A stretch of DNA of 64,000 bases from Oceanicola sp. 502str15 (lineage in GTDB: Bacteria > Pseudomonadota > Alphaproteobacteria > Rhodobacterales > Rhodobacteraceae): assembly GCF_024105635.1 (NCBI RefSeq), contig NZ_WYDQ01000001.1, positions 1,984,001-2,048,000 of the forward strand. Reading direction: 5' to 3'. The position numbers and the translations under genes are program-made. Shown piece by piece: positions 1 to 64,000 of the stretch. Position 1 is the first letter of the stretch, and every line of letters starts with the position of its first letter. Under the pieces are notes generated by a model. The model saw only the letters and a list, made by a program, of their open reading frames with translations. It made no database searches and was not told the origin of the DNA.

Positions 1-2
1 AG

Positions 3-1355
3 GCGCTTTCCGCCGAGGTGATCGACCTCGAGGAAACCGAGGAGGAGCGGGCCGATGCCGCCTTTGAGGCGGAGGAAGACACCAGCGCGACCGACGACTC
101 GCTGGCGGCCTTCTTTGCGCAGGAAGAGGCGCGGGACCGGGCTGACGAGGCGGTTTCTGACGAGGTGGTTGCCGAAGAGGTGGAAGACGCCGAGGTTGTC
201 GACGAGGCCGAGGCGGCGACCGCCGTGGACGACGCCGACGACGAAGAGGATGCCGGCGCGCCCGCAGGGCAGGCGGTGGAAGGGCTGGTTGCCCAGATGG
301 CCGCCGACGCCCAGAACGAAGCCCGCTACGAGGCCGCCCGCACCCGGCGCGACCGCATCGTGGAGAGCGAGCAGGCCGACGACCGCATGGACCGGCTGAT
401 GGACGAGACCGAGGGCAAGCTGGCTGGCCCCGAGATGCAGCGCCGCCGCTCGGCGATTGCCCATCTCAAGGCCGCCGTGGCTGCGACCAAGGCCGAGGGA
501 GAATCGCTTTCGGGGGCCGATGACGAGGCCCGCGTCTATCGCGACGACCTGGCCTCCGTTGTGCGCCCGGGCCGCCGTCAGGAAGACGTGGACAGCGAGG
601 AGATGGGCCAGCCTGTTGCCGAGGAGCCGGAGGAGGTGTCCGGGTTCGAGGAAGAGCTGGAGGCCGAGGCCGAAGTGGGCTTCGAGGTGGCCGAGGAAAC
701 GGCTGAAGAGGCTGTGGAAGAGGTTGCGGAGGAGGCCGAGGTTGTTGGCCTGCACCGCGATGAGGAGGCCGCATCCGAGGACGCTGCCCCGGCGCAGCCT
801 GCCCGCCCGCGCCGCCCCGTGCTGCGCAAGACCGACACCCGCCGCCCGCGCAGCACCACCCCGCTGGTGCTCGTGACCGAGCAGCGCGTGGACGACGGCG
901 AAGCGACCGGTGAGGCCGCAGCCCCGCGCCGCCCGGTGACCCCGGTGCGACCGCGCCGCGTGACCGACCGCACTCTTGATGCCGCGACCGACGAGGCCGC
1001 GCCTTCGGAGGCCAGCGAAATGGTGAAGACCGACGCGGAAGCCTCCGGCATCTTTGCCGATTGCGCCAACTTCGAGGAGTTTGCCGAGAAGATGGGCGCG
1101 CAGGGGCTGGAGGAAATGCTGGAATGCGCGGCGGCCTACTCTTCCTATGTGGAAGGGCGCGGCCACTTCTCGCACCCCCAGATCATGCGCCAGGTGGCCG
1201 AGCTGGAGAGCGTCGAGAGCTTTACCCGCGAGGACAGCCTGCGCAGCTTTGGTCAGCTTCTGCGGCAGGGCAAGATCCGGAAGTTGAGCCGGGGGCAGTT
1301 TACCCTTTCTCAATCTTCTCGGTTTACACAGGAGCAGCGCCGGGCTTCGTCCTGA
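3..1355 (+). CDS. Acidic low-complexity protein, 5' end outside window
   Basis: The frame is open from base 3, before the first possible start (GTG at 18), so the N-terminus is probably missing. The visible 450 residues begin with a long Glu/Ala/Asp-rich stretch, followed by charged helical sequence and a second acidic block. A basic Pro/Arg-rich segment lies near residues 260-320. A compact C-terminal part of about 100 residues starts near FADCANFEEFAEKMG. That end looks folded and carries two Cys; the rest looks disordered. There is no signal peptide or membrane segment. A strong hairpin terminator follows. I do not recognise a named family; a role as a cytoplasmic scaffold is only a guess. 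Confidence 0.7.
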   Translation, partial: ALSAEVIDLEETEEERADAAFEAEEDTSATDDSLAAFFAQEEARDRADEAVSDEVVAEEVEDAEVVDEAEAATAVDDADDEEDAGAPAGQAVEGLVAQMAADAQNEARYEAARTRRDRIVESEQADDRMDRLMDETEGKLAGPEMQRRRSAIAHLKAAVAATKAEGESLSGADDEARVYRDDLASVVRPGRRQEDVDSEEMGQPVAEEPEEVSGFEEELEAEAEVGFEVAEETAEEAVEEVAEEAEVVGLHRDEEAASEDAAPAQPARPRRPVLRKTDTRRPRSTTPLVLVTEQRVDDGEATGEAAAPRRPVTPVRPRRVTDRTLDAATDEAAPSEASEMVKTDAEASGIFADCANFEEFAEKMGAQGLEEMLECAAAYSSYVEGRGHFSHPQIMRQVAELESVESFTREDSLRSFGQLLRQGKIRKLSRGQFTLSQSSRFTQEQRRASS

Positions 1356-1385
1356 TACCGGCGCTGGTCAGGTGACGAGTTTTGG

Positions 1386-1417
1386 CGGGGCGGGCCTTCG
1401 GGCGCGCCCCGTCGTTT
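1386..1417 (+). terminator. Rho-independent terminator with UUCG loop
   Basis: An 11-nt arm at 1386-1396 pairs with 1401-1411 around a TTCG tetraloop, with a single G-G mismatch. A short T-rich run (TCGTTTATT) follows. It lies 30 nt downstream of the acidic protein's stop codon. The remaining bases up to 1621 hold no convincing gene. Confidence 0.75.
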
Positions 1418-1621
1418 ATTGTGCTGGTATGATTTGGTTTTTTCGAGACTTCGGCCTAGCCCTGCGGCGGGCCGGGCGGATCAGACATGCGGGCGAATCG
1501 GCTGCTTCTCGTGGGCTTCGGGATGGCCTGCCCGGCGCGGCCGGTGGGATCGGCCGCGCTCTTTGTGCCTTGGTGGCGCCCCCGCCGGTGGTGCGATGGC
1601 CCGCATCGGCGAGCGGCCTGC

Positions 1622-1837
1622 TCAGGCGTCGGGGTCGTCCTTTCCGACGCCGTAGAACACCTTGCGCACCGGGATCGTCCAGGCGACGCCGAGGATGACG
1701 AAGACCAGCAGTTCGACCAGCAGGGGCAGGTCGGGCAGCAGGCTTGTCAGCCACCAGGCGAAGGCGATGTAGAGCGGCAGCCCCACAAGCAGGATGACCA
1801 GGGACCAGCGCCGCCGTGCCTTGTAGCTGAGTGCCAT
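1622..1837 (-). CDS. DUF2842 family small membrane protein
   Basis: A 71-residue protein that starts MALSYKARRRW. It has two hydrophobic segments: about residues 12-32 (LVILLVGLPLYIAFAWWL) and 38-57 (LLVELLVFVILGVAW). The basic N-terminus followed by two transmembrane helices and a short charged tail fits the DUF2842 family found beside purA in Rhodobacterales. I chose the ATG at 1837 over the longer reading frame because GAGGGGGG sits just upstream and the gene then begins 13 nt after the purA stop. It is likely cotranscribed with purA. The function is unknown. Confidence 0.75.
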   Translation of the reverse strand: MALSYKARRRWSLVILLVGLPLYIAFAWWLTSLLPDLPLLVELLVFVILGVAWTIPVRKVFYGVGKDDPDA

Positions 1838-1850
1838 CGCCCTGCCCCCC

Positions 1851-3143
1851 TCAATCCGCGAAGGGGTCGGTGACGAGGATGGTGTCATCGCGCTCGGGCG
1901 AGGTGGAGAGCAGGGCCACCGGGCAGTCGATCAGCTCCTCGATCCGCTTGACGTATTTGATCGCATTGGCGGGCAGGTCGTTCCAGGAGCGGGCGCCCTC
2001 GGTGCTTTCGGACCAGCCCGGCATTTCCTCGTAGACCGGCGTGCAGCGGGCCTGCTCGTCGGCGGCGGTGGGCAGGTAGTCGAGCTGCTTGCCGTCGAGT
2101 TCGTAGCCGGTGCAGATCTTGAGGGTCTCGAAGCCGTCGAGCACGTCGAGCTTGGTGAGGGAGATGCCGTTCATGCCCGAAATCGCGCAGGTCTGGCGCA
2201 CGAGGCAGGCGTCGAACCAGCCGCAGCGGCGCTTGCGCCCCGTGGTGGTGCCAAACTCGTGGCCACGGGTGCCGAGGCGCTCGCCGTCGGCATCGTGCAG
2301 CTCGGTCGGGAACGGGCCTTCGCCGACGCGGGTGGTGTAGGCCTTGACGATGCCGAGCACGAACTCGACCGCGCCGGGGCCAACGCCGACGCCGGTGGCC
2401 GCCTGACCGGCGATCACGTTGGAGGAGGTGACATAGGGGTAGGTGCCGAAGTCGATATCAAGCAACGCGCCCTGTGCCCCTTCGAAGAGGATGCGTTTGC
2501 CCGCCTTGCGCTTTTCGTTCAGCACCTTCCAGACGGGGGCGGCGAACTCGAGGATTTTCGGTGCGATCTCCTTGAGCTGGGCGATCAGCGCATCGCGGTC
2601 GATCGCCTCGAGCCCCAGGCCGGAGCGCAGCGCGTTGTGGTGCACCAGCGCCCGGTCGACGCGCAGCTCCAGCGTGGGGCCATCGGCCAGATCGGCGACG
2701 CGGATCACCCGGCGGCCGACTTTATCTTCATAGGCCGGGCCGATGCCGCGGCCGGTGGTGCCGATCTTGGCGACCGAGTTCTGGCTTTCGCGCGCCCGGT
2801 CCAGCTCGCCGTGGAAGGGCAGGATGAGCGGGGTGTTCTCGGCGATCATCAGGGTTTCGGGGGTGATCTCCACGCCTTGGGCGCGGATCGTGGCGATCTC
2901 TTTCAGCAGGTGCCAGGGGTCGAGGACCACGCCGTTGCCGATGACCGAGAGCTTGCCCGCACGCACCACGCCCGAGGGCAGCGCGTGCAGCTTGTAGACC
3001 TCGCCGTCGATCACCAGCGTATGGCCCGCGTTGTGCCCGCCCTGGAAGCGGCAGATCACGTCGGCGCGCTCCGAGAGCCAATCGACGATCTTGCCTTTTC
3101 CCTCGTCACCCCACTGGGCGCCGACGACGACAACGTTTGCCAT
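1851..3143 (-). CDS. purA: Adenylosuccinate synthetase PurA
   Basis: It catalyses GTP-dependent condensation of IMP and aspartate to adenylosuccinate, the first committed step to AMP. The 430-residue length matches the family. The N-terminal P-loop GDEGKGK is at residues 12-18, followed by the IMP-binding GGHNAGHT block. The C-terminal part includes VTDPF close to the end. The ATG at 3143 has GGAG about 9 nt upstream; the longer frame adds 55 residues with no family resemblance. The downstream DUF2842 gene follows after 13 nt. A divergent gene is not present: the GNAT gene upstream is on the same strand, 67 nt away. Confidence 0.97.
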
Positions 3144-3210
3144 GATGTATCTCCTGCATGGGAAGCCCGCGCCCGTATATCGGGGCGCGCGGCGCGGCGA
3201 AACCGCTATT

Positions 3211-3753
3211 TCAGAGAAGCGCCGAGAGGTCGCGCCAGCTGTAGGCGACTTCGTCGAAACTTTCATCGTGAACGGGCACTCTCTGCTCTTCGAGATATAT
3301 GCCGCCAAGCTTTTCGTAGAAGGCGCGGGCGCGGGTGTTGGCGGACATCACCCAGAGCGTTGCCGGGGCCAGTCCGGCCCTTTGCAGCAGCGCCGCCCCT
3401 GCCGCGAGGAGCGCGCGGCCCCTGCCCTGCCCCTGTGCGCCGGGGGCGATGTAGAGGCATTCGATCTCCCCGGGCCAGTTGGCCTTGTGGCGCTCGGTGC
3501 GCTGGGGGCCGATGCGGATGAAGCCCTCGACCCGGGTGCTTTCGCAGAGCAGCGTGCGGCAGGGGTTGGCGGGGGCCTCCTCCTGCGTCAGCAGGCGCGA
3601 CCAGAGCTCCTGCTTGCGTTCCAGCGTGGTGGTCTCGATCATCGTGGCGGGCACCATGCCGGTGTATGTGGCGTGCCACGCGGCCACCTGCACCCGGGCC
3701 AGCGCGCGGGCATCGCCAAAGCGGGCGGGACGGATGGTGAAGGATCGGGGCAT
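3211..3753 (-). CDS. GNAT family N-acetyltransferase
   Basis: A 180-residue single-domain acetyltransferase. The N-terminus ([22 protein letters not shown]) is typical of GNAT strand 1/helix 1. The acetyl-CoA pyrophosphate-binding signature follows around residues 105-120 ([17 protein letters not shown]). A late [15 protein letters not shown] block corresponds to motif B. The substrate cannot be told from sequence; small-molecule or protein N-termini are both possible. The start ATG at 3753 has no strong ribosome binding site. It reads toward purA on the same strand and could be cotranscribed, with a 67-nt gap. Confidence 0.88.
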
Positions 3754-3840
3754 CGGATGGGGGGCGATCGGGACCGGCAGGGGTTGCGGCAGAGGGATGG
3801 AAGGACTAGATAGCCCGCCGAAACCTCGCGGGAAAGCTCA

Positions 3841-4215
3841 ATGGAAAACGTCCTCCTCATCGTCCACCTGATTCTGGCCCTGGGCCTGATCGGCGTGGTG
3901 CTGCTTCAGCGCTCTGAGGGGGGCATGGGCTCGATGAGTGGCGGCGGTGGCGGTGGCGGCGTGATGAGCGGCCGTGCGGCGGCGACGGCGCTGGCCAAGC
4001 TGACCTGGATCCTTGCCATCGGCTTCATCTGCACCTCGATCGCGCTGACCGTTCTGGCCGCGGCCGATGCCGGCTCGAGCTCGGTGGTGGATCGCATCAT
4101 CGACAGCGGCGACACCTCGGCCCCGGCCGGCGACGGTGCCCTGCCCGCCGGCGAAGACCTGCTTCCGCCGAGCGCGGACGGCGACGCCCCGCTGGTGCCG
4201 CAAGCCGCCGACTGA
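3841..4215 (+). CDS. secG: Preprotein translocase subunit SecG
   Basis: A small inner-membrane component of the SecYEG protein-export channel. The 124 residues show the expected layout: a first transmembrane helix (about residues 3-22, VLLIVHLILALGLIGVVLLQ), the family-typical QRSEGGMGS turn and a Gly-rich cytoplasmic loop with seven consecutive Gly. A second helix lies around 55-77, and the tail is long, acidic and Pro/Gly-rich. The tail extends beyond the minimal SecG length, as is common in alphaproteobacteria. It precedes pyrG in the same direction, separated by a hairpin and about 270 nt. Confidence 0.95.
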   Translation: MENVLLIVHLILALGLIGVVLLQRSEGGMGSMSGGGGGGGVMSGRAAATALAKLTWILAIGFICTSIALTVLAAADAGSSSVVDRIIDSGDTSAPAGDGALPAGEDLLPPSADGDAPLVPQAAD

Positions 4216-4253
4216 GCGACGCGGCTCCACCCGAGCCGCACCACCGACACGAC

Positions 4254-4276
4254 CTCCCTGCCCGCGCGGCGGGGAG
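4254..4276 (+). terminator. Hairpin after secG
   Basis: CTCCCTGCC (4254-4262) pairs with GGCGGGGAG (4268-4276) with one G-T wobble around a five-base loop. The sequence beyond is only moderately T-rich (CCCTTTTCTC some 15 nt later), so termination may be partial. Confidence 0.45.
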
Positions 4277-4332
4277 CCTGACGACAGCCCTTTTCTCTCT
4301 ACCTACAACACGTTGCGTTGACGCGACGAACG

Positions 4333-4347
4333 GCAACATGATGTTGC
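4333..4347. promoter_or_regulatory. Palindrome in the pyrG leader
   Basis: A perfect odd palindrome GCAACATGATGTTGC lies about 140 nt upstream of the pyrG start. It is preceded at about 4308-4317 by a shorter related dyad, CAACACGTTG. The pair could form an operator for an unidentified regulator of pyrG. No known consensus is claimed. Confidence 0.3.
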
Positions 4348-4485
4348 GCAGGGAGTGGACTCTTCCGCGCGAATCTCCTATATCTCAAATCCCGTGATGC
4401 AGCGTGGTTCGAGGCCGCGCTGCGCTGCATTTAAAGGCGCTGCTACAGCGCGAAAAAGGCGCATACACGGGGAGCCCACCACCAC

Positions 4486-6129
4486 ATGGCACGTTTCATT
4501 TTCATCACCGGCGGCGTGGTTTCTTCTCTCGGGAAGGGTCTTGCCTCGGCGGCCATGGGGGCGCTGCTCCAGGCGCGGGGCTACTCGGTGCGGCTGCGCA
4601 AGCTCGACCCCTACCTGAACGTCGATCCGGGCACGATGAGCCCGTTCGAGCATGGCGAGGTGTTCGTGACCGACGATGGCGCCGAGACCGACCTCGACCT
4701 TGGCCATTACGAGCGGTTCACCGGGGTTGCGGCGCGGCAGACGGATTCTGTCAGCTCGGGGCGGATCTATTCCAACGTGTTGGAGAAGGAGCGGCGGGGG
4801 GATTACCTGGGCAAGACCATCCAGGTCATTCCGCACGTCACCAACGAGATCAAGGATTTCATCTCGATCGGCGAGGACGAGGTGGATTTCATGCTCTGCG
4901 AGATCGGCGGCACGGTGGGGGACATCGAGGGGCTGCCGTTCTTCGAGGCGATCCGGCAGTTCGCGCAGGACAAGCCGCGCGGCCAGTGTATTTTCATGCA
5001 TCTCACGCTGCTGCCCTTCATCAAGGCCAGCGGCGAGCTGAAGACCAAGCCGACGCAGCATAGCGTGAAGGAGCTGCGTTCCATCGGCCTTGCGCCGGAT
5101 ATTCTGGTGTGCCGGGGCGAGGGCGCCATTCCGCAGAAGGAGCGCGAGAAGCTGGCGCTGTTCTGCAACGTTCGGCCCGAGGCGGTGATTGCCGCGCCCG
5201 ACCTTGCCAGCATCTACGAGGCGCCGCTGGCCTATCACCGCGAAGGGCTGGATCAGGCGGTGCTCGATGCCTTCCAGATCTCCCCGGCCCCGCGCCCCAA
5301 CCTGACCCGCTGGGAAGACGTCTATGACCGCATCCACCGCACCGATGGCGAGGTGAAGGTGGCGATCGTGGGCAAGTACACCCAGCTCGAGGATGCCTAT
5401 AAATCCATCGCCGAGGCGCTGACCCATGGCGGCATGGCAAACCGGGTGAAGGTGAAGATCGAGTGGGTCGATGCCGAGCTGTTCGACCGCGAAGACGCCG
5501 CGCCGCATCTGGAAGGCTTCCACGCGATCCTGGTGCCCGGCGGCTTTGGCGAGCGCGGCACGGAGGGCAAGATCAAGGCGGCGCAGTTCGCCCGCGAGCG
5601 CAAGGTGCCCTATCTCGGGATCTGCCTTGGGATGCAGATGGCGGTGATCGAGGCGGCGCGCAACCTCGCCGGGCTGGAGAAGGCCGGGAGCGAGGAGTTC
5701 GACCACGAGGCCGGGAAGAAGCGCTTCGAGCCGGTTGTCTACCACCTCAAGGAGTGGGTTCAGGGCAACGAGAAGGTGAAGCGCAAGAAGTCGGATGCCA
5801 AGGGCGGCACCATGCGGCTGGGGGCCTATGACGCGGTGCTGAAGAGCGGCAGCAAGGTGGCCGAGATCTACGGCGGCACGGCAATCGACGAGCGCCACCG
5901 CCACCGCTACGAGGTCGACATTGCCTACAAGGACAAGCTCGAGGAGAGCGGGTTGGCCTTTGCCGGGATGAGCCCCGATGGCCGCCTGCCCGAGATCGTG
6001 GAGGTGAAGGACCATCCGTGGTTCATCGGGGTGCAGTTTCACCCCGAGCTGAAGAGCAAGCCGTTTGCGCCCCACCCGCTGTTTGCCGACTTCGTGCGCG
6101 CGGCGGTGGAGAACTCGCGGCTGGTTTGA
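4486..6129 (+). CDS. pyrG: CTP synthase PyrG
   Basis: It makes CTP from UTP using ATP and glutamine. The 547 residues cover both domains. The N-terminal amidoligase begins [18 protein letters not shown] (P-loop-like [10 protein letters not shown]). The C-terminal class I glutamine amidotransferase has the nucleophile Cys in YLGICLGMQ and the His/Glu pair in VQFHPEL. The length is normal for the family. The downstream TerB-like gene begins 14 nt after the stop with its own AGGAGGGG, so the two are probably one transcript. A 595-residue reading frame antisense to this gene is a shadow. Confidence 0.98.
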
Positions 6130-6143
6130 GAGAGGAGGGGCGG

Positions 6144-6587
6144 ATGATTGCAGAGTTTCTTGCAAGGCTGACGGGCACGGCGAAGGCTGAGGATCAGGTG
6201 TTGCCGCCGCTGGATGCGCGCCTCGCGCTGGCGGCCCTGCTGGTGCGGATGGCCAAGAGCGACCACAGCTACCAGGCCAGCGAGATCGGGCTGATCGACA
6301 GGTTCCTGTCGCAGCGCTTCGGGCTGAACGTGGTGGAGGCGGCCAAGCTGCGCGCCACGGCGGAGAAGCTGGAACATCAGGCGCCGGAGACGGAGGTGTT
6401 CACCGGGCTGATCCGCGATGCGGTGAGCTACAACGAGCGGGTCGAGGTGCTGGATGCGCTCTGGCAGGTGGTGATGGCCGACGGCGAGGAAAAGCCGGAG
6501 GAGGCCGAGATGATCGGCTTTGCCGCCGGGGCGCTTGGCGTGGCCGAGGCCGATGCTGCTGCACTCGAGGCCCGCTACATGCCGTAG
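6144..6587 (+). CDS. TerB-like (tellurite-resistance fold) protein, copy 1
   Basis: A 147-residue all-helical soluble protein: MIAEFLARLTG, then LDARLALAALLVRMAKSD and a repeated EE/DG pattern (VVMADGEEKPEEAEMIGFAAGALGV). This is the TerB/DjlA-type domain, which binds metal through acidic residues in characterised members. The start ATG at 6144 follows AGGAGGGG; a longer frame overlaps pyrG and is not credible. It sits 14 nt after pyrG and is followed by a paralogue, so the context gives no clear function. It is not evidence for tellurite resistance by itself, as TerA/C/D are absent here. Confidence 0.8.
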   Translation: MIAEFLARLTGTAKAEDQVLPPLDARLALAALLVRMAKSDHSYQASEIGLIDRFLSQRFGLNVVEAAKLRATAEKLEHQAPETEVFTGLIRDAVSYNERVEVLDALWQVVMADGEEKPEEAEMIGFAAGALGVAEADAAALEARYMP

Positions 6588-6605
6588 GGCGGGACTTGTC
6601 CCGCC
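6588..6605. repeat. GTAGGG-type hairpin abutting the terB-1 stop
   Basis: GGCGGGAC (6588-6595) and GTCCCGCC (6598-6605) form a hairpin directly after, and touching, the TAG stop. A similar GTAGGG-YGGG hairpin follows phaZ near 25972, which suggests a dispersed palindromic family that doubles as a transcription stop. Confidence 0.5.
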
Positions 6606-6660
6606 GCCCGTGCCGGGCGCGCCGCTTGCAGGCCGCGTCCGGACGGCTATATCTGCTGAT

Positions 6661-7101
6661 ATGTTTGCAGATCTCATCAGGCGCCTGACCGGCGAGCAAG
6701 ACACCGCCTCCAGCGACGTTGCCCCGCAGGTGGCCTTTCCGGCCCTGCTGGTGCGGGTGGCCCGCGCCGATGGCGACTATGCCGAGAGCGAGAAGGACAT
6801 GATCCGGGGCATCACTCAGCGCTGGATCGGCGGGTCGCCCTTCGAGGCGGCGGAGGTGGTGCGCGAGGCCGAGGAGCTGGAGGCTAGCGCCTCGGACACG
6901 GTGCGCTTCACCCGGGCGATCAAGGATGCGGTGGCCTATGAGGAGCGCCGCAAGGTGGTCGAGGATATCTGGCGCGTGGTGCTGGCCGACGGGCGGCGCG
7001 ATGCCGAGGAAGATGCGCTGATGCGGCTGGTGGCCAACCTGCTCGGAGTGAACGACCGCGACAGCAACATTGCCCGCAAGGCCGTGGAGGCCGGGGGCTG
7101 A
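6661..7101 (+). CDS. TerB-like protein, copy 2
   Basis: A 146-residue paralogue of the preceding gene. It shares MFADLIRRLTG at the N-terminus, FPALLVRVARADGDY, and the late VVLADGRRDAEEDALMRLVANLLGV block. The acidic DG-x-x-x-EE positions expected of TerB metal-binding domains are kept in both copies. The start ATG at 6661 has only a weak ribosome binding site, but the homology to copy 1 begins here. It ends 3 nt before the next gene, so those two are translationally close. A recent tandem duplication is unlikely given the many substitutions. Confidence 0.78.
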   Translation: MFADLIRRLTGEQDTASSDVAPQVAFPALLVRVARADGDYAESEKDMIRGITQRWIGGSPFEAAEVVREAEELEASASDTVRFTRAIKDAVAYEERRKVVEDIWRVVLADGRRDAEEDALMRLVANLLGVNDRDSNIARKAVEAGG

Positions 7102-7104
7102 GCC

Positions 7105-7851
7105 ATGCTTGAGGCCGCCCTGCCGATGTATCTGCGCCCCGAGACGGCGCCTGCCCTCGATGCGCTCTGGCGGATCATCCGCGAGGGGATCATTGCCCGG
7201 GGCGCCGCGCTGTCCGAGGATCTGCCCGAGACGCTCGCGGCCCCGGAGTCGCTTTGGGATCACTGGCTTTCGCCCGATCTGGTCCTGAGCCAGTCCTGCT
7301 CCCTGCCCTTCCGGGGCCGCCTGCGCGGCAAGGTCGAATACGTCACCACGCTGGACTACGGGCTGCCCGGCTGCCCGCCGGGCCATTACAACTCGGTGAT
7401 AGTCACCCGCATCGGCGCCCGCCCCGAGGGCGTGCTGGCCTACACCTCGCGCAACAGCCAGTCGGGCTGGGCCACGGCGCGGGAGGTGATGGAGGGCGGG
7501 CGGGCCACGGCGCGCGGCCAGATCTCCACCGGCGCGCATTTTGCCTCGGTGGAGGCGGTCGCCGAGGGCCGGGCCGACTGGGCCTGCATCGACGCGCAGA
7601 CATGGGCCATGCTGCGCCGCGCCGAGCCCGTGACCGAGGCGCTGGAGGAGCAGTTTCGCACCGCCCCCACCCCGGGCCTGCCGCTGATCTGCGCGCCCGG
7701 GCAGAATGCCTCGGAAATCGCCGCTGCCGTCGAGGAGGCGGTGCAACTCGCCGATGCGGCCACCCGCGAAACCCTTGGGTTGCAAGGGGCCGTGCGGTTG
7801 GAGCCGGAGGTTTATCTCGACATGCCTATTCCGCAGGCACCTGCCGCCTGA
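7105..7851 (+). CDS. PhnD/SsuA-type substrate-binding fold protein without signal peptide
   Basis: A 248-residue protein with the phosphonate/phosphate-binding (PhnD-like) periplasmic-binding fold: YNSVIVTR, NSQSGWATAREVM, ASVEAVAEGRADWACIDAQTW and ICAPGQNASEI are typical family blocks. Unlike a true transporter subunit it lacks an N-terminal signal peptide; the chain begins MLEAALPMYLRPET. It therefore probably acts in the cytoplasm, perhaps as a ligand sensor or an enzyme-like derivative. It follows terB-2 by 3 nt. The ABC genes downstream are separated by 116 nt and belong to another family, so they are not obvious partners. Confidence 0.75.
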   Translation: MLEAALPMYLRPETAPALDALWRIIREGIIARGAALSEDLPETLAAPESLWDHWLSPDLVLSQSCSLPFRGRLRGKVEYVTTLDYGLPGCPPGHYNSVIVTRIGARPEGVLAYTSRNSQSGWATAREVMEGGRATARGQISTGAHFASVEAVAEGRADWACIDAQTWAMLRRAEPVTEALEEQFRTAPTPGLPLICAPGQNASEIAAAVEEAVQLADAATRETLGLQGAVRLEPEVYLDMPIPQAPAA

Positions 7852-7967
7852 ACGGGCGAACGCTGCGGAAACCGAGGCCCTTCCAACTTGCAATCGCAGC
7901 AATTCTGCGCCCTACTCCGTGCTTGCAACCGGCAAGACGAGGCCTCTCCAATCCCTGTGCTACACAC

Positions 7968-8747
7968 GTGACCAACCCGCATCCCGTCATCGAAATCAGA
8001 GGCTTGCACAAAGCCTACGGCAGCCTTGAGGTGCTCAAGGGCGTTGATATGCGCGCCCGCAAGGGCGAGGTGATCTCGCTCATCGGCTCTTCGGGCTCGG
8101 GCAAATCGACCCTTCTGCGCTGCGCCAACCTTCTGGAAGACAGCCAGCAGGGCGAGATCCTGTTTTCAGGCGAGCCGGTGAAGTGGAAGGGAGAGGGCGG
8201 AGCGCGGCGGCCGGCCGATTCAAAGCAGGTTCTGCGGATCCGCACCAACCTCAGCATGGTGTTTCAGCAGTTCAACCTCTGGTCCCACATGACCATTCTG
8301 CAGAACGTGATGGAAGCGCCGGTGACGGTGCTCAAGCGCGACAAGGCAGAGGTGGAGGCCGCCGCGCGCGGCTATCTCGACAAGGTCGGCATCGGCGACA
8401 AGGCCGATGTTTACCCGGCCCAGCTTTCGGGCGGGCAGCAGCAGCGGGCCGCAATTGCGCGCGCGCTGGCGATGGAGCCCGAGGCGCTGCTGTTCGACGA
8501 GCCGACCTCGGCGCTCGACCCCGAGCTGGAGCAGGAAGTCGTCAAGGTTATCAAGGCTCTGGCCGAAGAAGGCCGGACCATGTTGCTGGTGACGCATGAC
8601 ATGCGGATGGCGCGGGATGTGAGCGACCATGTGCTGTTTCTGCACAAGGGTCTGGTGGAGGAAGAGGGCGCACCGGCGGAGCTGTTCGGCGCCCCGAAAT
8701 CGGAGCGGCTGCGCCAGTTCCTGTCGCATTCCGGCGAGATGGCCTGA
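7968..8747 (+). CDS. Polar amino-acid/amine ABC transporter ATPase
   Basis: A 259-residue ATPase of the HisP/GlnQ type that energises uptake of a polar amino acid or amine. It has Walker A GSSGSGKST, Q-loop VFQQFNLW, signature LSGGQQQR, Walker B LLFDEPTSALD and switch His in VTHD. The insert after the Walker A region (VKWKGEGGARRPADSK) resembles that of basic amino-acid and opine transporters. I chose the GTG at 7968 because homology starts at VIEIRGLHKAYG just after it; the longer frame runs through the preceding gene out of register. It overlaps the next gene by one base (TGATG), so it is the first gene of the transport operon. Confidence 0.92.
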   Translation: MTNPHPVIEIRGLHKAYGSLEVLKGVDMRARKGEVISLIGSSGSGKSTLLRCANLLEDSQQGEILFSGEPVKWKGEGGARRPADSKQVLRIRTNLSMVFQQFNLWSHMTILQNVMEAPVTVLKRDKAEVEAAARGYLDKVGIGDKADVYPAQLSGGQQQRAAIARALAMEPEALLFDEPTSALDPELEQEVVKVIKALAEEGRTMLLVTHDMRMARDVSDHVLFLHKGLVEEEGAPAELFGAPKSERLRQFLSHSGEMA

Positions 8748-9493
8748 TGCGCGGGCTGCGCCTTGCCCTTGCCGCCCTCGCGGCGGTTGTCTCGGGCCTC
8801 GGCGCCGATGCGGGCGCGCTTGCGCAGGAGGTGCGGATCGGCACCGAAGCCGCCTTTCCGCCCTATACCTTCCGCGACCGGGCGGGCGAGCTGCGGGGGT
8901 TCGACATAGAACTCGGCAACGAGATCTGCCGCCGCAGCGGGCTGGAGTGCAAATGGGTGGTGAACGATTGGGAGAGCATCCTGCCCAATCTGCTCGACGG
9001 AAAATACGACGTGGTGATGGCCGGGATGGCCGTGACCGCCGAGCGGGCCCGAAGGGTGGCCTTTTCGCTCGGCTACGAGACCGGCAGCAACGCGGCCTCG
9101 GCCATTCTGGTGCGCAGCGGCGAGGCGACCTCAGACCTGCCCCGGGTCGGCGTACAGGGCGCGACGATTCACGAAGACTGGGCGCGGGCGATGGAGTTGC
9201 GGGTCTCGACCTACCCCACGCTGGTGGCCGCCGTTGAGGCGCTCTTTGCCGGCCGGGTCGACGAGGTGATGGGGCCAGAGGCCTTTCTGGCCGGTGTGGC
9301 TCGCAACGCCGGCGGCAGGGTCGAGCTGGCCGAGACCTTCGGCATCCCCTCGGGCGACACCGCAGCCGCCTTCCGCAAAGAAGACGTGGCGCTGCGCGAA
9401 ACATTCGATTCCGCCATTGCCGAGATGCTTGCCGATGGCAGCATCGCGGCGATGACAGACAAGTGGTTCCAGGCCGGGGACGGCACGGAATAA
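8747..9493 (+). CDS. ABC transporter periplasmic binding protein (SBP_bac_3), copy 1
   Basis: A 248-residue secreted binding protein with a signal peptide ending near GALA-QE (about residue 27). The mature part starts VRIGTEAAFPPYTF and contains FDIELGNEIC, then WESILPNLLDGKYDVVMAGM, the typical family-3 solute-binding order. A Cys pair (CRRSGLEC) is conserved with copy 2 and could form the disulfide seen in lysine/arginine/ornithine-binding proteins. It overlaps the ATPase stop by one base. A second paralogous binding protein follows 33 nt later, so one ABC core may serve two ligands. Confidence 0.9.
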   Translation: MRGLRLALAALAAVVSGLGADAGALAQEVRIGTEAAFPPYTFRDRAGELRGFDIELGNEICRRSGLECKWVVNDWESILPNLLDGKYDVVMAGMAVTAERARRVAFSLGYETGSNAASAILVRSGEATSDLPRVGVQGATIHEDWARAMELRVSTYPTLVAAVEALFAGRVDEVMGPEAFLAGVARNAGGRVELAETFGIPSGDTAAAFRKEDVALRETFDSAIAEMLADGSIAAMTDKWFQAGDGTE

Positions 9494-9526
9494 ACAACCA
9501 AAACAAGGACCAACGGGAGAAATCCA

Positions 9527-10264
9527 ATGATGAAATCCATCCTTACGCTGGGCACCGCCCTGGCCCTGACCGCGGGCGCGGCACTTGCCGAAAGCCACGC
9601 GATGACGGTGCGGATCGGCACCGAGGGCGCCTATGCGCCGTTCAACTTCATCAATGATGCCGGCGAGATCGACGGCTTCGAGAAGGAGCTGGGCGACGAG
9701 CTCTGCGTGCGCGCCGAGCTGACCTGCGAGTGGGTCAAGAACGACTGGGACAGCATCATCCCCAACCTCGTGTCCGGCAACTACGACATCATCATGGCCG
9801 GCATGAGCATCACGCCTGAGCGTGACGAGGTGATCGACTTCACCCAGAACTACACCCCGCCCTCCAACAGCGCCTATGCCGCTGCCTCCGAGGACGTGGA
9901 TCTTGAGGGCGGCGTGATTGCCGCGCAGACCGCCACCATCCAGGCCGCCCATGTGGCCGACGGCGGCGCGACCCTCCTCGAGTTCGCCACCCCCGAAGAG
10001 ACCGTGGCCGCCGTGCGCAACGGCGAGGCCGATGCCGTCTTTGCCGACAAGGACTACCTCGTGCCGCTGGTGGAAGAGAACGCCGAGTTGATGTTCGTGG
10101 GCGATGACGTGCCGCTGGGTGGCGGTGTGGGCGTGGGCCTGCGCGAGAGCGATGGCGAGCTGAAGGAAAAGCTCGATGCCGCCATCTCCTCGATGAAGGA
10201 AGACGGATCGCTGAACACGATGATCGTGAAGTGGTTCGGCGACGACGCCCAGGTTTACGAATAA
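9527..10264 (+). CDS. ABC transporter periplasmic binding protein (SBP_bac_3), copy 2
   Basis: A 245-residue secreted solute-binding protein. The signal peptide ends around residue 21 (AALA-ES). The mature sequence VRIGTEGAYAPFNF, FEKELGDELC and WDSIIPNLVSGNYDIIMAGM runs collinear with copy 1, including the Cys pair (CVRAELTC). Differences concentrate in the second half, where ligand contacts are expected. A GGGAGAAA ribosome binding site precedes the start, and a second Met follows immediately. A stable hairpin sits after the stop, a common device to keep binding-protein mRNA more abundant than permease mRNA. Confidence 0.92.
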   Translation: MMKSILTLGTALALTAGAALAESHAMTVRIGTEGAYAPFNFINDAGEIDGFEKELGDELCVRAELTCEWVKNDWDSIIPNLVSGNYDIIMAGMSITPERDEVIDFTQNYTPPSNSAYAAASEDVDLEGGVIAAQTATIQAAHVADGGATLLEFATPEETVAAVRNGEADAVFADKDYLVPLVEENAELMFVGDDVPLGGGVGVGLRESDGELKEKLDAAISSMKEDGSLNTMIVKWFGDDAQVYE

Positions 10265-10277
10265 GCCTGAAAGACAG

Positions 10278-10304
10278 GGGGCGGCCCGCCGCAAGGGCCG
10301 CCCC
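10278..10304 (+). terminator. Stem-loop between binding protein and permease
   Basis: A perfect 10-bp stem, GGGGCGGCCC (10278-10287) with GGGCCGCCCC (10295-10304), has a 7-base loop. There is no U-run, so it is likely an mRNA-stabilising or attenuating structure rather than a full terminator; the permease gene begins 12 nt later. Confidence 0.6.
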
Positions 10305-10315
10305 ACCCCGTCCCC

Positions 10316-11200
10316 ATGTTTGAATATTGCACCGATCCCGAAGCGCTGAGCGGCCTGACATGGCTGAGTTGCTACCTCACGACCGGGGTGCACTATTCTT
10401 TCTATGCCGCCTTCGGAAAGGTGCTGCTGCTGCTGGCGCTGGCCGCCCCTTCTGCCCTGCTGATGGGCTTTCTGGGGGCCATGGCCGCCCGCTCGCTGAT
10501 CGCGCCGCTGCGCTGGATCGGCAAGGGCTATATCTCGGTCGTCCGGGGCGTGCCGGATGTGGCCTTCTTCCTGTTTTTCGTGATCGCGCTCGATCAGGGC
10601 TTCGAGTGGGCGCGTCACAAGATCAAATGCCCGGAGTGGACCGAGCCGATCCGTCAGGGCAGCGATTTTCTGGTCTGCCCCGCCGCGAAGCTGCCGCTGG
10701 GCACTGCGCCGGAGTGGCAGCATGAGAGCTATGGCTTTCTGCTGGCGGTGCTGACCTTTGCCATCGTCTTCGGGGCCTTTGCGGCCAACGTGATTTTCGG
10801 GGCGATGAAGGCGGTGCCGCGGGCGCAGATGGAAACCGCCGAAGCCTATGGCATGAGTCGGCGTCAGGCCTTCTGGCGGGTGATGGTTCCGCAGATGTGG
10901 GTTTATGCGCTGCCGGGCCTTTCGAACACCTGGATGGTGCTGATCAAGGCCACGCCGCTGCTGTTCCTGCTCGGGATCGAGGATATCGTCTACTGGGCGC
11001 GGGAGCTGGGCGGAACCAAGACGGCGCGCTTCTCGGACTATCCGCATGGTGACTGGCGGATGTGGTACTTCCTCGCGCTGCTGGTCTTCTATCTCGGCTT
11101 CACCCGGATCTCGGAGGTGGTGCTGCGGCGGCTGAATGCGCGGCTTTCGCGCGGGCAGGCCACGGCTGCCGGGGAAGCACAGAGGAAGGCAAACGCATGA
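10316..11200 (+). CDS. ABC transporter permease (HisM/ArtQ-type), subunit 1
   Basis: A 294-residue inner-membrane permease of the polar amino-acid uptake family. Hydrophobic segments include KVLLLLALAAPSALLMGFL, VAFFLFFVIALD, YGFLLAVLTFAIVFGAFAANVI and YFLALLVFYLGF. The EAA loop reads METAEAYGMSRRQAFWRVMVPQMW, the contact site for the ATPase. A longer than usual periplasmic segment (about residues 100-135) contains two Cys. It pairs with the second permease downstream. The charged tail ends just before an 88-nt spacer, which is unusual between paired permeases. Confidence 0.92.
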   Translation: MFEYCTDPEALSGLTWLSCYLTTGVHYSFYAAFGKVLLLLALAAPSALLMGFLGAMAARSLIAPLRWIGKGYISVVRGVPDVAFFLFFVIALDQGFEWARHKIKCPEWTEPIRQGSDFLVCPAAKLPLGTAPEWQHESYGFLLAVLTFAIVFGAFAANVIFGAMKAVPRAQMETAEAYGMSRRQAFWRVMVPQMWVYALPGLSNTWMVLIKATPLLFLLGIEDIVYWARELGGTKTARFSDYPHGDWRMWYFLALLVFYLGFTRISEVVLRRLNARLSRGQATAAGEAQRKANA

Positions 11201-11288
11201 CGGAGCGCTCAAAATGCAACCGGGTGCCGCACGCAGTCGCTACGCGACCGCTTTCGCGCACGCGGTGCCTCCTGAGGAGGCCCCGGGC
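11201..11288. other. GC-rich spacer between the two permease genes
   Basis: This 88-nt gap separates two permeases that normally overlap or abut. It carries a small dyad (GTCGC-TAC-GCGAC near 11235) and the short direct repeats CGCACGC and GGTGCC. GAGGAGG at the end serves the second permease. I find no gene in it. Confidence 0.4.
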
Positions 11289-12095
11289 ATGAGTTGCGCA
11301 GAAACCATCGCCGATTACGCCTTCCGCTCGCTGGGCTATGGCGAGCGGCTCTTGCCGCGCAGTGACTTCACGCTGTGCCAGCATTTCGTGCTGATCGGCT
11401 CGGGGCTGTTCTGGAACGTCTACTTTGGCCTCGTGGCGCTCTGCTCGGGGTTCTTTCTGGCGATCGTGGTGGCGCTGGGGAAGGCCTCGGCCAACCCCTG
11501 GCTACGCAAGCCAGCGGAGTGGTTCATCCTGATCTTCCGGGGCACGCCCTTCTTCATCCAATGTTTCTTCGCCTATTTCGCCTTCCTGTCGCTGAAGAGC
11601 CAATACGCCTTCTTCGATGCCTTCACCTCGGCCTGGCTGGGGGCGGTGATCGTGCTGTTCCTGAACACCTCGGCCTATTCGGGCGAGATCTTCTATGGCG
11701 CGCTGCGTTCGATCCCCAAGGGCGATATCGAGGCGGCGGATGCCTATGGGCTGAGCGGCTGGCACCGGTTCCGGCGCATCACCTTTCCCACCATGCTGCG
11801 GCTCGGTTGGCCGGCCTATACCAATGAGGCGATCTTTCTGTTTCACACAACGACGCTGGTGTTTTTCAGCGGGTTTCCGGCACGCCAGCAGGCGGGAGAT
11901 GCGCTTTATTATGCCAGCTACTTTGCCGACAAGACCTTCAACCCCTTCATCCCCTACCCGATCCTCGCCTTCTATTTCATCCTGCTGACGCTCTGCATCA
12001 TCGGGGTCTACACGGTGATCGGGCGGCGGCTGAACCGGCATCTGCCGCAGGAGCGCCGGGTGAAATTCAAGCTGAGGCCGCAGTTGATCCGATGA
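11289..12095 (+). CDS. ABC transporter permease (HisQ/ArtM-type), subunit 2
   Basis: A 268-residue inner-membrane permease partner. Segments such as LFWNVYFGLVALCSGFFLAI, WFILIFRGTPFFIQCFFAYF and AVIVLFLNTSAYSGEIF match the family, and the EAA loop is IEAADAYGLSGWHRFRRITFP. The RGTP motif near the second helix is typical of polar amino-acid permeases. I chose the ATG at 11289 because GAGGAGG lies upstream; the longer frame overlaps the first permease. The stop overlaps the next gene's start (ATGA), tying the transporter to the glutamine-synthetase-like enzyme. Confidence 0.92.
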   Translation: MSCAETIADYAFRSLGYGERLLPRSDFTLCQHFVLIGSGLFWNVYFGLVALCSGFFLAIVVALGKASANPWLRKPAEWFILIFRGTPFFIQCFFAYFAFLSLKSQYAFFDAFTSAWLGAVIVLFLNTSAYSGEIFYGALRSIPKGDIEAADAYGLSGWHRFRRITFPTMLRLGWPAYTNEAIFLFHTTTLVFFSGFPARQQAGDALYYASYFADKTFNPFIPYPILAFYFILLTLCIIGVYTVIGRRLNRHLPQERRVKFKLRPQLIR

Positions 12096-13396
12096 GCGAG
12101 ACGATACGGTTTGGCGCGGTTGACCTGAACGGTCAGGCGCGGGGAAAGCGGGTGCCTGCGAGCTATGCGGAGAAGCTGGAGAGCGGGGTGGCGCGGCTGC
12201 CTTTGAGCGTGCTCAACGTAGATCTCTGGGGCGAGGACATTGCCGACAGCCCGCTGGTCTTCAAGAGCGGTGATCGGGACGGCGTGCTGCGCCCCTCGCC
12301 GCGCGGGCCGCTGGCGCTGCCGTGGATCGACCGGCCGAGCGAGCTGTGGCTGATGCGGATGCACCTGCAGGATGGCGCGCCCTTCGAGGGCTGCCCGCAG
12401 CGGGCGCTGGGGCGGGTGCTGGAGCGCTACGCGGCGAAGGGCTGGCGGGTGGAGGCGGCCTTCGAGATGGAGTTTCATCTGCTCGATGATGTCGACGGTA
12501 CGCTGGCCGCGCCGATCAGCCCGCGCACGGGGCGCAGGGTGCGGCGGGCGGATGTGAATTCGCTGCTGGGGCTTGATGCCTTCGATGATTTCTTCACCGA
12601 TCTCTACGATGGCTGCGAGGCCATGGGCATTCCGGCAGAGGCGGCGATTTCGGAGGCCGGGGTGGGGCAGTTCGAGCTGTCGCTGACCCATGAGGAGGCC
12701 AGCCGCGCCGCCGAGAGCGCATGGGCCTTCAAACAGCTCGCGCGGGGGCTGGCGCGGCGGCATGACATGGCTGCGAGCTTCATGGCCAAGCCTTTCGAGG
12801 ATGACACCGGCAACGGGCTGCATGTGCATTTCTCGGTGCTCGACGAAGAGGGGCGCAACGTGTTCGACGATGGCTCGGAGCAGGGCAACGATCTGCTGCG
12901 CAGTGCCGTGGCCGGGTGCCTTGCCGCCCTGCCCTCCTCCATGCTGATCTTCGCGCCCCACGCCAACAGCTACGAGCGGCTGGTGCCCGGCGCCCATGCC
13001 CCGGTTCAGGCAAGCTGGGCCTATGAGAACCGCACCGCCGCGATCCGCATTCCGGCGGCGCCGGGCAAGGCGCGGCGGATCGAGCACCGGGTTGCCGGGG
13101 GCGATGCGAACCCCTTCCTGCATCTGGCCGCCGTGCTCGGGGCCGCGATGAACGGGATGGAGGCGGGCGCGGTACCGCCCGAGCCGATCAAGGGCAATGC
13201 CTACGAGCAGGACCTGCCGCAACTTCCGACCGATTGGGAGAGCGCGATAGATGCCTTCGACGAGAGCCCGGAGATTGCCGAGATCTTCCACCCCCGGCTG
13301 ATCGACTGCTTCACCCGCACCAAGCGGCAGGAGCTGAAACGTTGCGAGGGGCTGGCGCGGGACGATCTGGTGCTGCTCTGTCTGGAAACGGTGTGA
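12092..13396 (+). CDS. Glutamine-synthetase-family gamma-glutamyl-amine ligase, copy 1
   Basis: A 434-residue enzyme of the GlnA/PuuA superfamily, expected to ligate glutamate to a primary amine with ATP. Metal and substrate blocks are visible: FEMEFHLL, ISEAGVGQFELS, NGLHVHFSV and YENRTAAIRIP. The N-terminal beta-grasp region is short and starts with FGAVDLNGQARGKRVPA, as in PuuA-like proteins. Its start overlaps the permease stop by four bases, so uptake and ligation are translationally coupled. It is only distantly related to the second copy at 14350, which suggests different amine or acyl substrates. Confidence 0.85.
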   Translation: MSETIRFGAVDLNGQARGKRVPASYAEKLESGVARLPLSVLNVDLWGEDIADSPLVFKSGDRDGVLRPSPRGPLALPWIDRPSELWLMRMHLQDGAPFEGCPQRALGRVLERYAAKGWRVEAAFEMEFHLLDDVDGTLAAPISPRTGRRVRRADVNSLLGLDAFDDFFTDLYDGCEAMGIPAEAAISEAGVGQFELSLTHEEASRAAESAWAFKQLARGLARRHDMAASFMAKPFEDDTGNGLHVHFSVLDEEGRNVFDDGSEQGNDLLRSAVAGCLAALPSSMLIFAPHANSYERLVPGAHAPVQASWAYENRTAAIRIPAAPGKARRIEHRVAGGDANPFLHLAAVLGAAMNGMEAGAVPPEPIKGNAYEQDLPQLPTDWESAIDAFDESPEIAEIFHPRLIDCFTRTKRQELKRCEGLARDDLVLLCLETV

Positions 13397-13407
13397 GCTG
13401 AGCGCGA

Positions 13408-13546
13408 GCCGTGCAGCGCCGTCCCGTGGGGTGGCGCATACAACGGACGTCAGGGGCATTTTATGGAGCAGTGGTCATCTGACCTTCGAGGGAAGAGCTT
13501 GCATCACCGAAGCGCCGCCCCGGGGGACGGGACGGCGCTGCACGGC
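13408..13546. repeat. Long inverted repeat inside the amine operon
   Basis: GCCGTGCAGCGCCGTCCC (13408-13425) is repeated as its perfect reverse complement at 13529-13546. The pairing continues inward with gaps (GTGGGGTGGCGC against GCGCCGCCCC). The roughly 100-nt interior holds a small dyad, GGTCA-TCT-GACC. The element lies between the first ligase and the amidotransferase and contains no open frame of note. It could be a palindromic repeat or an mRNA processing structure. Confidence 0.7.
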
Positions 13547-13657
13547 GCCTTCGGCTTGAATCCGTGCAGGGACGCGCTTGTAACGACGGCCCACCAACAC
13601 CGCTTGCGGCCCTGAGCGCCGAAGAATACCGTCGCTCCCAACTAATAGGAGGCCCCC

Positions 13658-14353
13658 ATGCTCATCGGCATTCTGCAATGCGGCCACTGCCCGCCCGAGC
13701 TTCAGCCCCATGTGGGCGACTACCCTGCCATGTTCGAGAAGCTGCTGGCGGGCCATGGCTTTGACTTCGCCAACTGGGCGGTTTGCGACATGGAGTTTCC
13801 AAATTCGATCGACGCCGCCGATGGCTGGCTGATCACCGGCTCGCGCTACGGTGTTTATGAGGATCATCCGTGGATCGAGCCGCTGGAGCAGATCATCCGG
13901 GCGATCTACCTTGCGCCCAAGCCGCTGGTGGGCATCTGCTTTGGCCATCAGATCATCGCGCAGGCGCTTGGTGGCAAGGTCGAGAAGAGCGACAAGGGCT
14001 GGGGCGTGGGCCGGATGGAATACACCTGGGGCAACGAAGTTGTGGCGCTGAACGCCTGGCATCAGGACCAGGTGATCGAGCCACCGAAGGAGGCCTCGAC
14101 CATTTCGGCCAACAAGTTCTGCGACCATGCGGCGCTGATGTATGGCGACCGGGTGCTGAGCGTGCAGGCGCACCCCGAGTTTGGCCGCGAGATGATGCAG
14201 GGCCTGATCAACGTGCGCGGGGCCGCTGTGCCCGAGGCACGGCTGGCCTATGCGCAGAAGGCGCTGGATGCGCCGGTCGACAACGCCCGCCTTGGCAATG
14301 ACATTGCGGATTTTTTCAAAGCGAAGCGCGAGTGGCAGGAGAGCCCTGAATGA
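13658..14353 (+). CDS. Class I glutamine amidotransferase / gamma-glutamyl hydrolase
   Basis: A 231-residue triad-type amidotransferase domain. The nucleophile elbow is GICFGHQ and the His/Glu pair is in VQAHPEF. There is no synthetase domain attached. In a gamma-glutamyl-amine pathway such an enzyme would release the product amino acid from its gamma-glutamyl carrier, as PuuD does, although PuuD itself differs in sequence. TAATAGGAGG precedes the ATG. The stop overlaps the next ligase start (ATGA), so the two are coupled. Transfer of an amino group to a partner enzyme is an alternative role. Confidence 0.82.
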   Translation: MLIGILQCGHCPPELQPHVGDYPAMFEKLLAGHGFDFANWAVCDMEFPNSIDAADGWLITGSRYGVYEDHPWIEPLEQIIRAIYLAPKPLVGICFGHQIIAQALGGKVEKSDKGWGVGRMEYTWGNEVVALNAWHQDQVIEPPKEASTISANKFCDHAALMYGDRVLSVQAHPEFGREMMQGLINVRGAAVPEARLAYAQKALDAPVDNARLGNDIADFFKAKREWQESPE

Positions 14354-15705
14354 ACGATTTCCGTGAGCATCTGCCCGAGGCCGCCCGTGCCTACCTCGAT
14401 GGCCGCAGGCTGGACGAGGTGGAGTGCATCGTGGGCGATCTGGCCGGCGTGGCGCGGGGCAAGGCGGCTCCGGCCTCCAAGTTTGCCCGGCAGAGCCACT
14501 TCTACCTGCCGAACTCGATCTTTCAGCAGACCATCACCGGCGAATGGGCAGACCTCGAAGATCAGCCCTTCACCGAGCCCGACATGGTGCTGACCCCCGA
14601 TTATGCCACCGCCACGGCGGCGCCCTGGACTGCCGACATCACGCTTCAGGTGATCCACGACATCAACGACCAGCAGGGCAACCCGGTGCCGGTGGCCCCG
14701 CGCAACGTGCTCAAGAAGGTGGTGGCGCTCTACGAGGAGCTGGGGCTGACGCCGGTGGTGGCGCCGGAGATGGAATTCTACCTCGTTGCCCCCAACATCG
14801 ACCCCGGCCACGAGATCGAGCCGCCGATGGGCCGGACCGGCCGCCGCGCCGCTGCCCGTCAGGCCTATTCGATGGCCGCGATCGACGAATACGGCACGGT
14901 GATCGACGACATCTATGATTTTGCCGAGGCCATGGGCTTCGAGATCGACGGCATCCTTCAGGAGGGCGGCGCGGGCCAGATCGAGATGAACATGCGCCAT
15001 GGCGACCCGGTGCTGCTGGCCGACGAGATCTTCTACTTCAAGCGGATGATCCGCGAGGCCGCCTTCCGGCACGACTGCTATGCGACCTTCATGGCCAAGC
15101 CGATTCAGGACGAGCCGGGCAGCGCGATGCACATTCACCATTCGGTGGTGGATGCGAAGACGGGTGCGAACATCTTTTCGGACGCGAACGGCATCGAGAG
15201 CGAGGCCTTTGGCCACTTCATCAGCGGGCTCCAGCGCTACATGCCCAGCGCGATTGCCGTGATTGCGCCCTACGTCAACAGCTACCGCCGCTACGTGCCC
15301 GACTACTCCGCGCCGATCAACCTCGAGTGGGGCCGCGACAACCGCACCACGGGCCTGCGCGTGCCGGTCTCCGGGCCCGAGGCGCGGCGGATCGAGAACC
15401 GCCTGCCGGGGATGGATTGCAACCCCTACCTCGGCATCGCCGCCTCGCTGGCCTGCGGGCTGCTCGGCCTGCGGGAAAAGCTCCCGCCCCGGGCCGAAGC
15501 GACCTCGGAGGCCTACACGGCAGAGGCGGAGGTGCCCACGACGCTGGGTGAGGCGCTGGAGCTGTTTGATGCCGACACGGCGCTGAAGGAAGTGTTGGGC
15601 GAGGAGTTTGCCAAGGTCTACCTCGCGGTCAAGCGCTTGGAATACAAGGGTTTCATGCAGGTGATCTCGCCATGGGAGCGTGAGCACCTGCTGCTGAACG
15701 TATGA
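14350..15705 (+). CDS. Glutamine-synthetase-family gamma-glutamylputrescine synthetase-like ligase, copy 2
   Basis: A 451-residue GlnA/PuuA-superfamily ligase. It shows APEMEFYLV, LQEGGAGQIEMNM, GSAMHIHHSV and WGRDNRTTGLRVPVSG, and ends with YKGFMQVISPWEREHLL, which strongly recalls PuuA. It would form a gamma-glutamyl-amide from an amine, ATP and glutamate. It overlaps the amidotransferase upstream and the FAD oxidoreductase downstream by four bases each. The cluster thus encodes ligation, oxidation and hydrolysis in a coupled string. The true amine (putrescine, cadaverine, ethanolamine or other) cannot be decided from sequence. Confidence 0.88.
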   Translation: MNDFREHLPEAARAYLDGRRLDEVECIVGDLAGVARGKAAPASKFARQSHFYLPNSIFQQTITGEWADLEDQPFTEPDMVLTPDYATATAAPWTADITLQVIHDINDQQGNPVPVAPRNVLKKVVALYEELGLTPVVAPEMEFYLVAPNIDPGHEIEPPMGRTGRRAAARQAYSMAAIDEYGTVIDDIYDFAEAMGFEIDGILQEGGAGQIEMNMRHGDPVLLADEIFYFKRMIREAAFRHDCYATFMAKPIQDEPGSAMHIHHSVVDAKTGANIFSDANGIESEAFGHFISGLQRYMPSAIAVIAPYVNSYRRYVPDYSAPINLEWGRDNRTTGLRVPVSGPEARRIENRLPGMDCNPYLGIAASLACGLLGLREKLPPRAEATSEAYTAEAEVPTTLGEALELFDADTALKEVLGEEFAKVYLAVKRLEYKGFMQVISPWEREHLLLNV

Positions 15706-17009
15706 GGCTGCTCTACGCCAACGGAACGCGCGGGGAGCACACCGGCAGTTGGTACGCCGCCAGCGCCGAGGCCCCCGGCCCCTACCCCGCGCTGAAGGGC
15801 GAGGTCACGGCCGATGTGGCCGTGGTGGGCGGCGGGTTTACCGGGCTGTCGGCGGCGCTGCATCTGGCGCGGGCCGGGGCGAAGGTGGTGCTGGTAGAGG
15901 CACAGCGGGTTGGCTGGGGCGCCTCGGGGCGCAACGGCGGGCAGGTCGCGCCGGGGCTGAACATGCATCAGGACGCGCTGGAATCGAAGCTGGGGCGGCA
16001 GGCCGCAGAGGGCTACTGGCGGATTGGGCTGGAGGCGGTGGCGCTGGTGCGCAAGCTGGTGGAGGAGCTTGCGCCCGAGGCCGATTGGCAGCCCGGCGTG
16101 CTGCACAGCTTCTGGCAGGAGGGTGAGGCGCGGGAGGCGGCGGGCTATGCCGAGTTTCTGCGCCGCGAGTACGGCCATGACACGCTGGAGGTGCTCGACA
16201 CCCCCGGCGTGCGCGGCTTCGTGGCCAGCGAGGCCTACAGGGGCGGTGTGGTGGACTGGACGGCCGGGCACATCCATCCGCTGGCCTATGCCTTCGGCCT
16301 CGCGCGCGGCGCGGTGGCGGCGGGGGCCGCGTTGCACGAGATGAGCGAAGTGCACCGGGTTGCGCCGGAGGGCGGCAAGGTGCTGGTGGCAACCGATCGC
16401 GGGCGGGTGTTGGCGGACCATGTGATTTTGGGCTGCAACGGCTACATGGAGGGGCTGGCGCCGAAGGTTCAGGCGCGGGTCATGCCGATCAACAACTACG
16501 TGGTGGCAACCGAGCCGCTGGGCGCGCGGGCGGCGGAGGTGATGCCGAAGAACGTGGCGGTGGCCGACAGCAAGTTTGTCATCAACTACTTCCGGCTTTC
16601 GGGGGACGGGCGGCTGATCTTTGGCGGCGGCGAGAGCTATGGCTACAAGTTTCCGGCCGATATTGCCGCCAAGGTGAGAAAGCCGCTGGAGCAGGTGTTT
16701 CCGCAGCTTGAGGGCGTGAGGATCACCCATGGTTGGGGCGGCACGCTGGGGATCACGGTGAAGCGGGTGCCGGCGTTCATGCGGGTTGCGCCCGGGGTGA
16801 TGGCCGCCGGCGGATATTCGGGGCACGGGGTGGCGCTGGCGAGCAAGGCGGGCGAGATCATGGCCCGCGCGGTGGGCGGCGATGCGGCGGATTTCGACCT
16901 GATGGCCCGGCTCCCTGCCCCGCCCTTCCCCGGCGGGCCGCTGCTGCGCACGCCGATCACCACGGCGGCGATGATGTGGTATGCGATGCGCGACCGGCTC
17001 GGGGTGTAG
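15702..17009 (+). CDS. FAD-dependent amine oxidoreductase, PuuB/DadA type
   Basis: A 435-residue flavoprotein. The dinucleotide-binding loop VVGGGFTGLS is at residues 41-50, followed by the glutamate-ending strand VVLVEA. GWGASGRNGGQVAPG is a signature of gamma-glutamylputrescine oxidase and related DadA-like enzymes. A late GWGGTLGITVKRVP block and AGGYSGHGVALAS close the FAD site. It should oxidise the gamma-glutamyl-amine to an aldehyde with release of ammonia. It overlaps the upstream ligase by four bases and is the last gene of the run before a 164-nt regulatory gap. Confidence 0.9.
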   Translation: MRLLYANGTRGEHTGSWYAASAEAPGPYPALKGEVTADVAVVGGGFTGLSAALHLARAGAKVVLVEAQRVGWGASGRNGGQVAPGLNMHQDALESKLGRQAAEGYWRIGLEAVALVRKLVEELAPEADWQPGVLHSFWQEGEAREAAGYAEFLRREYGHDTLEVLDTPGVRGFVASEAYRGGVVDWTAGHIHPLAYAFGLARGAVAAGAALHEMSEVHRVAPEGGKVLVATDRGRVLADHVILGCNGYMEGLAPKVQARVMPINNYVVATEPLGARAAEVMPKNVAVADSKFVINYFRLSGDGRLIFGGGESYGYKFPADIAAKVRKPLEQVFPQLEGVRITHGWGGTLGITVKRVPAFMRVAPGVMAAGGYSGHGVALASKAGEIMARAVGGDAADFDLMARLPAPPFPGGPLLRTPITTAAMMWYAMRDRLGV

Positions 17010-17114
17010 GGCCTGCCCGGCGCGCGCCCGGCAGCGCCGCCCTGCCCGGCTTCTGGCAGAACATCTTCCTACCCACGACTCTGTTATCGAAATTTCACTT
17101 GGGCGGCGGATCGC

Positions 17115-17159
17115 TTTCAGCTACATAATTCCTGAAAGAGCATTTCAGAAAAGCTGAAA
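17115..17159. promoter_or_regulatory. Phased CTGAAA/TTTCAG half-sites before the DegT-type gene
   Basis: Half-sites lie at 17115-17120 (TTTCAG), 17132-17137 (CTGAAA), 17143-17148 (TTTCAG) and 17154-17159 (CTGAAA). The last three are exactly 11 bp apart and alternate in orientation. The final one ends next to the GAGGAG ribosome binding site. A related CTGAAAGCTTTC lies at 19613-19624 in the divergent region of the LysR and class III aminotransferase genes. This suggests one regulator, possibly that LysR protein, for both. Confidence 0.5.
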
Positions 17160-17173
17160 GAGGAGAGCAGACC

Positions 17174-18358
17174 ATGACACAGGCTCCCAACGTCTACGAC
17201 GCCGAACCCATCCCCGAGGCCGCGCGGGCCGAGATTGACCGGCTGCTCGCCAGCGGCGACCTGTTCCGCTACACCGCGCCGGAAAACGCGCCCGTCGCCC
17301 TGCTCGAGCAGGAATTTGCCGAGCTGATGGGCTCGAAATATGCGCTGGCCGTCTCCTCCTGCTCTGCCGCGCTGTTCCTGTCGCTGAAGGCACTCGACCT
17401 GCCGCGGGGCGCCAAGGTGCTGATCCCCGCGTTCACCTTCGCCGCCGTCCCCTCCGCCGTGGTTCACGCCGATTGCGAGGCGGTGCTGTGCGAGGTGGGC
17501 AGCAACTACCGCGTCGACATGGAAGATTTCGCCGCCAAGCTGCCGGGCGTCGATGCCGTGCTCATCAGCCACATGCGCGGCCATACCTCGGACATGGATG
17601 CGATCATGGCGCTCGCCGATGCCGCCGGCATTCCGGTGCTGGAAGACGCGGCGCATTCGCTGGGCACGGTCTGGAAGGGCCGCAAGATTGGCACCATCGG
17701 CAAGATCGGCTGTTTCAGCTTCCAGAGCTACAAGCTGGTGAATGCCGGTGAGGGGGGCATCCTGATCACCGATGATGCCGAGCTGGTCGCCCGCGCCGTC
17801 ATCATGAGCGGCGCCTATGAGCACGCCTGGAAGAAGAACATGGGGCTGGAGGCGCATTACCGCACCTGGCAGAACCGCCTGCCGCTCTACAACATGCGGA
17901 TGCAGAACCTTTCGGCCGCCGTCATCCGCCCGCAGCTGCCCGAGGTGGCCCGCCGTGTTCGCGATGGCCGCGCCGGGCATGACCGGGTGGCCGCGGCGCT
18001 GAACCTGAGCGCATGGCTCGACGTGCCCCCGCCGCTGGAGGGCGAGCTGCGGGCGCCGGATTCGATCCAGTTCAACCTTGTCGGCCTGTCCGATGCCGAG
18101 GTGAAGGCCTTTGCCGAGGCGAGCGCGGCGCGGGGCGTGAAGGTGCAGGTCTTCGGGATGAGCGAAGACAATGCGCGGGCGTTCTGGAACTGGCAGTTCC
18201 TCGGGCCGGTGCCCGAGCTGCCGCAGACGCGGGCGATGCTGATGCGGGCCTGCGACGTGCGGCTGCCGGCGCGGCTGACCGATGCGGAGTTGGACTACAT
18301 CTCCGATGCGCTGGTGGGTGCGGCGAGCCAGGTGAAGGGCGCGATCGCGGCCGAGTAG
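17174..18358 (+). CDS. DegT/DnrJ/EryC1-family PLP aminotransferase
   Basis: A 394-residue PLP enzyme of the sugar/amine aminotransferase family. The catalytic lysine lies in FSFQSYKLVNAGEGGIL, preceded by the VLEDAAHSLG block that holds the PLP-contacting Asp. YALAVSSCSAALFL marks the cofactor phosphate region. Family members usually aminate keto-sugars, but there are no sugar genes here. Its place after the gamma-glutamyl cluster suggests it acts on an amine or aldehyde of that route. GAAAGAGGAG gives a strong ribosome binding site. It converges on the LysR gene across a palindromic repeat. Confidence 0.85.
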   Translation: MTQAPNVYDAEPIPEAARAEIDRLLASGDLFRYTAPENAPVALLEQEFAELMGSKYALAVSSCSAALFLSLKALDLPRGAKVLIPAFTFAAVPSAVVHADCEAVLCEVGSNYRVDMEDFAAKLPGVDAVLISHMRGHTSDMDAIMALADAAGIPVLEDAAHSLGTVWKGRKIGTIGKIGCFSFQSYKLVNAGEGGILITDDAELVARAVIMSGAYEHAWKKNMGLEAHYRTWQNRLPLYNMRMQNLSAAVIRPQLPEVARRVRDGRAGHDRVAAALNLSAWLDVPPPLEGELRAPDSIQFNLVGLSDAEVKAFAEASAARGVKVQVFGMSEDNARAFWNWQFLGPVPELPQTRAMLMRACDVRLPARLTDAELDYISDALVGAASQVKGAIAAE

Positions 18359-18369
18359 GGTCGCGCCGC

Positions 18370-18455
18370 CATCCTCGGGCTTGACCCGGGGATCTCCGGT
18401 TTTCGGCCGCGCTTCTTGTTATGCGGGAGATCCTCGGGTCGAGCCCGAGGATGAC
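18370..18455. repeat. Palindromic REP-like element between convergent genes
   Basis: Two inverted arms, about 18370-18397 and 18426-18455, face each other around a 28-nt centre (ATCCTCGGGCTTGACCCGG and its near complement). Each arm is itself a dyad (CCTCGGG-TCGAG-CCCGAGG). Elements with this ATCCTCGGG-TTGA-CCCGAGGAT core recur in many alphaproteobacterial genomes, from memory. Here it can serve as a bidirectional terminator. Confidence 0.75.
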
Positions 18456-18461
18456 GGTGGG

Positions 18462-19427
18462 TTACATCAGCTTAAGCCCGTCCTCGAGCCAGGGCATTCG
18501 CTCGACCGAGGGGGTGACGATCAGTTCGCCGATCAGCGGGCGGAGCTTGGCTGCCATGCGGGCGGGCATTTCGCCCAGCACCCCGGCGCGGGCATTCAGG
18601 GAGATGGTACGCGAAAGCGGCGCGAAGGGCAGCGGCAGGATGTCGGCGCTCTGCTGGAAGCGGTGGGCGCGGGCCAGCGCGAGGGGCGTGAGGATCGTCC
18701 ACCCTGCCCCTTCGGCCACCAGCGCCATGATGGCGTGGTAGCTGTCCAGCTCGAAGCGGTGTGACAGGCGCAGGTTCTGCCGGGCCAGATGGTCGGCGAT
18801 GGTGCGGCCCATCAGGTGGCGCTGGGTATATTGGATCAGCGGGAGCTTCTGGAGCTGCGCGGCCACATCGCCGCCCGGGTCGACCGCGCCGGGCGGGGCG
18901 GCCACGACGAAGGGCTCGGACATCAGCGGGTGCACCTCCATCCAGCCTGCCGCGGCACCGATGTCGGCGGCGACGATCACGTCGAGCGCGCGCATGTCGA
19001 GCAGGTCGAAGAGGCGGTGGGAGGCGCCGGTTTCGAGCAGGAACTGGCAGCTCTGCAGCTCGCCGGCCATGGAGCGGAGCAGGCGGGGCGTCACGTCGGC
19101 GTCGAAATCCTCGATCATGCCGAGGCGCAGCGAGGTGAGCGCGGCCATGTCGCCGCCGGCGATCTCGGCCCGCGCCGCCGCCGCCTCGTTGAGGATGTTC
19201 TGTGCCCGCCGCTTGAGCGCCTCCCCTGCCGGGGTCAGCGAGACCGGGCGGGTGGAGCGGTCCATGATCGGGGTGCCCAGCGCGGCCTCCAGCGAGGTGA
19301 GCTGCTGGCTGACCGCAGAGGCCGAGGCCCCGAGCCGCCGCGCCGCCGCGGATACGGCCCCCTCCTCGGCGGTGGCGAGAAAGACCTCGACCTGCCAGAG
19401 GGTGATGCGGCCTGTCTTGTCGGGCAT
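18462..19427 (-). CDS. LysR-family transcriptional regulator
   Basis: A 321-residue regulator with an N-terminal winged helix (residues about 8-67: LWQVEVFLATAEEGAVSAAARRLGASASAVSQQLTSLE, cut here into its two recognisable halves). A linker and a periplasmic-binding-like effector domain ending near residue 300 follow. It diverges from the class III aminotransferase with 270 nt between the starts, the usual arrangement for a LysR protein and its target. Candidate sites with CTGAAA are noted at 17115-17159 and 19613. The inducer is probably an amine or a pathway intermediate, by context only. Confidence 0.9.
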   Translation of the reverse strand: MPDKTGRITLWQVEVFLATAEEGAVSAAARRLGASASAVSQQLTSLEAALGTPIMDRSTRPVSLTPAGEALKRRAQNILNEAAAARAEIAGGDMAALTSLRLGMIEDFDADVTPRLLRSMAGELQSCQFLLETGASHRLFDLLDMRALDVIVAADIGAAAGWMEVHPLMSEPFVVAAPPGAVDPGGDVAAQLQKLPLIQYTQRHLMGRTIADHLARQNLRLSHRFELDSYHAIMALVAEGAGWTILTPLALARAHRFQQSADILPLPFAPLSRTISLNARAGVLGEMPARMAAKLRPLIGELIVTPSVERMPWLEDGLKLM

Positions 19428-19612
19428 GGGCGGGCTCCTTGAATGGGGCGCACGCTATGGCCATTGCCGCGCGAGGGCAACTGAGTCAGGCTCTGCGGCG
19501 AGGAGGAGAAAGCCCGAGGTTCGCCGCCCATGCCCTTGCGCAGAGCGGTCGAGTCGTGCCAGCACGTGACATCCGGAGGAGGCGCGCTTTCTGGCCGCTC
19601 GGCTTGACGAAG

Positions 19613-19624
19613 CTGAAAGCTTTC
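19613..19624. promoter_or_regulatory. CTGAAAGCTTTC dyad in the LysR/aminotransferase divergent region
   Basis: The palindrome GAAAGCTTTC (19615-19624), preceded by CT, repeats the half-site seen before the DegT-type gene. It lies about 75 nt upstream of the aminotransferase ATG and 185 nt from the LysR start. The rest of the 270-nt divergent region shows no other clear element. Confidence 0.4.
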
Positions 19625-19697
19625 TGTCCGATCATGTCATCTATTTCGACGCGGCCCTGCCCCCGATGGCGGCCCGTCATCCGCCTGAGGAGGCACC

Positions 19698-21059
19698 ATG
19701 AACACACCGCAAAGCTGGGAGGCCCGCGCCGAGGCCGCCACCCTCTATGGCTTCACCGATCTGCCCACCATCCACAAGCGCGGCACCGTGGTGCTGACCC
19801 ATGGCGAAGGCCCCTATGTGGTGGATGTGAACGGGCGGCGCTACCTCGATGCGAACTCCGGGCTCTGGAACATGGTGGCCGGGTTCGACCACCCCGGGCT
19901 GACCGAGGCGGCGCAGGCGGCCTATGCGAAGTTTCCGGGCTATCACGCCTTTTTCGGCCGGATGAGCGACCAGACGGTGATGCTCTCGGAGAAGCTGGTG
20001 GAGGTGTCGCCGTTCGACCGGGGGCGGGTGTTCTACACCAACTCGGGGAGCGAGGCGAATGACACGATGGTCAAGATGCTCTGGTTCCTGGCCGGGGCCG
20101 AGGGCCAGCCCGAGAAGCGCAAGATCCTGACCCGCAAGGGCGCCTATCACGGGGTGACGGCGGTGAGCGCCTCGATGACGGGCAAGCCCTACAACGAGGT
20201 CTTCGGGCTGCCCCTGCCCGGGTTCATCCACCTGACCTGCCCGCACTACTGGCGCGAGGCGCGGCCCGGCGAGAGCGAGGAGGATTTTTCGCAGCGGCTG
20301 GCGCAGGAGCTGGAAGAGGTGATCCAGGCCGAGGGGGCCGAGACCATCGCCGGCTTCTTTGCCGAGCCGGTGCTGGGCGCGGGCGGGGTCATTCCGGCGC
20401 CCGAGGGGTATTTTCAGGCGGTGCAGCGGGTGCTGCGGACCTACGGCATTCCGTTGATCTCGGATGAGGTGATCTGCGGGTTCGGGCGGACCGGCGAGGT
20501 GTGGGGCTGCGACAGCTACGGCTTCGTGCCCGATGCGATCATCTCGTCGAAATGCCTGACGGCGGGCTTCTTTCCGATGGGCGCGGTGATCCTCGGCCCC
20601 GACCTGGCGGACCGGGTGCAGGCGGCAAGCGAGGCGATCGAGGAGTTTCCGCACGGGTTCACGGCGAGCGGACATCCGGTGGGCTGCGCGATTGCGCTGA
20701 AGGCAATCGACGTGATCCTGAACGAGGGGCTGATCGAGCGGGTGCGCGAGCTGACGCCGCTGTTCGAGGAAGGCATGGCGCGGATCGGAGAGAACGCGAA
20801 CATCGGCGAGGTGCGCGGGCGCGGGCTGATGGGGGCGCTGGAGGCGGTGGCCGACAAGGCGACCAAGCGGCCGTTCGACGGCGCGCTTTCGGTGAGCGAG
20901 CGGATCGCGAATGCCTGCACCGACGAGGGGCTGATCTGCCGGCCGCTGGGGCAGAGCATTGTGCTGTGCCCGCCGTTCATCATGACCGAGGGGCAGATGG
21001 CGGAGATGTTCGAGAAGCTGGAAGGCGCGCTTGGCAAGGTGTTTGCCGAGGTGGCCTGA
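19698..21059 (+). CDS. Class III omega-aminotransferase (putrescine/amine:pyruvate type)
   Basis: A 453-residue PLP-dependent fold-type I aminotransferase. It has the N-terminal block GEGPYVVDVNGRRYLDANSGLWN, YTNSGSEANDTMVKM for cofactor phosphate and ISDEVICGFGRTG with the conserved Asp. The Schiff-base lysine is in SSKCLTAGFFPMGAV. These features match SpuC-like amine:pyruvate transaminases. It would convert an amine directly to an aldehyde, a second route beside the gamma-glutamyl one. GAGGAGG precedes the ATG. A strong hairpin follows its stop at 21137. Confidence 0.92.
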   Translation: MNTPQSWEARAEAATLYGFTDLPTIHKRGTVVLTHGEGPYVVDVNGRRYLDANSGLWNMVAGFDHPGLTEAAQAAYAKFPGYHAFFGRMSDQTVMLSEKLVEVSPFDRGRVFYTNSGSEANDTMVKMLWFLAGAEGQPEKRKILTRKGAYHGVTAVSASMTGKPYNEVFGLPLPGFIHLTCPHYWREARPGESEEDFSQRLAQELEEVIQAEGAETIAGFFAEPVLGAGGVIPAPEGYFQAVQRVLRTYGIPLISDEVICGFGRTGEVWGCDSYGFVPDAIISSKCLTAGFFPMGAVILGPDLADRVQAASEAIEEFPHGFTASGHPVGCAIALKAIDVILNEGLIERVRELTPLFEEGMARIGENANIGEVRGRGLMGALEAVADKATKRPFDGALSVSERIANACTDEGLICRPLGQSIVLCPPFIMTEGQMAEMFEKLEGALGKVFAEVA

Positions 21060-21404
21060 CGCGGCGGGTTGCGTTGGGGGGGCAGCCTCCTACGCTTCAC
21101 CGGTCAGGGGGCGTGCGGGGGGGCTCGCACCGTTGAGTGGGGGGCCAGCCCCCCACACCCCCCGGAGATACTTGCAGCAAGAAAATGGGCGGGTTGGTCG
21201 GTGCCTTGGGGGCGGCGCGTTAACCTTGATTTTTGGTTAATCGGTGCGGGCGCGGCCCGGGCTGTTCGGAGGACGGGTGGACTTTGGCCGCGATCGTCGC
21301 GGCGCAGGTTGCGCGGAGTGCTCCTGTGCGGGAGGCATGGCGCGTTTCGGAGCGGCCGTTTTGCCGGGCGATCGGGCGGGTGCGCCCGATCGGTGGGCTT
21401 GCGG
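21060..21404. other. Intergenic stretch with two hairpins
   Basis: 345 nt without a gene between the aminotransferase and phaR. GTGGGGGG-CCAG-CCCCCCAC at 21137-21156 forms a perfect 8-bp stem and probably ends the aminotransferase transcript. It is followed by a CCCCCCGGAGATACTTGCAG segment that resembles a 3'-flanking repeat common in Rhodobacteraceae, from memory. CGATCGGGCG-GGTG-CGCCCGATCG at 21369-21392 lies just beyond the phaR stop and probably ends that transcript. Nothing else is evident. Confidence 0.55.
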
Positions 21405-21986
21405 TTACTTGCCCAGCTTGGAGAGCTGTTCCTGCAGCGCGGCGAGCTGGCTCTTGATCTCGTCGAGATCCTGGCCGCCCTTGGCCGCCTGGGGCTGCGA
21501 GGCGGGGGCGCTGTCGTCGGGGGCCGGGCCGGAGGTGCCGAAGCCGCTGGGCATGCCGCCGGTCATGGCCTTGAGGAAGGCCTCCTGCTGGGCGCGCATG
21601 GCATCGAACCCGGGCATCGAGGCCATCGGGTTGATCTTGGTCATGTTCTCCATGATCGTGCTCTGCCCGTTCTGCAGCATCTCGAAGGAGGCGGCGAGGA
21701 ACTGGGGCACCACGGATTGCGCCTGGCTGGCGTAGCTGCGCACGAGGTCGGTCAGCACGCCGGTGGGCAGCACGTTGTCGCCCTTGCTCTCGTGCTCGGC
21801 AATGATCTGGAGGAGATACTGGCGGGTCAGGTCATCGCCCGACTTGAGGTCGACGATCTGCACTTCGCGCCCGTCACGGATGAAGTTGGAGATATCTTCC
21901 AGCGTCACGTAATCGGAGGTTTCGGTGTTGTAGAGCCGCCGGCTTGCGTAGCGCTTGATCAGAAGCGGCGCCTTATCGTCCGACAT
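21405..21986 (-). CDS. phaR: Polyhydroxyalkanoate synthesis repressor PhaR
   Basis: A 193-residue DNA- and PHA-binding repressor that switches phasin expression according to granule formation. The N-terminal PHB accumulation domain is clear: LIKRYASRRLYNTETSDYVT, then VQIVDLKSGDDLTRQYLLQI. The second domain includes LPTGVLTDLVRSYASQ. The C-terminus ends in a heptad-like helix (LDEIKSQLAALQEQLSKLG). The start at 21986 follows GGGGAGAA; the longer frame extends into a terminator. It reads in the same direction as phaP, which it follows, with a terminator between. Two GTGCAGC sequences upstream (about 22009 and 22028) may allow autoregulation. Confidence 0.95.
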   Translation of the reverse strand: MSDDKAPLLIKRYASRRLYNTETSDYVTLEDISNFIRDGREVQIVDLKSGDDLTRQYLLQIIAEHESKGDNVLPTGVLTDLVRSYASQAQSVVPQFLAASFEMLQNGQSTIMENMTKINPMASMPGFDAMRAQQEAFLKAMTGGMPSGFGTSGPAPDDSAPASQPQAAKGGQDLDEIKSQLAALQEQLSKLGK

Positions 21987-22080
21987 GCAAGTTCTCCCCA
22001 TATTGCGGTGCAGCGAAGGTGAGCGTAGTGCAGCATTTCTGAAAATGAAAGCGTTTAGAAGCCACGGGCCGGAAACGAAA

Positions 22081-22106
22081 ATGGGCGGACCAGGGGGTCC
22101 GCCCAT
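22081..22106 (-). terminator. phaP terminator
   Basis: On the minus strand ATGGGCGGAC pairs perfectly with GTCCGCCCAT (10 bp, 6-base loop), followed by TTTTCGTTTC at lower coordinates. A second stem, CGCGTCCT with AGGACGCG (22112-22139), lies between it and the phaP stop. Confidence 0.8.
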
Positions 22107-22154
22107 ATGATCGCGTCCTTTGGGAGGAAGGAGGACGCGTAGCTTGTGCCGGCC

Positions 22155-22604
22155 TTACTTGGCGGCAGCGGCTTTCTTGGCAGCCGTGGTCACGTCGGAG
22201 GTGGCTTTCTTGACGGCGGCGGTGGCTTCTTCGGAGAAGTCCTTGCCGGCGGCCAGCATCAGCTCGACGGTTTCCATCTGCACCTTCTTCGCAACTTCGG
22301 CGAAGGCGGCCATGTTCTCGGCGGTCATCTCGGCCTGGGCCGAAGCGAACTCGGTCATGGCTTTGGTGTAATCGGTGGGCTCGTCCTTCACCTTGGTCAG
22401 CGCGGTGGCTTTGGCGAGGGTTTCCTTGGTCCACTTCGAGGAGATCTCGGTGGAGATGGAAGCGGCTTCGAGCGCAACGGACGAAAGCTTTTCGCCCAGG
22501 GCAGCGGAAGATTTGAAAGCGTCCTGCATGGCAGTGGCGTCCACGGGGAAAGCGGACATCATGTCTTGCATCATCTTGGTCATGTCGTTGGTGGCTTTGG
22601 CCAT
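22155..22604 (-). CDS. phaP: Phasin PhaP
   Basis: A 149-residue amphipathic helical protein that coats PHA granules. It begins MAKATNDMTKMMQDMMSAF and continues with Ala/Lys/Glu-rich helices (MTEFASAQAEMTAENMAAFAEVAKK, broken here into recognisable pieces such as AEMTAENMAAF). It ends with an Ala/Lys tail typical of alphaproteobacterial phasins. There is no signal peptide. AAAGGAGA precedes the ATG at 22604. It is driven by a promoter whose spacer holds a perfect PhaR-type inverted repeat. Repression in the absence of PHA and relief when PhaR binds granules is the known logic of this pair. Confidence 0.92.
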   Translation of the reverse strand: MAKATNDMTKMMQDMMSAFPVDATAMQDAFKSSAALGEKLSSVALEAASISTEISSKWTKETLAKATALTKVKDEPTDYTKAMTEFASAQAEMTAENMAAFAEVAKKVQMETVELMLAAGKDFSEEATAAVKKATSDVTTAAKKAAAAK

Positions 22605-22663
22605 TGGTCTAGTCTCCTTTAGTGCGGCGGGCACCGTTCGAGGGGTTTGCGTCTTCGAGGAGA

Positions 22664-22713
22664 TAGATACATGCTGCAGTGCAGAATTTCAAGAGTTTTT
22701 CTGCACTGCAGCA
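22664..22713 (-). promoter_or_regulatory. phaP promoter with PhaR operator
   Basis: Read on the minus strand: -35 TTGAAA (22692-22687), a 17-nt spacer, then -10 TATCTA (22669-22664). Arms TGCTGCAGTGCAGAA (22672-22686) and TTCTGCACTGCAGCA (22699-22713) are perfect 15-bp inverted repeats. The first fills the spacer and the second lies just upstream of -35. TGC/GCA-rich dyads are the known target type of PhaR in Paracoccus and Rhodobacter. This is a textbook repression layout. Confidence 0.8.
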
Positions 22714-22738
22714 AAAATAAACTTTAACGGGAAATCAG

Positions 22739-24526
22739 CTACTTGATCTCAACCACATAGGTTCCCGGCGCCTTGGCCAGCGAGGGGTGGGTGGAATCGC
22801 CCGGCTGACGGGCGGGCACCTTCTTGCCCGAGCGCGGGCGCAGCCACTCTTCCCACCGGGGCCACCACGAGCCTTCGTTGAAGGTGGCCGCCTCCTGCCA
22901 GGCCTCGGGCGCGGCCTGCATGTCTTCGTTGGTGTAGTGGCCATACTTCTTTTTCGACGGCGGATTGACGATGCCGGCGATGTGGCCGCTCTCGGAGAGG
23001 ATGAAGGTCTTGTCGGCGGAGCCCATCTGCTGCACGCCGCGATAGCTCGATTTCCACGCCGCGATGTGATCGGTCTCGCAGGCGATGGCGCAGACCGGCA
23101 CCTCGACATCGGCCAGCGCGAGGCGGGTGCCGCAGAGCTCGATCTCGCCGCGGGCAAGCTCGTCGTTCTGGCACAGGTGGCGCAGATACTCGACCGACAT
23201 CCTCGCGGGCAGGTTGGTGCTGTCGCCGTTCCAGAACAGAAGGTCGAAGGCGGGCGGGGACTCGCCCATCATGTAGCTGCGGATCGCCGGGCGGTAGATG
23301 AGATCGTTGGAGCGCAGGAAGGAGAAGGTGCGCGACATGTAGAAGCTGTCGAGATAGCCCTTCTCGGTCACCTCGGCCTCGATGCCGTCGACGAAGTCAT
23401 CGGTCAGGAACACGCCGACCTCGCCGCGATCGGAAAAGTCGGTGAGGGTGGTGAAGAAGGTGGCGCTCTTCACGCTCTTGTCGCCGCGCTGCTTGAGCAG
23501 GGAGAGGGTGAGCGCGAGGGTGGTGCCGGCGATGCAGTAGCCGATCACGTTGACCTTTTTCTCGCCGGTGATCTCCTTCACCTGTTCGAGCGCGGTCAGG
23601 TAGCCCTCTTCGATGTAGTCTTCCATTCCGACATCGGCATAGCCCGCATCGGGGTTGACCCAGCTGACCACGAAGAGCGTGTAGCCCTGCTCGGTGATCC
23701 ACTTGATGAGCGAGTTCTGCGGCTTCAGGTCGAGGATGTAGAACTTGTTGATCCAGGGCGGGAAGATGATGAGCGGGGTCTTGTACTGCTCGTCGGTGGC
23801 GGGCGCATATTGAATCAGTTCGAACATCCGGTTTCGATAGACCACCTCGCCCTCGGTGGTGCCGATGTTGCCGCCCACCTGGAAGGCCTTCTTGTCGGCG
23901 AGGTTCACCACGAAATCGCCCTGGTGATCCTCGAGATCCTTCACCAGGTTCTCCAGCCCGTCGACAAGGCTCTGCCCGTCGGTTTCCACCGCGCGCTCCA
24001 GCGCCTCGGGGTTGGTGGCCAGAAAGTTGGTTGGCGCCATCAGGTCGACGATCTGCTTGGAGAAGTATTCCAGCCGCTTCTTGTCGTCGGGCTCCATCCC
24101 CTCGAGGCCCTGCACGGCGTTGCCGATGGCCTGGGAGGAGAAGAGATACTGCTGCTTGATGTAGTTGAAGTAGGGATTGCTCTGCCAGAGGGGCGAGGAA
24201 AAGCGCGGATCGGTGCCGGATTCGTCGGCCGGGGGCTGTAACTTGCCGTGGGCCAGTTGCTGCTGGCTGTCGATGTAGTGCTTGAGCGTCTTGCCCCAGT
24301 AGCTCACCTGCTGCTCGAAAATCTTGGAGGGATTCGACATCATTTCCTGCCAGTAGGCACTTGCCGCCTTGGCATAGAGTTCGGGCGAAGGGCCTTGCAG
24401 GGAAGGGGCAACCTGACGCTGGTGGCTCAAGGCGGAGACGAGACGTTGCGAAAGTGCCTCAATCTGCGCCAGGTTCTCTTCGAGCTTGGAGGGATCAACA
24501 GGCGTGTCGGTATCGTCAGTTGTCAT
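22739..24526 (-). CDS. phaC: Class I polyhydroxyalkanoate synthase PhaC
   Basis: A 595-residue polymerase that joins (R)-3-hydroxyacyl-CoA units into PHA. The lipase-like box is GYCIAGT with nucleophile Cys331. The partner Asp lies in CAIACETDHIAAW and the His in SESGHIAGIVNPP. The N-terminal 200 residues are the poly-beta-hydroxybutyrate polymerase domain (WQSNPYFNYIKQQYLFSSQA). I prefer the ATG at 24526 over that at 24535, because the AGGGGGGA ribosome binding site touches the first but is about 9 nt from the second. It diverges from phaZ and ends 26 nt from the phaP operator. Confidence 0.96.
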   Translation of the reverse strand: MTTDDTDTPVDPSKLEENLAQIEALSQRLVSALSHQRQVAPSLQGPSPELYAKAASAYWQEMMSNPSKIFEQQVSYWGKTLKHYIDSQQQLAHGKLQPPADESGTDPRFSSPLWQSNPYFNYIKQQYLFSSQAIGNAVQGLEGMEPDDKKRLEYFSKQIVDLMAPTNFLATNPEALERAVETDGQSLVDGLENLVKDLEDHQGDFVVNLADKKAFQVGGNIGTTEGEVVYRNRMFELIQYAPATDEQYKTPLIIFPPWINKFYILDLKPQNSLIKWITEQGYTLFVVSWVNPDAGYADVGMEDYIEEGYLTALEQVKEITGEKKVNVIGYCIAGTTLALTLSLLKQRGDKSVKSATFFTTLTDFSDRGEVGVFLTDDFVDGIEAEVTEKGYLDSFYMSRTFSFLRSNDLIYRPAIRSYMMGESPPAFDLLFWNGDSTNLPARMSVEYLRHLCQNDELARGEIELCGTRLALADVEVPVCAIACETDHIAAWKSSYRGVQQMGSADKTFILSESGHIAGIVNPPSKKKYGHYTNEDMQAAPEAWQEAATFNEGSWWPRWEEWLRPRSGKKVPARQPGDSTHPSLAKAPGTYVVEIK

Positions 24527-24595
24527 GGTAAGCATTCCCCCCTAACTTCTTCTTAAAAGGTAGCGCCGCAAGCTTGGGAGGGGCAAGCGGCATAT

Positions 24596-24626
24596 TGCCC
24601 TGAGGGCATCTGAGTGCCTGAAGGCA
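24596..24626. promoter_or_regulatory. Tandem TGCC palindromes between phaC and phaZ
   Basis: TGCCC-TGA-GGGCA (24596-24608) and TGCCT-GA-AGGCA (24615-24626) lie 19 nt apart in the divergent promoter region, just before the phaZ ribosome binding site. They do not match the phaP operator. They may bind a different regulator or shape the phaZ leader. Confidence 0.35.
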
Positions 24627-24642
24627 TGGAAAGGCGCGAATA

Positions 24643-25914
24643 ATGAAGAGCATGATGAGCTATGATGTGATGGAGACCCTTCGCATCACGAACCAGTGGC
24701 TTGGCGCATCTGCCAAGGCGCTCTACTCCTATCCGGCCTTCGGGCTTTCGACCAATCCGCTTGTGGCGATGACCGCCGCCTGGGGCGAAGTGACCGAGCG
24801 GAGCTTTGCCCGCATGGTGCTGAAGCCCGACTGGAACATCAGCCATGTGGTCGGCGAAGACGGCCGTGACCACCTGGTGAACATCGAGACCACGGTGAGC
24901 AAGCCGTTCGGCGACCTGATCCACTTCAACGTGCTCGGGCGCGAAGAGAAGCACCGCAAGGTTCTGCTCGTTGCCCCGATGAGCGGGCACTATGCCACGC
25001 TGCTGCGCTCGACGGTGGTGAGCCTGCTGCCCGATTGCGAGGTCTACATCACCGACTGGCACAACGCGCGCGACATCGCGGTGAGCGAAGGCAAGTTCGA
25101 CGTGGAGGACTACACGCTCTATCTCGTCGACTTCTTGCGCAAGCTCGGCCCCGACACCCATGTGATCGCGGTCTGCCAGCCGGCGCCGATCGCGCTGGCG
25201 GCCACCGCCTACCTCGCCGAGGAAGACCCGGCGGCGCAGCCCAACTCGCTCACCCTCATCGGCGGCCCGATCGACCCGGGCGCCGCCCCGACCGAAGTGA
25301 CCGACTTCGGCGCCTCGGTGACCATGGGCCAGCTCGAGCGCCACGTGATCCAGCGCGTCGGCTTCAAGTATCGCGGTGCCGGGCGTCTGGTGTATCCGGG
25401 GCTGCAACAGCTCTCGAGCTTTATCGCGATGAACGCCGACACCCACTCGACCGCCTTCTTCGACCAGATCGTGGCCACCGCCAAGGGCGAGGCCAGCGAG
25501 AACGACCGGCACAACAAGTTCTACGACGAGTATCTCGCCGTGATGGACATGACGGCGGAGTTCTATCTCTCCACTGTCGAGCGCATCTTCAAGGAGCGCG
25601 AGATTGCCCGGAACGTCTTTGTGGTCGACGGCAAGAAGGTGGATATCTCGAAGATCACCGATGTGGCCGTGAAGACGGTGGAGGGCGCGAACGACGATAT
25701 TTCCGCCCCCGGCCAGTGCGTTGCCGCGCTGGACCTCTGCACCGGCCTGCCCGACGAGATGAAGGCGAGCCACCTCGAGCCGGGCGCCGGGCACTACGGC
25801 ATCTTTGCGGGCCGGAGCTGGCGCAACAACATCCGTCCGCTGGTGCTGGAATTCATCGACGCCAACTGCCGCCATGGCAAACGCAAGCCGACTGCGGTGA
25901 AGAAAGCCTCGTAA
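24643..25914 (+). CDS. phaZ: Intracellular PHA depolymerase PhaZ
   Basis: A 423-residue cytoplasmic depolymerase that mobilises granule PHA to hydroxyacids. It belongs to the intracellular PhaZ family: LRITNQWLGASAKALYSYP at the start, VLLVAPMSGHYATLLRSTV, and the Cys-containing lipase-like box AVCQPAP at about residue 178. There is no signal peptide, which separates it from secreted depolymerases. Three Met codons lie close together; the first is best placed after GGAAAGG. It diverges from phaC with 116 nt between starts. A GTAGGG-type hairpin follows the stop. Confidence 0.94.
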   Translation: MKSMMSYDVMETLRITNQWLGASAKALYSYPAFGLSTNPLVAMTAAWGEVTERSFARMVLKPDWNISHVVGEDGRDHLVNIETTVSKPFGDLIHFNVLGREEKHRKVLLVAPMSGHYATLLRSTVVSLLPDCEVYITDWHNARDIAVSEGKFDVEDYTLYLVDFLRKLGPDTHVIAVCQPAPIALAATAYLAEEDPAAQPNSLTLIGGPIDPGAAPTEVTDFGASVTMGQLERHVIQRVGFKYRGAGRLVYPGLQQLSSFIAMNADTHSTAFFDQIVATAKGEASENDRHNKFYDEYLAVMDMTAEFYLSTVERIFKEREIARNVFVVDGKKVDISKITDVAVKTVEGANDDISAPGQCVAALDLCTGLPDEMKASHLEPGAGHYGIFAGRSWRNNIRPLVLEFIDANCRHGKRKPTAVKKAS

Positions 25915-25971
25915 CGATTGGCGGGGTGGCGCCTCCCCCACCTCATGCGGCAAGGGTCGGATGGGCGGTAG

Positions 25972-25989
25972 GGTGGGTGCCAACCCACC
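25972..25989. repeat. GTAGGG-type hairpin after phaZ
   Basis: GGTGGGT-GCCA-ACCCACC, preceded by GTAG, forms a 7-bp stem between the converging phaZ and hydrolase genes. The layout GTAGGG-YGGG matches the hairpin at 6588. Both probably act as transcription stops and belong to a dispersed palindromic family. Confidence 0.5.
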
Positions 25990-25995
25990 TTCGCC

Positions 25996-26706
25996 TCACC
26001 TCAGGACGAGGGGCGCGTCGAGAAAATCCTTGAGCGCGTGGTTCACGGCGGAGGGCTGCTCCAGCGTGATGTAGTGGCCCGCACCGGCGATCACCTTCAG
26101 CTCGGCGTTGGGGATCAGGTCGGCCAGAAACTCGTGGCGTTTGGGCTCGTGGAGCTGATCTTCCTCGCCGCACATCACCAGAACCGGCTGCTTGGCCTTG
26201 CGCAGCGTGCGCTGCGGGTCAGGACGGCGTTGCAGCGCGCGGGACTGGCGGACGAAGACATCGGGGCCGAGGGCTTCGGCCATGTCGAGCACGAGGTCGA
26301 TGATCTCGCCGCGATGCGGCCCCTCCCCTACCCCGGCGGCTTCGATCTGGGCCTTGGCCACCTCGATCAGCCGGCCGTTGCGCACGCCGATGATGCCCGG
26401 TTCGCGGTCGGCGGCCACATGGGGCGGCTCAGTCAGCGCGGTCGTCGAGATCAGGGCGATCCGGCTCACCCGGTCGGGCGCGCGGTTGAGCACCTCCATC
26501 GCGACCATGCCGCCAAGACCCACACCGCAGAGCGCAAACCGTTTGGGCGCGCCGTCGAGCACCCGCTGGGCGAGCGCGCCGACGCTGTCGGCATGGGCGA
26601 CCGAGCCGATCTGCACCGCGCGGCTGGCGGAAAAGCTCATGATCTGCGGCCAGAAGGCCCGCGCGTCGCACATGAAGTCGGGAAGAAATACTACCGGGTC
26701 GGCCAT
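25996..26706 (-). CDS. Alpha/beta hydrolase lacking the nucleophile serine
   Basis: A 236-residue alpha/beta-hydrolase-fold protein. The usual nucleophile elbow G-x-S-x-G-G reads GVGLGG (residues 61-66), so the Ser position is Gly63. The acid (MCGEEDQL) and His (AGAGHYITLEQP) are kept. The oxyanion-side region FLPDFMCDARAFW is intact. It may therefore be non-hydrolytic, perhaps binding a ligand, or use another mechanism. The start ATG at 26706 follows GGACAGG; the longer frame adds an unrelated Cys/Arg-rich leader. It converges with phaZ. Confidence 0.82.
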   Translation of the reverse strand: MADPVVFLPDFMCDARAFWPQIMSFSASRAVQIGSVAHADSVGALAQRVLDGAPKRFALCGVGLGGMVAMEVLNRAPDRVSRIALISTTALTEPPHVAADREPGIIGVRNGRLIEVAKAQIEAAGVGEGPHRGEIIDLVLDMAEALGPDVFVRQSRALQRRPDPQRTLRKAKQPVLVMCGEEDQLHEPKRHEFLADLIPNAELKVIAGAGHYITLEQPSAVNHALKDFLDAPLVLR

Positions 26707-26856
26707 TCGCTGCCTGTCCTTGCCTCGCGCCGCTCTGCGAGGGCGGCTTTGGCAGGAGGCTACAAGCGCGGCCCCGCTGCCGCAAGGGCACAAGACCGTG
26801 TGGCGCAGGCGGGAAACCGCTGCGGGCAAGGTGGTGGCGCTGGCGGGGCGATGCCC

Positions 26857-27285
26857 TCAGGCGGCCCCGTTCCATTGAAACTCGCCCTTCGGGCCGAGCG
26901 GCGAATGCGGGTTCCAGGCGACCTCCCAGATGTGCCCTTCGGGGTCGGCGAAGTAGCCGATGTGACCGCCCCAGAAGATATCATGCGCGGGCTTGAGCAG
27001 CCTCGCCCCGGCCTTCTCGGCGGCCTCGAGCAGAGCGGCCACCTCCTCCTTTTCGCGCACGTTGTAGGAATATGTCGCAGCCCCGTGGCCGAGGCTCTCC
27101 AGCGGCACGCCCATGTCTCGCGCGAGCATCTCGATCGGATAGAGCCCGAGGGTGGCGCCGATCAGGTCGAAGGCGATGACCCCGTCGGGGGCCTCGACCC
27201 GCGCCCAGCCGAGCGCCTCGTAGAAGGCTGCTGCCGCCTCGGGGTTGCGCACCCCGAGGGTGATGAGGCTTATCCGCTGGTCCAT
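26857..27285 (-). CDS. VOC-family (glyoxalase/dioxygenase fold) protein
   Basis: A 142-residue protein with paired beta-alpha-beta-beta-beta modules. ISLITLGVRNPEAAAAFYEALGW starts the first and ATYSYNVREKEEVAALLEAAEKAGA the second. FWGGHIGYFADPEGHIWEVAWNP contributes the metal ligands His and Glu at the end. Members include glyoxalases, dioxygenases and antibiotic-binding proteins; the substrate is not predictable. GGAGGG precedes the ATG. It is upstream of the alpha/beta hydrolase on the same strand, with 150 nt between. Confidence 0.88.
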   Translation of the reverse strand: MDQRISLITLGVRNPEAAAAFYEALGWARVEAPDGVIAFDLIGATLGLYPIEMLARDMGVPLESLGHGAATYSYNVREKEEVAALLEAAEKAGARLLKPAHDIFWGGHIGYFADPEGHIWEVAWNPHSPLGPKGEFQWNGAA

Positions 27286-27354
27286 TTTGCCCTCCTGCCA
27301 CTACGGGATCAGGATAAGCGAACAAATAATGAACGTCCAGACGCGATGGCGCGG

Positions 27355-27921
27355 TCAGTCTTTCTTGCGGGTCAGGATCACGTACATCGCGAGGCAGAGC
27401 GTGATGATGTCGGTGATCATGGTTGGCGCGGGCGTGTAGCCCGGCGCGCCGCCGCTGTCGGGGTCGAGCTGGCGGATCGTGGCGGTGAATTCCTGGCTGT
27501 CGAAGGAAGACAGGCCGAGGTCGTCGCCGCCTTCCACCAGCTTTTCCAGTGCCTTGGCGAATTGCTCCCAGGCCAGATCGGGGCCAACGAGGGCGCCCAT
27601 CAGGTCGGCGATCGCTTGGGCCAGCGCCACCGCCTGCTCGCGCAGGCCTTCGATGTTGGCCTTGTGCGAACGCATCGACTGGCGCTCCGAGTAGCCGAGC
27701 TTGCGCGGGTTGCCGAAGCGCAGGGTCAGGAACCCCTCGGAGGAGCGCAGGTCGCGCTGGATCATCTCGAGCTGCTTCTGCCAGCGCTCGACTTTGGCCA
27801 TGATCTCGCCGTGCTTGCTGGAGGTTGTCTTGACGCTGGCGCCCGCGTGCAGCTTGGTGGATTCTTCCAAGACCTGAAGGGTCAGGGTGCGCAGCATGAT
27901 TTTCTTGGCTTCGTGATTCAT
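27355..27921 (-). CDS. Unrecognised protein with C-terminal membrane anchor
   Basis: A 188-residue protein I do not recognise. The first 130 residues look helical and charged (VERWQKQLEMIQRDL, RKLGYSERQSMRSHKANIEGL). A Gly/Pro linker follows (GGAPGYTPAP). A single hydrophobic segment near the end (MITDIITLCLAMYVILT) precedes a basic RKKD tail. This is a tail-anchored layout with the main domain probably in the cytoplasm. It stands alone between the VOC gene and the hydrolase pair, on the same strand as both. No catalytic motif is visible. Confidence 0.65.
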   Translation of the reverse strand: MNHEAKKIMLRTLTLQVLEESTKLHAGASVKTTSSKHGEIMAKVERWQKQLEMIQRDLRSSEGFLTLRFGNPRKLGYSERQSMRSHKANIEGLREQAVALAQAIADLMGALVGPDLAWEQFAKALEKLVEGGDDLGLSSFDSQEFTATIRQLDPDSGGAPGYTPAPTMITDIITLCLAMYVILTRKKD

Positions 27922-28034
27922 CGGGACTCACTCGTCATGTGAAATGGATTTTGTGGCTGGTGTGGGAGCAGAAATTTCTCCCGTGGAGCCAAGGTAGTCA
28001 CTGCCGGGGGGCGGCACAACCGGCGGCCGGGATT

Positions 28035-29006
28035 TTAGAGGCCCTTGGCCCAATCGAGAATTGCGGCCACGGCGGCCTCGGTCTGGCCGGGGCTGACGAT
28101 ATCACCCGCGATGACGTGGGACCACGGGTCGTCTGCCGCCGTCAGCTCGGGGTTGATGATCGTGACCGGCCCGCCCCAATCGGCCGCGACCCGGCGGGCG
28201 GCCACGGGGCTGACGACCTGATCCTCATCGGAAAAGTAGAACAGCACCGGGATCGGGATGCGGGCATGGTCGAGTGTACGCGCATGGTGGACCAGCGCGG
28301 CCATCGGCAGGAGCGCGGTGACGGGGTAGCGCTCTGTCCAGTAACGGGCCTGCGCCTCGTTGATCGGGGTGAAGCCGCGGCGCTCGCCCAGCACGAGAGG
28401 CAGCCAGTGGCGCACGAAGGGGGCGCGCAGCAGGAAGGCGGCGCGGGAGTTGACGGCGAAGTTGGGGGCCACGAACACCATGCCCTCCACCTGCGACATG
28501 ACCTCGGGGTGGGCGGCGGCCATGGAGGTGGCCAGGGTTGCGCCGGTGGAGGTGGCGAGGATCAGGCTGCGCTCTCCGATCCGCTCGGCGATGGCCATGG
28601 TCTCGGCCATGTCTTCGAGCCAATCGCCCGCCGTCGGCTCGGCCATGGCATCCTCGCTGCGCCCATGCCCGGAGAGGCGGGTGAAGTAGAGATTGGCCCC
28701 GAGCGCCCTTGCCACCTGCTGCGGCACCGGGGCGATTTCGGGCGCGGCGGCGGAGTAGCCGTGGACATAGATCACCGCGAGCGGGGTTTTGGTGCCCGGC
28801 TCACCGGCCCAGATCACCTGCTTCTCGGTCCCGGGCACGATGTCGGAAAACTGCTGCTCGCCTTGGGCCAGATAGGCATCAACATCGAGCCCGATCGTGG
28901 TGGGGTCGAAGGAGATTTCGGTGTCCACCGGAGCACGGGGCGCGACCACCCAGATCACCGCCAGAAGCGCGAAAACTGCAAGCGTCCAGCGGAGCCAGGG
29001 CCGCAT
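28035..29006 (-). CDS. Membrane-anchored alpha/beta hydrolase
   Basis: A 323-residue alpha/beta hydrolase with an uncleaved-looking N-terminal hydrophobic segment (about residues 7-23: WTLAVFALLAVIWVVAP), so it probably acts at the periplasmic face. The HG motif is IYVHGYSA. The nucleophile elbow is ATSTGA in place of GxSxG; LSGHGRSED precedes it. The late acid is in YFSDEDQVVSP and the His in DDPWSHVIAGD. It starts 2 nt after the stop of the cytoplasmic hydrolase upstream, so they are one operon. The substrate is unknown. Confidence 0.85.
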   Translation of the reverse strand: MRPWLRWTLAVFALLAVIWVVAPRAPVDTEISFDPTTIGLDVDAYLAQGEQQFSDIVPGTEKQVIWAGEPGTKTPLAVIYVHGYSAAAPEIAPVPQQVARALGANLYFTRLSGHGRSEDAMAEPTAGDWLEDMAETMAIAERIGERSLILATSTGATLATSMAAAHPEVMSQVEGMVFVAPNFAVNSRAAFLLRAPFVRHWLPLVLGERRGFTPINEAQARYWTERYPVTALLPMAALVHHARTLDHARIPIPVLFYFSDEDQVVSPVAARRVAADWGGPVTIINPELTAADDPWSHVIAGDIVSPGQTEAAVAAILDWAKGL

Positions 29007-29007
29007 C

Positions 29008-29769
29008 TCAGGGGGCTCCGACCGGGGGCAGCGCGGCCAGCACCTCCTCCAGCGCCTGCTCGATCAGGGCAAGCTGGGGCGGGGCCGAAAACCTGTGGTC
29101 GGCGCCCTTCACGAGGGTCAGGCGGATGTCATCGCCCTCGGCGTGGGCCAGCAGGCGCAGGGCCACGTCCTGCGACACGTCCTCATCCGCCGTGCCCTGC
29201 AGCATCCGCACCGGATAGGGTAGCAGAAGGGGATCGCGCAGCACGAGCTGGTTGCGCCCCTCCTCGATCAGCCGGCGGGTGATGATGTAGGGCTCGCCGT
29301 AGTCGGAGGGCAGCGCGACCTGCCCGGTTTCGGCCAGTTCGGCCCGCTGCGCCGTCGAGAACCCGGCCCACATGCTGTCTTCGGTAAAATCCGGCGCGGC
29401 GGCGATGGTCACGAGGCCGGCGAGCCTTGCCCCGAGCCGTCGCGCCATCAGCAGCGAGATCCAGCCGCCCATGGAGGAGCCCACCAGCACCTGCGGGCCC
29501 TCGGTGAGCGTGGTGATCGCGGCGGCTGCATCCTCGGCCCAGTCGCCGATCGCGCCCTCGGTGAAGGCGCCGGAACTTTCGCCATGGCCGGAGTAGTCGA
29601 AGCGCAGGAAGGCCTGGCCCCGGGCCTGCGCCCAGGCCTCGAGATGCACCGCCTTCGTGCCGCCCATGTCGGACTTGAAGCCACCCAGAAAGACCACCCC
29701 CGGCCCCCGGCCCTCGGTGCGGTGATAGGCGATGCGGCGGCCTTCGGGGCTGGTCAGATACTCGGGCAA
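29008..29769 (-). CDS. Cytoplasmic alpha/beta hydrolase
   Basis: A 253-residue alpha/beta hydrolase without signal peptide. The oxyanion region is VVFLGGFKSDMGG, FDYSGHGESSG is the typical loop, and the nucleophile elbow is GSSMGGW. The acid lies in LQGTADEDVS and the His in KGADHRFSAP. The organisation resembles small esterases/peptidases of the prolyl-oligopeptidase-like group. The stop is 1 nt from the start of the membrane-anchored hydrolase, suggesting they work together or share regulation. It is divergent from the HisC-like gene, with 100 nt between. Confidence 0.87.
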   Translation of the reverse strand: MPEYLTSPEGRRIAYHRTEGRGPGVVFLGGFKSDMGGTKAVHLEAWAQARGQAFLRFDYSGHGESSGAFTEGAIGDWAEDAAAAITTLTEGPQVLVGSSMGGWISLLMARRLGARLAGLVTIAAAPDFTEDSMWAGFSTAQRAELAETGQVALPSDYGEPYIITRRLIEEGRNQLVLRDPLLLPYPVRMLQGTADEDVSQDVALRLLAHAEGDDIRLTLVKGADHRFSAPPQLALIEQALEEVLAALPPVGAP

Positions 29770-29869
29770 GGTTGGGCTCTTTCATGCAATGCGCGGCCAA
29801 CCTAAGGGGCCACCCCTGCCCCATCAACCCTCTTGCCTCGGCGCGGTTTTTCAGCGCAAATCCGGCCCC

Positions 29870-30991
29870 ATGACATACCCGCGTTATACCGATCTGGCCC
29901 AGGGCCTGCCGTCCACCGTGCCCTTCGTCGGGCCTGAAACCCAGGAACGCTCAAGGGGACGCACCTTCGATGCGCGCCTTGGGGCGAACGAGAGCGGCTT
30001 TGGGCCCTCGCCCTCGGCGATCCGTGCCATCGGCGAGGCGGCGCGGGGCGCGTGGATGTATGGCGACCCCGAGGTGCACGACCTACGCCGGGCGCTCGGC
30101 AGCCACCTTGGCGTGGCCCCCGAGGCGGTGATCGCGGGCGAAGGGATCGACGCGCTGCTGGGTTATATCGCCCGGCTGCTGGTTGGCCCGGGCGATGCGG
30201 TTGTGACCTCGGACGGCGCCTATCCCACGTTCAACTACCACGTGGCGGGCTTTGGAGGGGTGCTGCACAAGGTGCCCTACCGCGACGACACCGAAGACCC
30301 CGAGGCGCTGGTGGCCAAGGCGGCGGAGGTTGACGCCAAGATCATCTACCTCGCCAACCCCGACAACCCGATGGGCAGCTTTCATGGCGCCGAGCGGCTG
30401 GCCGCGATGCGGGAGGCGCTGCCGGAGGGCTGCCTGCTGGTGCTCGACGAGGCCTACGTGGAATTTGCCCCGGAGGACGACCTGCTGGAGCTTGACCCCT
30501 CGGACGAGGGCATCATTCGTTTGCGCACCTTTTCAAAGGCCTACGGGCTGGCCGGGCTGCGGGTGGGCTACGGTGTGGGCCATCCCGAGCTGATCCGCGC
30601 CTTCGACAAGATCCGCAACCACTTCGGCCTTGGCCGGGTGGCGCAGGCCGGGGCGCTGGCGGCACTGGCCGACACCGCGCATCTGGCGCGGGTGCAGGGC
30701 GAGGTGGAGGCGGCGCGCCGGCGGATCGGCCGGATCGCCGCGGCAAACGGCCTGACGCCCCTGCCCTCCTGCACCAATTTCGTGACCCTCGACTGCGGCG
30801 GCGGTGCGGCCCGCGCAAAGGCCCTCGTGGCCGAGCTGGGGCGGCGGGGCGTGTTCATCCGGATGCCCTTCGCGGCACCGCAGGACCGCTGCATCCGGAT
30901 CTCGGCGGCGCCCGAGGCCGAGCTTTCGCGGCTAGAAAAGGTGCTGCCGGAGGCGCTTGCCGCGCTCTCGACACCCGTTCACGAGAAATAG
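29870..30991 (+). CDS. HisC-like PLP-dependent aminotransferase
   Basis: A 373-residue fold-type I aminotransferase related to histidinol-phosphate aminotransferase. It has ARLGANESGFGPSPSA, GEGIDALL, IYLANPDNPMGS and VLDEAYVEF. The PLP lysine is in TFSKAYGLAGLRVGYG, followed by the late Arg in CIRISAA. There is no histidine gene nearby, so it may act on another amino acid; a paralogue of the biosynthetic HisC is likely. The ATG at 29870 is where homology begins; the longer frame extends through the divergent promoter. Confidence 0.85.
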   Translation: MTYPRYTDLAQGLPSTVPFVGPETQERSRGRTFDARLGANESGFGPSPSAIRAIGEAARGAWMYGDPEVHDLRRALGSHLGVAPEAVIAGEGIDALLGYIARLLVGPGDAVVTSDGAYPTFNYHVAGFGGVLHKVPYRDDTEDPEALVAKAAEVDAKIIYLANPDNPMGSFHGAERLAAMREALPEGCLLVLDEAYVEFAPEDDLLELDPSDEGIIRLRTFSKAYGLAGLRVGYGVGHPELIRAFDKIRNHFGLGRVAQAGALAALADTAHLARVQGEVEAARRRIGRIAAANGLTPLPSCTNFVTLDCGGGAARAKALVAELGRRGVFIRMPFAAPQDRCIRISAAPEAELSRLEKVLPEALAALSTPVHEK

Positions 30992-31047
30992 ACTCTTCTG
31001 CGCGACAAGGCGGGGTTAGGCTTGGCGACAGCCAAGGAGTCACCGCC

Positions 31048-31218
31048 ATGCGCAACCGTCCCGTCGGCCGGGTTGAAGACTATACCAACGCCTTTCTGGT
31101 CAGCGCAGGCTTCAGCCTGTTCGGGGTGCTGATGCTTGTGGCCGCCCTCTGGGGATGGCTGGGCGTGGCGCTGTTGAGCGCGGCGATCGACCGGGGGATT
31201 GCGCGGCTGGGGCGCTAG
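31048..31218 (+). CDS. Small membrane protein (56 residues)
   Basis: A short gene that begins MRNRPVGRVEDYTNAF and has AAGGAG 8 nt before its ATG. Residues 16-45 are hydrophobic (LVSAGFSLFGVLMLVAALW and onward), enough for one long or two short membrane helices. The C-terminus is basic (IDRGIARLGR). It follows the HisC-like gene by 56 nt and converges on the class V aminotransferase, 22 nt away. I do not recognise a family; the good ribosome binding site and the membrane-like composition support it being real. Confidence 0.6.
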   Translation: MRNRPVGRVEDYTNAFLVSAGFSLFGVLMLVAALWGWLGVALLSAAIDRGIARLGR

Positions 31219-31240
31219 GCCGCCGCCGCGGGCGGCACCG

Positions 31241-32431
31241 TCAGGCGCAGGCCCGCGCCGCAGCCTCCAAGGCCCCGCGGCCATGGTCGATCTCGAGCGC
31301 GATCATGCCGGCCTCGATACTGCCGAGGGCGCCGAGCACCATGTGGGTGTTGAGGTGGCCCATGTGGCCGATCCGGAAATAGCCGTTCCCCTCGGGGTCG
31401 TCGCGGGCATACATGCCCAAGCCGATGCCCAGCGTGACGCCAGTGTTCTCGATCAGCCACCTGCGCAGGCGGGTGCCGTTTTCGCGGCCGATCGACAGCG
31501 CGGTCACGGCCTGGCTGCGCAGGGCAGGATCCTCGACGTTGAAGCGCAGCGGCCCGCCCTGCCCCCATGCGGCGACGGCGGCCCAGACGGCGCCGGACAG
31601 GCGGCGATGACGTTCCCAGACGTTTTCCAGCCCCTCCTCGCCGATCATGTTCAGCGCCTCGCGCAGCCCGAACAGGTGGTGCGTGGGCGCGGTGCCGCCG
31701 AAGTATTGGTAAAAGAAATCGGGCCGCGAACGCGGCGTCCAGTCCCAGTAGAGCGAAACCATGCCGGCGGTTGCATGGGCGGTATCGGCGCGGTCGTTGA
31801 AGAAGACGAAGCCGAGCCCCGGCGGGGTCATCAGGCCCTTCTGCGAGGCGGCAACCATCAGGTCGGCGCCCCAGGCGTCCATCTCGAAGGGGTCGCAGGC
31901 CAGCGAGGCGATGCAATCGACGCAGAGCAGCGCGGGGTGGCCGGCCTTGTCGAGAATGTCGCGCAGGGCCTTGATATCGTTACGAATCGAGGTGGCGGTA
32001 TCGACATGGGCGACGAGCACGGCCTTGATCTGGTGCGCCTTGTCGGCGGCCAGCGCCTCGGCGAAGGCCTCGGCGTCGACCGTGCCCTGTGTACCGAAAT
32101 CGAGTCGGGCCACGTCGGCCCCCAGCTTATCGGCCACATCGGCCCAGCCATGGGTGAAGCGCCCTGTGCAAAGCGCCAGCACCTTGTCGCCGCGCGACAG
32201 CACGTTGGTCAGCGCCGCCTCCCAGGCCCCATGGCCGTTGCAGATGTAGATCGCCACGTGGTGGCGGGTGCGCGCCACGGCCTTCAGATCGGGCACCATC
32301 GCATCGACCATGTCGGCCAGGGCGCCCTCGTAGATGTTGGGCGCGGCGCGATGCATGGCTTGCAATACGCGGTCCGGCATCACAGATGGGCCGGGGATGG
32401 CGAGGTATTCGCGACCATTGGCGAGGGTCAT
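31241..32431 (-). CDS. Class V aminotransferase, alanine/serine-glyoxylate type
   Basis: A 396-residue PLP enzyme that should transfer an amino group from serine or alanine to glyoxylate. The signature PGPSVMP lies near the N-terminus. The cofactor Asp is in LLCVDCIASL and the Schiff-base lysine is Lys198 in AASQKGLMTPPGL. GHMGHLNTHMVLGALG occurs near the end, as in serine-glyoxylate aminotransferases. I chose the ATG at 32431 because homology starts there. No other serine-cycle gene is near, so a photorespiratory-like glyoxylate disposal role is more likely than methylotrophy. Confidence 0.9.
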   Translation of the reverse strand: MTLANGREYLAIPGPSVMPDRVLQAMHRAAPNIYEGALADMVDAMVPDLKAVARTRHHVAIYICNGHGAWEAALTNVLSRGDKVLALCTGRFTHGWADVADKLGADVARLDFGTQGTVDAEAFAEALAADKAHQIKAVLVAHVDTATSIRNDIKALRDILDKAGHPALLCVDCIASLACDPFEMDAWGADLMVAASQKGLMTPPGLGFVFFNDRADTAHATAGMVSLYWDWTPRSRPDFFYQYFGGTAPTHHLFGLREALNMIGEEGLENVWERHRRLSGAVWAAVAAWGQGGPLRFNVEDPALRSQAVTALSIGRENGTRLRRWLIENTGVTLGIGLGMYARDDPEGNGYFRIGHMGHLNTHMVLGALGSIEAGMIALEIDHGRGALEAAARACA

Positions 32432-32558
32432 GGGCGTGCTCCGGGGAGGTTTATCGGGCGGCACCTTATGCCGGTTGGGCGCGGCGTCAACACTGCGTGT
32501 GCTTGTTTGGTCCTGCCGCAAAGGCTATGCCCCGCGAAACGTGACGGAAAGGAGCCCC

Positions 32559-33254
32559 ATGCTGGACGGGCTGAAGAAGTGGCTGAAGAGCAAGGAGCGG
32601 GCGATCCGCACCTCCTTTGGCGATGACATCTCGACGCCCGAGAAGCGTCGGCAGGCGAAGTGGCACTTTCACCTCTTCGATCACGCCTGGCTGCGCACCT
32701 TCTGGACCAATTTCGACAAGGTCGCGGAGGGGGTCTATCGCTCCAACCATCCCGGGCCCGAAAGGTTGAAAAAGTACAAGGCCATGGGGATCACCACGGT
32801 GCTCAACCTGCGTGGACAGGAAAGCGGCTTCTCGCCCTGGCTGTTCGAGGAGGAGGCCTGCCGCGAGCTTGGGCTCAACCTCGTGGTGGCCAAGATTTAT
32901 GCAAGGCGGCCAGCGACAAGGGAGGAGATGTTGAACCTCATCCATACGCTGAAGACGATCGACAAGCCCTTCGTGATGCATTGCAAATCGGGCGCGGACC
33001 GGGCCGGGCTGGCCTCGGTGCTCTACAAGCTGATTGTCGAAAAATCCTCGGTCGAGGAGGCCCGCAAGCACCTCTCGCCGCGCTATCTGCACCTGAAGTG
33101 GACCAAGACCGGCGTCTGCGACCATATCATCGACATGTGGGAGGCGGACCATATCGCCACCGGGATCGGGGCCGAAGAATGGTTTCTGACCCGGTATGAC
33201 CCCGCCGAGGTGGCCCGCAGCTTCGAGGCCCGCAGCCGGAAGGAGGCCGCGTGA
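32559..33254 (+). CDS. Dual-specificity/tyrosine phosphatase-like protein
   Basis: A 231-residue phosphatase-fold protein. The P-loop C-x5-R reads HCKSGADRAG with Cys142 and Arg148. GVYRSNHPGPERLKKYKAMGI precedes it, including the conserved Arg-Ser-x-x-Pro turn and the LNLRG strand typical of bacterial atypical phosphatases. The Asp that serves as general acid is not obvious. GAAAGGAG precedes the ATG. It overlaps the next gene, an MsbA-like exporter, by four bases (GTGA), so it may act on a lipid or envelope substrate exported by it; that is inference. Confidence 0.87.
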   Translation: MLDGLKKWLKSKERAIRTSFGDDISTPEKRRQAKWHFHLFDHAWLRTFWTNFDKVAEGVYRSNHPGPERLKKYKAMGITTVLNLRGQESGFSPWLFEEEACRELGLNLVVAKIYARRPATREEMLNLIHTLKTIDKPFVMHCKSGADRAGLASVLYKLIVEKSSVEEARKHLSPRYLHLKWTKTGVCDHIIDMWEADHIATGIGAEEWFLTRYDPAEVARSFEARSRKEAA

Positions 33255-34987
33255 GCGAGCCCGCCAAGCGCGGCGCCTTCGCCTGGCTCTGGCGGGGCTA
33301 CCTGCGGCCGCATTGGCCGGCGCTGGTGGCGGGCGGGCTGCTGATGGCGGTCGAAGGCTCGATGCTGGGCTTCCTGAGCTACATGATGAAGCCGATGTTC
33401 GACTCGGTCTTCATTGCCGGCGAAAGCGGGGCGCTCTGGACGGTGGGCTTCGGCATTCTGGCGATCTTCCTGATCCGCGCCGGCACCTCGGTCGGCCAGA
33501 AGCTGCTGCTGGCGCGGGTGGCGAGCCGGGTGATCTACGTGATGAAGACCCGGATGGTTGCCCACCTGATGCGGCTCGACACCACCTGGCACGGACGAAA
33601 CCCGCCGGGCGCGCTGATCGAGCGGGTTTCCAATGATACCAACGCGGTGCGCGAGGTGGCCAATGTGGTCATCACCGGCCTGGGGCGCGATGTGGTGGCG
33701 CTGGTGTCGCTGCTGGCCGTGGTGCTCTGGATCGACTGGCAGTGGACGCTGGTGGCGCTGATCGGCACCCCCCTGCTGGTGGCCCCGACCCTGCTGGCAC
33801 AGGCCTACATCCACCGCACCGCCACGCAGGACCGGCAGTTGGCGCAGCACATGTCGGTGCGGCTCGACGAGGTGTTTCACGGCATCAACCCGATCAAGCT
33901 GAACCGGCTGGAAGACTACCAGTCGCGCCGCTTCGACGGGCTGGCCTCGGAACGTGTGGGGGCGGAGATACGCAACCAGTTCGGCCGCGCCATGGTGCCC
34001 GCCCTGATCGACGTGATGACCGGCATCGGCTTTTTCGCGGTGCTCATCTACGGCGGCCGCGAGATCATCGGCGGCGAGAAGACCGTGGGCGAGTTCATGA
34101 GCTTCTTCACCGCCATGGCGCTGGCCTTCGAGCCGCTGCGCCGCCTTGGGCAGATCAGCGGAGCGTGGCAGGCCGCGAAGGTGAGCCTTGGCCGGGTGCG
34201 CGAGATGTTTGACGTGCAGCCCACGCTGACCTCGCCGGCCACGCCCAAACCCGCCGCCGCGGGCGACATCGTGTTTGACGACGTGCGCCTCAGCTATGGC
34301 GACGCGCCGGTGCTGAACGGGCTTTCGCTGGTGGCGCGCGCGGGCGAGACCACGGCGCTCGTCGGCCCGTCTGGCGCCGGAAAGTCGACCGTTTTCAACC
34401 TTCTGACCCGGCTCGTTGATCCGCGCTCGGGGCGGATCACCCTTGGCGGCACCCCGATTGACGCGATCGGCCTGCCCGAGCTGCGCAGCCAGTTCTCGGT
34501 GGTCAGCCAGGAGGCGCTGCTGTTTGACGACTCGCTGCGCGAGAACATCCTGCTGGGCCGCGAGGTGCCGGAGGCGCAACTGGCCTCTGCCCTTGCCGGT
34601 GCCCATGTGACCGACTTCCTGAAGGACTTTCCCGAGGGCCTCGACAGCCCCGCCGGGCCGCGCGGCTCCAGCCTGTCGGGCGGGCAGCGCCAGCGGGTGG
34701 CGATTGCCCGGGCGCTCTTGCGCGACGCCCCGGTGCTGCTGCTCGACGAGGCCACCTCGGCGCTGGATACCAAGAGCGAAACCGTGGTGCAGGGCGCGCT
34801 CGACGAGCTTTCGCAGGGGCGCACAACGCTCGTCATCGCGCACCGTCTCTCGACCGTGCGCGACGCCGACCGGATCCTCGTGATGCAGGCCGGACGGGTG
34901 GTGGAAGAGGGCAGCCACGAGGAGCTTCTGGCCAAGGGCGGCGCCTATGCCGAGCTGTATCACCTGCAATTCGCCAAGGAGAGCTGA
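33251..34987 (+). CDS. MsbA-like ABC exporter (fused permease-ATPase)
   Basis: A 578-residue half-transporter that works as a homodimer in the inner membrane. The N-terminal half has about six helices (for example ALVAGGLLMAVEGSMLGFLS). The C-terminal ATPase carries Walker A GPSGAGKST, signature LSGGQRQR, Walker B VLLLDEATSALD and H-loop IAHRLST. It resembles lipid A or lipid-linked exporters rather than peptide exporters, which often have extra domains. The start is GTG at 33251, overlapping the phosphatase stop. The next gene, ygfZ, begins 6 nt after its stop. Confidence 0.92.
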   Translation: MSEPAKRGAFAWLWRGYLRPHWPALVAGGLLMAVEGSMLGFLSYMMKPMFDSVFIAGESGALWTVGFGILAIFLIRAGTSVGQKLLLARVASRVIYVMKTRMVAHLMRLDTTWHGRNPPGALIERVSNDTNAVREVANVVITGLGRDVVALVSLLAVVLWIDWQWTLVALIGTPLLVAPTLLAQAYIHRTATQDRQLAQHMSVRLDEVFHGINPIKLNRLEDYQSRRFDGLASERVGAEIRNQFGRAMVPALIDVMTGIGFFAVLIYGGREIIGGEKTVGEFMSFFTAMALAFEPLRRLGQISGAWQAAKVSLGRVREMFDVQPTLTSPATPKPAAAGDIVFDDVRLSYGDAPVLNGLSLVARAGETTALVGPSGAGKSTVFNLLTRLVDPRSGRITLGGTPIDAIGLPELRSQFSVVSQEALLFDDSLRENILLGREVPEAQLASALAGAHVTDFLKDFPEGLDSPAGPRGSSLSGGQRQRVAIARALLRDAPVLLLDEATSALDTKSETVVQGALDELSQGRTTLVIAHRLSTVRDADRILVMQAGRVVEEGSHEELLAKGGAYAELYHLQFAKES

Positions 34988-34993
34988 CGCGCT

Positions 34994-35746
34994 ATGTCTG
35001 CCCCCATGGAACGCACTGTTTTTCGGATCACCGGCGCCGAGCGGATCGGCTTTTTGCAGAACCTCGTCACCAATGACCTCAAGGGGTTGGAGCGCGGGCT
35101 CGTCTGGGCGGCCCTGCTGACGCCGCAAGGCAAGTACCTGGCCGATTTCTTCCTTGTGCCGGAGGAGGAGGCGCTGCTGCTCGATGTTGCAACTCCGCTG
35201 GCCGCAGACCTGGCCAAGCGACTGAAGATGTATCGGCTGCGCGCCGATGTGGCGGTGGAAGAAACCGACCTGCGCGTGAGCCGTGGCACCGGCCCTGCCC
35301 CTGAAGGCGCCCTGCCCGACCCGCGCCATCCGGCGATGGGCTGGCGGGCCTACAATGGGGCGCCGGGCGATGACACCGAATGGGACGCCCTGCGCGTGGC
35401 CCATGCGGTGCCCGAAACCGGCGTGGAGCTGGTGCCGGGCGAAAGCTATCCGCTGGAAGTGGGCTTCGAGCGGCTCCACGGCGTGGATTTCCGAAAGGGC
35501 TGCTACGTCGGGCAGGAAGTGACCGCCCGGATGAAGCACAAGACCGAGCTGAAGAAGGGCCTCGTTCGGGTGCAGATCGAGGGCGCCGCTCCCGTTGGCA
35601 CAGAGATCCGCGCGGGCGAGAAGGTGGCTGGCGTGATCTACACCCAAGCGGGTGGCGAGGCGCTGGCCTGGCTGCGGTTTGATCGCGCGAGTGGGCCGTT
35701 GCAGGCGGGTGACGCGACGCTCACTTGGGACGGCTCGGCTCCCTGA
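34994..35746 (+). CDS. ygfZ: Folate-binding YgfZ/GcvT-like protein
   Basis: A 250-residue protein of the YgfZ family, a tetrahydrofolate-dependent factor in repair or assembly of some Fe-S enzymes. The family hallmark KGCYVGQEVTARMKH is intact with its Cys. The N-terminal FRITGAERIGFLQNLVTNDL block is typical as well. A GcvT-like glycine-cleavage role is excluded by length and motif. It begins 6 nt after the exporter and ends in front of a strong bidirectional terminator. Confidence 0.93.
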   Translation: MSAPMERTVFRITGAERIGFLQNLVTNDLKGLERGLVWAALLTPQGKYLADFFLVPEEEALLLDVATPLAADLAKRLKMYRLRADVAVEETDLRVSRGTGPAPEGALPDPRHPAMGWRAYNGAPGDDTEWDALRVAHAVPETGVELVPGESYPLEVGFERLHGVDFRKGCYVGQEVTARMKHKTELKKGLVRVQIEGAAPVGTEIRAGEKVAGVIYTQAGGEALAWLRFDRASGPLQAGDATLTWDGSAP

Positions 35747-35749
35747 ACG

Positions 35750-35780
35750 AAAAAAGGGGCCCCGCTGGAGCCCCTTTTCT
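35750..35780. terminator. Bidirectional terminator between ygfZ and efp
   Basis: AAAAGGGGC (35752-35760) pairs perfectly with GCCCCTTTT (35770-35778) around a nine-base loop. The A-run on one side and T-run on the other allow it to stop transcription from both converging genes. Confidence 0.85.
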
Positions 35781-35820
35781 ATCGAAAATTCTACGAAACA
35801 GACTGTTGCCGCGCCCGAGG

Positions 35821-36384
35821 TCAGGCGCGCTCTGCATACTCCATGGTTTCGGTGTTCACGATGATGTCTTCATCCTGACCGACGAAAGGCGGCACCATGA
35901 CTTTGACGCCATTGTCCAGAACCGCCGGTTTGAAGCTGTTGGCGGCGGTCTGCCCCTTCACCACCGGCTCGGTTTCGACAACCTTGCAGGTGACTTTCTG
36001 CGGCAGCGACGCGCTCAGCGCCTCCATCTCGTGGTACTCGATCTGGATGGTCATCCCGTCCTGAAGGAAGGGGCGACGCTCGCCGAGGATGTCGGCGGGA
36101 AGCTCGATCTGCTCGAAGGTGTCATTGTCCATGAACACCAGCATCCCATCGTTTTCATAGAGAAATTGCTGGTCCTTCTGCTCCAGCCGCACCCGCTCGA
36201 CCTTGTCGGCGGAGCGGAAGCGCTCGTTGAGCTTGGAGCCGTTGCGCAGGTTCTTCATCTCGACCTGGGCAAAGGCGCCGCCCTTGCCGGGCTTCACGTG
36301 GTCGACCTTGACGGCGACCCAGAGGCCCCCGTTGTGCTCGAGCACGTTGCCCGGGCGAATTTCGTTTCCGTTAATTTTCGGCAT
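35821..36384 (-). CDS. efp: Elongation factor P
   Basis: A 187-residue translation factor that rescues ribosomes stalled on consecutive prolines. The KOW-like first domain carries the modifiable lysine in KPGKGGAF: Lys34, the same position as in Escherichia coli. The OB-fold domains end with [21 protein letters not shown]. Homology begins [15 protein letters not shown], so I take the ATG at 36384; the longer frame runs through its promoter. No modifying enzyme (EpmA/EpmB or EarP) is in the window. Confidence 0.97.
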
Positions 36385-36427
36385 TGTGGCGAAACCTTGG
36401 CAAAATCTTGAAAGCGGTTTGGCGTGA

Positions 36428-36456
36428 GCTATATCTTGCCGCTGTTGGGCTGACAA
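36428..36456 (-). promoter_or_regulatory. Candidate efp promoter
   Basis: On the minus strand TTGTCA (36456-36451), a 17-nt spacer and TATAGC (36433-36428) form a sigma-70-like promoter. It lies about 44 nt upstream of the efp start. Confidence 0.5.
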
Positions 36457-36602
36457 GCCGACTAGATACAGTGGATGGTGACGTAGAGTTATGCACGGAG
36501 CGCATAGCTGCCATGACTTAGGCGGCATATCGAATCGGGGAGAAACACTCCTATATCGGCGGCACGCCACATCCTCAAGACCAAGAAAAACAAGGAAAAC
36601 GC

Positions 36603-36923
36603 ATGATTGACTTTGTCGACGGCACGGCTTTCAACCAGGAACAGGGCCAACGCGCTCGCAAACTCTTTGCGGCAGTTGTCCTTGCTGCTCTGGATGATGC
36701 CATTGCGGATGACAAGAAATACGGCAACGGCCCTGAGCAGATCGCCCGCTGGGCGCGGTCGCGCGATGGCCGTGAAGTTCTGAGCTGCGCCGGGATCGAC
36801 CCCAACGAGCGGGTCGTGGGCGGGCTGATGGAATTTGTCGGCAAGGGTGTTCGCACCTCTGTTGCGCTGTCGCGCGAAGAGAGCGAGCGTCGCCAGGCCG
36901 CTGAACAGGCCGAAGCCGCCTGA
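36603..36923 (+). CDS. Small conserved protein, DUF6280-like
   Basis: A 106-residue soluble protein that starts [20 protein letters not shown]. It continues with hydrophobic/charged helices ([23 protein letters not shown]) and a central [23 protein letters not shown] segment. An acidic Ala/Glu tail ends the protein. I recall it as a strongly conserved small protein of Rhodobacterales assigned to DUF6280; its function is unknown. It diverges from efp over 218 nt and ends before a clear terminator. Confidence 0.75.
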
Positions 36924-36957
36924 TCCAGACCACATATCTCTTGAATTCCCTGAAATT

Positions 36958-36985
36958 GCGCCGGTTGCCATGCCGGCGCTTTTTC
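36958..36985 (+). terminator. Terminator after the DUF6280-like gene
   Basis: GCGCCGG (36958-36964) and CCGGCGC (36973-36979) form a stem, directly followed by TTTTTCGTTT. It also separates this gene from the converging PopZ-like gene. Confidence 0.85.
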
Positions 36986-37001
36986 GTTTGGGGGGTGCGG
37001 T

Positions 37002-38207
37002 TCAGCGGATGCCGCGGGTTTCCAACGCGCGGGCGATCTCGCGACGCACCAGCTTGCGGACGTTCTGAGTGATGCGCTCGCCCATGCGCCCGCGCAGCTC
37101 GTCGCGCACGACCTCGGCCACCAGGTCGGCCAGCCGGGCCTCATCGAGAAGCGTGGGGCCCCTCGGGTCGTTGACGGCGGCAGAGAGCGCGGCCTCGTCA
37201 AAATCGGCGTCCATCAGGGCGCTGTCGGCCTCGTCGGCGGGCGTCTCGTCGTCCCAGGGGTCATCCTCGCCCTCAGCGGCGATCTCGTCGCTGCGGGAGG
37301 CCGTGCCGATCACGTAGCCCTCCAGCGCGTCATCGGCCTCCGGCACGTCTTCCACGGCCCGCAGCGCGGCACGGTTCCGGCGGAACATCAGCGGCGGCGC
37401 GCTCTCGGGCATTTCCTCGGCCTCGCTCTCCGCCTCATCGGGGCGCGGCAGGTCGGGGGCCGACCAGTCTTCCTCGGGCTCGGGCCATTCCTCTTCGGCC
37501 TCGGCCTCTTCGGGGAGGTCGTCGGCGCTGCCATCCCATTCGGCGTCCGCCAGAACGGGCTCGTCGTCGGCCTGGGGCGCGGCGCTCTCCTCGACAGGCG
37601 CCGCCTCATCGGCGGCCTCGATCGCTTCGGCGGGCTCTTCCGCTGTTTCTTCCGGCTCGATCCGGGTGAAATGCAGGCGCCCGGCGGGCACATCGGCGGT
37701 CGAAAGGTCGATCACCGTGTCATCGTCGGCGTCTTCCTCCCATTCGAAATCTTCCGCAAGGTCGGTCACTTCCGACCCGTCGGGCTCAAAGCTCTCGCCC
37801 TCGTCAAACGCGGCCTCCAGCCCCGCCACCCGGGCTTCCAGCGCCTCGGGGGTGCGCTCTTCCACGGCGGGCGCGCTCGCCTCGGGCTTCTCCGCGCCTG
37901 CGACCTCCTCCCAGGAGGCATCGAGCGCGGTCTCTTCATCGGGTTGCGGTGCATCTTCCGCCTCGCGCGCCGGCTCGTCTCCGGCAATCTCGGGCTCGTC
38001 TTCGGCAAGATCCTCCGCAGGCACCTCGGGCGCCTCCCCGACTCGCAGCGAGGGGGTGAGCACGAGGGCATCATCGCCGGCCATGGGTGCATCGCCCTCC
38101 TCAGGGTCGGCGCTGCCGGGGCGCGGACGTGTGGAATTCTCCGACACAAGGCGGCGAATTGAGGACAGCACATCCTCTATTTCAACGTTCGACATCGGAT
38201 CAGACAT
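37002..38207 (-). CDS. PopZ-like acidic low-complexity protein
   Basis: A 401-residue protein with three parts. The short N-terminal helix VEIEDVLSSIRRLVSE resembles the PopZ-type motif EEILASIRR. A very acidic Pro/Glu/Asp/Ala-rich linker of about 300 residues follows. The C-terminal helix pair is LADLVAEVVRDELRGRMGERI and onward, ending VRREIARALETRG. This bipartite layout with a disordered acidic middle matches polar organising proteins that form condensates. The start ATG at 38207 follows GAGAGGTAGAG. The likeness to PopZ is by motif and layout, not by overall alignment. Confidence 0.68.
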   Translation of the reverse strand: MSDPMSNVEIEDVLSSIRRLVSENSTRPRPGSADPEEGDAPMAGDDALVLTPSLRVGEAPEVPAEDLAEDEPEIAGDEPAREAEDAPQPDEETALDASWEEVAGAEKPEASAPAVEERTPEALEARVAGLEAAFDEGESFEPDGSEVTDLAEDFEWEEDADDDTVIDLSTADVPAGRLHFTRIEPEETAEEPAEAIEAADEAAPVEESAAPQADDEPVLADAEWDGSADDLPEEAEAEEEWPEPEEDWSAPDLPRPDEAESEAEEMPESAPPLMFRRNRAALRAVEDVPEADDALEGYVIGTASRSDEIAAEGEDDPWDDETPADEADSALMDADFDEAALSAAVNDPRGPTLLDEARLADLVAEVVRDELRGRMGERITQNVRKLVRREIARALETRGIR

Positions 38208-38431
38208 CTCTACCTCTCGCCGCGACGTCCCCACCCTATCCCGCAATTTCTCGTGGGTGGCGGGGGTTTTCGCCCGTTTGCTCGTGCTTTTCCGCAGGCC
38301 GTGACCTGCCCGCCACGCAGACAGGCACGGGGCCGGAACCGGGCCGAACGAGCTTTTCCCCGGTCAAAGGTTAACTTTTTGGAGCGCGGCGCACAACATC
38401 CCAGCCGAATGGCCGGGCCCGGATCAGCCGA

Positions 38432-39802
38432 TCACTGGCGCTGCAGACGTTCCAGCACCTTGTCGAGCTGGCGCCCCTGCTTGGAGCGCTGCACCGGCGC
38501 GGACTTAACCGCGTTGTAATACGCCGCCGGATCATAGGTCTGGATGCCCAGGCCCAGATGCTCCACGGTCAACAGACCCATCGCAGAAAGAAGTGAATAA
38601 AGCGCTACGTATTGCTGGGATTGCGCATCAATCCGGGCAGATTGCGCATCGAGCAGGTCCTGCTGGGCGTCGAGCACGTCGAGCGTGGTGGCGGCGCCGA
38701 GGTTCTGCTCTTCCTGCACACCGCGGAAAGCGACGGTTGCCGCGCGAATCTGCTGGTCGGTCGCCTGAAGCTGCGCCACGGCGACCCGCAGGTTGGCCCA
38801 TGCGTTGCCGACGAGCTGCTGCACGTTGTGGGTGGTGCTCAACAGCGCGGCCCGGTTGGCCTCATGCTGATTGCGCGCCTTGCGCAGCGTGGCCGACAGC
38901 TTGCCACCGGCGTAGATCGGCTGGTTCATCGTCAGCCCGAAGCTGGAGCGGTCATTGCCCTGATCGTCGAAGCTGAGGTTGGCCGAGGTATCGACGGTGA
39001 ACTTCATCGCTGCCTGCGCCTGCTTGATCCCGAGTTCGGTGGCGGCCACCGTGTGCTGGGCCTGACGGATCAGCGGATGGGTGCGCACGGCCACGGCCTG
39101 CGCGGCGTCGACCGAGGCGGGTAGCTTGGGCGGCGCAGGCGGCGGGGCCAGACCGTTGGGATAGCTGCCCACGGCCACGCGGTAGCTCTCGCGCGCAATT
39201 TCCAGCGACCCCTGGGCCGCCGCTTCCGAACTGCGGGCGGCGGCAAGCTGCGCCTCGGCCTGTGCCACCTCGGTGCGGGTCACCTCGCCCACTTCAAAGC
39301 GGTCGCGGGCGGCACGGAGCTGCTGGTTGGTCAGCCGCACGTTGGAGCGGGCCAGCGCAAGGCTTTCGGAGGCGGAGGTGACATCCATGTAGGCCTGCAC
39401 CGCGGCCAGAAGCACCTGCTGCTCGTAGTTCACCAGCGCCTCGCGGGTCGCCAGCACCGCCTCCTTCTGGACCTCGACACCAAGCCGCGTGGCGCCGTTG
39501 TCGAACAGGGTCATCGAGGCGGAGAGGGTGACGGTGGCGCCCAGCTCGTAGTTGGAGGTCGCCGAGGCGGAGGCCCCGGCCGAAAAGGCGATGATCGGCC
39601 GCAGGTCGGCCAGGGCGATGGCGACATCCTCATCGGCGGCACGCAGGAGCGCCCGCTGCTGGTCGAGGATATGGCTGTGGCGGTAGGCGGTGATCAGGGC
39701 GTCGGTCAGCGTTTCGGCCCCGGCGGCCAGCGGTGCGAAGGCAAGGGTGCCGGCCAGGGCAACCCCGGTCAGCCCTTTGCGCAGATGTTGAACATATCCC
39801 AT
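38432..39802 (-). CDS. TolC-family outer membrane efflux protein
   Basis: A 456-residue outer-membrane channel subunit that links inner-membrane exporters to the exterior. The signal peptide ends near LAAGA-ET (residue about 29). The two repeated coiled-coil/barrel halves are visible: TLTDALITAYRHSHILDQQRA and SVDAAQAVAVRTHPLIRQAQ. Each is followed by a barrel-like strand segment (GASASATSNYELGATVTLS, MNQPIYAGGKLSATLRK). The length is normal. It lies downstream of the Pcm-family gene on the same strand, an arrangement common in alphaproteobacteria. Confidence 0.94.
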   Translation of the reverse strand: MGYVQHLRKGLTGVALAGTLAFAPLAAGAETLTDALITAYRHSHILDQQRALLRAADEDVAIALADLRPIIAFSAGASASATSNYELGATVTLSASMTLFDNGATRLGVEVQKEAVLATREALVNYEQQVLLAAVQAYMDVTSASESLALARSNVRLTNQQLRAARDRFEVGEVTRTEVAQAEAQLAAARSSEAAAQGSLEIARESYRVAVGSYPNGLAPPPAPPKLPASVDAAQAVAVRTHPLIRQAQHTVAATELGIKQAQAAMKFTVDTSANLSFDDQGNDRSSFGLTMNQPIYAGGKLSATLRKARNQHEANRAALLSTTHNVQQLVGNAWANLRVAVAQLQATDQQIRAATVAFRGVQEEQNLGAATTLDVLDAQQDLLDAQSARIDAQSQQYVALYSLLSAMGLLTVEHLGLGIQTYDPAAYYNAVKSAPVQRSKQGRQLDKVLERLQRQ

Positions 39803-39892
39803 CTCGGCCCTCGCCTCTTCGCGCTCTCTGGCGCCGTTCGTCTTATCTGTGCAGACCGTGCATCGGCCGCGGACCGGCAGGCTGCGCGCGGC

Positions 39893-40546
39893 TCAGAGCG
39901 CAAACTCGCGTGTCGTCTCGAAGCCAGACAGCACCGGTGCGGTGGCGTTGAAGGCAAAGCGCCAGGCGATGCGCCCGTTCTGGCGGGTGCCGATCTTCAC
40001 CGTGCCGAGCCCGCCCTGCATCATCACGCAGGCAATGCGGCCGCCCTCCTTGAGCTGCTCGGAGAGCGCCTCGGGCAGCGTTTCGACCCCGCCTTCGATC
40101 ACGATCACATCGTAGGGCCCGTGCTTGGCGGCACCCTCGGCCAGCGGGCCGGTCAGAACCACGGCGTTCATCACCTCTTCGCGCGCCAGGATCGCCTCGG
40201 CCTCGGTGGCGAGGCTCTCGACCTCTTCGAGCGCAACCACGGTATCGGCCAGGTCGGCCAGGACCGCGGCGGAGTAGCCCAGCCCGCAGCCCAGATCGAG
40301 CACCATGTCGGTCGGGCTCACGTCGAGCCCGTCGAGCATTTTGGCGAAGGTGCGCGGCTCCAGCATCACCCGACCGGGGGCGATGGTGAGGTTTTCGCCA
40401 AGGTAGGCGGCCTCGCGCTTGTCGTCGGGCACATAGGCCTCGCGCTTGATTTTCAGCATGGCGTCGATGATGGGAAACTTGGTCACATCCGAGGGACGGA
40501 CCTGGTTGTCGACCATCATGGTGCGGCGGGTGTCGTATAGGGTCAT
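39893..40546 (-). CDS. Protein-L-isoaspartate O-methyltransferase family protein
   Basis: A 217-residue SAM-dependent methyltransferase of the Pcm family. The SAM-binding loop is MVLDLGCGLGYSAAVLA. The N-terminus, MVDNQVRPSDVTKFPIIDAML, is the form found upstream of tolC in Rhodobacterales. The consensus region around the active site (YLGENLTIAPGRVMLEPRT) is present with changes relative to classical Pcm, so repair of isoaspartate is not certain. The start at 40546 has a weak ribosome binding site. It precedes the TolC gene by 90 nt. Confidence 0.85.
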   Translation of the reverse strand: MTLYDTRRTMMVDNQVRPSDVTKFPIIDAMLKIKREAYVPDDKREAAYLGENLTIAPGRVMLEPRTFAKMLDGLDVSPTDMVLDLGCGLGYSAAVLADLADTVVALEEVESLATEAEAILAREEVMNAVVLTGPLAEGAAKHGPYDVIVIEGGVETLPEALSEQLKEGGRIACVMMQGGLGTVKIGTRQNGRIAWRFAFNATAPVLSGFETTREFAL

Positions 40547-40779
40547 TGAAAGTAAACTCTTCGGTTCGCTTCTCTTCCTTAGGATTGCCATGAAACGCCG
40601 GGCGAGGCAACACGACGGATGCGCACAGGGTTCACACAGTATTGCCGCTTCTGTGCACAGCCCCCCCCCCGCCTGCCGCGCGGGGTGAACAGGCGCCGAC
40701 CGCCCTGCCCGGCCGGTACTGGTGCAGCCGAGAAGGCTGCGGATCTCCCCTGCCCCCGCGCCACCCCCTCCGAGACCTC

Positions 40780-40808
40780 TTGAAACAGCTCCCGAAACCC
40801 GCTACCTC
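40780..40808 (+). promoter_or_regulatory. Candidate promoter of tRNA-Cys
   Basis: TTGAAA (40780-40785), a 17-nt spacer, and TACCTC (40803-40808) lie about 20 nt before the tRNA. The -10 is poor, so this is tentative. Confidence 0.3.
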
Positions 40809-40828
40809 CCGGCGCACCACCCAAGGAC

Positions 40829-40902
40829 GGCGAGTTGGCGGAGTGGTTACGCAGCGGATTGCAAATCCGTGCACACCGGTTCGATTCCGGTACTCGCCTC
40901 CA
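40829..40902 (+). tRNA. tRNA-Cys (GCA)
   Basis: A complete cloverleaf. Acceptor GGCGAGT pairs with ACTCGCC. The anticodon loop in GCGGATTGCAAATCCGT gives GCA. The T arm is CCGGTTCGATTCCGG. The discriminator is T, the identity base of tRNA-Cys, and CCA is encoded. No intron is present. It sits between the Pcm gene and the exopolysaccharide locus, a place where islands often join; I do not see a repeated tRNA end at the far side. Confidence 0.97.
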
Positions 40903-40991
40903 GACCCCCCCGAGGTTTCAGATTGACCGGCGGTATCCGACGCATCGTGCGGCCGGCGCAGGCACCGGGGCGATGTCACTTGATCCACCCC

Positions 40992-42257
40992 TCAAACCAC
41001 CCGGTCCCTCGCTACTTCGCGCAGGTGAACGCCCAGCAGCACCAGTCCGGGCCAGAGCATGTAGGCCTCGATCTCGATGTTCTCGCCGAACGACAGCAGC
41101 ACCATCGTCATCAGGATGCCCAGCGGCAGTCTTCCGCGCGGGTGGCGGGCGGCGTCTATCAGGGTGAAGGCCACGTGCCAGGCCATGGGCACCAGCAGGG
41201 CGAGGAACCCGACCAGGCCTTTCACGAAGAGCAGGCCGAACCAGGTGTGGTGGCTGCCGATCGGCATGTATTCCACCGCGTGCGAGCCGGGGTGGACGGT
41301 GCCGTGGCCGAACCATGGGGCCTCGTTCTCCCATCTCTCACGGGCGATCCGCTGCAGGGTCTCCCGCACGCGGGTGCTGTCGGCACGGGCGCCCTTGAAG
41401 GCGGACACCGCATCGCCGGCCACCGTTGCCAGCGTGGTCCCCACCACCGCGAGCGAGGCGGTCAGCGCCGCCGTCACCTGCCAGGCCCAGCCGCGCAGGA
41501 TCAGCGGCAGCATCCTTGGCGCAACGGTGCAGGCGACCAGCCCGACCAGACCCATCCGGGACTTGGAGGCGAGAATCATCAGCACCCCCGCCGCCACGCC
41601 CGCCGCCATCCAGCGACGGTCTTTCTCCTCGAGCGCGAAGAGCACCATGATGACCCCGAGCAGCGCCGCGAAGGGCGACCAGGGGGCGTAGAACTGCCAG
41701 CGCGGCGTCCAGCTTGCCGGGTCCCACGTGAAAAGGAACACGCTGAAATACTCCGGACCCGGCCCGCCGATGGCCTTGAGCGGCGAGGTGAAGATGCGCT
41801 CGGGCAGGCCGATGTAGGGGGCGATGAGCAGCGCGGGCGCGAGGGCCAGCGTCCATGCGCCGACCACGCATTGGCCCCGGATCAGCACCTCTCGGCGGAT
41901 CTGCAGCACGGCGCCCGCAAGCGGAAACAGCGCCAGCAGCGCCCAGCCCTTGGCCCAGCCGATGGAGCTCTTGATCGTCTGCTTCAGCCCGAGGCCCCAG
42001 TCGAGGTGGCCGACCCAGAGCGCGACGAGCATCACCGCCATGCCGATGAACCAGGCCCAGACCAGCGGCGGCACCGGCCCGGTCGGGCGCAGGTCGGCGC
42101 GCATCGCCGGGCCGAGGTAGAGCGAGAGCGCGGCCAGCCCGCCGAGCAGCCAGGCCAGCACCGGGCCGACGACGTAGAGCGCGCCTATCGCGTAGAACGG
42201 CCAGGTGAGCACGAGGGTCTTGTAGACCATCCGCTCGGGGCCGGTGAGGCCGGTCAT
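40992..42257 (-). CDS. O-antigen polymerase/ligase-family membrane protein (Wzy-like)
   Basis: A 421-residue inner-membrane protein with about 10-11 hydrophobic segments, for example ALYVVGPVLAWLLGGLAALSLYL and LPLGILMTMVLLSFG. A large periplasmic loop holds HGTVHPGSHAVEYMPIGSHHTW, typical of the O-antigen ligase/polymerase family where Arg/His residues act on lipid-linked sugars. In this locus it most likely polymerises the repeat unit. It overlaps the chain-length gene by four bases, so polymerisation and length control are coupled. Ligation to another acceptor is the alternative. Confidence 0.85.
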   Translation of the reverse strand: MTGLTGPERMVYKTLVLTWPFYAIGALYVVGPVLAWLLGGLAALSLYLGPAMRADLRPTGPVPPLVWAWFIGMAVMLVALWVGHLDWGLGLKQTIKSSIGWAKGWALLALFPLAGAVLQIRREVLIRGQCVVGAWTLALAPALLIAPYIGLPERIFTSPLKAIGGPGPEYFSVFLFTWDPASWTPRWQFYAPWSPFAALLGVIMVLFALEEKDRRWMAAGVAAGVLMILASKSRMGLVGLVACTVAPRMLPLILRGWAWQVTAALTASLAVVGTTLATVAGDAVSAFKGARADSTRVRETLQRIARERWENEAPWFGHGTVHPGSHAVEYMPIGSHHTWFGLLFVKGLVGFLALLVPMAWHVAFTLIDAARHPRGRLPLGILMTMVLLSFGENIEIEAYMLWPGLVLLGVHLREVARDRVV

Positions 42258-43693
42258 GTGCGCTCATCCGGGCGCGCGAGGAGGCGGCCGATCAGGGCGC
42301 CGCGCATCCAGCCCAGCATGAGGCCGAAGACCATCATCAACGTCGCCGCAACGCCTGCGGCCAGCGCCAGCTTGCGGTTGGGGGAGGAGGGGTTCTCGGG
42401 AAGCGAGGGATTTTCGAGCACCTGCACCAGCGGGTAGGAGGCATAGACGTCGGACTTGGTCGACTGCGTCCGGGCGATGGCGCTGGCAAAGACGGCCTCG
42501 GCCACGGTGAAGTCGCGTTGCAGGTCCTGCAGGCGGGCTGCGGGGGCGGCGAGGCGCTTTTGGGCGGAGAGCTCCGCGTCGAGCCGGGCCGACAGGGTTT
42601 CCAACTGACGTGCCGCGCCCGAGCGCTCTGCCTCCATCCGCACCAGCTGCGCCAGAAGCTCGGCGCGGGCGCCATCGGGGGCGAGATCGAGCGCGGCGAG
42701 CGCGGTGGGCTCAAGCCCCGTCACCGCAGCGGCGCGGGCCAGGGTGGCGGCCTGCGCCGAGGCCTGCGCCCCGCGCGCCACCTGCACCTTGGGGTGCCCC
42801 TCGCCATAGGCGGAGCGGGCCTCCGCCAGCGTGGCGGCGTGGCTGGCGGCCTCTTCGGTGAGGGCGGAGAACTCGGCGTCGGCATAGAGCTTCAGCGTTG
42901 CGGCGGCGGCCGTGGCGGGCAGGCCCAGCGTGGCTTCGAGCGCGGCGACGCTCTGGCTCTTCTCGCTCAGGGTCGCCTCGAGGTCGCGCACGCGGCTCTG
43001 CAACTGGCGGGTCTCTTCAACCATCGCATCATACTGGTCGGGCGAGACAAGGCCGGTCTCTCCCTGGAGAGCGGCGATGTCGGCCCGGGTGGCGGCCACG
43101 GAGCTGCGATACTCGGAAATCGCGGCCAGCCCGCTGTCTTCGCGGGTGGCCATCTCGTCGGCCCGCAGCGCGTCGATCTCGGCGAAGAAGGCCGCGATCA
43201 GCGCATCGCCGCGTGCCTGAGCCGTCTCCGGGCTGCCGCCGGCCATCTCCACATGGATCAGGCTGGTCTGGTCGACGAGGTTGATCCGCGGCGCGCCGAA
43301 CTCGCGGCGGGTCATCCCCATCGCGCCCGCGGCGGCATCCACGATCCGGTCGGCCCCGATAAGGCGCTTGTAGGTCTCGGTCGGGCTCACCGCGTTGCTG
43401 GCGAAGGCGGAGTTGGCATAGGAGGAGGCCTGCCCGATGCCGTTCAGGTTCATCGAGGCCGAGGCCCCGGAGCCGGGCAGGATCAGCGAGGCCGTAGATT
43501 TGAAGGTGAGCGGCGCGGTGCGCAGGTAGCCCGTGATCGGCGCCCAAATCGCCGCCCCGCCCATGAGCGCAAAGGCAAGGTAGCGGGGGAAGCGGCCCAG
43601 ATCGCCAATGCGGCCGCCCAGCAGGATGCGCTTGCCGGTCAGGCGGCGTTTGCGGGCAAGTTTGGCGGTGTGAAACGTATCTTGCAGGGTCAT
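42254..43693 (-). CDS. Wzz/GumC-type chain-length protein without kinase domain
   Basis: A 479-residue inner-membrane polysaccharide co-polymerase. The N-terminal helix is near residues 38-58 (YLAFALMGGAAIWAPITGYL). A long periplasmic coiled-coil region follows (LQSRVRDLEATLSEKSQSVAALEATLG and others). The proximal Pro-rich motif lies before the second helix (LPENPSSPNRKLALAAGVAATLMM). It ends about 20 residues later, so there is no attached BY-kinase and no Walker motif. No separate tyrosine kinase gene is in the window. It is first in a two-gene unit preceded by a CTATCC inverted repeat. Confidence 0.9.
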   Translation of the reverse strand: MTLQDTFHTAKLARKRRLTGKRILLGGRIGDLGRFPRYLAFALMGGAAIWAPITGYLRTAPLTFKSTASLILPGSGASASMNLNGIGQASSYANSAFASNAVSPTETYKRLIGADRIVDAAAGAMGMTRREFGAPRINLVDQTSLIHVEMAGGSPETAQARGDALIAAFFAEIDALRADEMATREDSGLAAISEYRSSVAATRADIAALQGETGLVSPDQYDAMVEETRQLQSRVRDLEATLSEKSQSVAALEATLGLPATAAAATLKLYADAEFSALTEEAASHAATLAEARSAYGEGHPKVQVARGAQASAQAATLARAAAVTGLEPTALAALDLAPDGARAELLAQLVRMEAERSGAARQLETLSARLDAELSAQKRLAAPAARLQDLQRDFTVAEAVFASAIARTQSTKSDVYASYPLVQVLENPSLPENPSSPNRKLALAAGVAATLMMVFGLMLGWMRGALIGRLLARPDERT

Positions 43694-43786
43694 CGGGCAT
43701 CTCCTTCTTGGCGGACCATAGAGGGAGAGGCCCTGCCCCGCCTCCGCGCGGGCGGGGAGGTGCGGGGGGCATCGGGGGCGATTGGG

Positions 43787-43802
43787 CTATCCGTAGGGAT
43801 AG
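43787..43802. promoter_or_regulatory. EPS inverted repeat, site 1 (wzz-wzy unit)
   Basis: CTATCC-GTAG-GGATAG, perfect arms with 4-nt spacing, centred about 101 nt upstream of the chain-length gene. No good -35 is visible near the likely -10, so the site fits an activator. Copies occur at 45055, 47519 and 52010. Confidence 0.65.
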
Positions 43803-43851
43803 GAGGGGCTATGTGCCGGCCGTCCGTGCAGGCGCGCCGCGGGATGACGGC

Positions 43852-44271
43852 TCAACCGGGGAGCCCGTCGATCTTTTCGAGCGCGGCAAGATCGTCGTCC
43901 CAATCCGCACGACTGGAGAAGCAGATGCGTGCGCTGGGCTTCATTCCGATCGGACCGTCGAGTGACCCGGCCGGCACGACGACCACATCATCCTCCGCCT
44001 GTTCGAATGGCAGCGCGGAACCGCATTTCGTGCAGAAGCACTTCGCGTGGCGCGACCCGGAAAGCCGGAAATGCCTGATATGTTCCTCGCCCGACGGCCA
44101 GTTGAGGCGGGCCGACGCGAAAAACAGGTTTGCCGCATGGGCCGACCCGGTATCCTTGCGGCAGCGCGAGCAATGGCACAGGAAGAAACCCTGGAGATCG
44201 CCTGATATGTCGAAGGTCACTGTGCCACACAGGCACTGACCGGACGCCGGATCGCTAGTCGAAATGCTCAT
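43852..44271 (-). CDS. GFA-family (CENP-V fold) zinc protein
   Basis: A 139-residue protein of the glutathione-dependent formaldehyde-activating/CENP-V superfamily. The zinc ligands are visible as CLCGTV, CHCSRCRKDTGS and CFCTKCGS. Most family members have no proven reaction. The start at 44271 puts the first Cys motif at residue 13; the longer frame adds a Trp/Arg-rich leader without a ribosome binding site. It shares strand with the response regulator upstream (75 nt) and has no evident role in polysaccharide synthesis. Confidence 0.86.
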   Translation of the reverse strand: MSISTSDPASGQCLCGTVTFDISGDLQGFFLCHCSRCRKDTGSAHAANLFFASARLNWPSGEEHIRHFRLSGSRHAKCFCTKCGSALPFEQAEDDVVVVPAGSLDGPIGMKPSARICFSSRADWDDDLAALEKIDGLPG

Positions 44272-44346
44272 CGGAACCCACCCATCACGCCGCCCGCCAA
44301 ACATGGAGTAGCGGGCGATGCGGCCGCGCCACGCCCACACCCATTC

Positions 44347-44964
44347 TCAAAACAACCCGGCTTCCCGCGCCATAAGTGCCGCCTGGGTGCGGTTCGACGC
44401 GCCCACCTTCCGGTAGAGGGTCTTCATGTGCAGCTTGATCGTCGGCTCGGTGATGTCGAGGTCGCGGGCGATTTCCTTGTTGGATTTGCCCTCGGTCAGC
44501 CCCTTGAGCACCTGCAACTCGCGGGGCGTCAGCTTTTCGGCCATCGGGTGCGTCGGGGTCTCCTCGGCGGCGGTCATGAAGTCGATGGGGGCGTATTGCT
44601 CGCCCATCGCCATGAACTTCACCGCGTTGATCATCGACTTGGCGGGCAGGGTCTTGGGCACGAAGCCTGCCGCGCCGGCCTCCAGCGCCTTTTCGGCGAT
44701 CTCCTTGGTGGCCTCGCCCGAGAGCAGCGCCACCCGCTGGCCCGCGCCCAGCGCCATCGTTGCCTTCAGCCCGTCGAGGCCGTTCATGCCGGGCATGTTG
44801 AGGTCGAGCAGCACGAGGTCGAAGGGCTCGTCGGCGGCTTCGATCAGCTTGTGTGCGGCGGGCAGGTCGGGGGCGGTCTCGGTTTCGATGTCGCCCTGGC
44901 TCTGCAGGAACATCACCAGCGTGTCCCGCAGTAGGTCGTGGTCATCGGCAATCAGAACGCGCAT
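44347..44964 (-). CDS. LuxR/NarL-type response regulator of the EPS locus
   Basis: A 205-residue response regulator. The receiver domain has DD at residues 7-8, the phosphoacceptor Asp54 (VLLDLNMPG), a conserved Ser82 and Lys104 (FVPKT). The LuxR-type helix-turn-helix spans about 140-205: LTPRELQVLKGLTEGKSNKEI, then TIKLHMKTLYRKVG. It is divergent from the fused glycosyltransferase, and a CTATCC inverted repeat lies between them. The same repeat is found at three more EPS promoters, making this protein the best candidate for their regulator. I take the ATG at 44964 with GGGAG upstream; the much longer frame is a shadow of the opposite gene. Confidence 0.93.
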   Translation of the reverse strand: MRVLIADDHDLLRDTLVMFLQSQGDIETETAPDLPAAHKLIEAADEPFDLVLLDLNMPGMNGLDGLKATMALGAGQRVALLSGEATKEIAEKALEAGAAGFVPKTLPAKSMINAVKFMAMGEQYAPIDFMTAAEETPTHPMAEKLTPRELQVLKGLTEGKSNKEIARDLDITEPTIKLHMKTLYRKVGASNRTQAALMAREAGLF

Positions 44965-45054
44965 CGGAGGCTCCCGGGTTTCCGCACTGGTAGAACGCTT
45001 CATCCAATACCTAACCCATCGGCGGACGGAAAGGGGCGGAACATTCGGAGCGTC

Positions 45055-45073
45055 CCTATCCCCTTCGGATAGG
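45055..45073. promoter_or_regulatory. EPS inverted repeat, site 2 (regulator/fusion divergent region)
   Basis: CCTATCC-CCTTC-GGATAGG, perfect 7-bp arms with a 5-nt spacer, centred 100 nt from the response-regulator start and 135 nt from the fused glycosyltransferase start. TAATAG follows at 45089 as a possible -10 for the rightward unit. Confidence 0.68.
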
Positions 45074-45198
45074 CCGTCGCGCCACTGGTAATAGTTTCTT
45101 AACCAAAGCGCCGCGCGCCTCTCCTCCCGCTCCGTTGAGGCGGGCCGGGGGCGGCGGGCATGAAGAGGGCAAGTTCCTGAACCAGAAGGATTTGCCCG

Positions 45199-46578
45199 AT
45201 GAAAGCCGCCACGTTCGACACGCCCCACACCGCCGTCACCCCGGCCCTGCCCACCGCCACGCTGCCCGCGCTCGGCCTCGACCTTGTTGATGCCACCCCC
45301 GCGCAGACCATCGACGCCCTGCTCGCCCCGGGCCGCCGCCGCGCCTTCTTCATGAATGCGCATTGCTGCAACATCCGCCGCCGCAACCGGGCCTACCGCG
45401 AGGCCGTTGCCGGGGCCGACATGGTGCTGCCCGACGGCATTGGCGTGGAGCTGGCTGGCAAGATGACCGGCCACGCCCTCACCGCCAACCTCAACGGAAC
45501 CGATCTCGTGCCCGAGCTGCTGGAAGAAGCGGCGGCTGAGGGCAAGTCCGTCTACCTCTTCGGCGGCACGCCCGGCACGGCAGAGGCCGCCGCCGCCGCG
45601 CTCAAGGCCCGCATTCCCGCGCTTGTCATCGCCGGCACCCGCGATGGTTTCGCCGGCGCGGCGGATGCCGATGCCGTGGTCGACGCCATCAACGACAGCG
45701 GCGCCGACATCGTGCTGGTCGCTCTCGGCGTGCCGATGCAGGAGCTCTGGCTGCACCGCCATGCCTGGCGGCTCGACGCGCCGCTCGCGCTGGCCGTCGG
45801 CGCGCTCTTCGACTTTCTCGCCGGCAACGTGACCCGCGCGCCCGCCATGGTCCGCAAGGCCAAGGCCGAATGGGTCTGGCGGCTGGCGCAGGAGCCGCGC
45901 CGCCTTGCCAAGCGCTACCTCGCAGGCAATGCCAGCTTCCTCGCCCATGCCGCGCTGAAGGCCTGGGGCCCCGAGAGCTTCGCCGCACTCCAGCGCCGCA
46001 CACTCGACGTGACCCTTTCGCTCGCGGCCCTCGTGCTGCTCTCTCCCCTGCTGCTGCTCACCGCGCTCGCCATCAAGGCCGACAGCCGCGGCCCGGTGTT
46101 CTTCAGGCAAACCCGCGTGGGCCGCGATGGCCGCGTGTTCACCATGTTCAAGTTCCGCTCGATGAGCGTCGACGCTGAGGCCCGCCGCGCCGCGCTGCTC
46201 GCCACTTCCGACCGCGACGGCGTGTGCTTCAAGTCCAAGGCCGATCCGCGCGTGACCCGCGTGGGCCGCTTCATCCGCCGCTTCTCCATCGACGAGCTGC
46301 CGCAGATCCTGAACGTGCTGAAGGGCGAGATGGCCATCGTCGGGCCGCGCCCGGCGCTGCCCTCCGAAGTGGCGGCCTATCCGGCCCGCGCGCTCGGCCG
46401 CCTTGCGGTGAAGCCCGGCCTTACCGGCGTGTGGCAGGTCTCCGGCCGCGCCTCCATCGGCTTCGACAAGATGGTCGAGATGGACCTTTCCTACGCCGCC
46501 TCGCGCACCCTGCTGCTCGACCTCACCCTCATCGCCCGCACCTTCGGCGCCGTGCTCGGCGGCCGGGGCGCTTACTGA
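45199..46578 (+). CDS. Fused TagA/WecG-type glycosyltransferase and polyprenyl phosphoglycosyltransferase
   Basis: A 459-residue two-domain protein. Residues about 20-250 form the TagA/WecG domain (MNAHCCNIRRRN, VLPDGIGV with its catalytic Asp, NLNGTDL, YLFGGTPGTAE), which adds the second sugar to a lipid-linked first sugar. Residues about 262-459 form a monotopic phosphoglycosyltransferase: re-entrant helix LAALVLLSPLLLLTALAIK, KFRSMSVDAE, the Asp-Glu pair in SIDELPQ and VKPGLTGVWQVSGR. One chain would thus start the repeat unit and extend it. Domain order is reversed relative to reaction order. galU follows 45 nt later. Confidence 0.93.
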   Translation: MKAATFDTPHTAVTPALPTATLPALGLDLVDATPAQTIDALLAPGRRRAFFMNAHCCNIRRRNRAYREAVAGADMVLPDGIGVELAGKMTGHALTANLNGTDLVPELLEEAAAEGKSVYLFGGTPGTAEAAAAALKARIPALVIAGTRDGFAGAADADAVVDAINDSGADIVLVALGVPMQELWLHRHAWRLDAPLALAVGALFDFLAGNVTRAPAMVRKAKAEWVWRLAQEPRRLAKRYLAGNASFLAHAALKAWGPESFAALQRRTLDVTLSLAALVLLSPLLLLTALAIKADSRGPVFFRQTRVGRDGRVFTMFKFRSMSVDAEARRAALLATSDRDGVCFKSKADPRVTRVGRFIRRFSIDELPQILNVLKGEMAIVGPRPALPSEVAAYPARALGRLAVKPGLTGVWQVSGRASIGFDKMVEMDLSYAASRTLLLDLTLIARTFGAVLGGRGAY

Positions 46579-46623
46579 CCCCCCTCCCCTCACCTCACCT
46601 GCTCACCGAAAGGACCACCTGCC

Positions 46624-47511
46624 ATGACCCACGTTCGCAAAGCCGTCTTCCCCGTCGCCGGAATGGGCACCCGCTTTCTGCCCGCCACCAAGTCGATCCC
46701 GAAGGAGATGCTGCCGCTCGTTGACCGACCGCTGATCCAATACGCCATCGATGAGGCCCGCGAGGCCGGGATCGAGGAGTTCATCTTCGTCACCGCCGCC
46801 GGCAAGGGCGCGCTGGAAGACTACTTCGACACCGCCGCCGCGCTGGAGCACCGCCTGGAAGCCGCCGGCAAGGCCGATGCGCTGGCCGCGCTGGAGCGCA
46901 CCCGGATGCCCGAAGGCGCCCTAAGCTTCCTGCGCCAGCCCAACCCGCGCGGCCTCGGCCACGCCGTCCGGCTGGCCCGCAAGCTGGTGGGCGACGCACC
47001 CTTCGCCGTGCTTCTGCCCGATGACGTGATCCGCGCCCGCCGTGGAGCGCTGGCGCAGATGGTCGAGGCCCACGCCCGCACCGGCGGGCACATGGTTGCC
47101 ACCATGGACGTGCCGCGCAGCAAGGTCTCCGCCTATGGCGTGCTCGACGTGGCCGAGCGGCAAGGCCGGGTCGCCGTGGCCCGCGGCATGGTCGAGAAGC
47201 CGCGCGCCGATGTCGCCCCCTCCACCAGCGCGGTGATCGGGCGCTACATCCTCGAGCCCTCGATCTTCGACAAGCTCGAAACCCTCGGGCCCGGCGCTGG
47301 CGGCGAGTTGCAGCTGACTGATGCCATCAACGCCGACCTTCCCCGTGCCGGTGTCTGCGGCTACGCCTTCGAGGGCGAGCGGTTCGACTGCGGCTCGGTG
47401 CAGGGGTTCGTGCAGGCCACCGCCGCCTTCGCGCTCGAGCGCGCCGAACTGGCAGGCGAGCTGCGCGGCTTCCTTGCCGAGCGCAGCGCCACCCTGCGCC
47501 AGGTCGCCTGA
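46624..47511 (+). CDS. galU: UTP-glucose-1-phosphate uridylyltransferase GalU
   Basis: A 295-residue nucleotidyltransferase that makes UDP-glucose for polysaccharide synthesis. The signature GMGTRFLPATKSIPKEMLP is present, together with FAVLLPDDVI and VEKPRAD. GGELQLTDAI is the expected late block. The length matches bacterial GalU. GAAAGGACC precedes the ATG. It is the second gene of the unit driven from the region of EPS site 2 and ends 8 nt before EPS site 3. Confidence 0.95.
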   Translation: MTHVRKAVFPVAGMGTRFLPATKSIPKEMLPLVDRPLIQYAIDEAREAGIEEFIFVTAAGKGALEDYFDTAAALEHRLEAAGKADALAALERTRMPEGALSFLRQPNPRGLGHAVRLARKLVGDAPFAVLLPDDVIRARRGALAQMVEAHARTGGHMVATMDVPRSKVSAYGVLDVAERQGRVAVARGMVEKPRADVAPSTSAVIGRYILEPSIFDKLETLGPGAGGELQLTDAINADLPRAGVCGYAFEGERFDCGSVQGFVQATAAFALERAELAGELRGFLAERSATLRQVA

Positions 47512-47518
47512 GCCACGA

Positions 47519-47544
47519 CTATCCGAAAGGATAGGTCCCTATCC
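47519..47544. promoter_or_regulatory. EPS inverted repeat, site 3 (sensor unit)
   Basis: CTATCC-GAAA-GGATAG at 47519-47534, perfect arms, followed by a third half-site CTATCC (47539-47544). Centred about 86 nt before the secreted oxidoreductase-fold gene. A weak -10 (CATAGA, about 47579) follows without a clear -35. Confidence 0.65.
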
Positions 47545-47612
47545 GCCTGACCCTTTGGGACGGGCGGGCCATCCGTGGCATAGACTGCCGCAGGAAACCA
47601 AGGAGCACCCCA

Positions 47613-48119
47613 ATGTTGCGCACAATCATCCAGTCGCTCTCCCTCGCCGCGCTCACCGCCCTGCCGCTTGCCGCGCAGGAGCTGGCCGCCCCGGAAGGCG
47701 AAGTGATCCTCACCGTCTCGGGCGAGATCGCCACCACCAACGCCGAGGGCACCGCGCAATTCGACCTTGCCATGCTCGAGGCACTCGGCACCGAAACCGT
47801 CGAGACCACCACCATCTGGACCGAGGGCACCAACACCTTCGAGGGCGTCTCGCTGAAGGCGCTGGCAGAGGCGGTGGGCATGGAGGGTGCCACGCTGCGC
47901 GCCACGGCGATCAACGACTATGCCGTCGAGATCCCGCTGACCGACGCCGTCGAGGGCGGCCCGATCGTGGCCTATCGGATGAACGGCACCGAGATGTCGG
48001 TGCGCGACAAGGGCCCGCTCTGGATCATCTACCCCTATGATGCCAGCGCCGAGTATCGCACCGAGGTGATCTATTCCCGCAGCATCTGGCAACTCGACCG
48101 CATCGTCGTGACCGACTAA
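47613..48119 (+). CDS. Secreted molybdopterin-oxidoreductase-fold protein
   Basis: A 168-residue exported protein; the signal peptide ends about LPLAA-QE (residue 22). The mature part resembles the molybdopterin-binding domain of sulfite-oxidase-like enzymes (FEGVSLKALAEAVG, KGPLWIIYPYD) but is too short for a full enzyme and has no evident Cys ligand for molybdenum. It probably binds a small ligand or protein in the periplasm. It precedes the hybrid kinase by 51 nt under EPS site 3, so it may modulate that kinase's periplasmic sensor. That is inference from position. Confidence 0.8.
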   Translation: MLRTIIQSLSLAALTALPLAAQELAAPEGEVILTVSGEIATTNAEGTAQFDLAMLEALGTETVETTTIWTEGTNTFEGVSLKALAEAVGMEGATLRATAINDYAVEIPLTDAVEGGPIVAYRMNGTEMSVRDKGPLWIIYPYDASAEYRTEVIYSRSIWQLDRIVVTD

Positions 48120-48170
48120 GGCTGAACCGGTCCGCGCGCCACCAGCGCGGGCCACACCCAGGAGCCCTGC

Positions 48171-50717
48171 ATGGCCAGAAGCAGCCGCCGCCCCTCAAGC
48201 ATGCGCTACACCGCCTCCGCCCTCGCGGGGGCGTTCTGCCTTGCGGCGCTGGTCTATCTCTCGATCAATGTGGCCCGCGATCTTCGGCTGCTGAATTCGG
48301 CCAGTTCCGACAACGTGCAATGGACCCTGTCGCAGTCGGAGGTGGAGTTTCTCGAGTTTCAGATCCACCTCGCCGCGCTGCCGGGGGATGGCGGCGACGA
48401 GTTGCGCGCGCTGCGCCGGGAATATGACATCTTCTACAGCCGGATCACCACGCTGGAGCAGAGCTCGATCTACAGCGAGCTGCGTGCCGAGCCGGAGTTC
48501 TCGCGCAACTTGCGGATCGTGAAGACTTTCCTCGACCGCACCGTCCCGCTCATCGACGCGCCGGACGCGGAGCTTGCAGCCTCCGTGCCCGAGCTTCAGG
48601 CCCGTGCGGAAGAGGTGCGACCCAACGTGCGTGCGCTGGCGAATTCGGGCCTCAACTACTTTGCCGTGGATTCCGACCGGCGGCGCGACAACGTGGCCGT
48701 CACCCTGACCCAGCTCGCCGTAGGCGTGACCGTGCTGGTGCTGGCCCTGCTCGCCTTCGCCGCTTACCTGAATTTCCTCAACCGCCAGAACGTGCGCCGC
48801 CGCCGGGAGGTGCTCGAAAGCGCGCGGCGGATGAATGTCGTGACCTCCACCGCGCTCGACGGGGTGATCGTGATCGACAAGGCCGGCACCGTGCTCGATT
48901 TCAACGCCGCCGCCACGCAGATCTTCGGCTACTCCGCGGAAGAGGCGTTGGGGGCCAACCTCGGCGCGTTGATCGTGCCCGAGGAGTACCGCGCCGCCCA
49001 TGATGCCGGGATGCAGCGGATGCGCGATGGCGGCGAGCAGCGCGTGGTCGGCAAGGGCCGGGTCAAGCTGGCGGCGCGGCGCAAGTCGGGCGAGGTCTTT
49101 CCCGTCGAGTTCGCCATCCAGTCCGCCGAAACCGACGACGGCACCATCTTCATCTCCTTCCTGCGCGACATCTCGCACCGGGTTCAGGCTGAACAGGAGC
49201 TGGTCGAAACCCGCGACCGCGCGCTGGCCGGCGAGAAGGCCAAGACCGATTTCCTCGCCACCATGAGCCACGAGATCCGCACGCCACTGAACGGCCTCCT
49301 GGGGAATCTGGAGTTGATGCAGGACACCCGCCTCAGCGCCCGCCAGGCCCGCTACGTCAAGAATATGGACACCTCGGGCAAACTGCTGATGAGCCACATC
49401 TCCGATGTGCTCGACATCACCAAATACGACGCCGGCAAGCTTCAGCTCCGCCCGGTGGCGATGAACCTCTCCACCCTGCTTCAGGATATCGTCGACAACC
49501 AGAGCGGCGCCGCGCTGGCGCAGGATACCACGCTGGAATGGGGCTGGTCGGGCCCGCAGCTCGACTGGATCAGGGCCGACCGCGACAGGCTTCAGCACGT
49601 GCTGATGAACATCATCGGCAACGCGGTGAAGTTCACCCGCGGCGGTCGCGTGACGGTGGAGGCCGAGCAGCTGGGCGGCGCGAACAATCCCGAAGTGCAG
49701 ATCACCGTCAGCGACACCGGCATCGGCATGGAGGCGGGCCTGCAGGCCCACATCTTCGACGACTTCATGACCGGCGACAGCTCCTATGACCGCGAGGTCG
49801 GCGGCACCGGCCTTGGCCTCGGCATTGCGCAGCGCTTCGTGAAGGCGCTCGGCGGCTCGATCGAGGTCGAGAGCGAGGCGGGCGTGGGCAGCAGCTTCAT
49901 GGTGCGCCTGCCCGTCGAGCCGATTGCCGCGCCGGGGCCGGAGGTGGCCGCGCGCAAACCGCGCAGCAAGGCGATGGCCAGCAAGGTGCTTCTGGTCGAG
50001 GACAACGAGATCAACCGCGTGGTCGCCCGCGAGATGCTCGAGGCCGCCGGCCACACCGTGACCCTCGCCCACAACGGGCGCGAGGCGGTGGAAAAGGCCG
50101 GGACCGCGCCCTTCGACCTGATCCTGATGGACATCTCCATGCCGGTGATGGACGGGCGCGAGGCCACCCGCGCCATTCGCGCCGGCCATGGCCCCTGCGC
50201 CCGCGTGCCCATCATCGCCCTCACCGCCAACGCGGTCGCCGAGGAGCAGGAGGCGTTTCTTTCCGACGGGATGGACGACATCGTGACAAAGCCGCTCTCC
50301 CGCGCCGCGCTCGACCGGGTGCTGGCCGATCACAGCGGAGCCGACAGGCCGGAGCGCGCGGCGGAAAACCCCGCCGTGGCAGTCAGCTACCTCGACGAGC
50401 TGCGCGACACGCTCGGGGTGGAGGCAATGGGAGGATTGCTGGACCGTTTCGGCAGCGAGGTCGACGCCCATCTCGCCTTCCTCGAAACCTCGGCCGACGA
50501 CGACCTTGCCGACACCGCCGCGCGCACCCACAAGATTGCCGGAAGCGCGGCCACCCTCGGCGCGGTCGCCCTGCGCGCCGCGCTTGTGGGCATCGAGGAT
50601 GCAGCCAAGGCGGGCGACACGAAAGGCATGTGCAAGGGCATCGACGCGCTGCCGGAAGTCTGGGCGCAGACCCGCGCCGCCCTGGTGGCGGAACGCCGCA
50701 AGGCCCCCCGCCCCTGA
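48171..50717 (+). CDS. Hybrid sensor histidine kinase with REC and HPt domains
   Basis: An 848-residue inner-membrane kinase. Helix 1 (about 14-34) and helix 2 (about 179-201) frame a 145-residue periplasmic sensor region. A PAS domain spans about 222-340 (LDGVIVIDKAGTVLDFNAAA). HisKA has His367 in SHEIRTP. HATPase spans about 475-582 (NIIGNAVKF, DTGIGM, GGTGLGLGI). The receiver has Asp654, and the HPt domain has His787 in THKIAGSAATLG. It can run an internal phosphorelay and pass phosphate to a separate response regulator, most simply the LuxR-type one at 44347. It converges on wza with 7 nt between stops. Confidence 0.95.
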   Translation: MARSSRRPSSMRYTASALAGAFCLAALVYLSINVARDLRLLNSASSDNVQWTLSQSEVEFLEFQIHLAALPGDGGDELRALRREYDIFYSRITTLEQSSIYSELRAEPEFSRNLRIVKTFLDRTVPLIDAPDAELAASVPELQARAEEVRPNVRALANSGLNYFAVDSDRRRDNVAVTLTQLAVGVTVLVLALLAFAAYLNFLNRQNVRRRREVLESARRMNVVTSTALDGVIVIDKAGTVLDFNAAATQIFGYSAEEALGANLGALIVPEEYRAAHDAGMQRMRDGGEQRVVGKGRVKLAARRKSGEVFPVEFAIQSAETDDGTIFISFLRDISHRVQAEQELVETRDRALAGEKAKTDFLATMSHEIRTPLNGLLGNLELMQDTRLSARQARYVKNMDTSGKLLMSHISDVLDITKYDAGKLQLRPVAMNLSTLLQDIVDNQSGAALAQDTTLEWGWSGPQLDWIRADRDRLQHVLMNIIGNAVKFTRGGRVTVEAEQLGGANNPEVQITVSDTGIGMEAGLQAHIFDDFMTGDSSYDREVGGTGLGLGIAQRFVKALGGSIEVESEAGVGSSFMVRLPVEPIAAPGPEVAARKPRSKAMASKVLLVEDNEINRVVAREMLEAAGHTVTLAHNGREAVEKAGTAPFDLILMDISMPVMDGREATRAIRAGHGPCARVPIIALTANAVAEEQEAFLSDGMDDIVTKPLSRAALDRVLADHSGADRPERAAENPAVAVSYLDELRDTLGVEAMGGLLDRFGSEVDAHLAFLETSADDDLADTAARTHKIAGSAATLGAVALRAALVGIEDAAKAGDTKGMCKGIDALPEVWAQTRAALVAERRKAPRP

Positions 50718-50724
50718 TGGCCTC

Positions 50725-51924
50725 TCAGGGCCGCAGCAGCCCCAGCACCCGCCCGATCTCGCCCACGTTCGTGACCGTGCTGTCGTAGCAGGCGATGGAG
50801 TCGCCCGGCAGCAGGAAGGGGTCGTAGTCGTCGCGGTCGGCACGGCGCAGCAGGTTCTCGATGTCGCGCTCGATCACCACGGAAACCTTGGTCACCGGGT
50901 TGCGCGAGAACAGCACCGAGGAGCGGTTGGCGCTGGTCGCCCGCGCCCCGCCCACGCAGTTGGTGTTCACCACCGCTTGCAGGTAGCGGGTGCCATAGGG
51001 CACCTCGCGGGTCTCCCGGCCGATCGCCGAGGGCGCGTTGCCCGTGGCTGGCTGAGTGAGATTGGAGAGGAACAGCGAAATCCCCGGCGGGCTGATCGGG
51101 CTCGGGCGCATCAGGTCTTCCTGGAAGCAGCCCCGGCTCGGCACGTTCACCTCGTCGCCGGTGAGCAGCATGATATCGACCGCGTTCTGCCCCTCGAAGA
51201 CGCCGCGCATGTCGAGCGTGTAGAGCGCGCCGCCCCGGCGCACCTCGACGGCGGAAATGTCGGCATCGGGCCGCACGCCCCCTGCCGCCCGCAGTGCGGC
51301 CGAAAGGTTGCGCCCCTCGGTGGAGGCGCCCAGCGCCTGCTGGCGACGACTGTCCACCTGATCGCCCGGCACGCCGCCGATTTCCACGGCGCGGGGTTCG
51401 AAGACGGCGCCCGAGACACCGACGGTGACTGAGGCGAAATCGGCGACGCGCACCGAGATGCGCGGGCTGTCGGAGAAGAAGTCTCCGGCGAGGAGCTGGC
51501 GGGCAATGTCGGCCTCGATCTGCGAGGTCAGCCGTCCTTGCGCCGGGATCGGCGCAAGGAAGGGCAGCTTCAGCGTGCCATCGCGCGACACCACGTAATC
51601 GCCGTTGAAGGTCTCGTCGTCGCCGACGCGGATGTTCACGAGGTCGTTGCGGGTGAGCCGCTCGCCACGCAGGGCCGAAGCCGCCGCCACGCCACTCCCC
51701 TTGCCGCCTGCACCGCCGCGCGGGGCGCGGCACTTCTGGGCGTTGAGGGTGGCCGAGCGCAGAAACTGCGCCTCGTCGCGGCTCACATCCGGCGCGCGAT
51801 ACTGCGCCTGATAGGCATCGCCCTGCGCAACGGGTTCGAGATTGTCGGGCGTATCGAGCGCGGCGCAGGCCGTCAGGGCCAGCGCGGCGACGAGCGCCGT
51901 GGAAGACTTGTAAAGCTGCACCAT
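50725..51924 (-). CDS. Wza-like polysaccharide export lipoprotein
   Basis: A 399-residue outer-membrane export protein. The lipobox LTAC puts the lipidated Cys at residue 20. The poly-export domain is visible at LVNIRVGDDETFNGDYVVSRDG and onward with LKLPFLAPIPAQG. SLBB-like repeats follow (VTVGVSGAVFEPRAVEIGG; LLTGDEVNVPSRG). A late VLGLLRP closes the chain. It would form the outer-membrane channel for the polymer. The ATG at 51924 has a weak AAGG upstream; the 1299-residue longer frame runs antisense to the flippase and glycosyltransferase and is rejected. It shares EPS site 4 with the divergent flippase gene. Confidence 0.92.
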   Translation of the reverse strand: MVQLYKSSTALVAALALTACAALDTPDNLEPVAQGDAYQAQYRAPDVSRDEAQFLRSATLNAQKCRAPRGGAGGKGSGVAAASALRGERLTRNDLVNIRVGDDETFNGDYVVSRDGTLKLPFLAPIPAQGRLTSQIEADIARQLLAGDFFSDSPRISVRVADFASVTVGVSGAVFEPRAVEIGGVPGDQVDSRRQQALGASTEGRNLSAALRAAGGVRPDADISAVEVRRGGALYTLDMRGVFEGQNAVDIMLLTGDEVNVPSRGCFQEDLMRPSPISPPGISLFLSNLTQPATGNAPSAIGRETREVPYGTRYLQAVVNTNCVGGARATSANRSSVLFSRNPVTKVSVVIERDIENLLRRADRDDYDPFLLPGDSIACYDSTVTNVGEIGRVLGLLRP

Positions 51925-52009
51925 ACCTGCATTCGCCTTGTCGCCTGCGGTTGAGTGATTGTTATTGCCTTCCCGCGCCCCGGTCGAGAGAGCGTCGGGC
52001 GCGGCCACC

Positions 52010-52025
52010 CTATCCTTCCGGATAT
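52010..52025. promoter_or_regulatory. EPS inverted repeat, site 4 (wza/wzx divergent region)
   Basis: CTATCC-TTCC-GGATAT, one mismatch in the second arm, 4-nt spacer. The centre is about 93 nt from the wza start and 108 nt from the wzx start, so one site could serve both genes. Confidence 0.6.
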
Positions 52026-52125
52026 GATGCACAACTGTTGCGCCTTTGGCCTGTCCTTGGGCGCACAAGACGGCGCCACCCTGCTGGCGTAGACCTTGGT
52101 TACCAACCGCCAAGGGACCAGACAG

Positions 52126-53364
52126 ATGCTTACCACTCACGGAACATCTCGTATCGTGCAGAACCTCCTCGCCTACGGGGCGTCGGAGGTTGCTGCCAAG
52201 GCCTCGCGGCTGTTGGTGGTCGTCGCCGTCGCCCGAACGCTCGATCTCGAGCAGATCGGTGTGGCGGCGGCGGCTCTCGCGGCGGCCGACATCCTGAAGT
52301 CGCTCACCGAGAACGGCGTCGGCCAGCGCATCATCGCCGCAGCAGACGATGAGCTGGAGGCGACCTGCGCCACCGCCCACCGGATCTTCTGGGCCTGGTG
52401 CCTTGGCCTCTTCGTGCTGCAATCGACCGTTGGCCTCGCGCTCTATGCCGCGGGCGGCAGCCTTACCCTCCTGCTGCTGATCCTGCTGCTGGCGGGCGAA
52501 TACCTCTTCATGCCCGGCGGGCTGGTGCAGACTGCGCTGGCCATGCGCGCCGGCAAGCTGCGCCAGACGGCGGCCATCTCCGGCGGCCAGATCGTGGCGG
52601 CCAACCTCATGTCGGCGGCGCTGGCGCTGGCCTGGCCCTCGGCTTTGGCGCTGATCCTGCCGCGTCTGCTCACAGCGCCCTTCTGGCTCGTCGCCATGCG
52701 CCGCCTTCACCCCTGGACGCCTGACACGTCCGCCCCCCGGGCACCACTCGCGCCTTTCGCTCGTTTCGGCGCAGCGGTGCTCGGGGTGGAACTGGTCAAG
52801 GCGCTCAGGATGCAGGCCGACAAGCTGATCGTCGGCACGCTCATGGGCGCCGAGGCGCTTGGCCTCTACTTCATGGCCTTCAACGCGGGCCTCAGCCTCG
52901 CCACCTCCTTCTCCACCGCCTTCTCCACCGTACTCTTCCCGCATCTCTGCACCAGTACCGACCGGGCGCAGGCGCTGCGCCAGGCGATGATGCTGGGCCT
53001 CGGCCTCATCACCCCCGCCGTGCTGGCTCAGGCGCTGCTGGCCCCGGTCTACGTGCCGCTGCTCTTGGGCGCGGGCTGGGAGGAGCTGCCGCAGATCGTG
53101 TCGATCCTCTGCCTCGTCGCCATCCCCACCACCCTCTGGGCCGCCGCCGCCGGCTGGATGCGGGCGCAGGGCCGCGCTGGCGCCGAGTTCCGCGTGACCG
53201 CGCTGATGACCGCAGCACTCATGCTCAACACCGCCGCGCTGGCCCCCTTCGGCCTGCTGACCGTCGCCACCGGCTACGCGCTCACCGCCACCGTGGTGAT
53301 GGTGCTCGCCTCCCTCCCTGCCCTCCACGCGGCCTTCGCCCGCCCCCACTTCGCAAAGGTCTGA
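52126..53364 (+). CDS. Wzx-type oligosaccharide flippase
   Basis: A 412-residue inner-membrane protein with about 12 hydrophobic helices (LTLLLLILLLAGEYLFMPGGL, VLAQALLAPVYVPLLLGAGW and others). It belongs to the polysaccharide-synthesis/MOP exporter family and should flip the lipid-linked repeat unit to the periplasm for the Wzy-like polymerase. The N-terminus LLAYGASEVAAKASRLLVVV is typical. I take the ATG at 52126 over a TTG 30 nt earlier. Three glycosyltransferases follow with small gaps or an overlap, forming one unit. Confidence 0.9.
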   Translation: MLTTHGTSRIVQNLLAYGASEVAAKASRLLVVVAVARTLDLEQIGVAAAALAAADILKSLTENGVGQRIIAAADDELEATCATAHRIFWAWCLGLFVLQSTVGLALYAAGGSLTLLLLILLLAGEYLFMPGGLVQTALAMRAGKLRQTAAISGGQIVAANLMSAALALAWPSALALILPRLLTAPFWLVAMRRLHPWTPDTSAPRAPLAPFARFGAAVLGVELVKALRMQADKLIVGTLMGAEALGLYFMAFNAGLSLATSFSTAFSTVLFPHLCTSTDRAQALRQAMMLGLGLITPAVLAQALLAPVYVPLLLGAGWEELPQIVSILCLVAIPTTLWAAAAGWMRAQGRAGAEFRVTALMTAALMLNTAALAPFGLLTVATGYALTATVVMVLASLPALHAAFARPHFAKV

Positions 53365-53367
53365 CCC

Positions 53368-54288
53368 ATGCCCGCCATCTCCATCGTCATCCCCTGCTAC
53401 AACGCCGAGGCAACCATCCTCGCCACGCTCGAAAGCCTGCTGCGCCAGAGCTTCACCGACTGGGAGGCCATCTGCATCGACGACGGCTCGACCGATGCCA
53501 CCATGACCCTTGTGCGCTCCGCCGCCTGGCAGAACCCGCGCATCCGCCTCGTCGCCAACCTCGGCAAGGGCCCCAGCGTGGCCCGCAATGCCGGGGCCCT
53601 GCGCCACGCCACCGCACCGCTGGTGGCCTTCTTGGATGCCGACGACATCTGGCACCCCGAGAAGCTGGCACAGGTCGTCGATGCTTTCGCCGATGAGACC
53701 CTGCAGGCCGTCTACGGCCAGATCGAGTTTTTCCGCCACGCGCCGGGCGACAGCCGCGTGCGCTCCACCGTGCCCGCCGGGCCGCTCACCATCCCGATGC
53801 TGCTGGGCGAAAACCCGGTCTGCACCATGTCCAACCTCTCGGTCCGGCGCGAGACCTTCGCCGCCACCGGCGGGTTCGACAGCGCGATGGTCCACAACGA
53901 AGACCTCGAATGGCTGATCCGGCTGGTGGGTGACGGCGCCCGCGTCATCGGCCTGCCCGCGCTCCATACCTTCTACCGCACCACCACCGGCGGACTCTCG
54001 ACCGACCTCGCCGCCATGGCCGCAGGCCGCGCCACCGCGCTCGAAACCGCCGCCCGCTACGGCTACGCCCCCGATGCCGAAAGCCACGCCCGGCACGAGC
54101 GTTACCTCGCCCGCCGCGCGCTGCGCCTCGGCGCCCCCGCCCGCGAGGCCCTGCGCCACGCCCGCGCCGGACTGCGCCACAGCCCCGCCGGCTTCTTCTC
54201 GCCCCTCCGTCGCGGCGCCCTCACCCTCGCCGGGGCCGCCTTCGCCCCGCTCCTGCCGCGCCCCCTGCGCCGCGCCCTCTTCTCCTGA
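53368..54288 (+). CDS. Family 2 glycosyltransferase, copy 1
   Basis: A 306-residue GT-A-fold glycosyltransferase. The start MPAISIVIPCYNAEATILATL and CIDDGSTDATM give the nucleotide-sugar site. FLDADDIWHP holds the metal-binding DxD-like motif. HNEDLEWLIRLV carries the catalytic acidic residue region. A C-terminal basic, Ala/Arg-rich tail may touch the membrane. It begins 3 nt after the flippase stop. Its sugar donor cannot be told from sequence. Codons end strongly in C, as in its two neighbours. Confidence 0.9.
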   Translation: MPAISIVIPCYNAEATILATLESLLRQSFTDWEAICIDDGSTDATMTLVRSAAWQNPRIRLVANLGKGPSVARNAGALRHATAPLVAFLDADDIWHPEKLAQVVDAFADETLQAVYGQIEFFRHAPGDSRVRSTVPAGPLTIPMLLGENPVCTMSNLSVRRETFAATGGFDSAMVHNEDLEWLIRLVGDGARVIGLPALHTFYRTTTGGLSTDLAAMAAGRATALETAARYGYAPDAESHARHERYLARRALRLGAPAREALRHARAGLRHSPAGFFSPLRRGALTLAGAAFAPLLPRPLRRALFS

Positions 54289-54312
54289 TCGCCCGCCAGA
54301 AAGGCCCCACCC

Positions 54313-55290
54313 ATGCCCCTCGCTTCCATCATTGTCCCCGCCTTCAACGTCGAAGCCACCCTGGCCGAGACCCTGACCGCCCTGCTCGCCCAGACCCACC
54401 CCGACTTCGAGATCATCGTCGTCGATGACGGCTCGACCGACCGCACCCCGATGATCGCCCGCCGCTTCGCCCGCGATGCCCGTGTGCGGATCGTCCGTCA
54501 GGCCAACCGGGGCCTCGCCGGGGCGCGCAACTCGGGCATCGAGGCCGCCCGGGGCGAGATCATCGGCTTTTGCGACGCCGACGACCTCTGGCACCCCGAA
54601 AAACTGGCCCGCCACGCCGCCCACCTCGCCGCCAACCCGAGCGTCGGCATCAGCTACTCCGGTTCCGCCCTGATCGACGAGGCCTCCCGCCCGCTGCGCA
54701 CCGCCCAGCGCCCGCGCCTCACCGGTGTCGACGCCAGCCTGATCTTCAAGCGCAACCCGGTGGGCAACGGTTCCGCCCCTGTGATCCGCCGCGCCGTCTT
54801 CGACGAAATCGCCTACGCGCCCCGCCAGGAGCCCACCCGCACCTGGTATTTCGACGAAACCTTCCGCCAGTCGGAGGATATCGAATGCTGGCTGCGCATT
54901 GCGCTCTCCACCACCTGGCGCTTCGAGGGCATCGAAGGGCTGCTGACCCGCTATCGCGTCAACGCCGGCGGCCTATCGGCCAACACCGAGCGGCAGCTCG
55001 CTGCCTGGGAGCGGATGGTGCAAAAGCTCGCGCCCCTCAACCCGGCCTTCTTCGAGGTCAACACCCCCGCCGCCCGCGCCTATCAGCTGCGCTACCTCGC
55101 GCGCCGGGCGGTCTCCGACCGTGACGGCCAGCGGGCCGACCGCCTGATCCGCGCCGCCCTCGCCAACTCCCGCTTGCCGTTGCTCGAAGAGCCCGGCAAG
55201 ACCCTCATCACCCTCGCCGCCGCCCTCGCGCTGCGCCTGATGAGCCCGCGCCGCGGGTCTGCCACCCCCGCAGCCGAGCCCGCCCGATGA
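54313..55290 (+). CDS. Family 2 glycosyltransferase, copy 2
   Basis: A 325-residue GT-A-fold enzyme collinear with the preceding one: MPLASIIVPAFNVEATLAET, VVDDGSTDRTP, GLAGARNSGIEAARGEIIGF and FCDADDLWHPEKLARH. SEDIECWLRIALST matches the ED-x-x-x-W catalytic region. The C-terminal third differs, including a hydrophobic LITLAAALALRLM segment. It probably adds a different sugar of the repeat unit. The next gene overlaps its stop by four bases. Confidence 0.9.
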   Translation: MPLASIIVPAFNVEATLAETLTALLAQTHPDFEIIVVDDGSTDRTPMIARRFARDARVRIVRQANRGLAGARNSGIEAARGEIIGFCDADDLWHPEKLARHAAHLAANPSVGISYSGSALIDEASRPLRTAQRPRLTGVDASLIFKRNPVGNGSAPVIRRAVFDEIAYAPRQEPTRTWYFDETFRQSEDIECWLRIALSTTWRFEGIEGLLTRYRVNAGGLSANTERQLAAWERMVQKLAPLNPAFFEVNTPAARAYQLRYLARRAVSDRDGQRADRLIRAALANSRLPLLEEPGKTLITLAAALALRLMSPRRGSATPAAEPAR

Positions 55291-56279
55291 CCCGCCCTCG
55301 CGTTCTCCACCTCGTCGATGACGCCACCGCCGGCGGCGTGATGCGCGTGCTCGACTACCTCGTCAACGCGCCCGAGCTGGCCGCACAGGCCGAGCACGCG
55401 CTGCGCCATGTCACCCGGGGCAGCCTCCGCCTGGGCCACCTGCCTGCCGACATGATCGTCTCGCACCTCGCGGTGAGCTGGCGCACCCTGCCGATGCTCG
55501 CCCTGCTGCGGCTGCTGAACCCGCGCGCCCGGCTGGTCCATGTCGAGCACAGCTATACCGAGGGGTTCGTGGCCCATTGCGTGCCCCGCAAGCGCCGGTT
55601 TGCCCTGCTGCTGCGCACCGCCTACCGCCTGTTCGACCGGGTGGTCGCGGTCAGCGCGGCACAGGGCGCATGGCTCACCCGCAGCCGCGCCGTCGCCCCG
55701 GCCCGCCTCGCCGTCATCCCCTCCTGCGTCGACCTCACCGACTTCCGCAGCCTTCCCGCCCCCTCAGGCCCCGTCCGCACCATCGGCGCCATCGGCCGGC
55801 TCGACCCGCAGAAGGGCTTCGACACGCTGATCGCCGCCTTCCGGGCGGTGGAACGGCCCGACCTCGCCCTGCACATCTACGGTGAAGGCCCCGAGGAAGG
55901 CCGCCTGCGCGCGCTGGCCGAAGGCGATCCCCGCATCACCTTCAAGGGCTTCGCTCCGCACCCCCGCGACGCCTTCGCCGCCGTCGACGCCGTCGCCATG
56001 CCCTCCCGCTGGGAAGCCTACGGCCTCGTCGCGATCGAAGCCCGCGCCGCAAGCCGCGCCCTGCTGATCCACGAGGTCGATGGCCTGACCGACCACCAGC
56101 CGCTCGGCGTTCACACCGCCGGGGACTGCACCGCCAGTGCCTGGACGACGCTGATCGAAACACTCGCAACCGAGGTGGCACCGTCCCACAGGGCCGAGCC
56201 CACGCCGGTTCATCGTCTGGAGGAACGTTTCCTGAAGGCCTGGAACGCCCTCGTCACCGAGACTCCGCTCGCAGCGTGA
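55287..56279 (+). CDS. Family 4 glycosyltransferase
   Basis: A 330-residue GT-B-fold glycosyltransferase. The C-terminal half holds the retaining GT4 pattern: IGRLDPQKGFDTLIAAF, LHIYGEGPEEGRL and MPSRWEAYGLVAIEARA with the E-x7-E-like donor site. The N-terminal half has VLHLVDDATAGGVMRVLDY. It overlaps the upstream GT2 stop by four bases and is the last gene of the EPS locus. It probably completes the repeat unit. About 100 nt without a gene follow before the MaoC gene, which converges. Confidence 0.9.
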   Translation: MTRPRVLHLVDDATAGGVMRVLDYLVNAPELAAQAEHALRHVTRGSLRLGHLPADMIVSHLAVSWRTLPMLALLRLLNPRARLVHVEHSYTEGFVAHCVPRKRRFALLLRTAYRLFDRVVAVSAAQGAWLTRSRAVAPARLAVIPSCVDLTDFRSLPAPSGPVRTIGAIGRLDPQKGFDTLIAAFRAVERPDLALHIYGEGPEEGRLRALAEGDPRITFKGFAPHPRDAFAAVDAVAMPSRWEAYGLVAIEARAASRALLIHEVDGLTDHQPLGVHTAGDCTASAWTTLIETLATEVAPSHRAEPTPVHRLEERFLKAWNALVTETPLAA

Positions 56280-56384
56280 GGTGACAAAAGCACCGCCCGT
56301 TCACAGCCGCTATCTCCCGAACGGGGTCAGCTTGCCCTCACAGTTGAGCGGCCGCACCCGCCACCCAACCCCGCCGCGGATCTC

Positions 56385-56849
56385 CTAAGGCAGCGCATCT
56401 CCAATCAGCAGCAGCCCCTCTGCAACCAGGGCCGGGCGCTCGCTGTCCTTGATCTCGATGGTCGAGGAAATTGCCAGCTGCGTGCCCTGCCCGCGCCGGG
56501 TGGCTGAGGTGACTGTCTGGACGAGGCGGACGAGGCTGCCCACGGGCACGGGCGCGGTGAAGCGCACGCGATCGTAGCCGTAGTTCAGCCCGGCGCCCCG
56601 ACGCTCGATCCGGAACAGCTGGCGCTGCAGACGCGGTATCAGCGAAATCAGGAAGAGCCCGTGGGCAATGGTCTTTCCACCGGGCTGTTCGCGGGCGGCG
56701 CGGGCCACGTCGACGTGAATCCAGTGGTCATCTCCGGTCAGCTCGGCGAAGGCATCTATCTGCTCCTGAGTGATCTCCATCCATTCCGTCGCCCCGAGCG
56801 GCGTGCCGCTGTGCTGCGCCAGATCCATCGCGGTTTCGACTGTGACCAT
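56385..56849 (-). CDS. MaoC-family (R)-enoyl-CoA hydratase
   Basis: A 154-residue hot-dog-fold hydratase. The catalytic Asp/His region is ITQEQIDAFAELTGDDHWIHVD. The companion block GKTIAHGLFLISLIPRL is the MaoC signature. It would hydrate an enoyl-CoA made by the acyl-CoA dehydrogenases of the neighbouring operon. The start at 56849 follows GGAGGAAGAG; the 644-residue longer frame is antisense to the CoA-transferase gene. It is divergent from that gene, with 132 nt between, so both may share regulation. Confidence 0.9.
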   Translation of the reverse strand: MVTVETAMDLAQHSGTPLGATEWMEITQEQIDAFAELTGDDHWIHVDVARAAREQPGGKTIAHGLFLISLIPRLQRQLFRIERRGAGLNYGYDRVRFTAPVPVGSLVRLVQTVTSATRRGQGTQLAISSTIEIKDSERPALVAEGLLLIGDALP

Positions 56850-56981
56850 TGCGCTCTTCCTCCTGTTCACACGGCCCATCGGCGGCCAATGAGTGAATAA
56901 GTCATAATTACAATTTTTACCTTGCACAAGCAGGCCGACTCGTCGCAGGTATGGCGAAGTGTTGCAGAAGGGAGGCTGCGG

Positions 56982-58205
56982 ATGGCCGGGACTCTGAGTC
57001 ATATCAAGGTGTTGGATTTCAGCCGTGTCTTCGCCGGTCCTTGGGCCGCGCAGATGCTGGCCGACTTCGGCGCGGATGTCATCAAGGTAGAGCACGTGAA
57101 AGGCGGCGACGACGTGCGCCACATGGGCGTGCCGCACCTGGACGCGGAAGGAAACCCCACCGGCGAGACCTCCTCTTTCCTCGCCATGAACCGCGGCAAA
57201 CGTTCCATCGGGCTCGACCTGAAGCATCCTGAAGGACAGGCGCTGGCCAGGAAGCTGATCGCCGAAGCCGATGTGCTGATCGAGAACTTCAAGACCGGCA
57301 ACCTCGCCCGCTTCGGCCTCGACTATGCTGCCGCGGCAGAGATCAACCCGCGGCTCGTCTACTGCTCGATCACCGGCTTCGGCCAGACCGGGCCGATGGC
57401 ACACCTGCCGGGCTACGACCCGATCTTCCAGGCCATGTCCGGCCTGCTCAGCATGACCGGCACCGCCGACGGCCTGCCGGGCGCAGGCCCGGCACTGGTG
57501 GGCTACTCGATCTCCGACATCACCGCCGGGCAATACGCCGTGTCGGCCATTCTCGCGGCGCTCAACCACCGCGACGTGGTTTCGGGCGAAGGCCAGTACA
57601 TCGACATCTCGCTGCTCGACACCCAGATCCACGCCGCCTCGCACATGGCGATGAACTACCTCTCCTCGGGCAGGCTGCCGCGCCGCAACGGCACCGCCTC
57701 CCAGATCACCTGCCCCTGGCAGGCCTTCGATTGCGCCGACCGGCCGATCATGATCGCCATCGGAAACGATCCGCAATTCGCCCGCTTCTGCGACTATCTC
57801 GGGCTCGACGGCGTGGCCGAAGACCCGCGCTTCGCCACCAACCTCGCCCGCGTCACCCATGCCGAGGAGCTGGTGCCGATGATCGCTGGCAAGCTCGCCG
57901 AAAAGCAGGCCGACACCTGTTATGCCGAGCTGGAGGCGATCGGCATTCCGGCCGGGCCGCTGAACAGCTTCGAGGATGTCTTCGCCATGGAGCAGGTGCA
58001 GGCGCGCGGTCTTCTCAAGGCGCTCGATCACCCAAGGGCCGGCCGTGTCAGCTACGTGGGCAACCCGGTGCGGTTTTCCAAGACGATGGCAGACGACGGG
58101 CGCCACCCGCCGCTGCACGCCGAGCACACCGACGAGGTGCTGCGCGAGATGGGGCTCGACGAGGCCGCCGTGGCCGCCCTGCGCGATGCCGGGGCGGTGA
58201 AATAG
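56982..58205 (+). CDS. CaiB/BaiF family III CoA-transferase
   Basis: A 407-residue class III CoA-transferase that activates a carboxylate by moving CoA from a donor. VLDFSRVFAGPWAAQMLADFGADVIKVE is the family N-terminus in two visible parts. The catalytic Asp is about residue 146 in PGYDPIFQAMSG. The length is normal. The ATG at 56982 follows GGGAGG. It begins an operon with two acyl-CoA dehydrogenases. The substrate is probably the acid taken up by the TAXI transporter downstream. Confidence 0.93.
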   Translation: MAGTLSHIKVLDFSRVFAGPWAAQMLADFGADVIKVEHVKGGDDVRHMGVPHLDAEGNPTGETSSFLAMNRGKRSIGLDLKHPEGQALARKLIAEADVLIENFKTGNLARFGLDYAAAAEINPRLVYCSITGFGQTGPMAHLPGYDPIFQAMSGLLSMTGTADGLPGAGPALVGYSISDITAGQYAVSAILAALNHRDVVSGEGQYIDISLLDTQIHAASHMAMNYLSSGRLPRRNGTASQITCPWQAFDCADRPIMIAIGNDPQFARFCDYLGLDGVAEDPRFATNLARVTHAEELVPMIAGKLAEKQADTCYAELEAIGIPAGPLNSFEDVFAMEQVQARGLLKALDHPRAGRVSYVGNPVRFSKTMADDGRHPPLHAEHTDEVLREMGLDEAAVAALRDAGAVK

Positions 58206-58215
58206 GAGACCGGGG

Positions 58216-59271
58216 ATGGATGGTGCCATGAGCGAGGAATGGGTCGAGAACGCCCGGATGATCGTGGAAAGCGCGCGGGCCATCGTGCCGGCCGACGGAT
58301 CGCTGGAGCGGGTGCGCAAGGTGCGTTTCGAGGGGCCGGGCTACGACCGCGCGGTCATGCAGGAAGCGGGCGAGCTCGGGCTCTTCCTGATGCGCGTCGA
58401 AGAGGAGGCCGGGGGCCTCGGCCTTGGCATGCGCGAGACCTGCGAGCTTGCCCGCGTGCTGGGGCGCGGCCTGCTGCCCGAACCGGTGCTTGCCGCGATC
58501 ATGGCGGGCGCGATGCTTCAGGGCTCGATGCCGGAAGAGGCGATGACGGGCGCGCAGGTGATCACCTGGGCCTGGCAGGATGCCCTCGGCAGCCTCGGCT
58601 GGAAGGGCGGCGCCGATGGGGGCCGGATCAAGGGCACCAAGCAGGCGGTGCAGGGCGCTGCGGGTGCCGACCTTTTCGCCGTGCTGACCGATCAGGGCGT
58701 CGCGCTGCTGCCGCGCGACGCAGTGACCCTCCAGACGGCCGAAAGCCTCGATGGCGGCCAGCTCTGCACGATCAGTTTTGACAGCGAGGCCGAGATCCTC
58801 CCCTGCCCGACCGCGCAATCGGTGCTGGAAGATGCAACGCTGGCCCACTCGGCCTACCTGCTCGGCCTCTCCGAGCGTGCGCTGGAAATCACCCTCGAGT
58901 ACCTGCGCGTCCGCAAGCAGTTCGACCGGCCGATCGGGAGCTTCCAGTCGCTCCAGCACCGGGCGACCGAGATGAAGGTGAGCCTTGAACTGTCGCGGGC
59001 TGCGATCTTCGCCACTGCCCGGCGGTTCGACACCGGGGCCGACGCGCTCACCCGGGCGCGCGGCGCGGCGCGGGTCAAGCTGCGGGCCGCGGAGCTGGCC
59101 ATGCATGTCAGCCGCGAGGCGATCCAGATGCACGGGGCCATGGGCATCACCGACGAGGCCGACATCGGCCTCTTCGTGCGCAAGGCGATGAGCGAGGCCA
59201 ACCTCTTCGGCTCGCCGCGCCTGCTGCGCGCCCGACTCGCCGAGCTGCTCGACGAAGGAGACGCCGCATGA
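58216..59271 (+). CDS. Acyl-CoA dehydrogenase, divergent small subunit
   Basis: A 351-residue acyl-CoA-dehydrogenase-fold protein. The C-terminal helical domain has LRVRKQFDRPIGSFQSLQHR and IQMHGAMGITDEADIGLF. The usual C-terminal G-G-T/S-x-E-I-x-R-N motif is missing; the chain ends EANLFGSPRLLRARLAEL. It is therefore probably the non-catalytic or half-site partner of a heteromeric enzyme, as in PimC/PimD-like and steroid-type pairs. It follows the CoA-transferase by 10 nt and overlaps the next dehydrogenase by four bases, which supports complex formation. Confidence 0.88.
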   Translation: MDGAMSEEWVENARMIVESARAIVPADGSLERVRKVRFEGPGYDRAVMQEAGELGLFLMRVEEEAGGLGLGMRETCELARVLGRGLLPEPVLAAIMAGAMLQGSMPEEAMTGAQVITWAWQDALGSLGWKGGADGGRIKGTKQAVQGAAGADLFAVLTDQGVALLPRDAVTLQTAESLDGGQLCTISFDSEAEILPCPTAQSVLEDATLAHSAYLLGLSERALEITLEYLRVRKQFDRPIGSFQSLQHRATEMKVSLELSRAAIFATARRFDTGADALTRARGAARVKLRAAELAMHVSREAIQMHGAMGITDEADIGLFVRKAMSEANLFGSPRLLRARLAELLDEGDAA

Positions 59272-60422
59272 CCGACCTGCCCGACTTCAACGCGATGACC
59301 GACGCCGATTTTCGCGCACTCGCCCGCGACTTCGTGGAAACCAACTACCCCGACATTCCGCGCTACACCCTCGGGCGGCTCCACTGGGACGAGGTGAAGC
59401 CCTGGTATCTGGTGCTCTCCGAACACGGCTGGATCTGCCCGACCTGGCCCCGCGAGCATGGCGGAATGGGGCTGACGGCAGGCAAGCACCTGATCCTTAT
59501 CGAAGAATTCGAGCGCTACGGCGCCGCCCGCGTCAACGATATCGGCCCGGTCATGCTGGGCCCGCTGCTGCTGAAATACGGCACCGAGGCGCAGAAGGCC
59601 GAGTTCCTGCCGAAGATCCTCTCGGGTGAGCATGTCTGGGCGCAGGGCTACTCGGAGCCGGGCGCGGGCTCCGACCTCGCGGCGGTGCGCTGCGAGGCGG
59701 TGCTCGAGGGGGGCGACTGGGTGATCAACGGTCAGAAGACCTGGTGCACGCTCGGCATGGACGCCAACTGGATCTTCATCCTCGCCCGCACCGACAAGAC
59801 GGTGAAGAAGCAGGCCGGGATCAGCTTTCTTCTGGTGCCGATGGACGCGCCCGGAGTGACAACGCGCAACATCGAGAACCTCGAGCGCGAGGCGGAGTTC
59901 TGCGAGGTGTTCTTCGATGACGTGCGCGTGCCCGCTGATCATATCGTCGGCGGCGTCAACGAGGGCTGGACGGCGGCCAAGGCACTGCTCGGCCACGAGC
60001 GGGTCTTCATCGGTGCGCCGCGCCTCTCGGCCGCGGCCATGACACGGCTGAAGCGCATCGCGTTGCGGGCGGGTGTCTGGCACGACCCGGTGTTCCGCGA
60101 TCGCTACGTCGCCCTGCAATGCGACGTGGCCGACTTGGGTGATCTCTTCGAAACCTATGTCGACAAGCTGCGCGGCGGCCAGACCATCGGCGCCGACGTG
60201 GCGATGCTGAAGATTTTTCAGAGCGAACTCTACCAGCGCATCTCGGAGCTGATGATGGAAGTCGCCGGCGAAGAGGCCGGGCTGGCACAGGCGCCGGAAG
60301 GCGACCGCCAGCTTCATGCCGCCGCCACCTGGCTTTCGGCCCGCCCCACCACGATCTTCGGAGGCTCGACCGAGATCATGCGCAACATGCTGGCGAAAGC
60401 GATTCTCGAGCTGCCGAGCTGA
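59268..60422 (+). CDS. Acyl-CoA dehydrogenase, large subunit
   Basis: A 384-residue acyl-CoA dehydrogenase. EPGAGSDLAAVRCEAV and INGQKTWCT line the flavin site. The C-terminal motif FGGSTEIMRNMLAKAIL is intact. The classical catalytic Glu (YEGT) position is Gly here, as in isovaleryl-type enzymes that use a Glu on the earlier helix; the candidate is in ALLGHERVF. It forms a coupled pair with the smaller gene upstream. It would introduce the double bond for MaoC hydration. Confidence 0.92.
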   Translation: MTDLPDFNAMTDADFRALARDFVETNYPDIPRYTLGRLHWDEVKPWYLVLSEHGWICPTWPREHGGMGLTAGKHLILIEEFERYGAARVNDIGPVMLGPLLLKYGTEAQKAEFLPKILSGEHVWAQGYSEPGAGSDLAAVRCEAVLEGGDWVINGQKTWCTLGMDANWIFILARTDKTVKKQAGISFLLVPMDAPGVTTRNIENLEREAEFCEVFFDDVRVPADHIVGGVNEGWTAAKALLGHERVFIGAPRLSAAAMTRLKRIALRAGVWHDPVFRDRYVALQCDVADLGDLFETYVDKLRGGQTIGADVAMLKIFQSELYQRISELMMEVAGEEAGLAQAPEGDRQLHAAATWLSARPTTIFGGSTEIMRNMLAKAILELPS

Positions 60423-60459
60423 GAATACTGCAAGCCACTGAAATCGCTTCAAAACCAAT

Positions 60460-60502
60460 AAAAGTATAAAATTGACTTTTACGGAGAACCGGGACTAAGA
60501 TC
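60460..60502 (+). promoter_or_regulatory. Candidate promoter and operator of the TRAP genes
   Basis: TTGACT (60473-60478), an 18-nt spacer and TAAGAT (60497-60502) form a sigma-70-like promoter. A perfect inverted repeat, TAAAAGT (60460-60466) and ACTTTTA (60476-60482), overlaps the -35. The layout fits a repressor. The MaoC/CaiB divergent region has a loosely similar AT-rich tract at about 56901-56920. Confidence 0.5.
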
Positions 60503-60571
60503 ACCTGAACGGCGGCCAACAAGGCATACACGCCGTCCGACATATTATCGGGAGCAAAGGGAGGAAACGAT

Positions 60572-61702
60572 TTGCTGCGCTCTACCTTCATGAAGGCAAC
60601 GGCCATGTCCGTTGCACTGTTTGCCGGCCAGGCCCTGTGGGCCCAGGATGCGGCTCTGCCGAAGTCCATGGTCTGGACATCCTACGACCTTGGGTCCACC
60701 GGCTACGTCGAGGCCTCGGCAATGGCCGACGCGCTCGACAAGCAGTTCGGCACCACCATCCGGATCACCCCCTCGGGCACCGGCATCGGGCGGCTTCTTC
60801 CGCTCAAGACCAAGCGCGCCAATTTCGGCTTCATGGGCAACGAGATCCTCTTTGCCGCCGAAGGCAGCTACGAATTCGCCGCAAAGGACTGGGGCCCGCA
60901 GGACACCCGCGTTCTGCTTGGCCGGCCTGCCGCCGTGGGCCTGATCACCGGTCTCGACACCGACATTGAGACCATGGCCGACGTGCGCGGCAAGCGGGTC
61001 GGCTACGTGCAGGCCAACCCCTCGATCGACATGAACATCGCCGCCGAACTGGCCTTCGGCGGGCTCACCAAGGATGACATCGAGCCGGTGGTCTACCCCG
61101 GATACGGCGCCATGGTGCAGGGCTTCATCGCCGGCGAGATCGACGTTGTCACCGTCACCCCCACGGTCGCCGCCCTGCGCGAGGCCGAAGGCGGGCGCGG
61201 TGTGCGCTGGATCGACATGCCGGGCTCCGACGCCGAAGGCTGGGCACGTGTGAACGAGAGCTCCTCCGTCTTCTCTCCCACCACCATGACCGTGGGCGTG
61301 AGCATCTCCGAGGATGATCCGGCCGAACTGCTGGGCTACCGCTACCCGCAGCTCTCGACCTATGCCGACGTCAGCGAAGACGAGGTCTATGCCCTCATCA
61401 AGGCGCTCGACGAAAGCTACGATCTCTTCAAGGACGGCAACCAGGTGATGAGCCGCTGGAACCTCGAAGATGCCGGCACCTCCCCCGCCGGTGCGCCCTT
61501 CCACCCCGGTGCCATCAAGTACCTACGTGAAAAGGGTGTCTGGACCGAGGAAGACGACGCCTGGAACGAGGCGCGGCTGGCCGAACTCGAGAAGATCAAG
61601 GCCGCATGGCCCGAAGCTCTCGCCAAGGCCGACTCCGAAGGCGTGTCCGACGACGACTGGCCCGCCTACTGGGAAGCCTACAAGGCCGAAATGCTCAACT
61701 GA
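60572..61702 (+). CDS. TAXI-family TRAP transporter binding protein
   Basis: A 376-residue secreted substrate-binding protein. The signal peptide ends near LWAQ-DA (about residue 25). TSYDLGSTGYVEASAMADAL and ITPSGTGIGRLLPLKTKRANFG are the TAXI hallmark region. The protein delivers an organic acid to the fused permease. The start is a TTG at 60572, well placed after GGGAGGAAA; an ATG 18 nt later is a less likely alternative. The C-terminal tail is extended by a charged stretch (WNEARLAELEKIKAAWPEAL). Confidence 0.93.
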   Translation: MLRSTFMKATAMSVALFAGQALWAQDAALPKSMVWTSYDLGSTGYVEASAMADALDKQFGTTIRITPSGTGIGRLLPLKTKRANFGFMGNEILFAAEGSYEFAAKDWGPQDTRVLLGRPAAVGLITGLDTDIETMADVRGKRVGYVQANPSIDMNIAAELAFGGLTKDDIEPVVYPGYGAMVQGFIAGEIDVVTVTPTVAALREAEGGRGVRWIDMPGSDAEGWARVNESSSVFSPTTMTVGVSISEDDPAELLGYRYPQLSTYADVSEDEVYALIKALDESYDLFKDGNQVMSRWNLEDAGTSPAGAPFHPGAIKYLREKGVWTEEDDAWNEARLAELEKIKAAWPEALAKADSEGVSDDDWPAYWEAYKAEMLN

Positions 61703-61707
61703 GCCAC

Positions 61708-61740
61708 TCGGGCACCACGGCCCCAGACCGGGGTGCCCGA
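61708..61740 (+). terminator. Stem-loop between TRAP binding protein and permease
   Basis: TCGGGCACC (61708-61716) pairs perfectly with GGTGCCCGA (61732-61740). There is no U-run. Like the hairpin at 10278, it probably raises binding-protein mRNA over permease mRNA. Confidence 0.5.
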
Positions 61741-61826
61741 TGCCGGCGGCGGCGCGAAGGCGAGGCTTTCGCGCCGCTCGTCCCTCTTTCGGACAGCGCA
61801 TCCGCCCCTGATCTCCGGACCCCGTC

Positions 61827-63791
61827 ATGCAAACAGAAGATACCCCCCTCGACACCCCCGCCCCGAAGCTCTGGTCCCTGCCGGGAGAGCGCCTGTCGGG
61901 CGCGGCCTGGTTCGTCACCTTCGTACTGTCGGTCAGCGGCATGGCGATCATCGTCAACCAGATCTTCAACCTGCAGACCCTGGGCTTCCGCCCGATCAGC
62001 ACGTCCTATTACTACATCATCGTCGGCCTCTTCATGCCGGTGGCCTTCCTCGCCAACCCGGCGCGCGAAGCCGACGGCAGCCGGGTGCGCTGGTATGACT
62101 GGGCGCTCTCTGCCCTCGCCCTCGGCATCTGCCTCTACTTCGCCGCGCATACCGACGAGATCCTGAACCGCGGCTGGGAATATCAGGCGCCAACCCCCGT
62201 CACCTTCATGGCCGGCGGGCTCGTGCTGCTCTCGCTCGAGGCGGTGCGCCGCTGCGCCGGGATGCCGCTGTTCATCATCTGCGCCATCTTCGCCGCCTTC
62301 CCGCTCTACACCGGCTACCTGCCCGGCTTTCTCTGGGGCGTGCAGCTTTCCCTGCCCGAAACGGTGCTGAGCCACTCGCTGGGCGTCGAGAGCATCATCG
62401 GCATCCCGATCCGGGTGATCGCAGACCTGCTGATCGGCTTCATCGTCTTCGGCGTCGCGCTCACCGTGTCGGGCGGCGGCGTGTTTTTCATGGATCTCGC
62501 CTCTGCCCTGATGGGCCATGCCCGTGGCGGCCCGGCCAAGGTGGCGATCCTGTCCTCCGGCTTCTTCGGCTCGCTCTCCGGCAGCGTGATCTCCAACGTC
62601 ATCTCGACCGGCGCAATGACCATTCCGACCATGAAGAAATGCGGCTACCCGGCCACCTACGCCGGCGCGGTGGAAAGCTGCGCCTCGACCGGTGGCGCGC
62701 TGATGCCGCCCGTGATGGGCTCGGTTGCCTTCGTCATGGCCTCCTTCATGGGCGTGCCCTACGCCGACATCATGGTCGCCGCCGCGGTGCCCGCCCTGCT
62801 CTTCTACCTCGTGCTACTGATCCAGACCGATTGCTACGCCGCCAAGAACGGCCTCAAGGGCCTGCCGCGCGACCAGTTGCCCAAGCTCTGGCGCGTGATG
62901 CGCTCGGGCTGGGTCTTTCTCATCAGCCTCGTCGCCCTCGTGGTGCTGCTTCTGGCCACCAATGCCGAGGCAAAGGCCCCCTTCTACATCACCATCCTGC
63001 TGCTGATCACCGCGCTGATCCGCGCCCGCAAGGGCAACATGATGGAGCCGGTGCTGCGGCTCGTGATGGAGACCGGCACCACCATCGGCATGCTGGTGGG
63101 CGTGCTGGCGGGCGTCGGCATGGTCGTCGGCGCGCTGGCCATCACCGGGGTGGGCAACGCCTTCTCCCGCGAGCTGCTGCAATATGCGGGCGGCAACCCC
63201 TACCTTCTGCTGCTGTTCGGCGCGCTGACCTCCTTCATACTCGGCATGGGGATGACCGTTTCGGCCTGCTACATTTTCCTCGCCGTGGTGCTGGCCCCGG
63301 CCCTCGTGCAGGGCGGCTTCAGCCAGATGGCAAGCCACCTCTTCATCCTCTACTGGGCCATGCTCTCCTACATCACGCCCCCCGTGGCGATGGCGGCCGT
63401 CGCCGCCTCCTCCATCGCCAAGGCCCCGGCCATGCGCACCGGCGTCACCGCCATGCGGCTCGGCGCAATCCTCTTCGTGCTGCCCTTCCTCTTCGTGCTG
63501 AACCCCAGCCTGATCCTGCAGGGCGACTGGCCCGACATCCTCCGTTCGGTCTCGACCGCGATCCTGTCGATCCTGATGCTGGCAGCGGCCTCCGAGCGCT
63601 GGCTCTACCTGCTGAACCGCCGCGCCAAGGGCTGGGAGGCCCTGGTGATGCTTGCGGGCGGCATCTGCCTGCTCGTGCCCGAGCGTCTCAGCGATGTTGC
63701 AGGGCTGGCGGCATTGGCGCTGGTCTATGGCCTCGGCTACGCCACCCGCCCGCGCCAGACCAACCCCGAGCTGCCCGGAGGCGCCGAATGA
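61827..63791 (+). CDS. TRAP transporter fused permease (DctQM, TAXI type)
   Basis: A 654-residue inner-membrane protein joining the small and large TRAP membrane subunits. The first four helices (to about residue 165) correspond to DctQ. The rest is DctM-like, with SLSGSVISNVISTGAMTIP and YAGAVESCASTGGALMPPVMG as family motifs and about 12 more helices. It uses an ion gradient rather than ATP. The ATG at 61827 has no strong ribosome binding site; the preceding base composition gives no better start. Its stop overlaps the next gene (ATGA). Confidence 0.95.
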   Translation: MQTEDTPLDTPAPKLWSLPGERLSGAAWFVTFVLSVSGMAIIVNQIFNLQTLGFRPISTSYYYIIVGLFMPVAFLANPAREADGSRVRWYDWALSALALGICLYFAAHTDEILNRGWEYQAPTPVTFMAGGLVLLSLEAVRRCAGMPLFIICAIFAAFPLYTGYLPGFLWGVQLSLPETVLSHSLGVESIIGIPIRVIADLLIGFIVFGVALTVSGGGVFFMDLASALMGHARGGPAKVAILSSGFFGSLSGSVISNVISTGAMTIPTMKKCGYPATYAGAVESCASTGGALMPPVMGSVAFVMASFMGVPYADIMVAAAVPALLFYLVLLIQTDCYAAKNGLKGLPRDQLPKLWRVMRSGWVFLISLVALVVLLLATNAEAKAPFYITILLLITALIRARKGNMMEPVLRLVMETGTTIGMLVGVLAGVGMVVGALAITGVGNAFSRELLQYAGGNPYLLLLFGALTSFILGMGMTVSACYIFLAVVLAPALVQGGFSQMASHLFILYWAMLSYITPPVAMAAVAASSIAKAPAMRTGVTAMRLGAILFVLPFLFVLNPSLILQGDWPDILRSVSTAILSILMLAAASERWLYLLNRRAKGWEALVMLAGGICLLVPERLSDVAGLAALALVYGLGYATRPRQTNPELPGGAE

Positions 63792-64000
63792 CCGACTCCC
63801 GCCACATCACCCTGCCCGATGGCCTGCGCCTCAACACCCGCCTCGACGGCCCCGAAGGCGCCCCCTGCCTGGTCTTCTCCAACTCGGTGCTCACCGACCT
63901 CTCGATCTGGGATGCACAGGCCAAGGCCCTTTCCTCGGACTACCGGGTCATCCGCTACGACCAGCGCGGACATGGCGGCTCCGACGTGACCGAAGGCGCA
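63788..64000 (+). CDS. PcaD-like alpha/beta hydrolase, 3' end outside window
   Basis: The first 71 residues of an alpha/beta hydrolase. LVFSNSVLTDLSIWDAQ and VIRYDQRGHGGSDV resemble 3-oxoadipate enol-lactonase, and the N-terminal ITLPDGLRLNTRLDGPEG also fits. The nucleophile elbow lies beyond the window, so activity cannot be judged. The start overlaps the permease stop by four bases. In this catabolic operon it may open a lactone or hydrolyse a thioester of the imported acid. Confidence 0.75.
   Translation, partial: MTDSRHITLPDGLRLNTRLDGPEGAPCLVFSNSVLTDLSIWDAQAKALSSDYRVIRYDQRGHGGSDVTEGA

Follow-up and report, generated by a model that had tools for sequence, protein, structure and literature searches.

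A dyad shared by a PruR-type sensor operon and exopolysaccharide operons in Oceanicola sp. 502str15 as a predicted operator of a NarL/FixJ-type response regulator

For bacterial pterin sensing a single output has been worked out, namely c-di-GMP turnover in Agrobacterium, according to the accessible part of PMC13259868, and the same source describes kinase-type PruR systems as known from genome surveys. Pairs of PruR and a DcpA-type sensor kinase are termed "PruR-DTB" there, after Greenwich et al. 2024. As far as that text was available, it names no regulator or target gene for PruR-DTB, and the phrase 'response regulator' occurs in it 0 times. In the mostly open-access literature, searched by topic and available in part, no operator such as the one described here and no PruR-DTB regulator were recognised. 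LuxR-type regulators of polysaccharide operons are represented by RcsB and VpsT, which share with the present case a LuxR/GerE-type DNA-binding domain controlling polysaccharide genes, and differ in having other sensors and other operators. A likeness to the cyanobacterial XssR/S/Q system was an early guess, and was dropped after looking up the literature as far as accessible.

The window, meaning the whole stretch of 64,000 nucleotides that was analysed, holds an exopolysaccharide (EPS) locus with the following features, dyads being given no strand:

40992..42257, minus strand: conserved EPS-locus protein, perhaps a polymerase, with 0 Pfam families
42254..43693, minus strand: Wzc-like protein (GNVR, E 4.6e-4, below the Pfam cut-off), predicted target operon behind dyad 1
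43787..43802: dyad 1 (slot B), CTATCCGTAGGGATAG, exact, N4, ahead of the Wzc-like gene
44347..44964, minus strand: NarL/FixJ-type response regulator (Pfam Response_reg and GerE), proposed dyad binder
45056-45072: dyad 2 (slot A), CTATCCCCTTCGGATAG, exact, N5, in the gap from which the regulator and WecG-fusion genes diverge
45199..46578, plus strand: WecG-type glycosyltransferase fused to a sugar transferase, predicted target behind dyad 2
46624..47511, plus strand: GalU-like nucleotidyl transferase (NTP_transferase)
47519..47534: dyad 3 (slot C), CTATCCGAAAGGATAG, exact, ahead of the PruR-kinase operon
47539..47544, plus strand: third half-site with the letters CTATCC, placed 20 bp on from the first half of dyad 3 in the downstream direction
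47613..48119, plus strand: PruR-type periplasmic pterin-binding protein (Pfam Oxidored_molyb), proposed signal receptor
48171..50717, plus strand: hybrid sensor kinase, PAS-HisKA-HATPase-REC-Hpt, with a DcpA-type WX7E motif (W51, E59)
50725..51924, minus strand: polysaccharide export protein, wza (Poly_export), predicted target behind dyad 4
52010..52025: dyad 4 (slot D), CTATCCTTCCGGATAT, one mismatch, between the divergent wza and flippase genes
52126..53364, plus strand: flippase, wzx (Polysacc_synt_3), predicted target behind dyad 4

A reading of all four sites bears out the first-pass annotation, which had described three perfect dyads and one with a single mismatch, two of them between divergent genes (dyad 2 between the regulator and WecG-fusion genes, dyad 4 between wza and the flippase gene). 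The spacings between dyad centres and start codons given there, 86-108 nt and 135 nt for the fused gene, agree with re-measured values of 101 nt for dyad 1 and the Wzc-like gene, 100 nt and 135 nt for dyad 2 and the regulator and fused WecG-sugar transferase genes, 86.5 nt for dyad 3 and PruR, and 93.5 nt and 108.5 nt for dyad 4 and wza and the flippase gene. With its flanking C and G, dyad 2 extends over 45055-45073. The claim that all sites lie ahead of EPS genes holds for dyads 1, 2 and 4, but not for dyad 3, which precedes the sensor operon of PruR and kinase. In this family of mostly marine bacteria, the occurrence of one 20-letter dyad both before EPS genes and before a nearby sensor system, probably for pterins, suggests their joint control by one dedicated switch protein.

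Across the genome the exact motif is confined to the EPS locus rather than scattered, all 3 copies of CTATCC-N4/5-GGATAG in the 4.44 Mb being found there (reversed control, 0). The window thus has 3 exact dyads, whereas none of 100 dinucleotide-preserving shuffles has any. With relaxed matching there is no excess, as the N4 dyad with at most two mismatches occurs 46 times in the genome versus 68 in the control, and the N5 core (14 letters) with at most three mismatches 89 times versus 84. Since near matches are at background level, a wider regulon in this genome is not apparent by this test. Four N4 places in the genome have exactly one mismatch, dyad 4 and those at C1:1245283, C2:39621 and C2:61144; because about 4 such places are expected by chance, by rough arithmetic from the control count, dyad 4 is supported by its place and conservation and not by its rarity.

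Conservation of the dyads is evident in relatives, with 80 loci (1.51 Mb) around regulator homologues containing 60 exact and 66 one-mismatch sites, against 0 and 1 in the reversed control. Where the regulator is 64-99% identical, at least one site within one mismatch is present in 50 of 61 loci, and no such site was found in the other 11 (L051, L066, L071, L075, L082, L085, L086, L095, L097, L101 and L105). Comparison of orthologous loci places the motif in the same four fixed slots across syntenic loci. Slot C, before the PruR gene, is filled in 31/31 syntenic loci, each of these sites scoring at least 18 bits, while at a threshold of at least 12 bits slot B is filled in 30/34, slot D in 25/30 and slot A, the weakest, in 19/34, compared with 2/598 random windows. 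The third half-site keeps at least four of its six letters in 35 of 47 slot-C sites, versus an average of 2.67 for other offsets. A strict form, ACCTATCC-N4-GGATAGGT, was present in 1 of 385 class genomes, and none of 15 window proteins taken as queries had a relative in its 3-kb locus there; as the strict form is absent also from the five own-family genomes of the sample, including the genome studied here, its scarcity elsewhere is hardly informative.

The proposed binder of the dyads has the REC and LuxR/GerE domains and the phosphorylation residues of NarL/FixJ-type response regulators, with residues D7, D8, D54 and K104 invariant in 61/61 homologues. Its best solved relative is NarL, which in E. 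coli recognises TACYYMT heptamer sites positioned 2 bp apart. The half-site ACCTAT fits this heptamer from its second letter on, whereas the heptamers here would be 8 bp apart, and the targets here are EPS genes.

The PruR-kinase pair behind dyad 3 is a probable input to the regulator that was overlooked by the first-pass annotation. The PruR-like protein is 168 aa long, in keeping with the SUOX-like domain of some 170 aa that marks relatives of Agrobacterium PruR. Its N-terminus is hydrophobic by eye, as that of a secreted protein might be, and no second copy turns up in the genome at E 1e-5. Residues 23-166 match 7kos, a 'Pterin Binding Protein', with an E value of 5e-44, and 7kos is Agrobacterium PruR according to a figure legend in the accessible part of PMC13259868. 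As in PruR-DTB, insofar as it is described in that source, the PruR-like gene (47613-48119) directly precedes the kinase gene (48171-50717), and the periplasmic part of the kinase carries WX7E, with W present in 56/56 sequences, E in 50/56 and D in 6/56. Both genes are present in 53/61 close and 11/19 distant loci, some of which are cut by contig ends. The cytoplasmic part has HisKA, HATPase_c, REC and Hpt domains; PAS, HisKA, HATPase and REC are shared with the Ruegeria pomeroyi example in the legend to Figure 5 of PMC13259868, whereas Hpt is additional to what the available text describes. The periplasmic region also seems shorter, with about 145 residues between the two membrane segments (by eye) versus about 190 in the same source. 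A further difference from PruR-DTB as described there is that the present locus offers candidates for the cognate regulator, the operator and the target operons. With PruR-DcpA of Agrobacterium tumefaciens, as the accessible literature presents it, the system shares a periplasmic PruR, the DcpA-type periplasmic motif and a polysaccharide output, but there the output is c-di-GMP turnover by DcpA, and here a kinase and a transcription regulator.

In the mechanism proposed, the PruR-type protein, probably carrying reduced pterin, would act on the hybrid kinase at its periplasmic domain. Phosphate would then move from the kinase, by way of its REC and Hpt domains, to the regulator, with Asp54 as the acceptor. 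A regulator dimer would bind sites resembling ~ACCTATCCGwwCGGATAGGT, whose centres lie about 64 bp before the predicted transcription start. It would activate the PruR-kinase operon, where the third half-site would give an extra contact, as well as the EPS operons headed by the Wzc-like gene, by the WecG fusion, by wza and by the flippase gene; its own gene is a probable further target. That the dyads are operators of the regulator, jointly controlling sensor and EPS operons, is put forward with good confidence. The pterin step is considered reasonably probable, and the whole chain, from pterin through PruR, phosphorelay and regulator to the EPS operons, is only slightly favoured.

The evidence tying regulator to dyad is co-localisation, and a DNA-binding protein encoded elsewhere could bind the dyads with the regulator merely a neighbour, a reading that we regard as quite improbable. 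The exact motif occurs in 34/48 genomes with a close regulator (14/48 lack it) versus 44/247 others (Fisher p 1.2e-12, relatedness not corrected), those 44 genomes having 50 sites versus 36 in the control. Forty stretches with motifs elsewhere in relatives were chosen by hand and compared with the window proteins, and 20 proteins from 9 of them were run through Pfam; several of these motifs look like chance, falling within mechanical reading frames or next to housekeeping genes, for instance gyrA near that of L159 and PNPase near that of L168. Against a separate binder, triads of PruR, kinase and regulator that lack Wzc neighbours keep a site in 17/22 cases (the gaps of the other 5/22 score below 15 bits), and EPS loci on a different contig from the regulator retain sites in 4/4. 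An EPS locus in a genome with no regulator match (G054) carries no sites. Around regulators 41-53% identical the motif is nearly absent, with 3 one-mismatch sites in 19 loci, and the recognition helix differs in 13 of the 15 listed. Of the genomes that have the exact motif but no close regulator, four (L172-L175, regulator 50-54%) are themselves triads with the exact motif between the PruR and regulator genes; L196 was not counted since its triad has the motif at the kinase gene's far end and not between PruR and regulator, nor was L176, where it lies 1.1 kb before the regulator, outside the PruR gap. In 11 PruR-regulator gaps with 41-53% regulators, ATCC-N4-GGAT occurs 3 times versus 0.04 per shuffle and GGAT-N8-ATCC 4 times versus 0.06, these being the best of 26 spacings tried, which is suggestive of a changed operator. 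The regulator, the candidate favoured by the first-pass annotation, is well supported by association, and those of the checks suggested there that can be computed came out on its side. The dyads might instead act as RNA hairpins, in a leader or terminator, as CTATCC-N4-GGATAG could form a short stem and dyad 3 directly follows the stop codon of the upstream gene. Such a role was rejected as highly improbable because stem-breaking and G-U-keeping changes are equally frequent (5 versus 5 of 47 in slot C, 2 versus 2 of 24 in slot B); both-sided changes number 0 in these slots, the letters themselves are conserved, the pattern is present in divergent regions, and no run of T follows the sites.

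With the regulator as the binder, the input and the sign of control have still to be weighed. The PruR-like protein could bind another molecule or scaffold the kinase, a less likely but serious alternative, given that pterin binding is deduced from homology. FolX is required for monapterin in E. coli, and the single match to the FolX profile in this genome, at 21.6 bits, is far below the cut-off of 152; the same model rings in 8 of 14 control genomes and over the cut-off in 1. The match to 7kos argues for a pterin, as does W69, which aligns with a Trp of 7kos, is kept in 98% of 64 homologues, and is probably the Trp that replaces the molybdenum-ligating Cys. As to sign, the phosphorylated regulator might repress the EPS operons, just as the Agrobacterium PruR pathway limits polysaccharide production in the accessible account of PMC13259868. 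Repression is considered unlikely, as the dyads are upstream of the -35/-10 positions and not over them, a geometry that weakly favours the activator envisaged by the first-pass annotation, although these promoter elements are faint.

If the regulator does control the dyads, its targets are not the same in every species. In 25/295 family genomes, relatives of the conserved EPS-locus protein (40992-42257) reach E 1e-100 or better. Just 23 of the 48 genomes with a close regulator have a relative, as do 3 of the 18 whose triad lacks EPS neighbours. As this protein is often missing where the regulator or triad is present, the system often serves something else, and the many genomes that retain regulator and motif without this EPS locus indicate that targets vary by species.

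Taken as a whole, the locus may represent a complete transcriptional output of PruR-DTB, in which the periplasmic pterin state would reach EPS operons via a 20-bp operator in many Rhodobacteraceae, with species-varying targets, a proposal that we hold to be marginally on the probable side. Having a regulator, an operator and its target operons in bacteria that can be cultured would open the PruR kinase pathway to direct tests, and the operator could also be used to search other genomes for targets. If true, the proposal would tie a redox-active metabolite to the production of slime (exopolysaccharide).

The inverted repeat CTATCC-N4/5-GGATAG lies at four sites in the exopolysaccharide (EPS) locus of the window, three ahead of EPS genes and one (site 3) ahead of the PruR-kinase sensor genes, at 43787-43802, 45055-45073, 47519-47534 and 52010-52025 (sites 1 to 4, the fourth with one mismatch), and re-reading of the sequence bore out all four positions. 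The exact dyad has three matches in the window, against none in 100 shuffles. The genome-wide search proposed in the first-pass annotation returned the same three window sites only, in 4,442,269 bases, and the reversed pattern returned none. At lower stringency the genome holds no excess over the control, with 46 places versus 68 for the N4 dyad with up to two mismatches and 89 versus 84 for the N5 dyad with up to three, and thus no wider regulon is visible in the organism's own genome. The genes of concern here are as follows.

40992-42257, minus strand, EPS-locus protein with no Pfam match
43852-44271, minus strand, GFA (glutathione-dependent formaldehyde-activating) family gene, between the regulator and dyad 1
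44347-44964, minus strand, LuxR-type response regulator
47613-48119, plus strand, PruR-like protein
48171-50717, plus strand, hybrid kinase

Conservation was examined around the best 80 of at least 519 confirmed regulator relatives from one scan (1,506,946 bases), using the window's own pattern alone. These loci hold 60 exact and 66 one-mismatch dyads, against 0 and 1 for the reversed control. At least one such dyad is present in 50 of the 61 loci L047-L107, where the regulator is 64-99% identical to that of the window (99% in a Vannielia litorea record), and none in the other 11; among loci L108-L126 (41-53% identity), a one-mismatch dyad is found in 3 of 19, at a distance of over 3 kb from the regulator in two cases. 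Read on both strands, the 60 exact sites give a consensus of approximately (A)CCTATCC-G-w-w-C-GGATAGG(T), with the outer C at 80%, the outermost A at 45%, G as first spacer letter at 53%, and A or T at 85% in the two centre positions. A related dyad, CCATCC-N4-GGATGG, lies some 205 bp upstream of the regulator gene, in the PruR-regulator gap, in two loci with distant regulators (L110 and L115), and is perhaps an altered operator.

The positions of the dyads are also conserved. In 34 loci ordered WecG fusion, regulator, Wzc, the best N4/N5 score was taken for each non-coding slot: A (regulator/WecG-fusion gap, site 2), B (ahead of Wzc, site 1), C (ahead of PruR, site 3) and D (wza/flippase, site 4). 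A threshold of 12 bits was reached in 19/34, 30/34, 31/31 and 25/30 loci, respectively, and in 2 of 598 random 250-bp windows from the same loci, but the slot matrix, unlike the 80-locus count, was trained on sites from these loci, so that the scores describe position and are not an independent test. N4-only counts at the 12-bit threshold in a wider locus set were 32/61, 29/34, 48/53 and 22/30, with some overlap because slots A and C are one site where the PruR and regulator genes adjoin. For N4 matches of at least 18 bits in L047-L107, 108 of 118 fall at slot positions, and six permuted symmetric matrices gave none. Conservation in orthologous loci, a check named in the first-pass annotation, is thus evident as recurrence at fixed slots.

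Slot C carries a further CTATCC half-site, the third, placed 20 bp 3' of the first one; it matches at four or more of its six positions in 35 of the 47 sites, compared with a mean of 2.67 for other offsets. There is no such enrichment in slot B (3/24, mean 2.39) or slot D (1/20), and moderate enrichment on both sides in slot A (6 and 8 of 25, means about 1). Hexamers resembling a -35 element are raised at +28.5/+29.5 from the dyad centre (A 4/25, B 4/24, C 6/47, D 6/20), which is the top offset in slot D only. Those resembling a -10 element peak near +52 in slots A (3) and D (4), at +72.5 (6) and +48.5 (5) in slot B, and at +51.5 (6) in slot C, second to the half-site itself. From these offsets follow a 17-bp spacing between the two elements and a dyad near -64, a predicted geometry that, on small counts, fits an activator. 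If the dyad were instead conserved as an RNA structure, changes that keep the stem through a G-U pair (A13 to G) should outnumber those that break it (T4 to C). The two are equally frequent, at 5 each of 47 sites in slot C and 2 each of 24 in slot B, and this explanation was rejected.

The regulator itself has REC and GerE domains, with NarL as best solved relative, and D7, D8, D54 and K104 are kept in 61/61 homologues. The recognition helix of the window's regulator is EPTIKLHMKTLYRK, and 13 of the 15 distant relatives listed have KMHV where KLHM/KLHV would stand, close to the residues contacting DNA in NarL. The organism's own genome has one further regulator-like match (E 1e-30 or better). 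In many relatives a dyad directly follows the regulator stop codon, and the window's GFA protein has no relative in L047-L126; the GFA gene therefore looks like an insertion parting the regulator from dyad 1. In the Vannielia litorea record (L047:10616-11743), the regulator and Wzc genes are about 1.1 kb apart; this interval contains a dyad with a single mismatch (11637) but nothing related to the GFA protein.

Across 295 genomes of the family, the exact motif occurs in 78 (110 sites) and the reversed control in 42 (46 sites). A close regulator (match score from about 245 bits upward, identity 60-100%) is present in 48 of the 295, and the motif in 34 of these 48 versus 44 of the other 247 (Fisher p 1.2e-12, kinship ignored); motif and control sites number 60 versus 10 in the former and 50 versus 36 in the latter. 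Among the places listed, 28 of 75 motif places lie within 12 kb of a regulator (63 listed regulator places). Of 22 triads of PruR, kinase and regulator genes that have no Wzc relative in the locus, 17 retain a site of at least 15 bits in the PruR-regulator gap, and four distant triads (L172-L175, regulator 50-54%) carry the exact motif in that gap. At L193:4041, the exact motif is directly 5' of a PruR-kinase pair (PruR 62%), and the 8-kb stretch contains nothing that matches the regulator. A record titled Nocardioides marinus DP1N28-1 (L063) holds a Rhodobacteraceae-type PruR-kinase-regulator locus (regulator 80%) coinciding with genome G238, and its title is probably wrong.

The product of the gene behind site 3, single-copy in its genome, belongs to Pfam Oxidored_molyb and resembles 7kos, an entry named 'Pterin Binding Protein' (E 5e-44). 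The review PMC13259868 identifies 7KOS as Agrobacterium PruR, a periplasmic protein that binds pterins and has the periplasmic domain of DcpA as its target, and describes a second arrangement, termed PruR-DTB, in which PruR is paired with a sensor kinase bearing a WX7E motif. The window kinase (PAS, HisKA, HATPase, REC and Hpt domains) has this motif as W51-X7-E59. Among 56 kinase homologues, W is found in all, E in 50 and D in 6. FolX gave nothing over the model cut-off in this genome. A pterin step in the pathway is reasonably likely.

Relatives of the EPS-locus protein (E 1e-100 or better) were found in 25 of the 295 genomes, 23 of them close-regulator genomes; in G185 a 54% regulator adjoins the EPS genes, and in G054 there is no regulator match at E 1e-30. 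Ten EPS regions were inspected, counting sites of 14 bits or more. In four (G238, G219, G113 and G006), the EPS genes and close regulator are on separate contigs, and all four have the wza-flippase site, two with an additional site between the Wzc and WecG genes. Five others (G311, G185, G004, G218 and G018) have regulator and sites, and G054 has no site of at least 14 bits. Three genomes, G311, G298 and G300, come from a set of 18 with a triad but no EPS neighbours beside it; as the coordinates for G298 and G300 are identical to those for G238 and G113, the two genome sets overlap.

As the EPS-locus protein is present in just 23 of the 48 close-regulator genomes, and in 3 of the 18 in which the locus retrieved around the triad has no such EPS surroundings, triad and motif extend more widely than this EPS locus. 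In genomes where the locus is missing, the triad may control other EPS types or other targets. Exact motifs were also seen between two Hint-domain genes, one with RTX repeats too (L163:3960, possibly another target), and about 400 bp 5' of a DUF7507 gene, downstream of an HlyD-like gene (L166:4003), both in close-regulator genomes. Another lies about 115 bp before an alginate-export family gene, divergent from an aconitase gene (L171:4996; regulator 56%).

The proposal that the dyad is shared by EPS control, with the regulator as candidate, stands by virtue of the conserved slots and the association with the regulator. The dyads are predicted operators through which the regulator probably controls the sensor and EPS operons; the whole chain, from the pterin step through the regulator to the operons, is only somewhat favoured. 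Beyond the first-pass annotation, the analysis adds a conserved architecture, an association that holds across contigs, a PruR-kinase input, and a system wider than this EPS locus.
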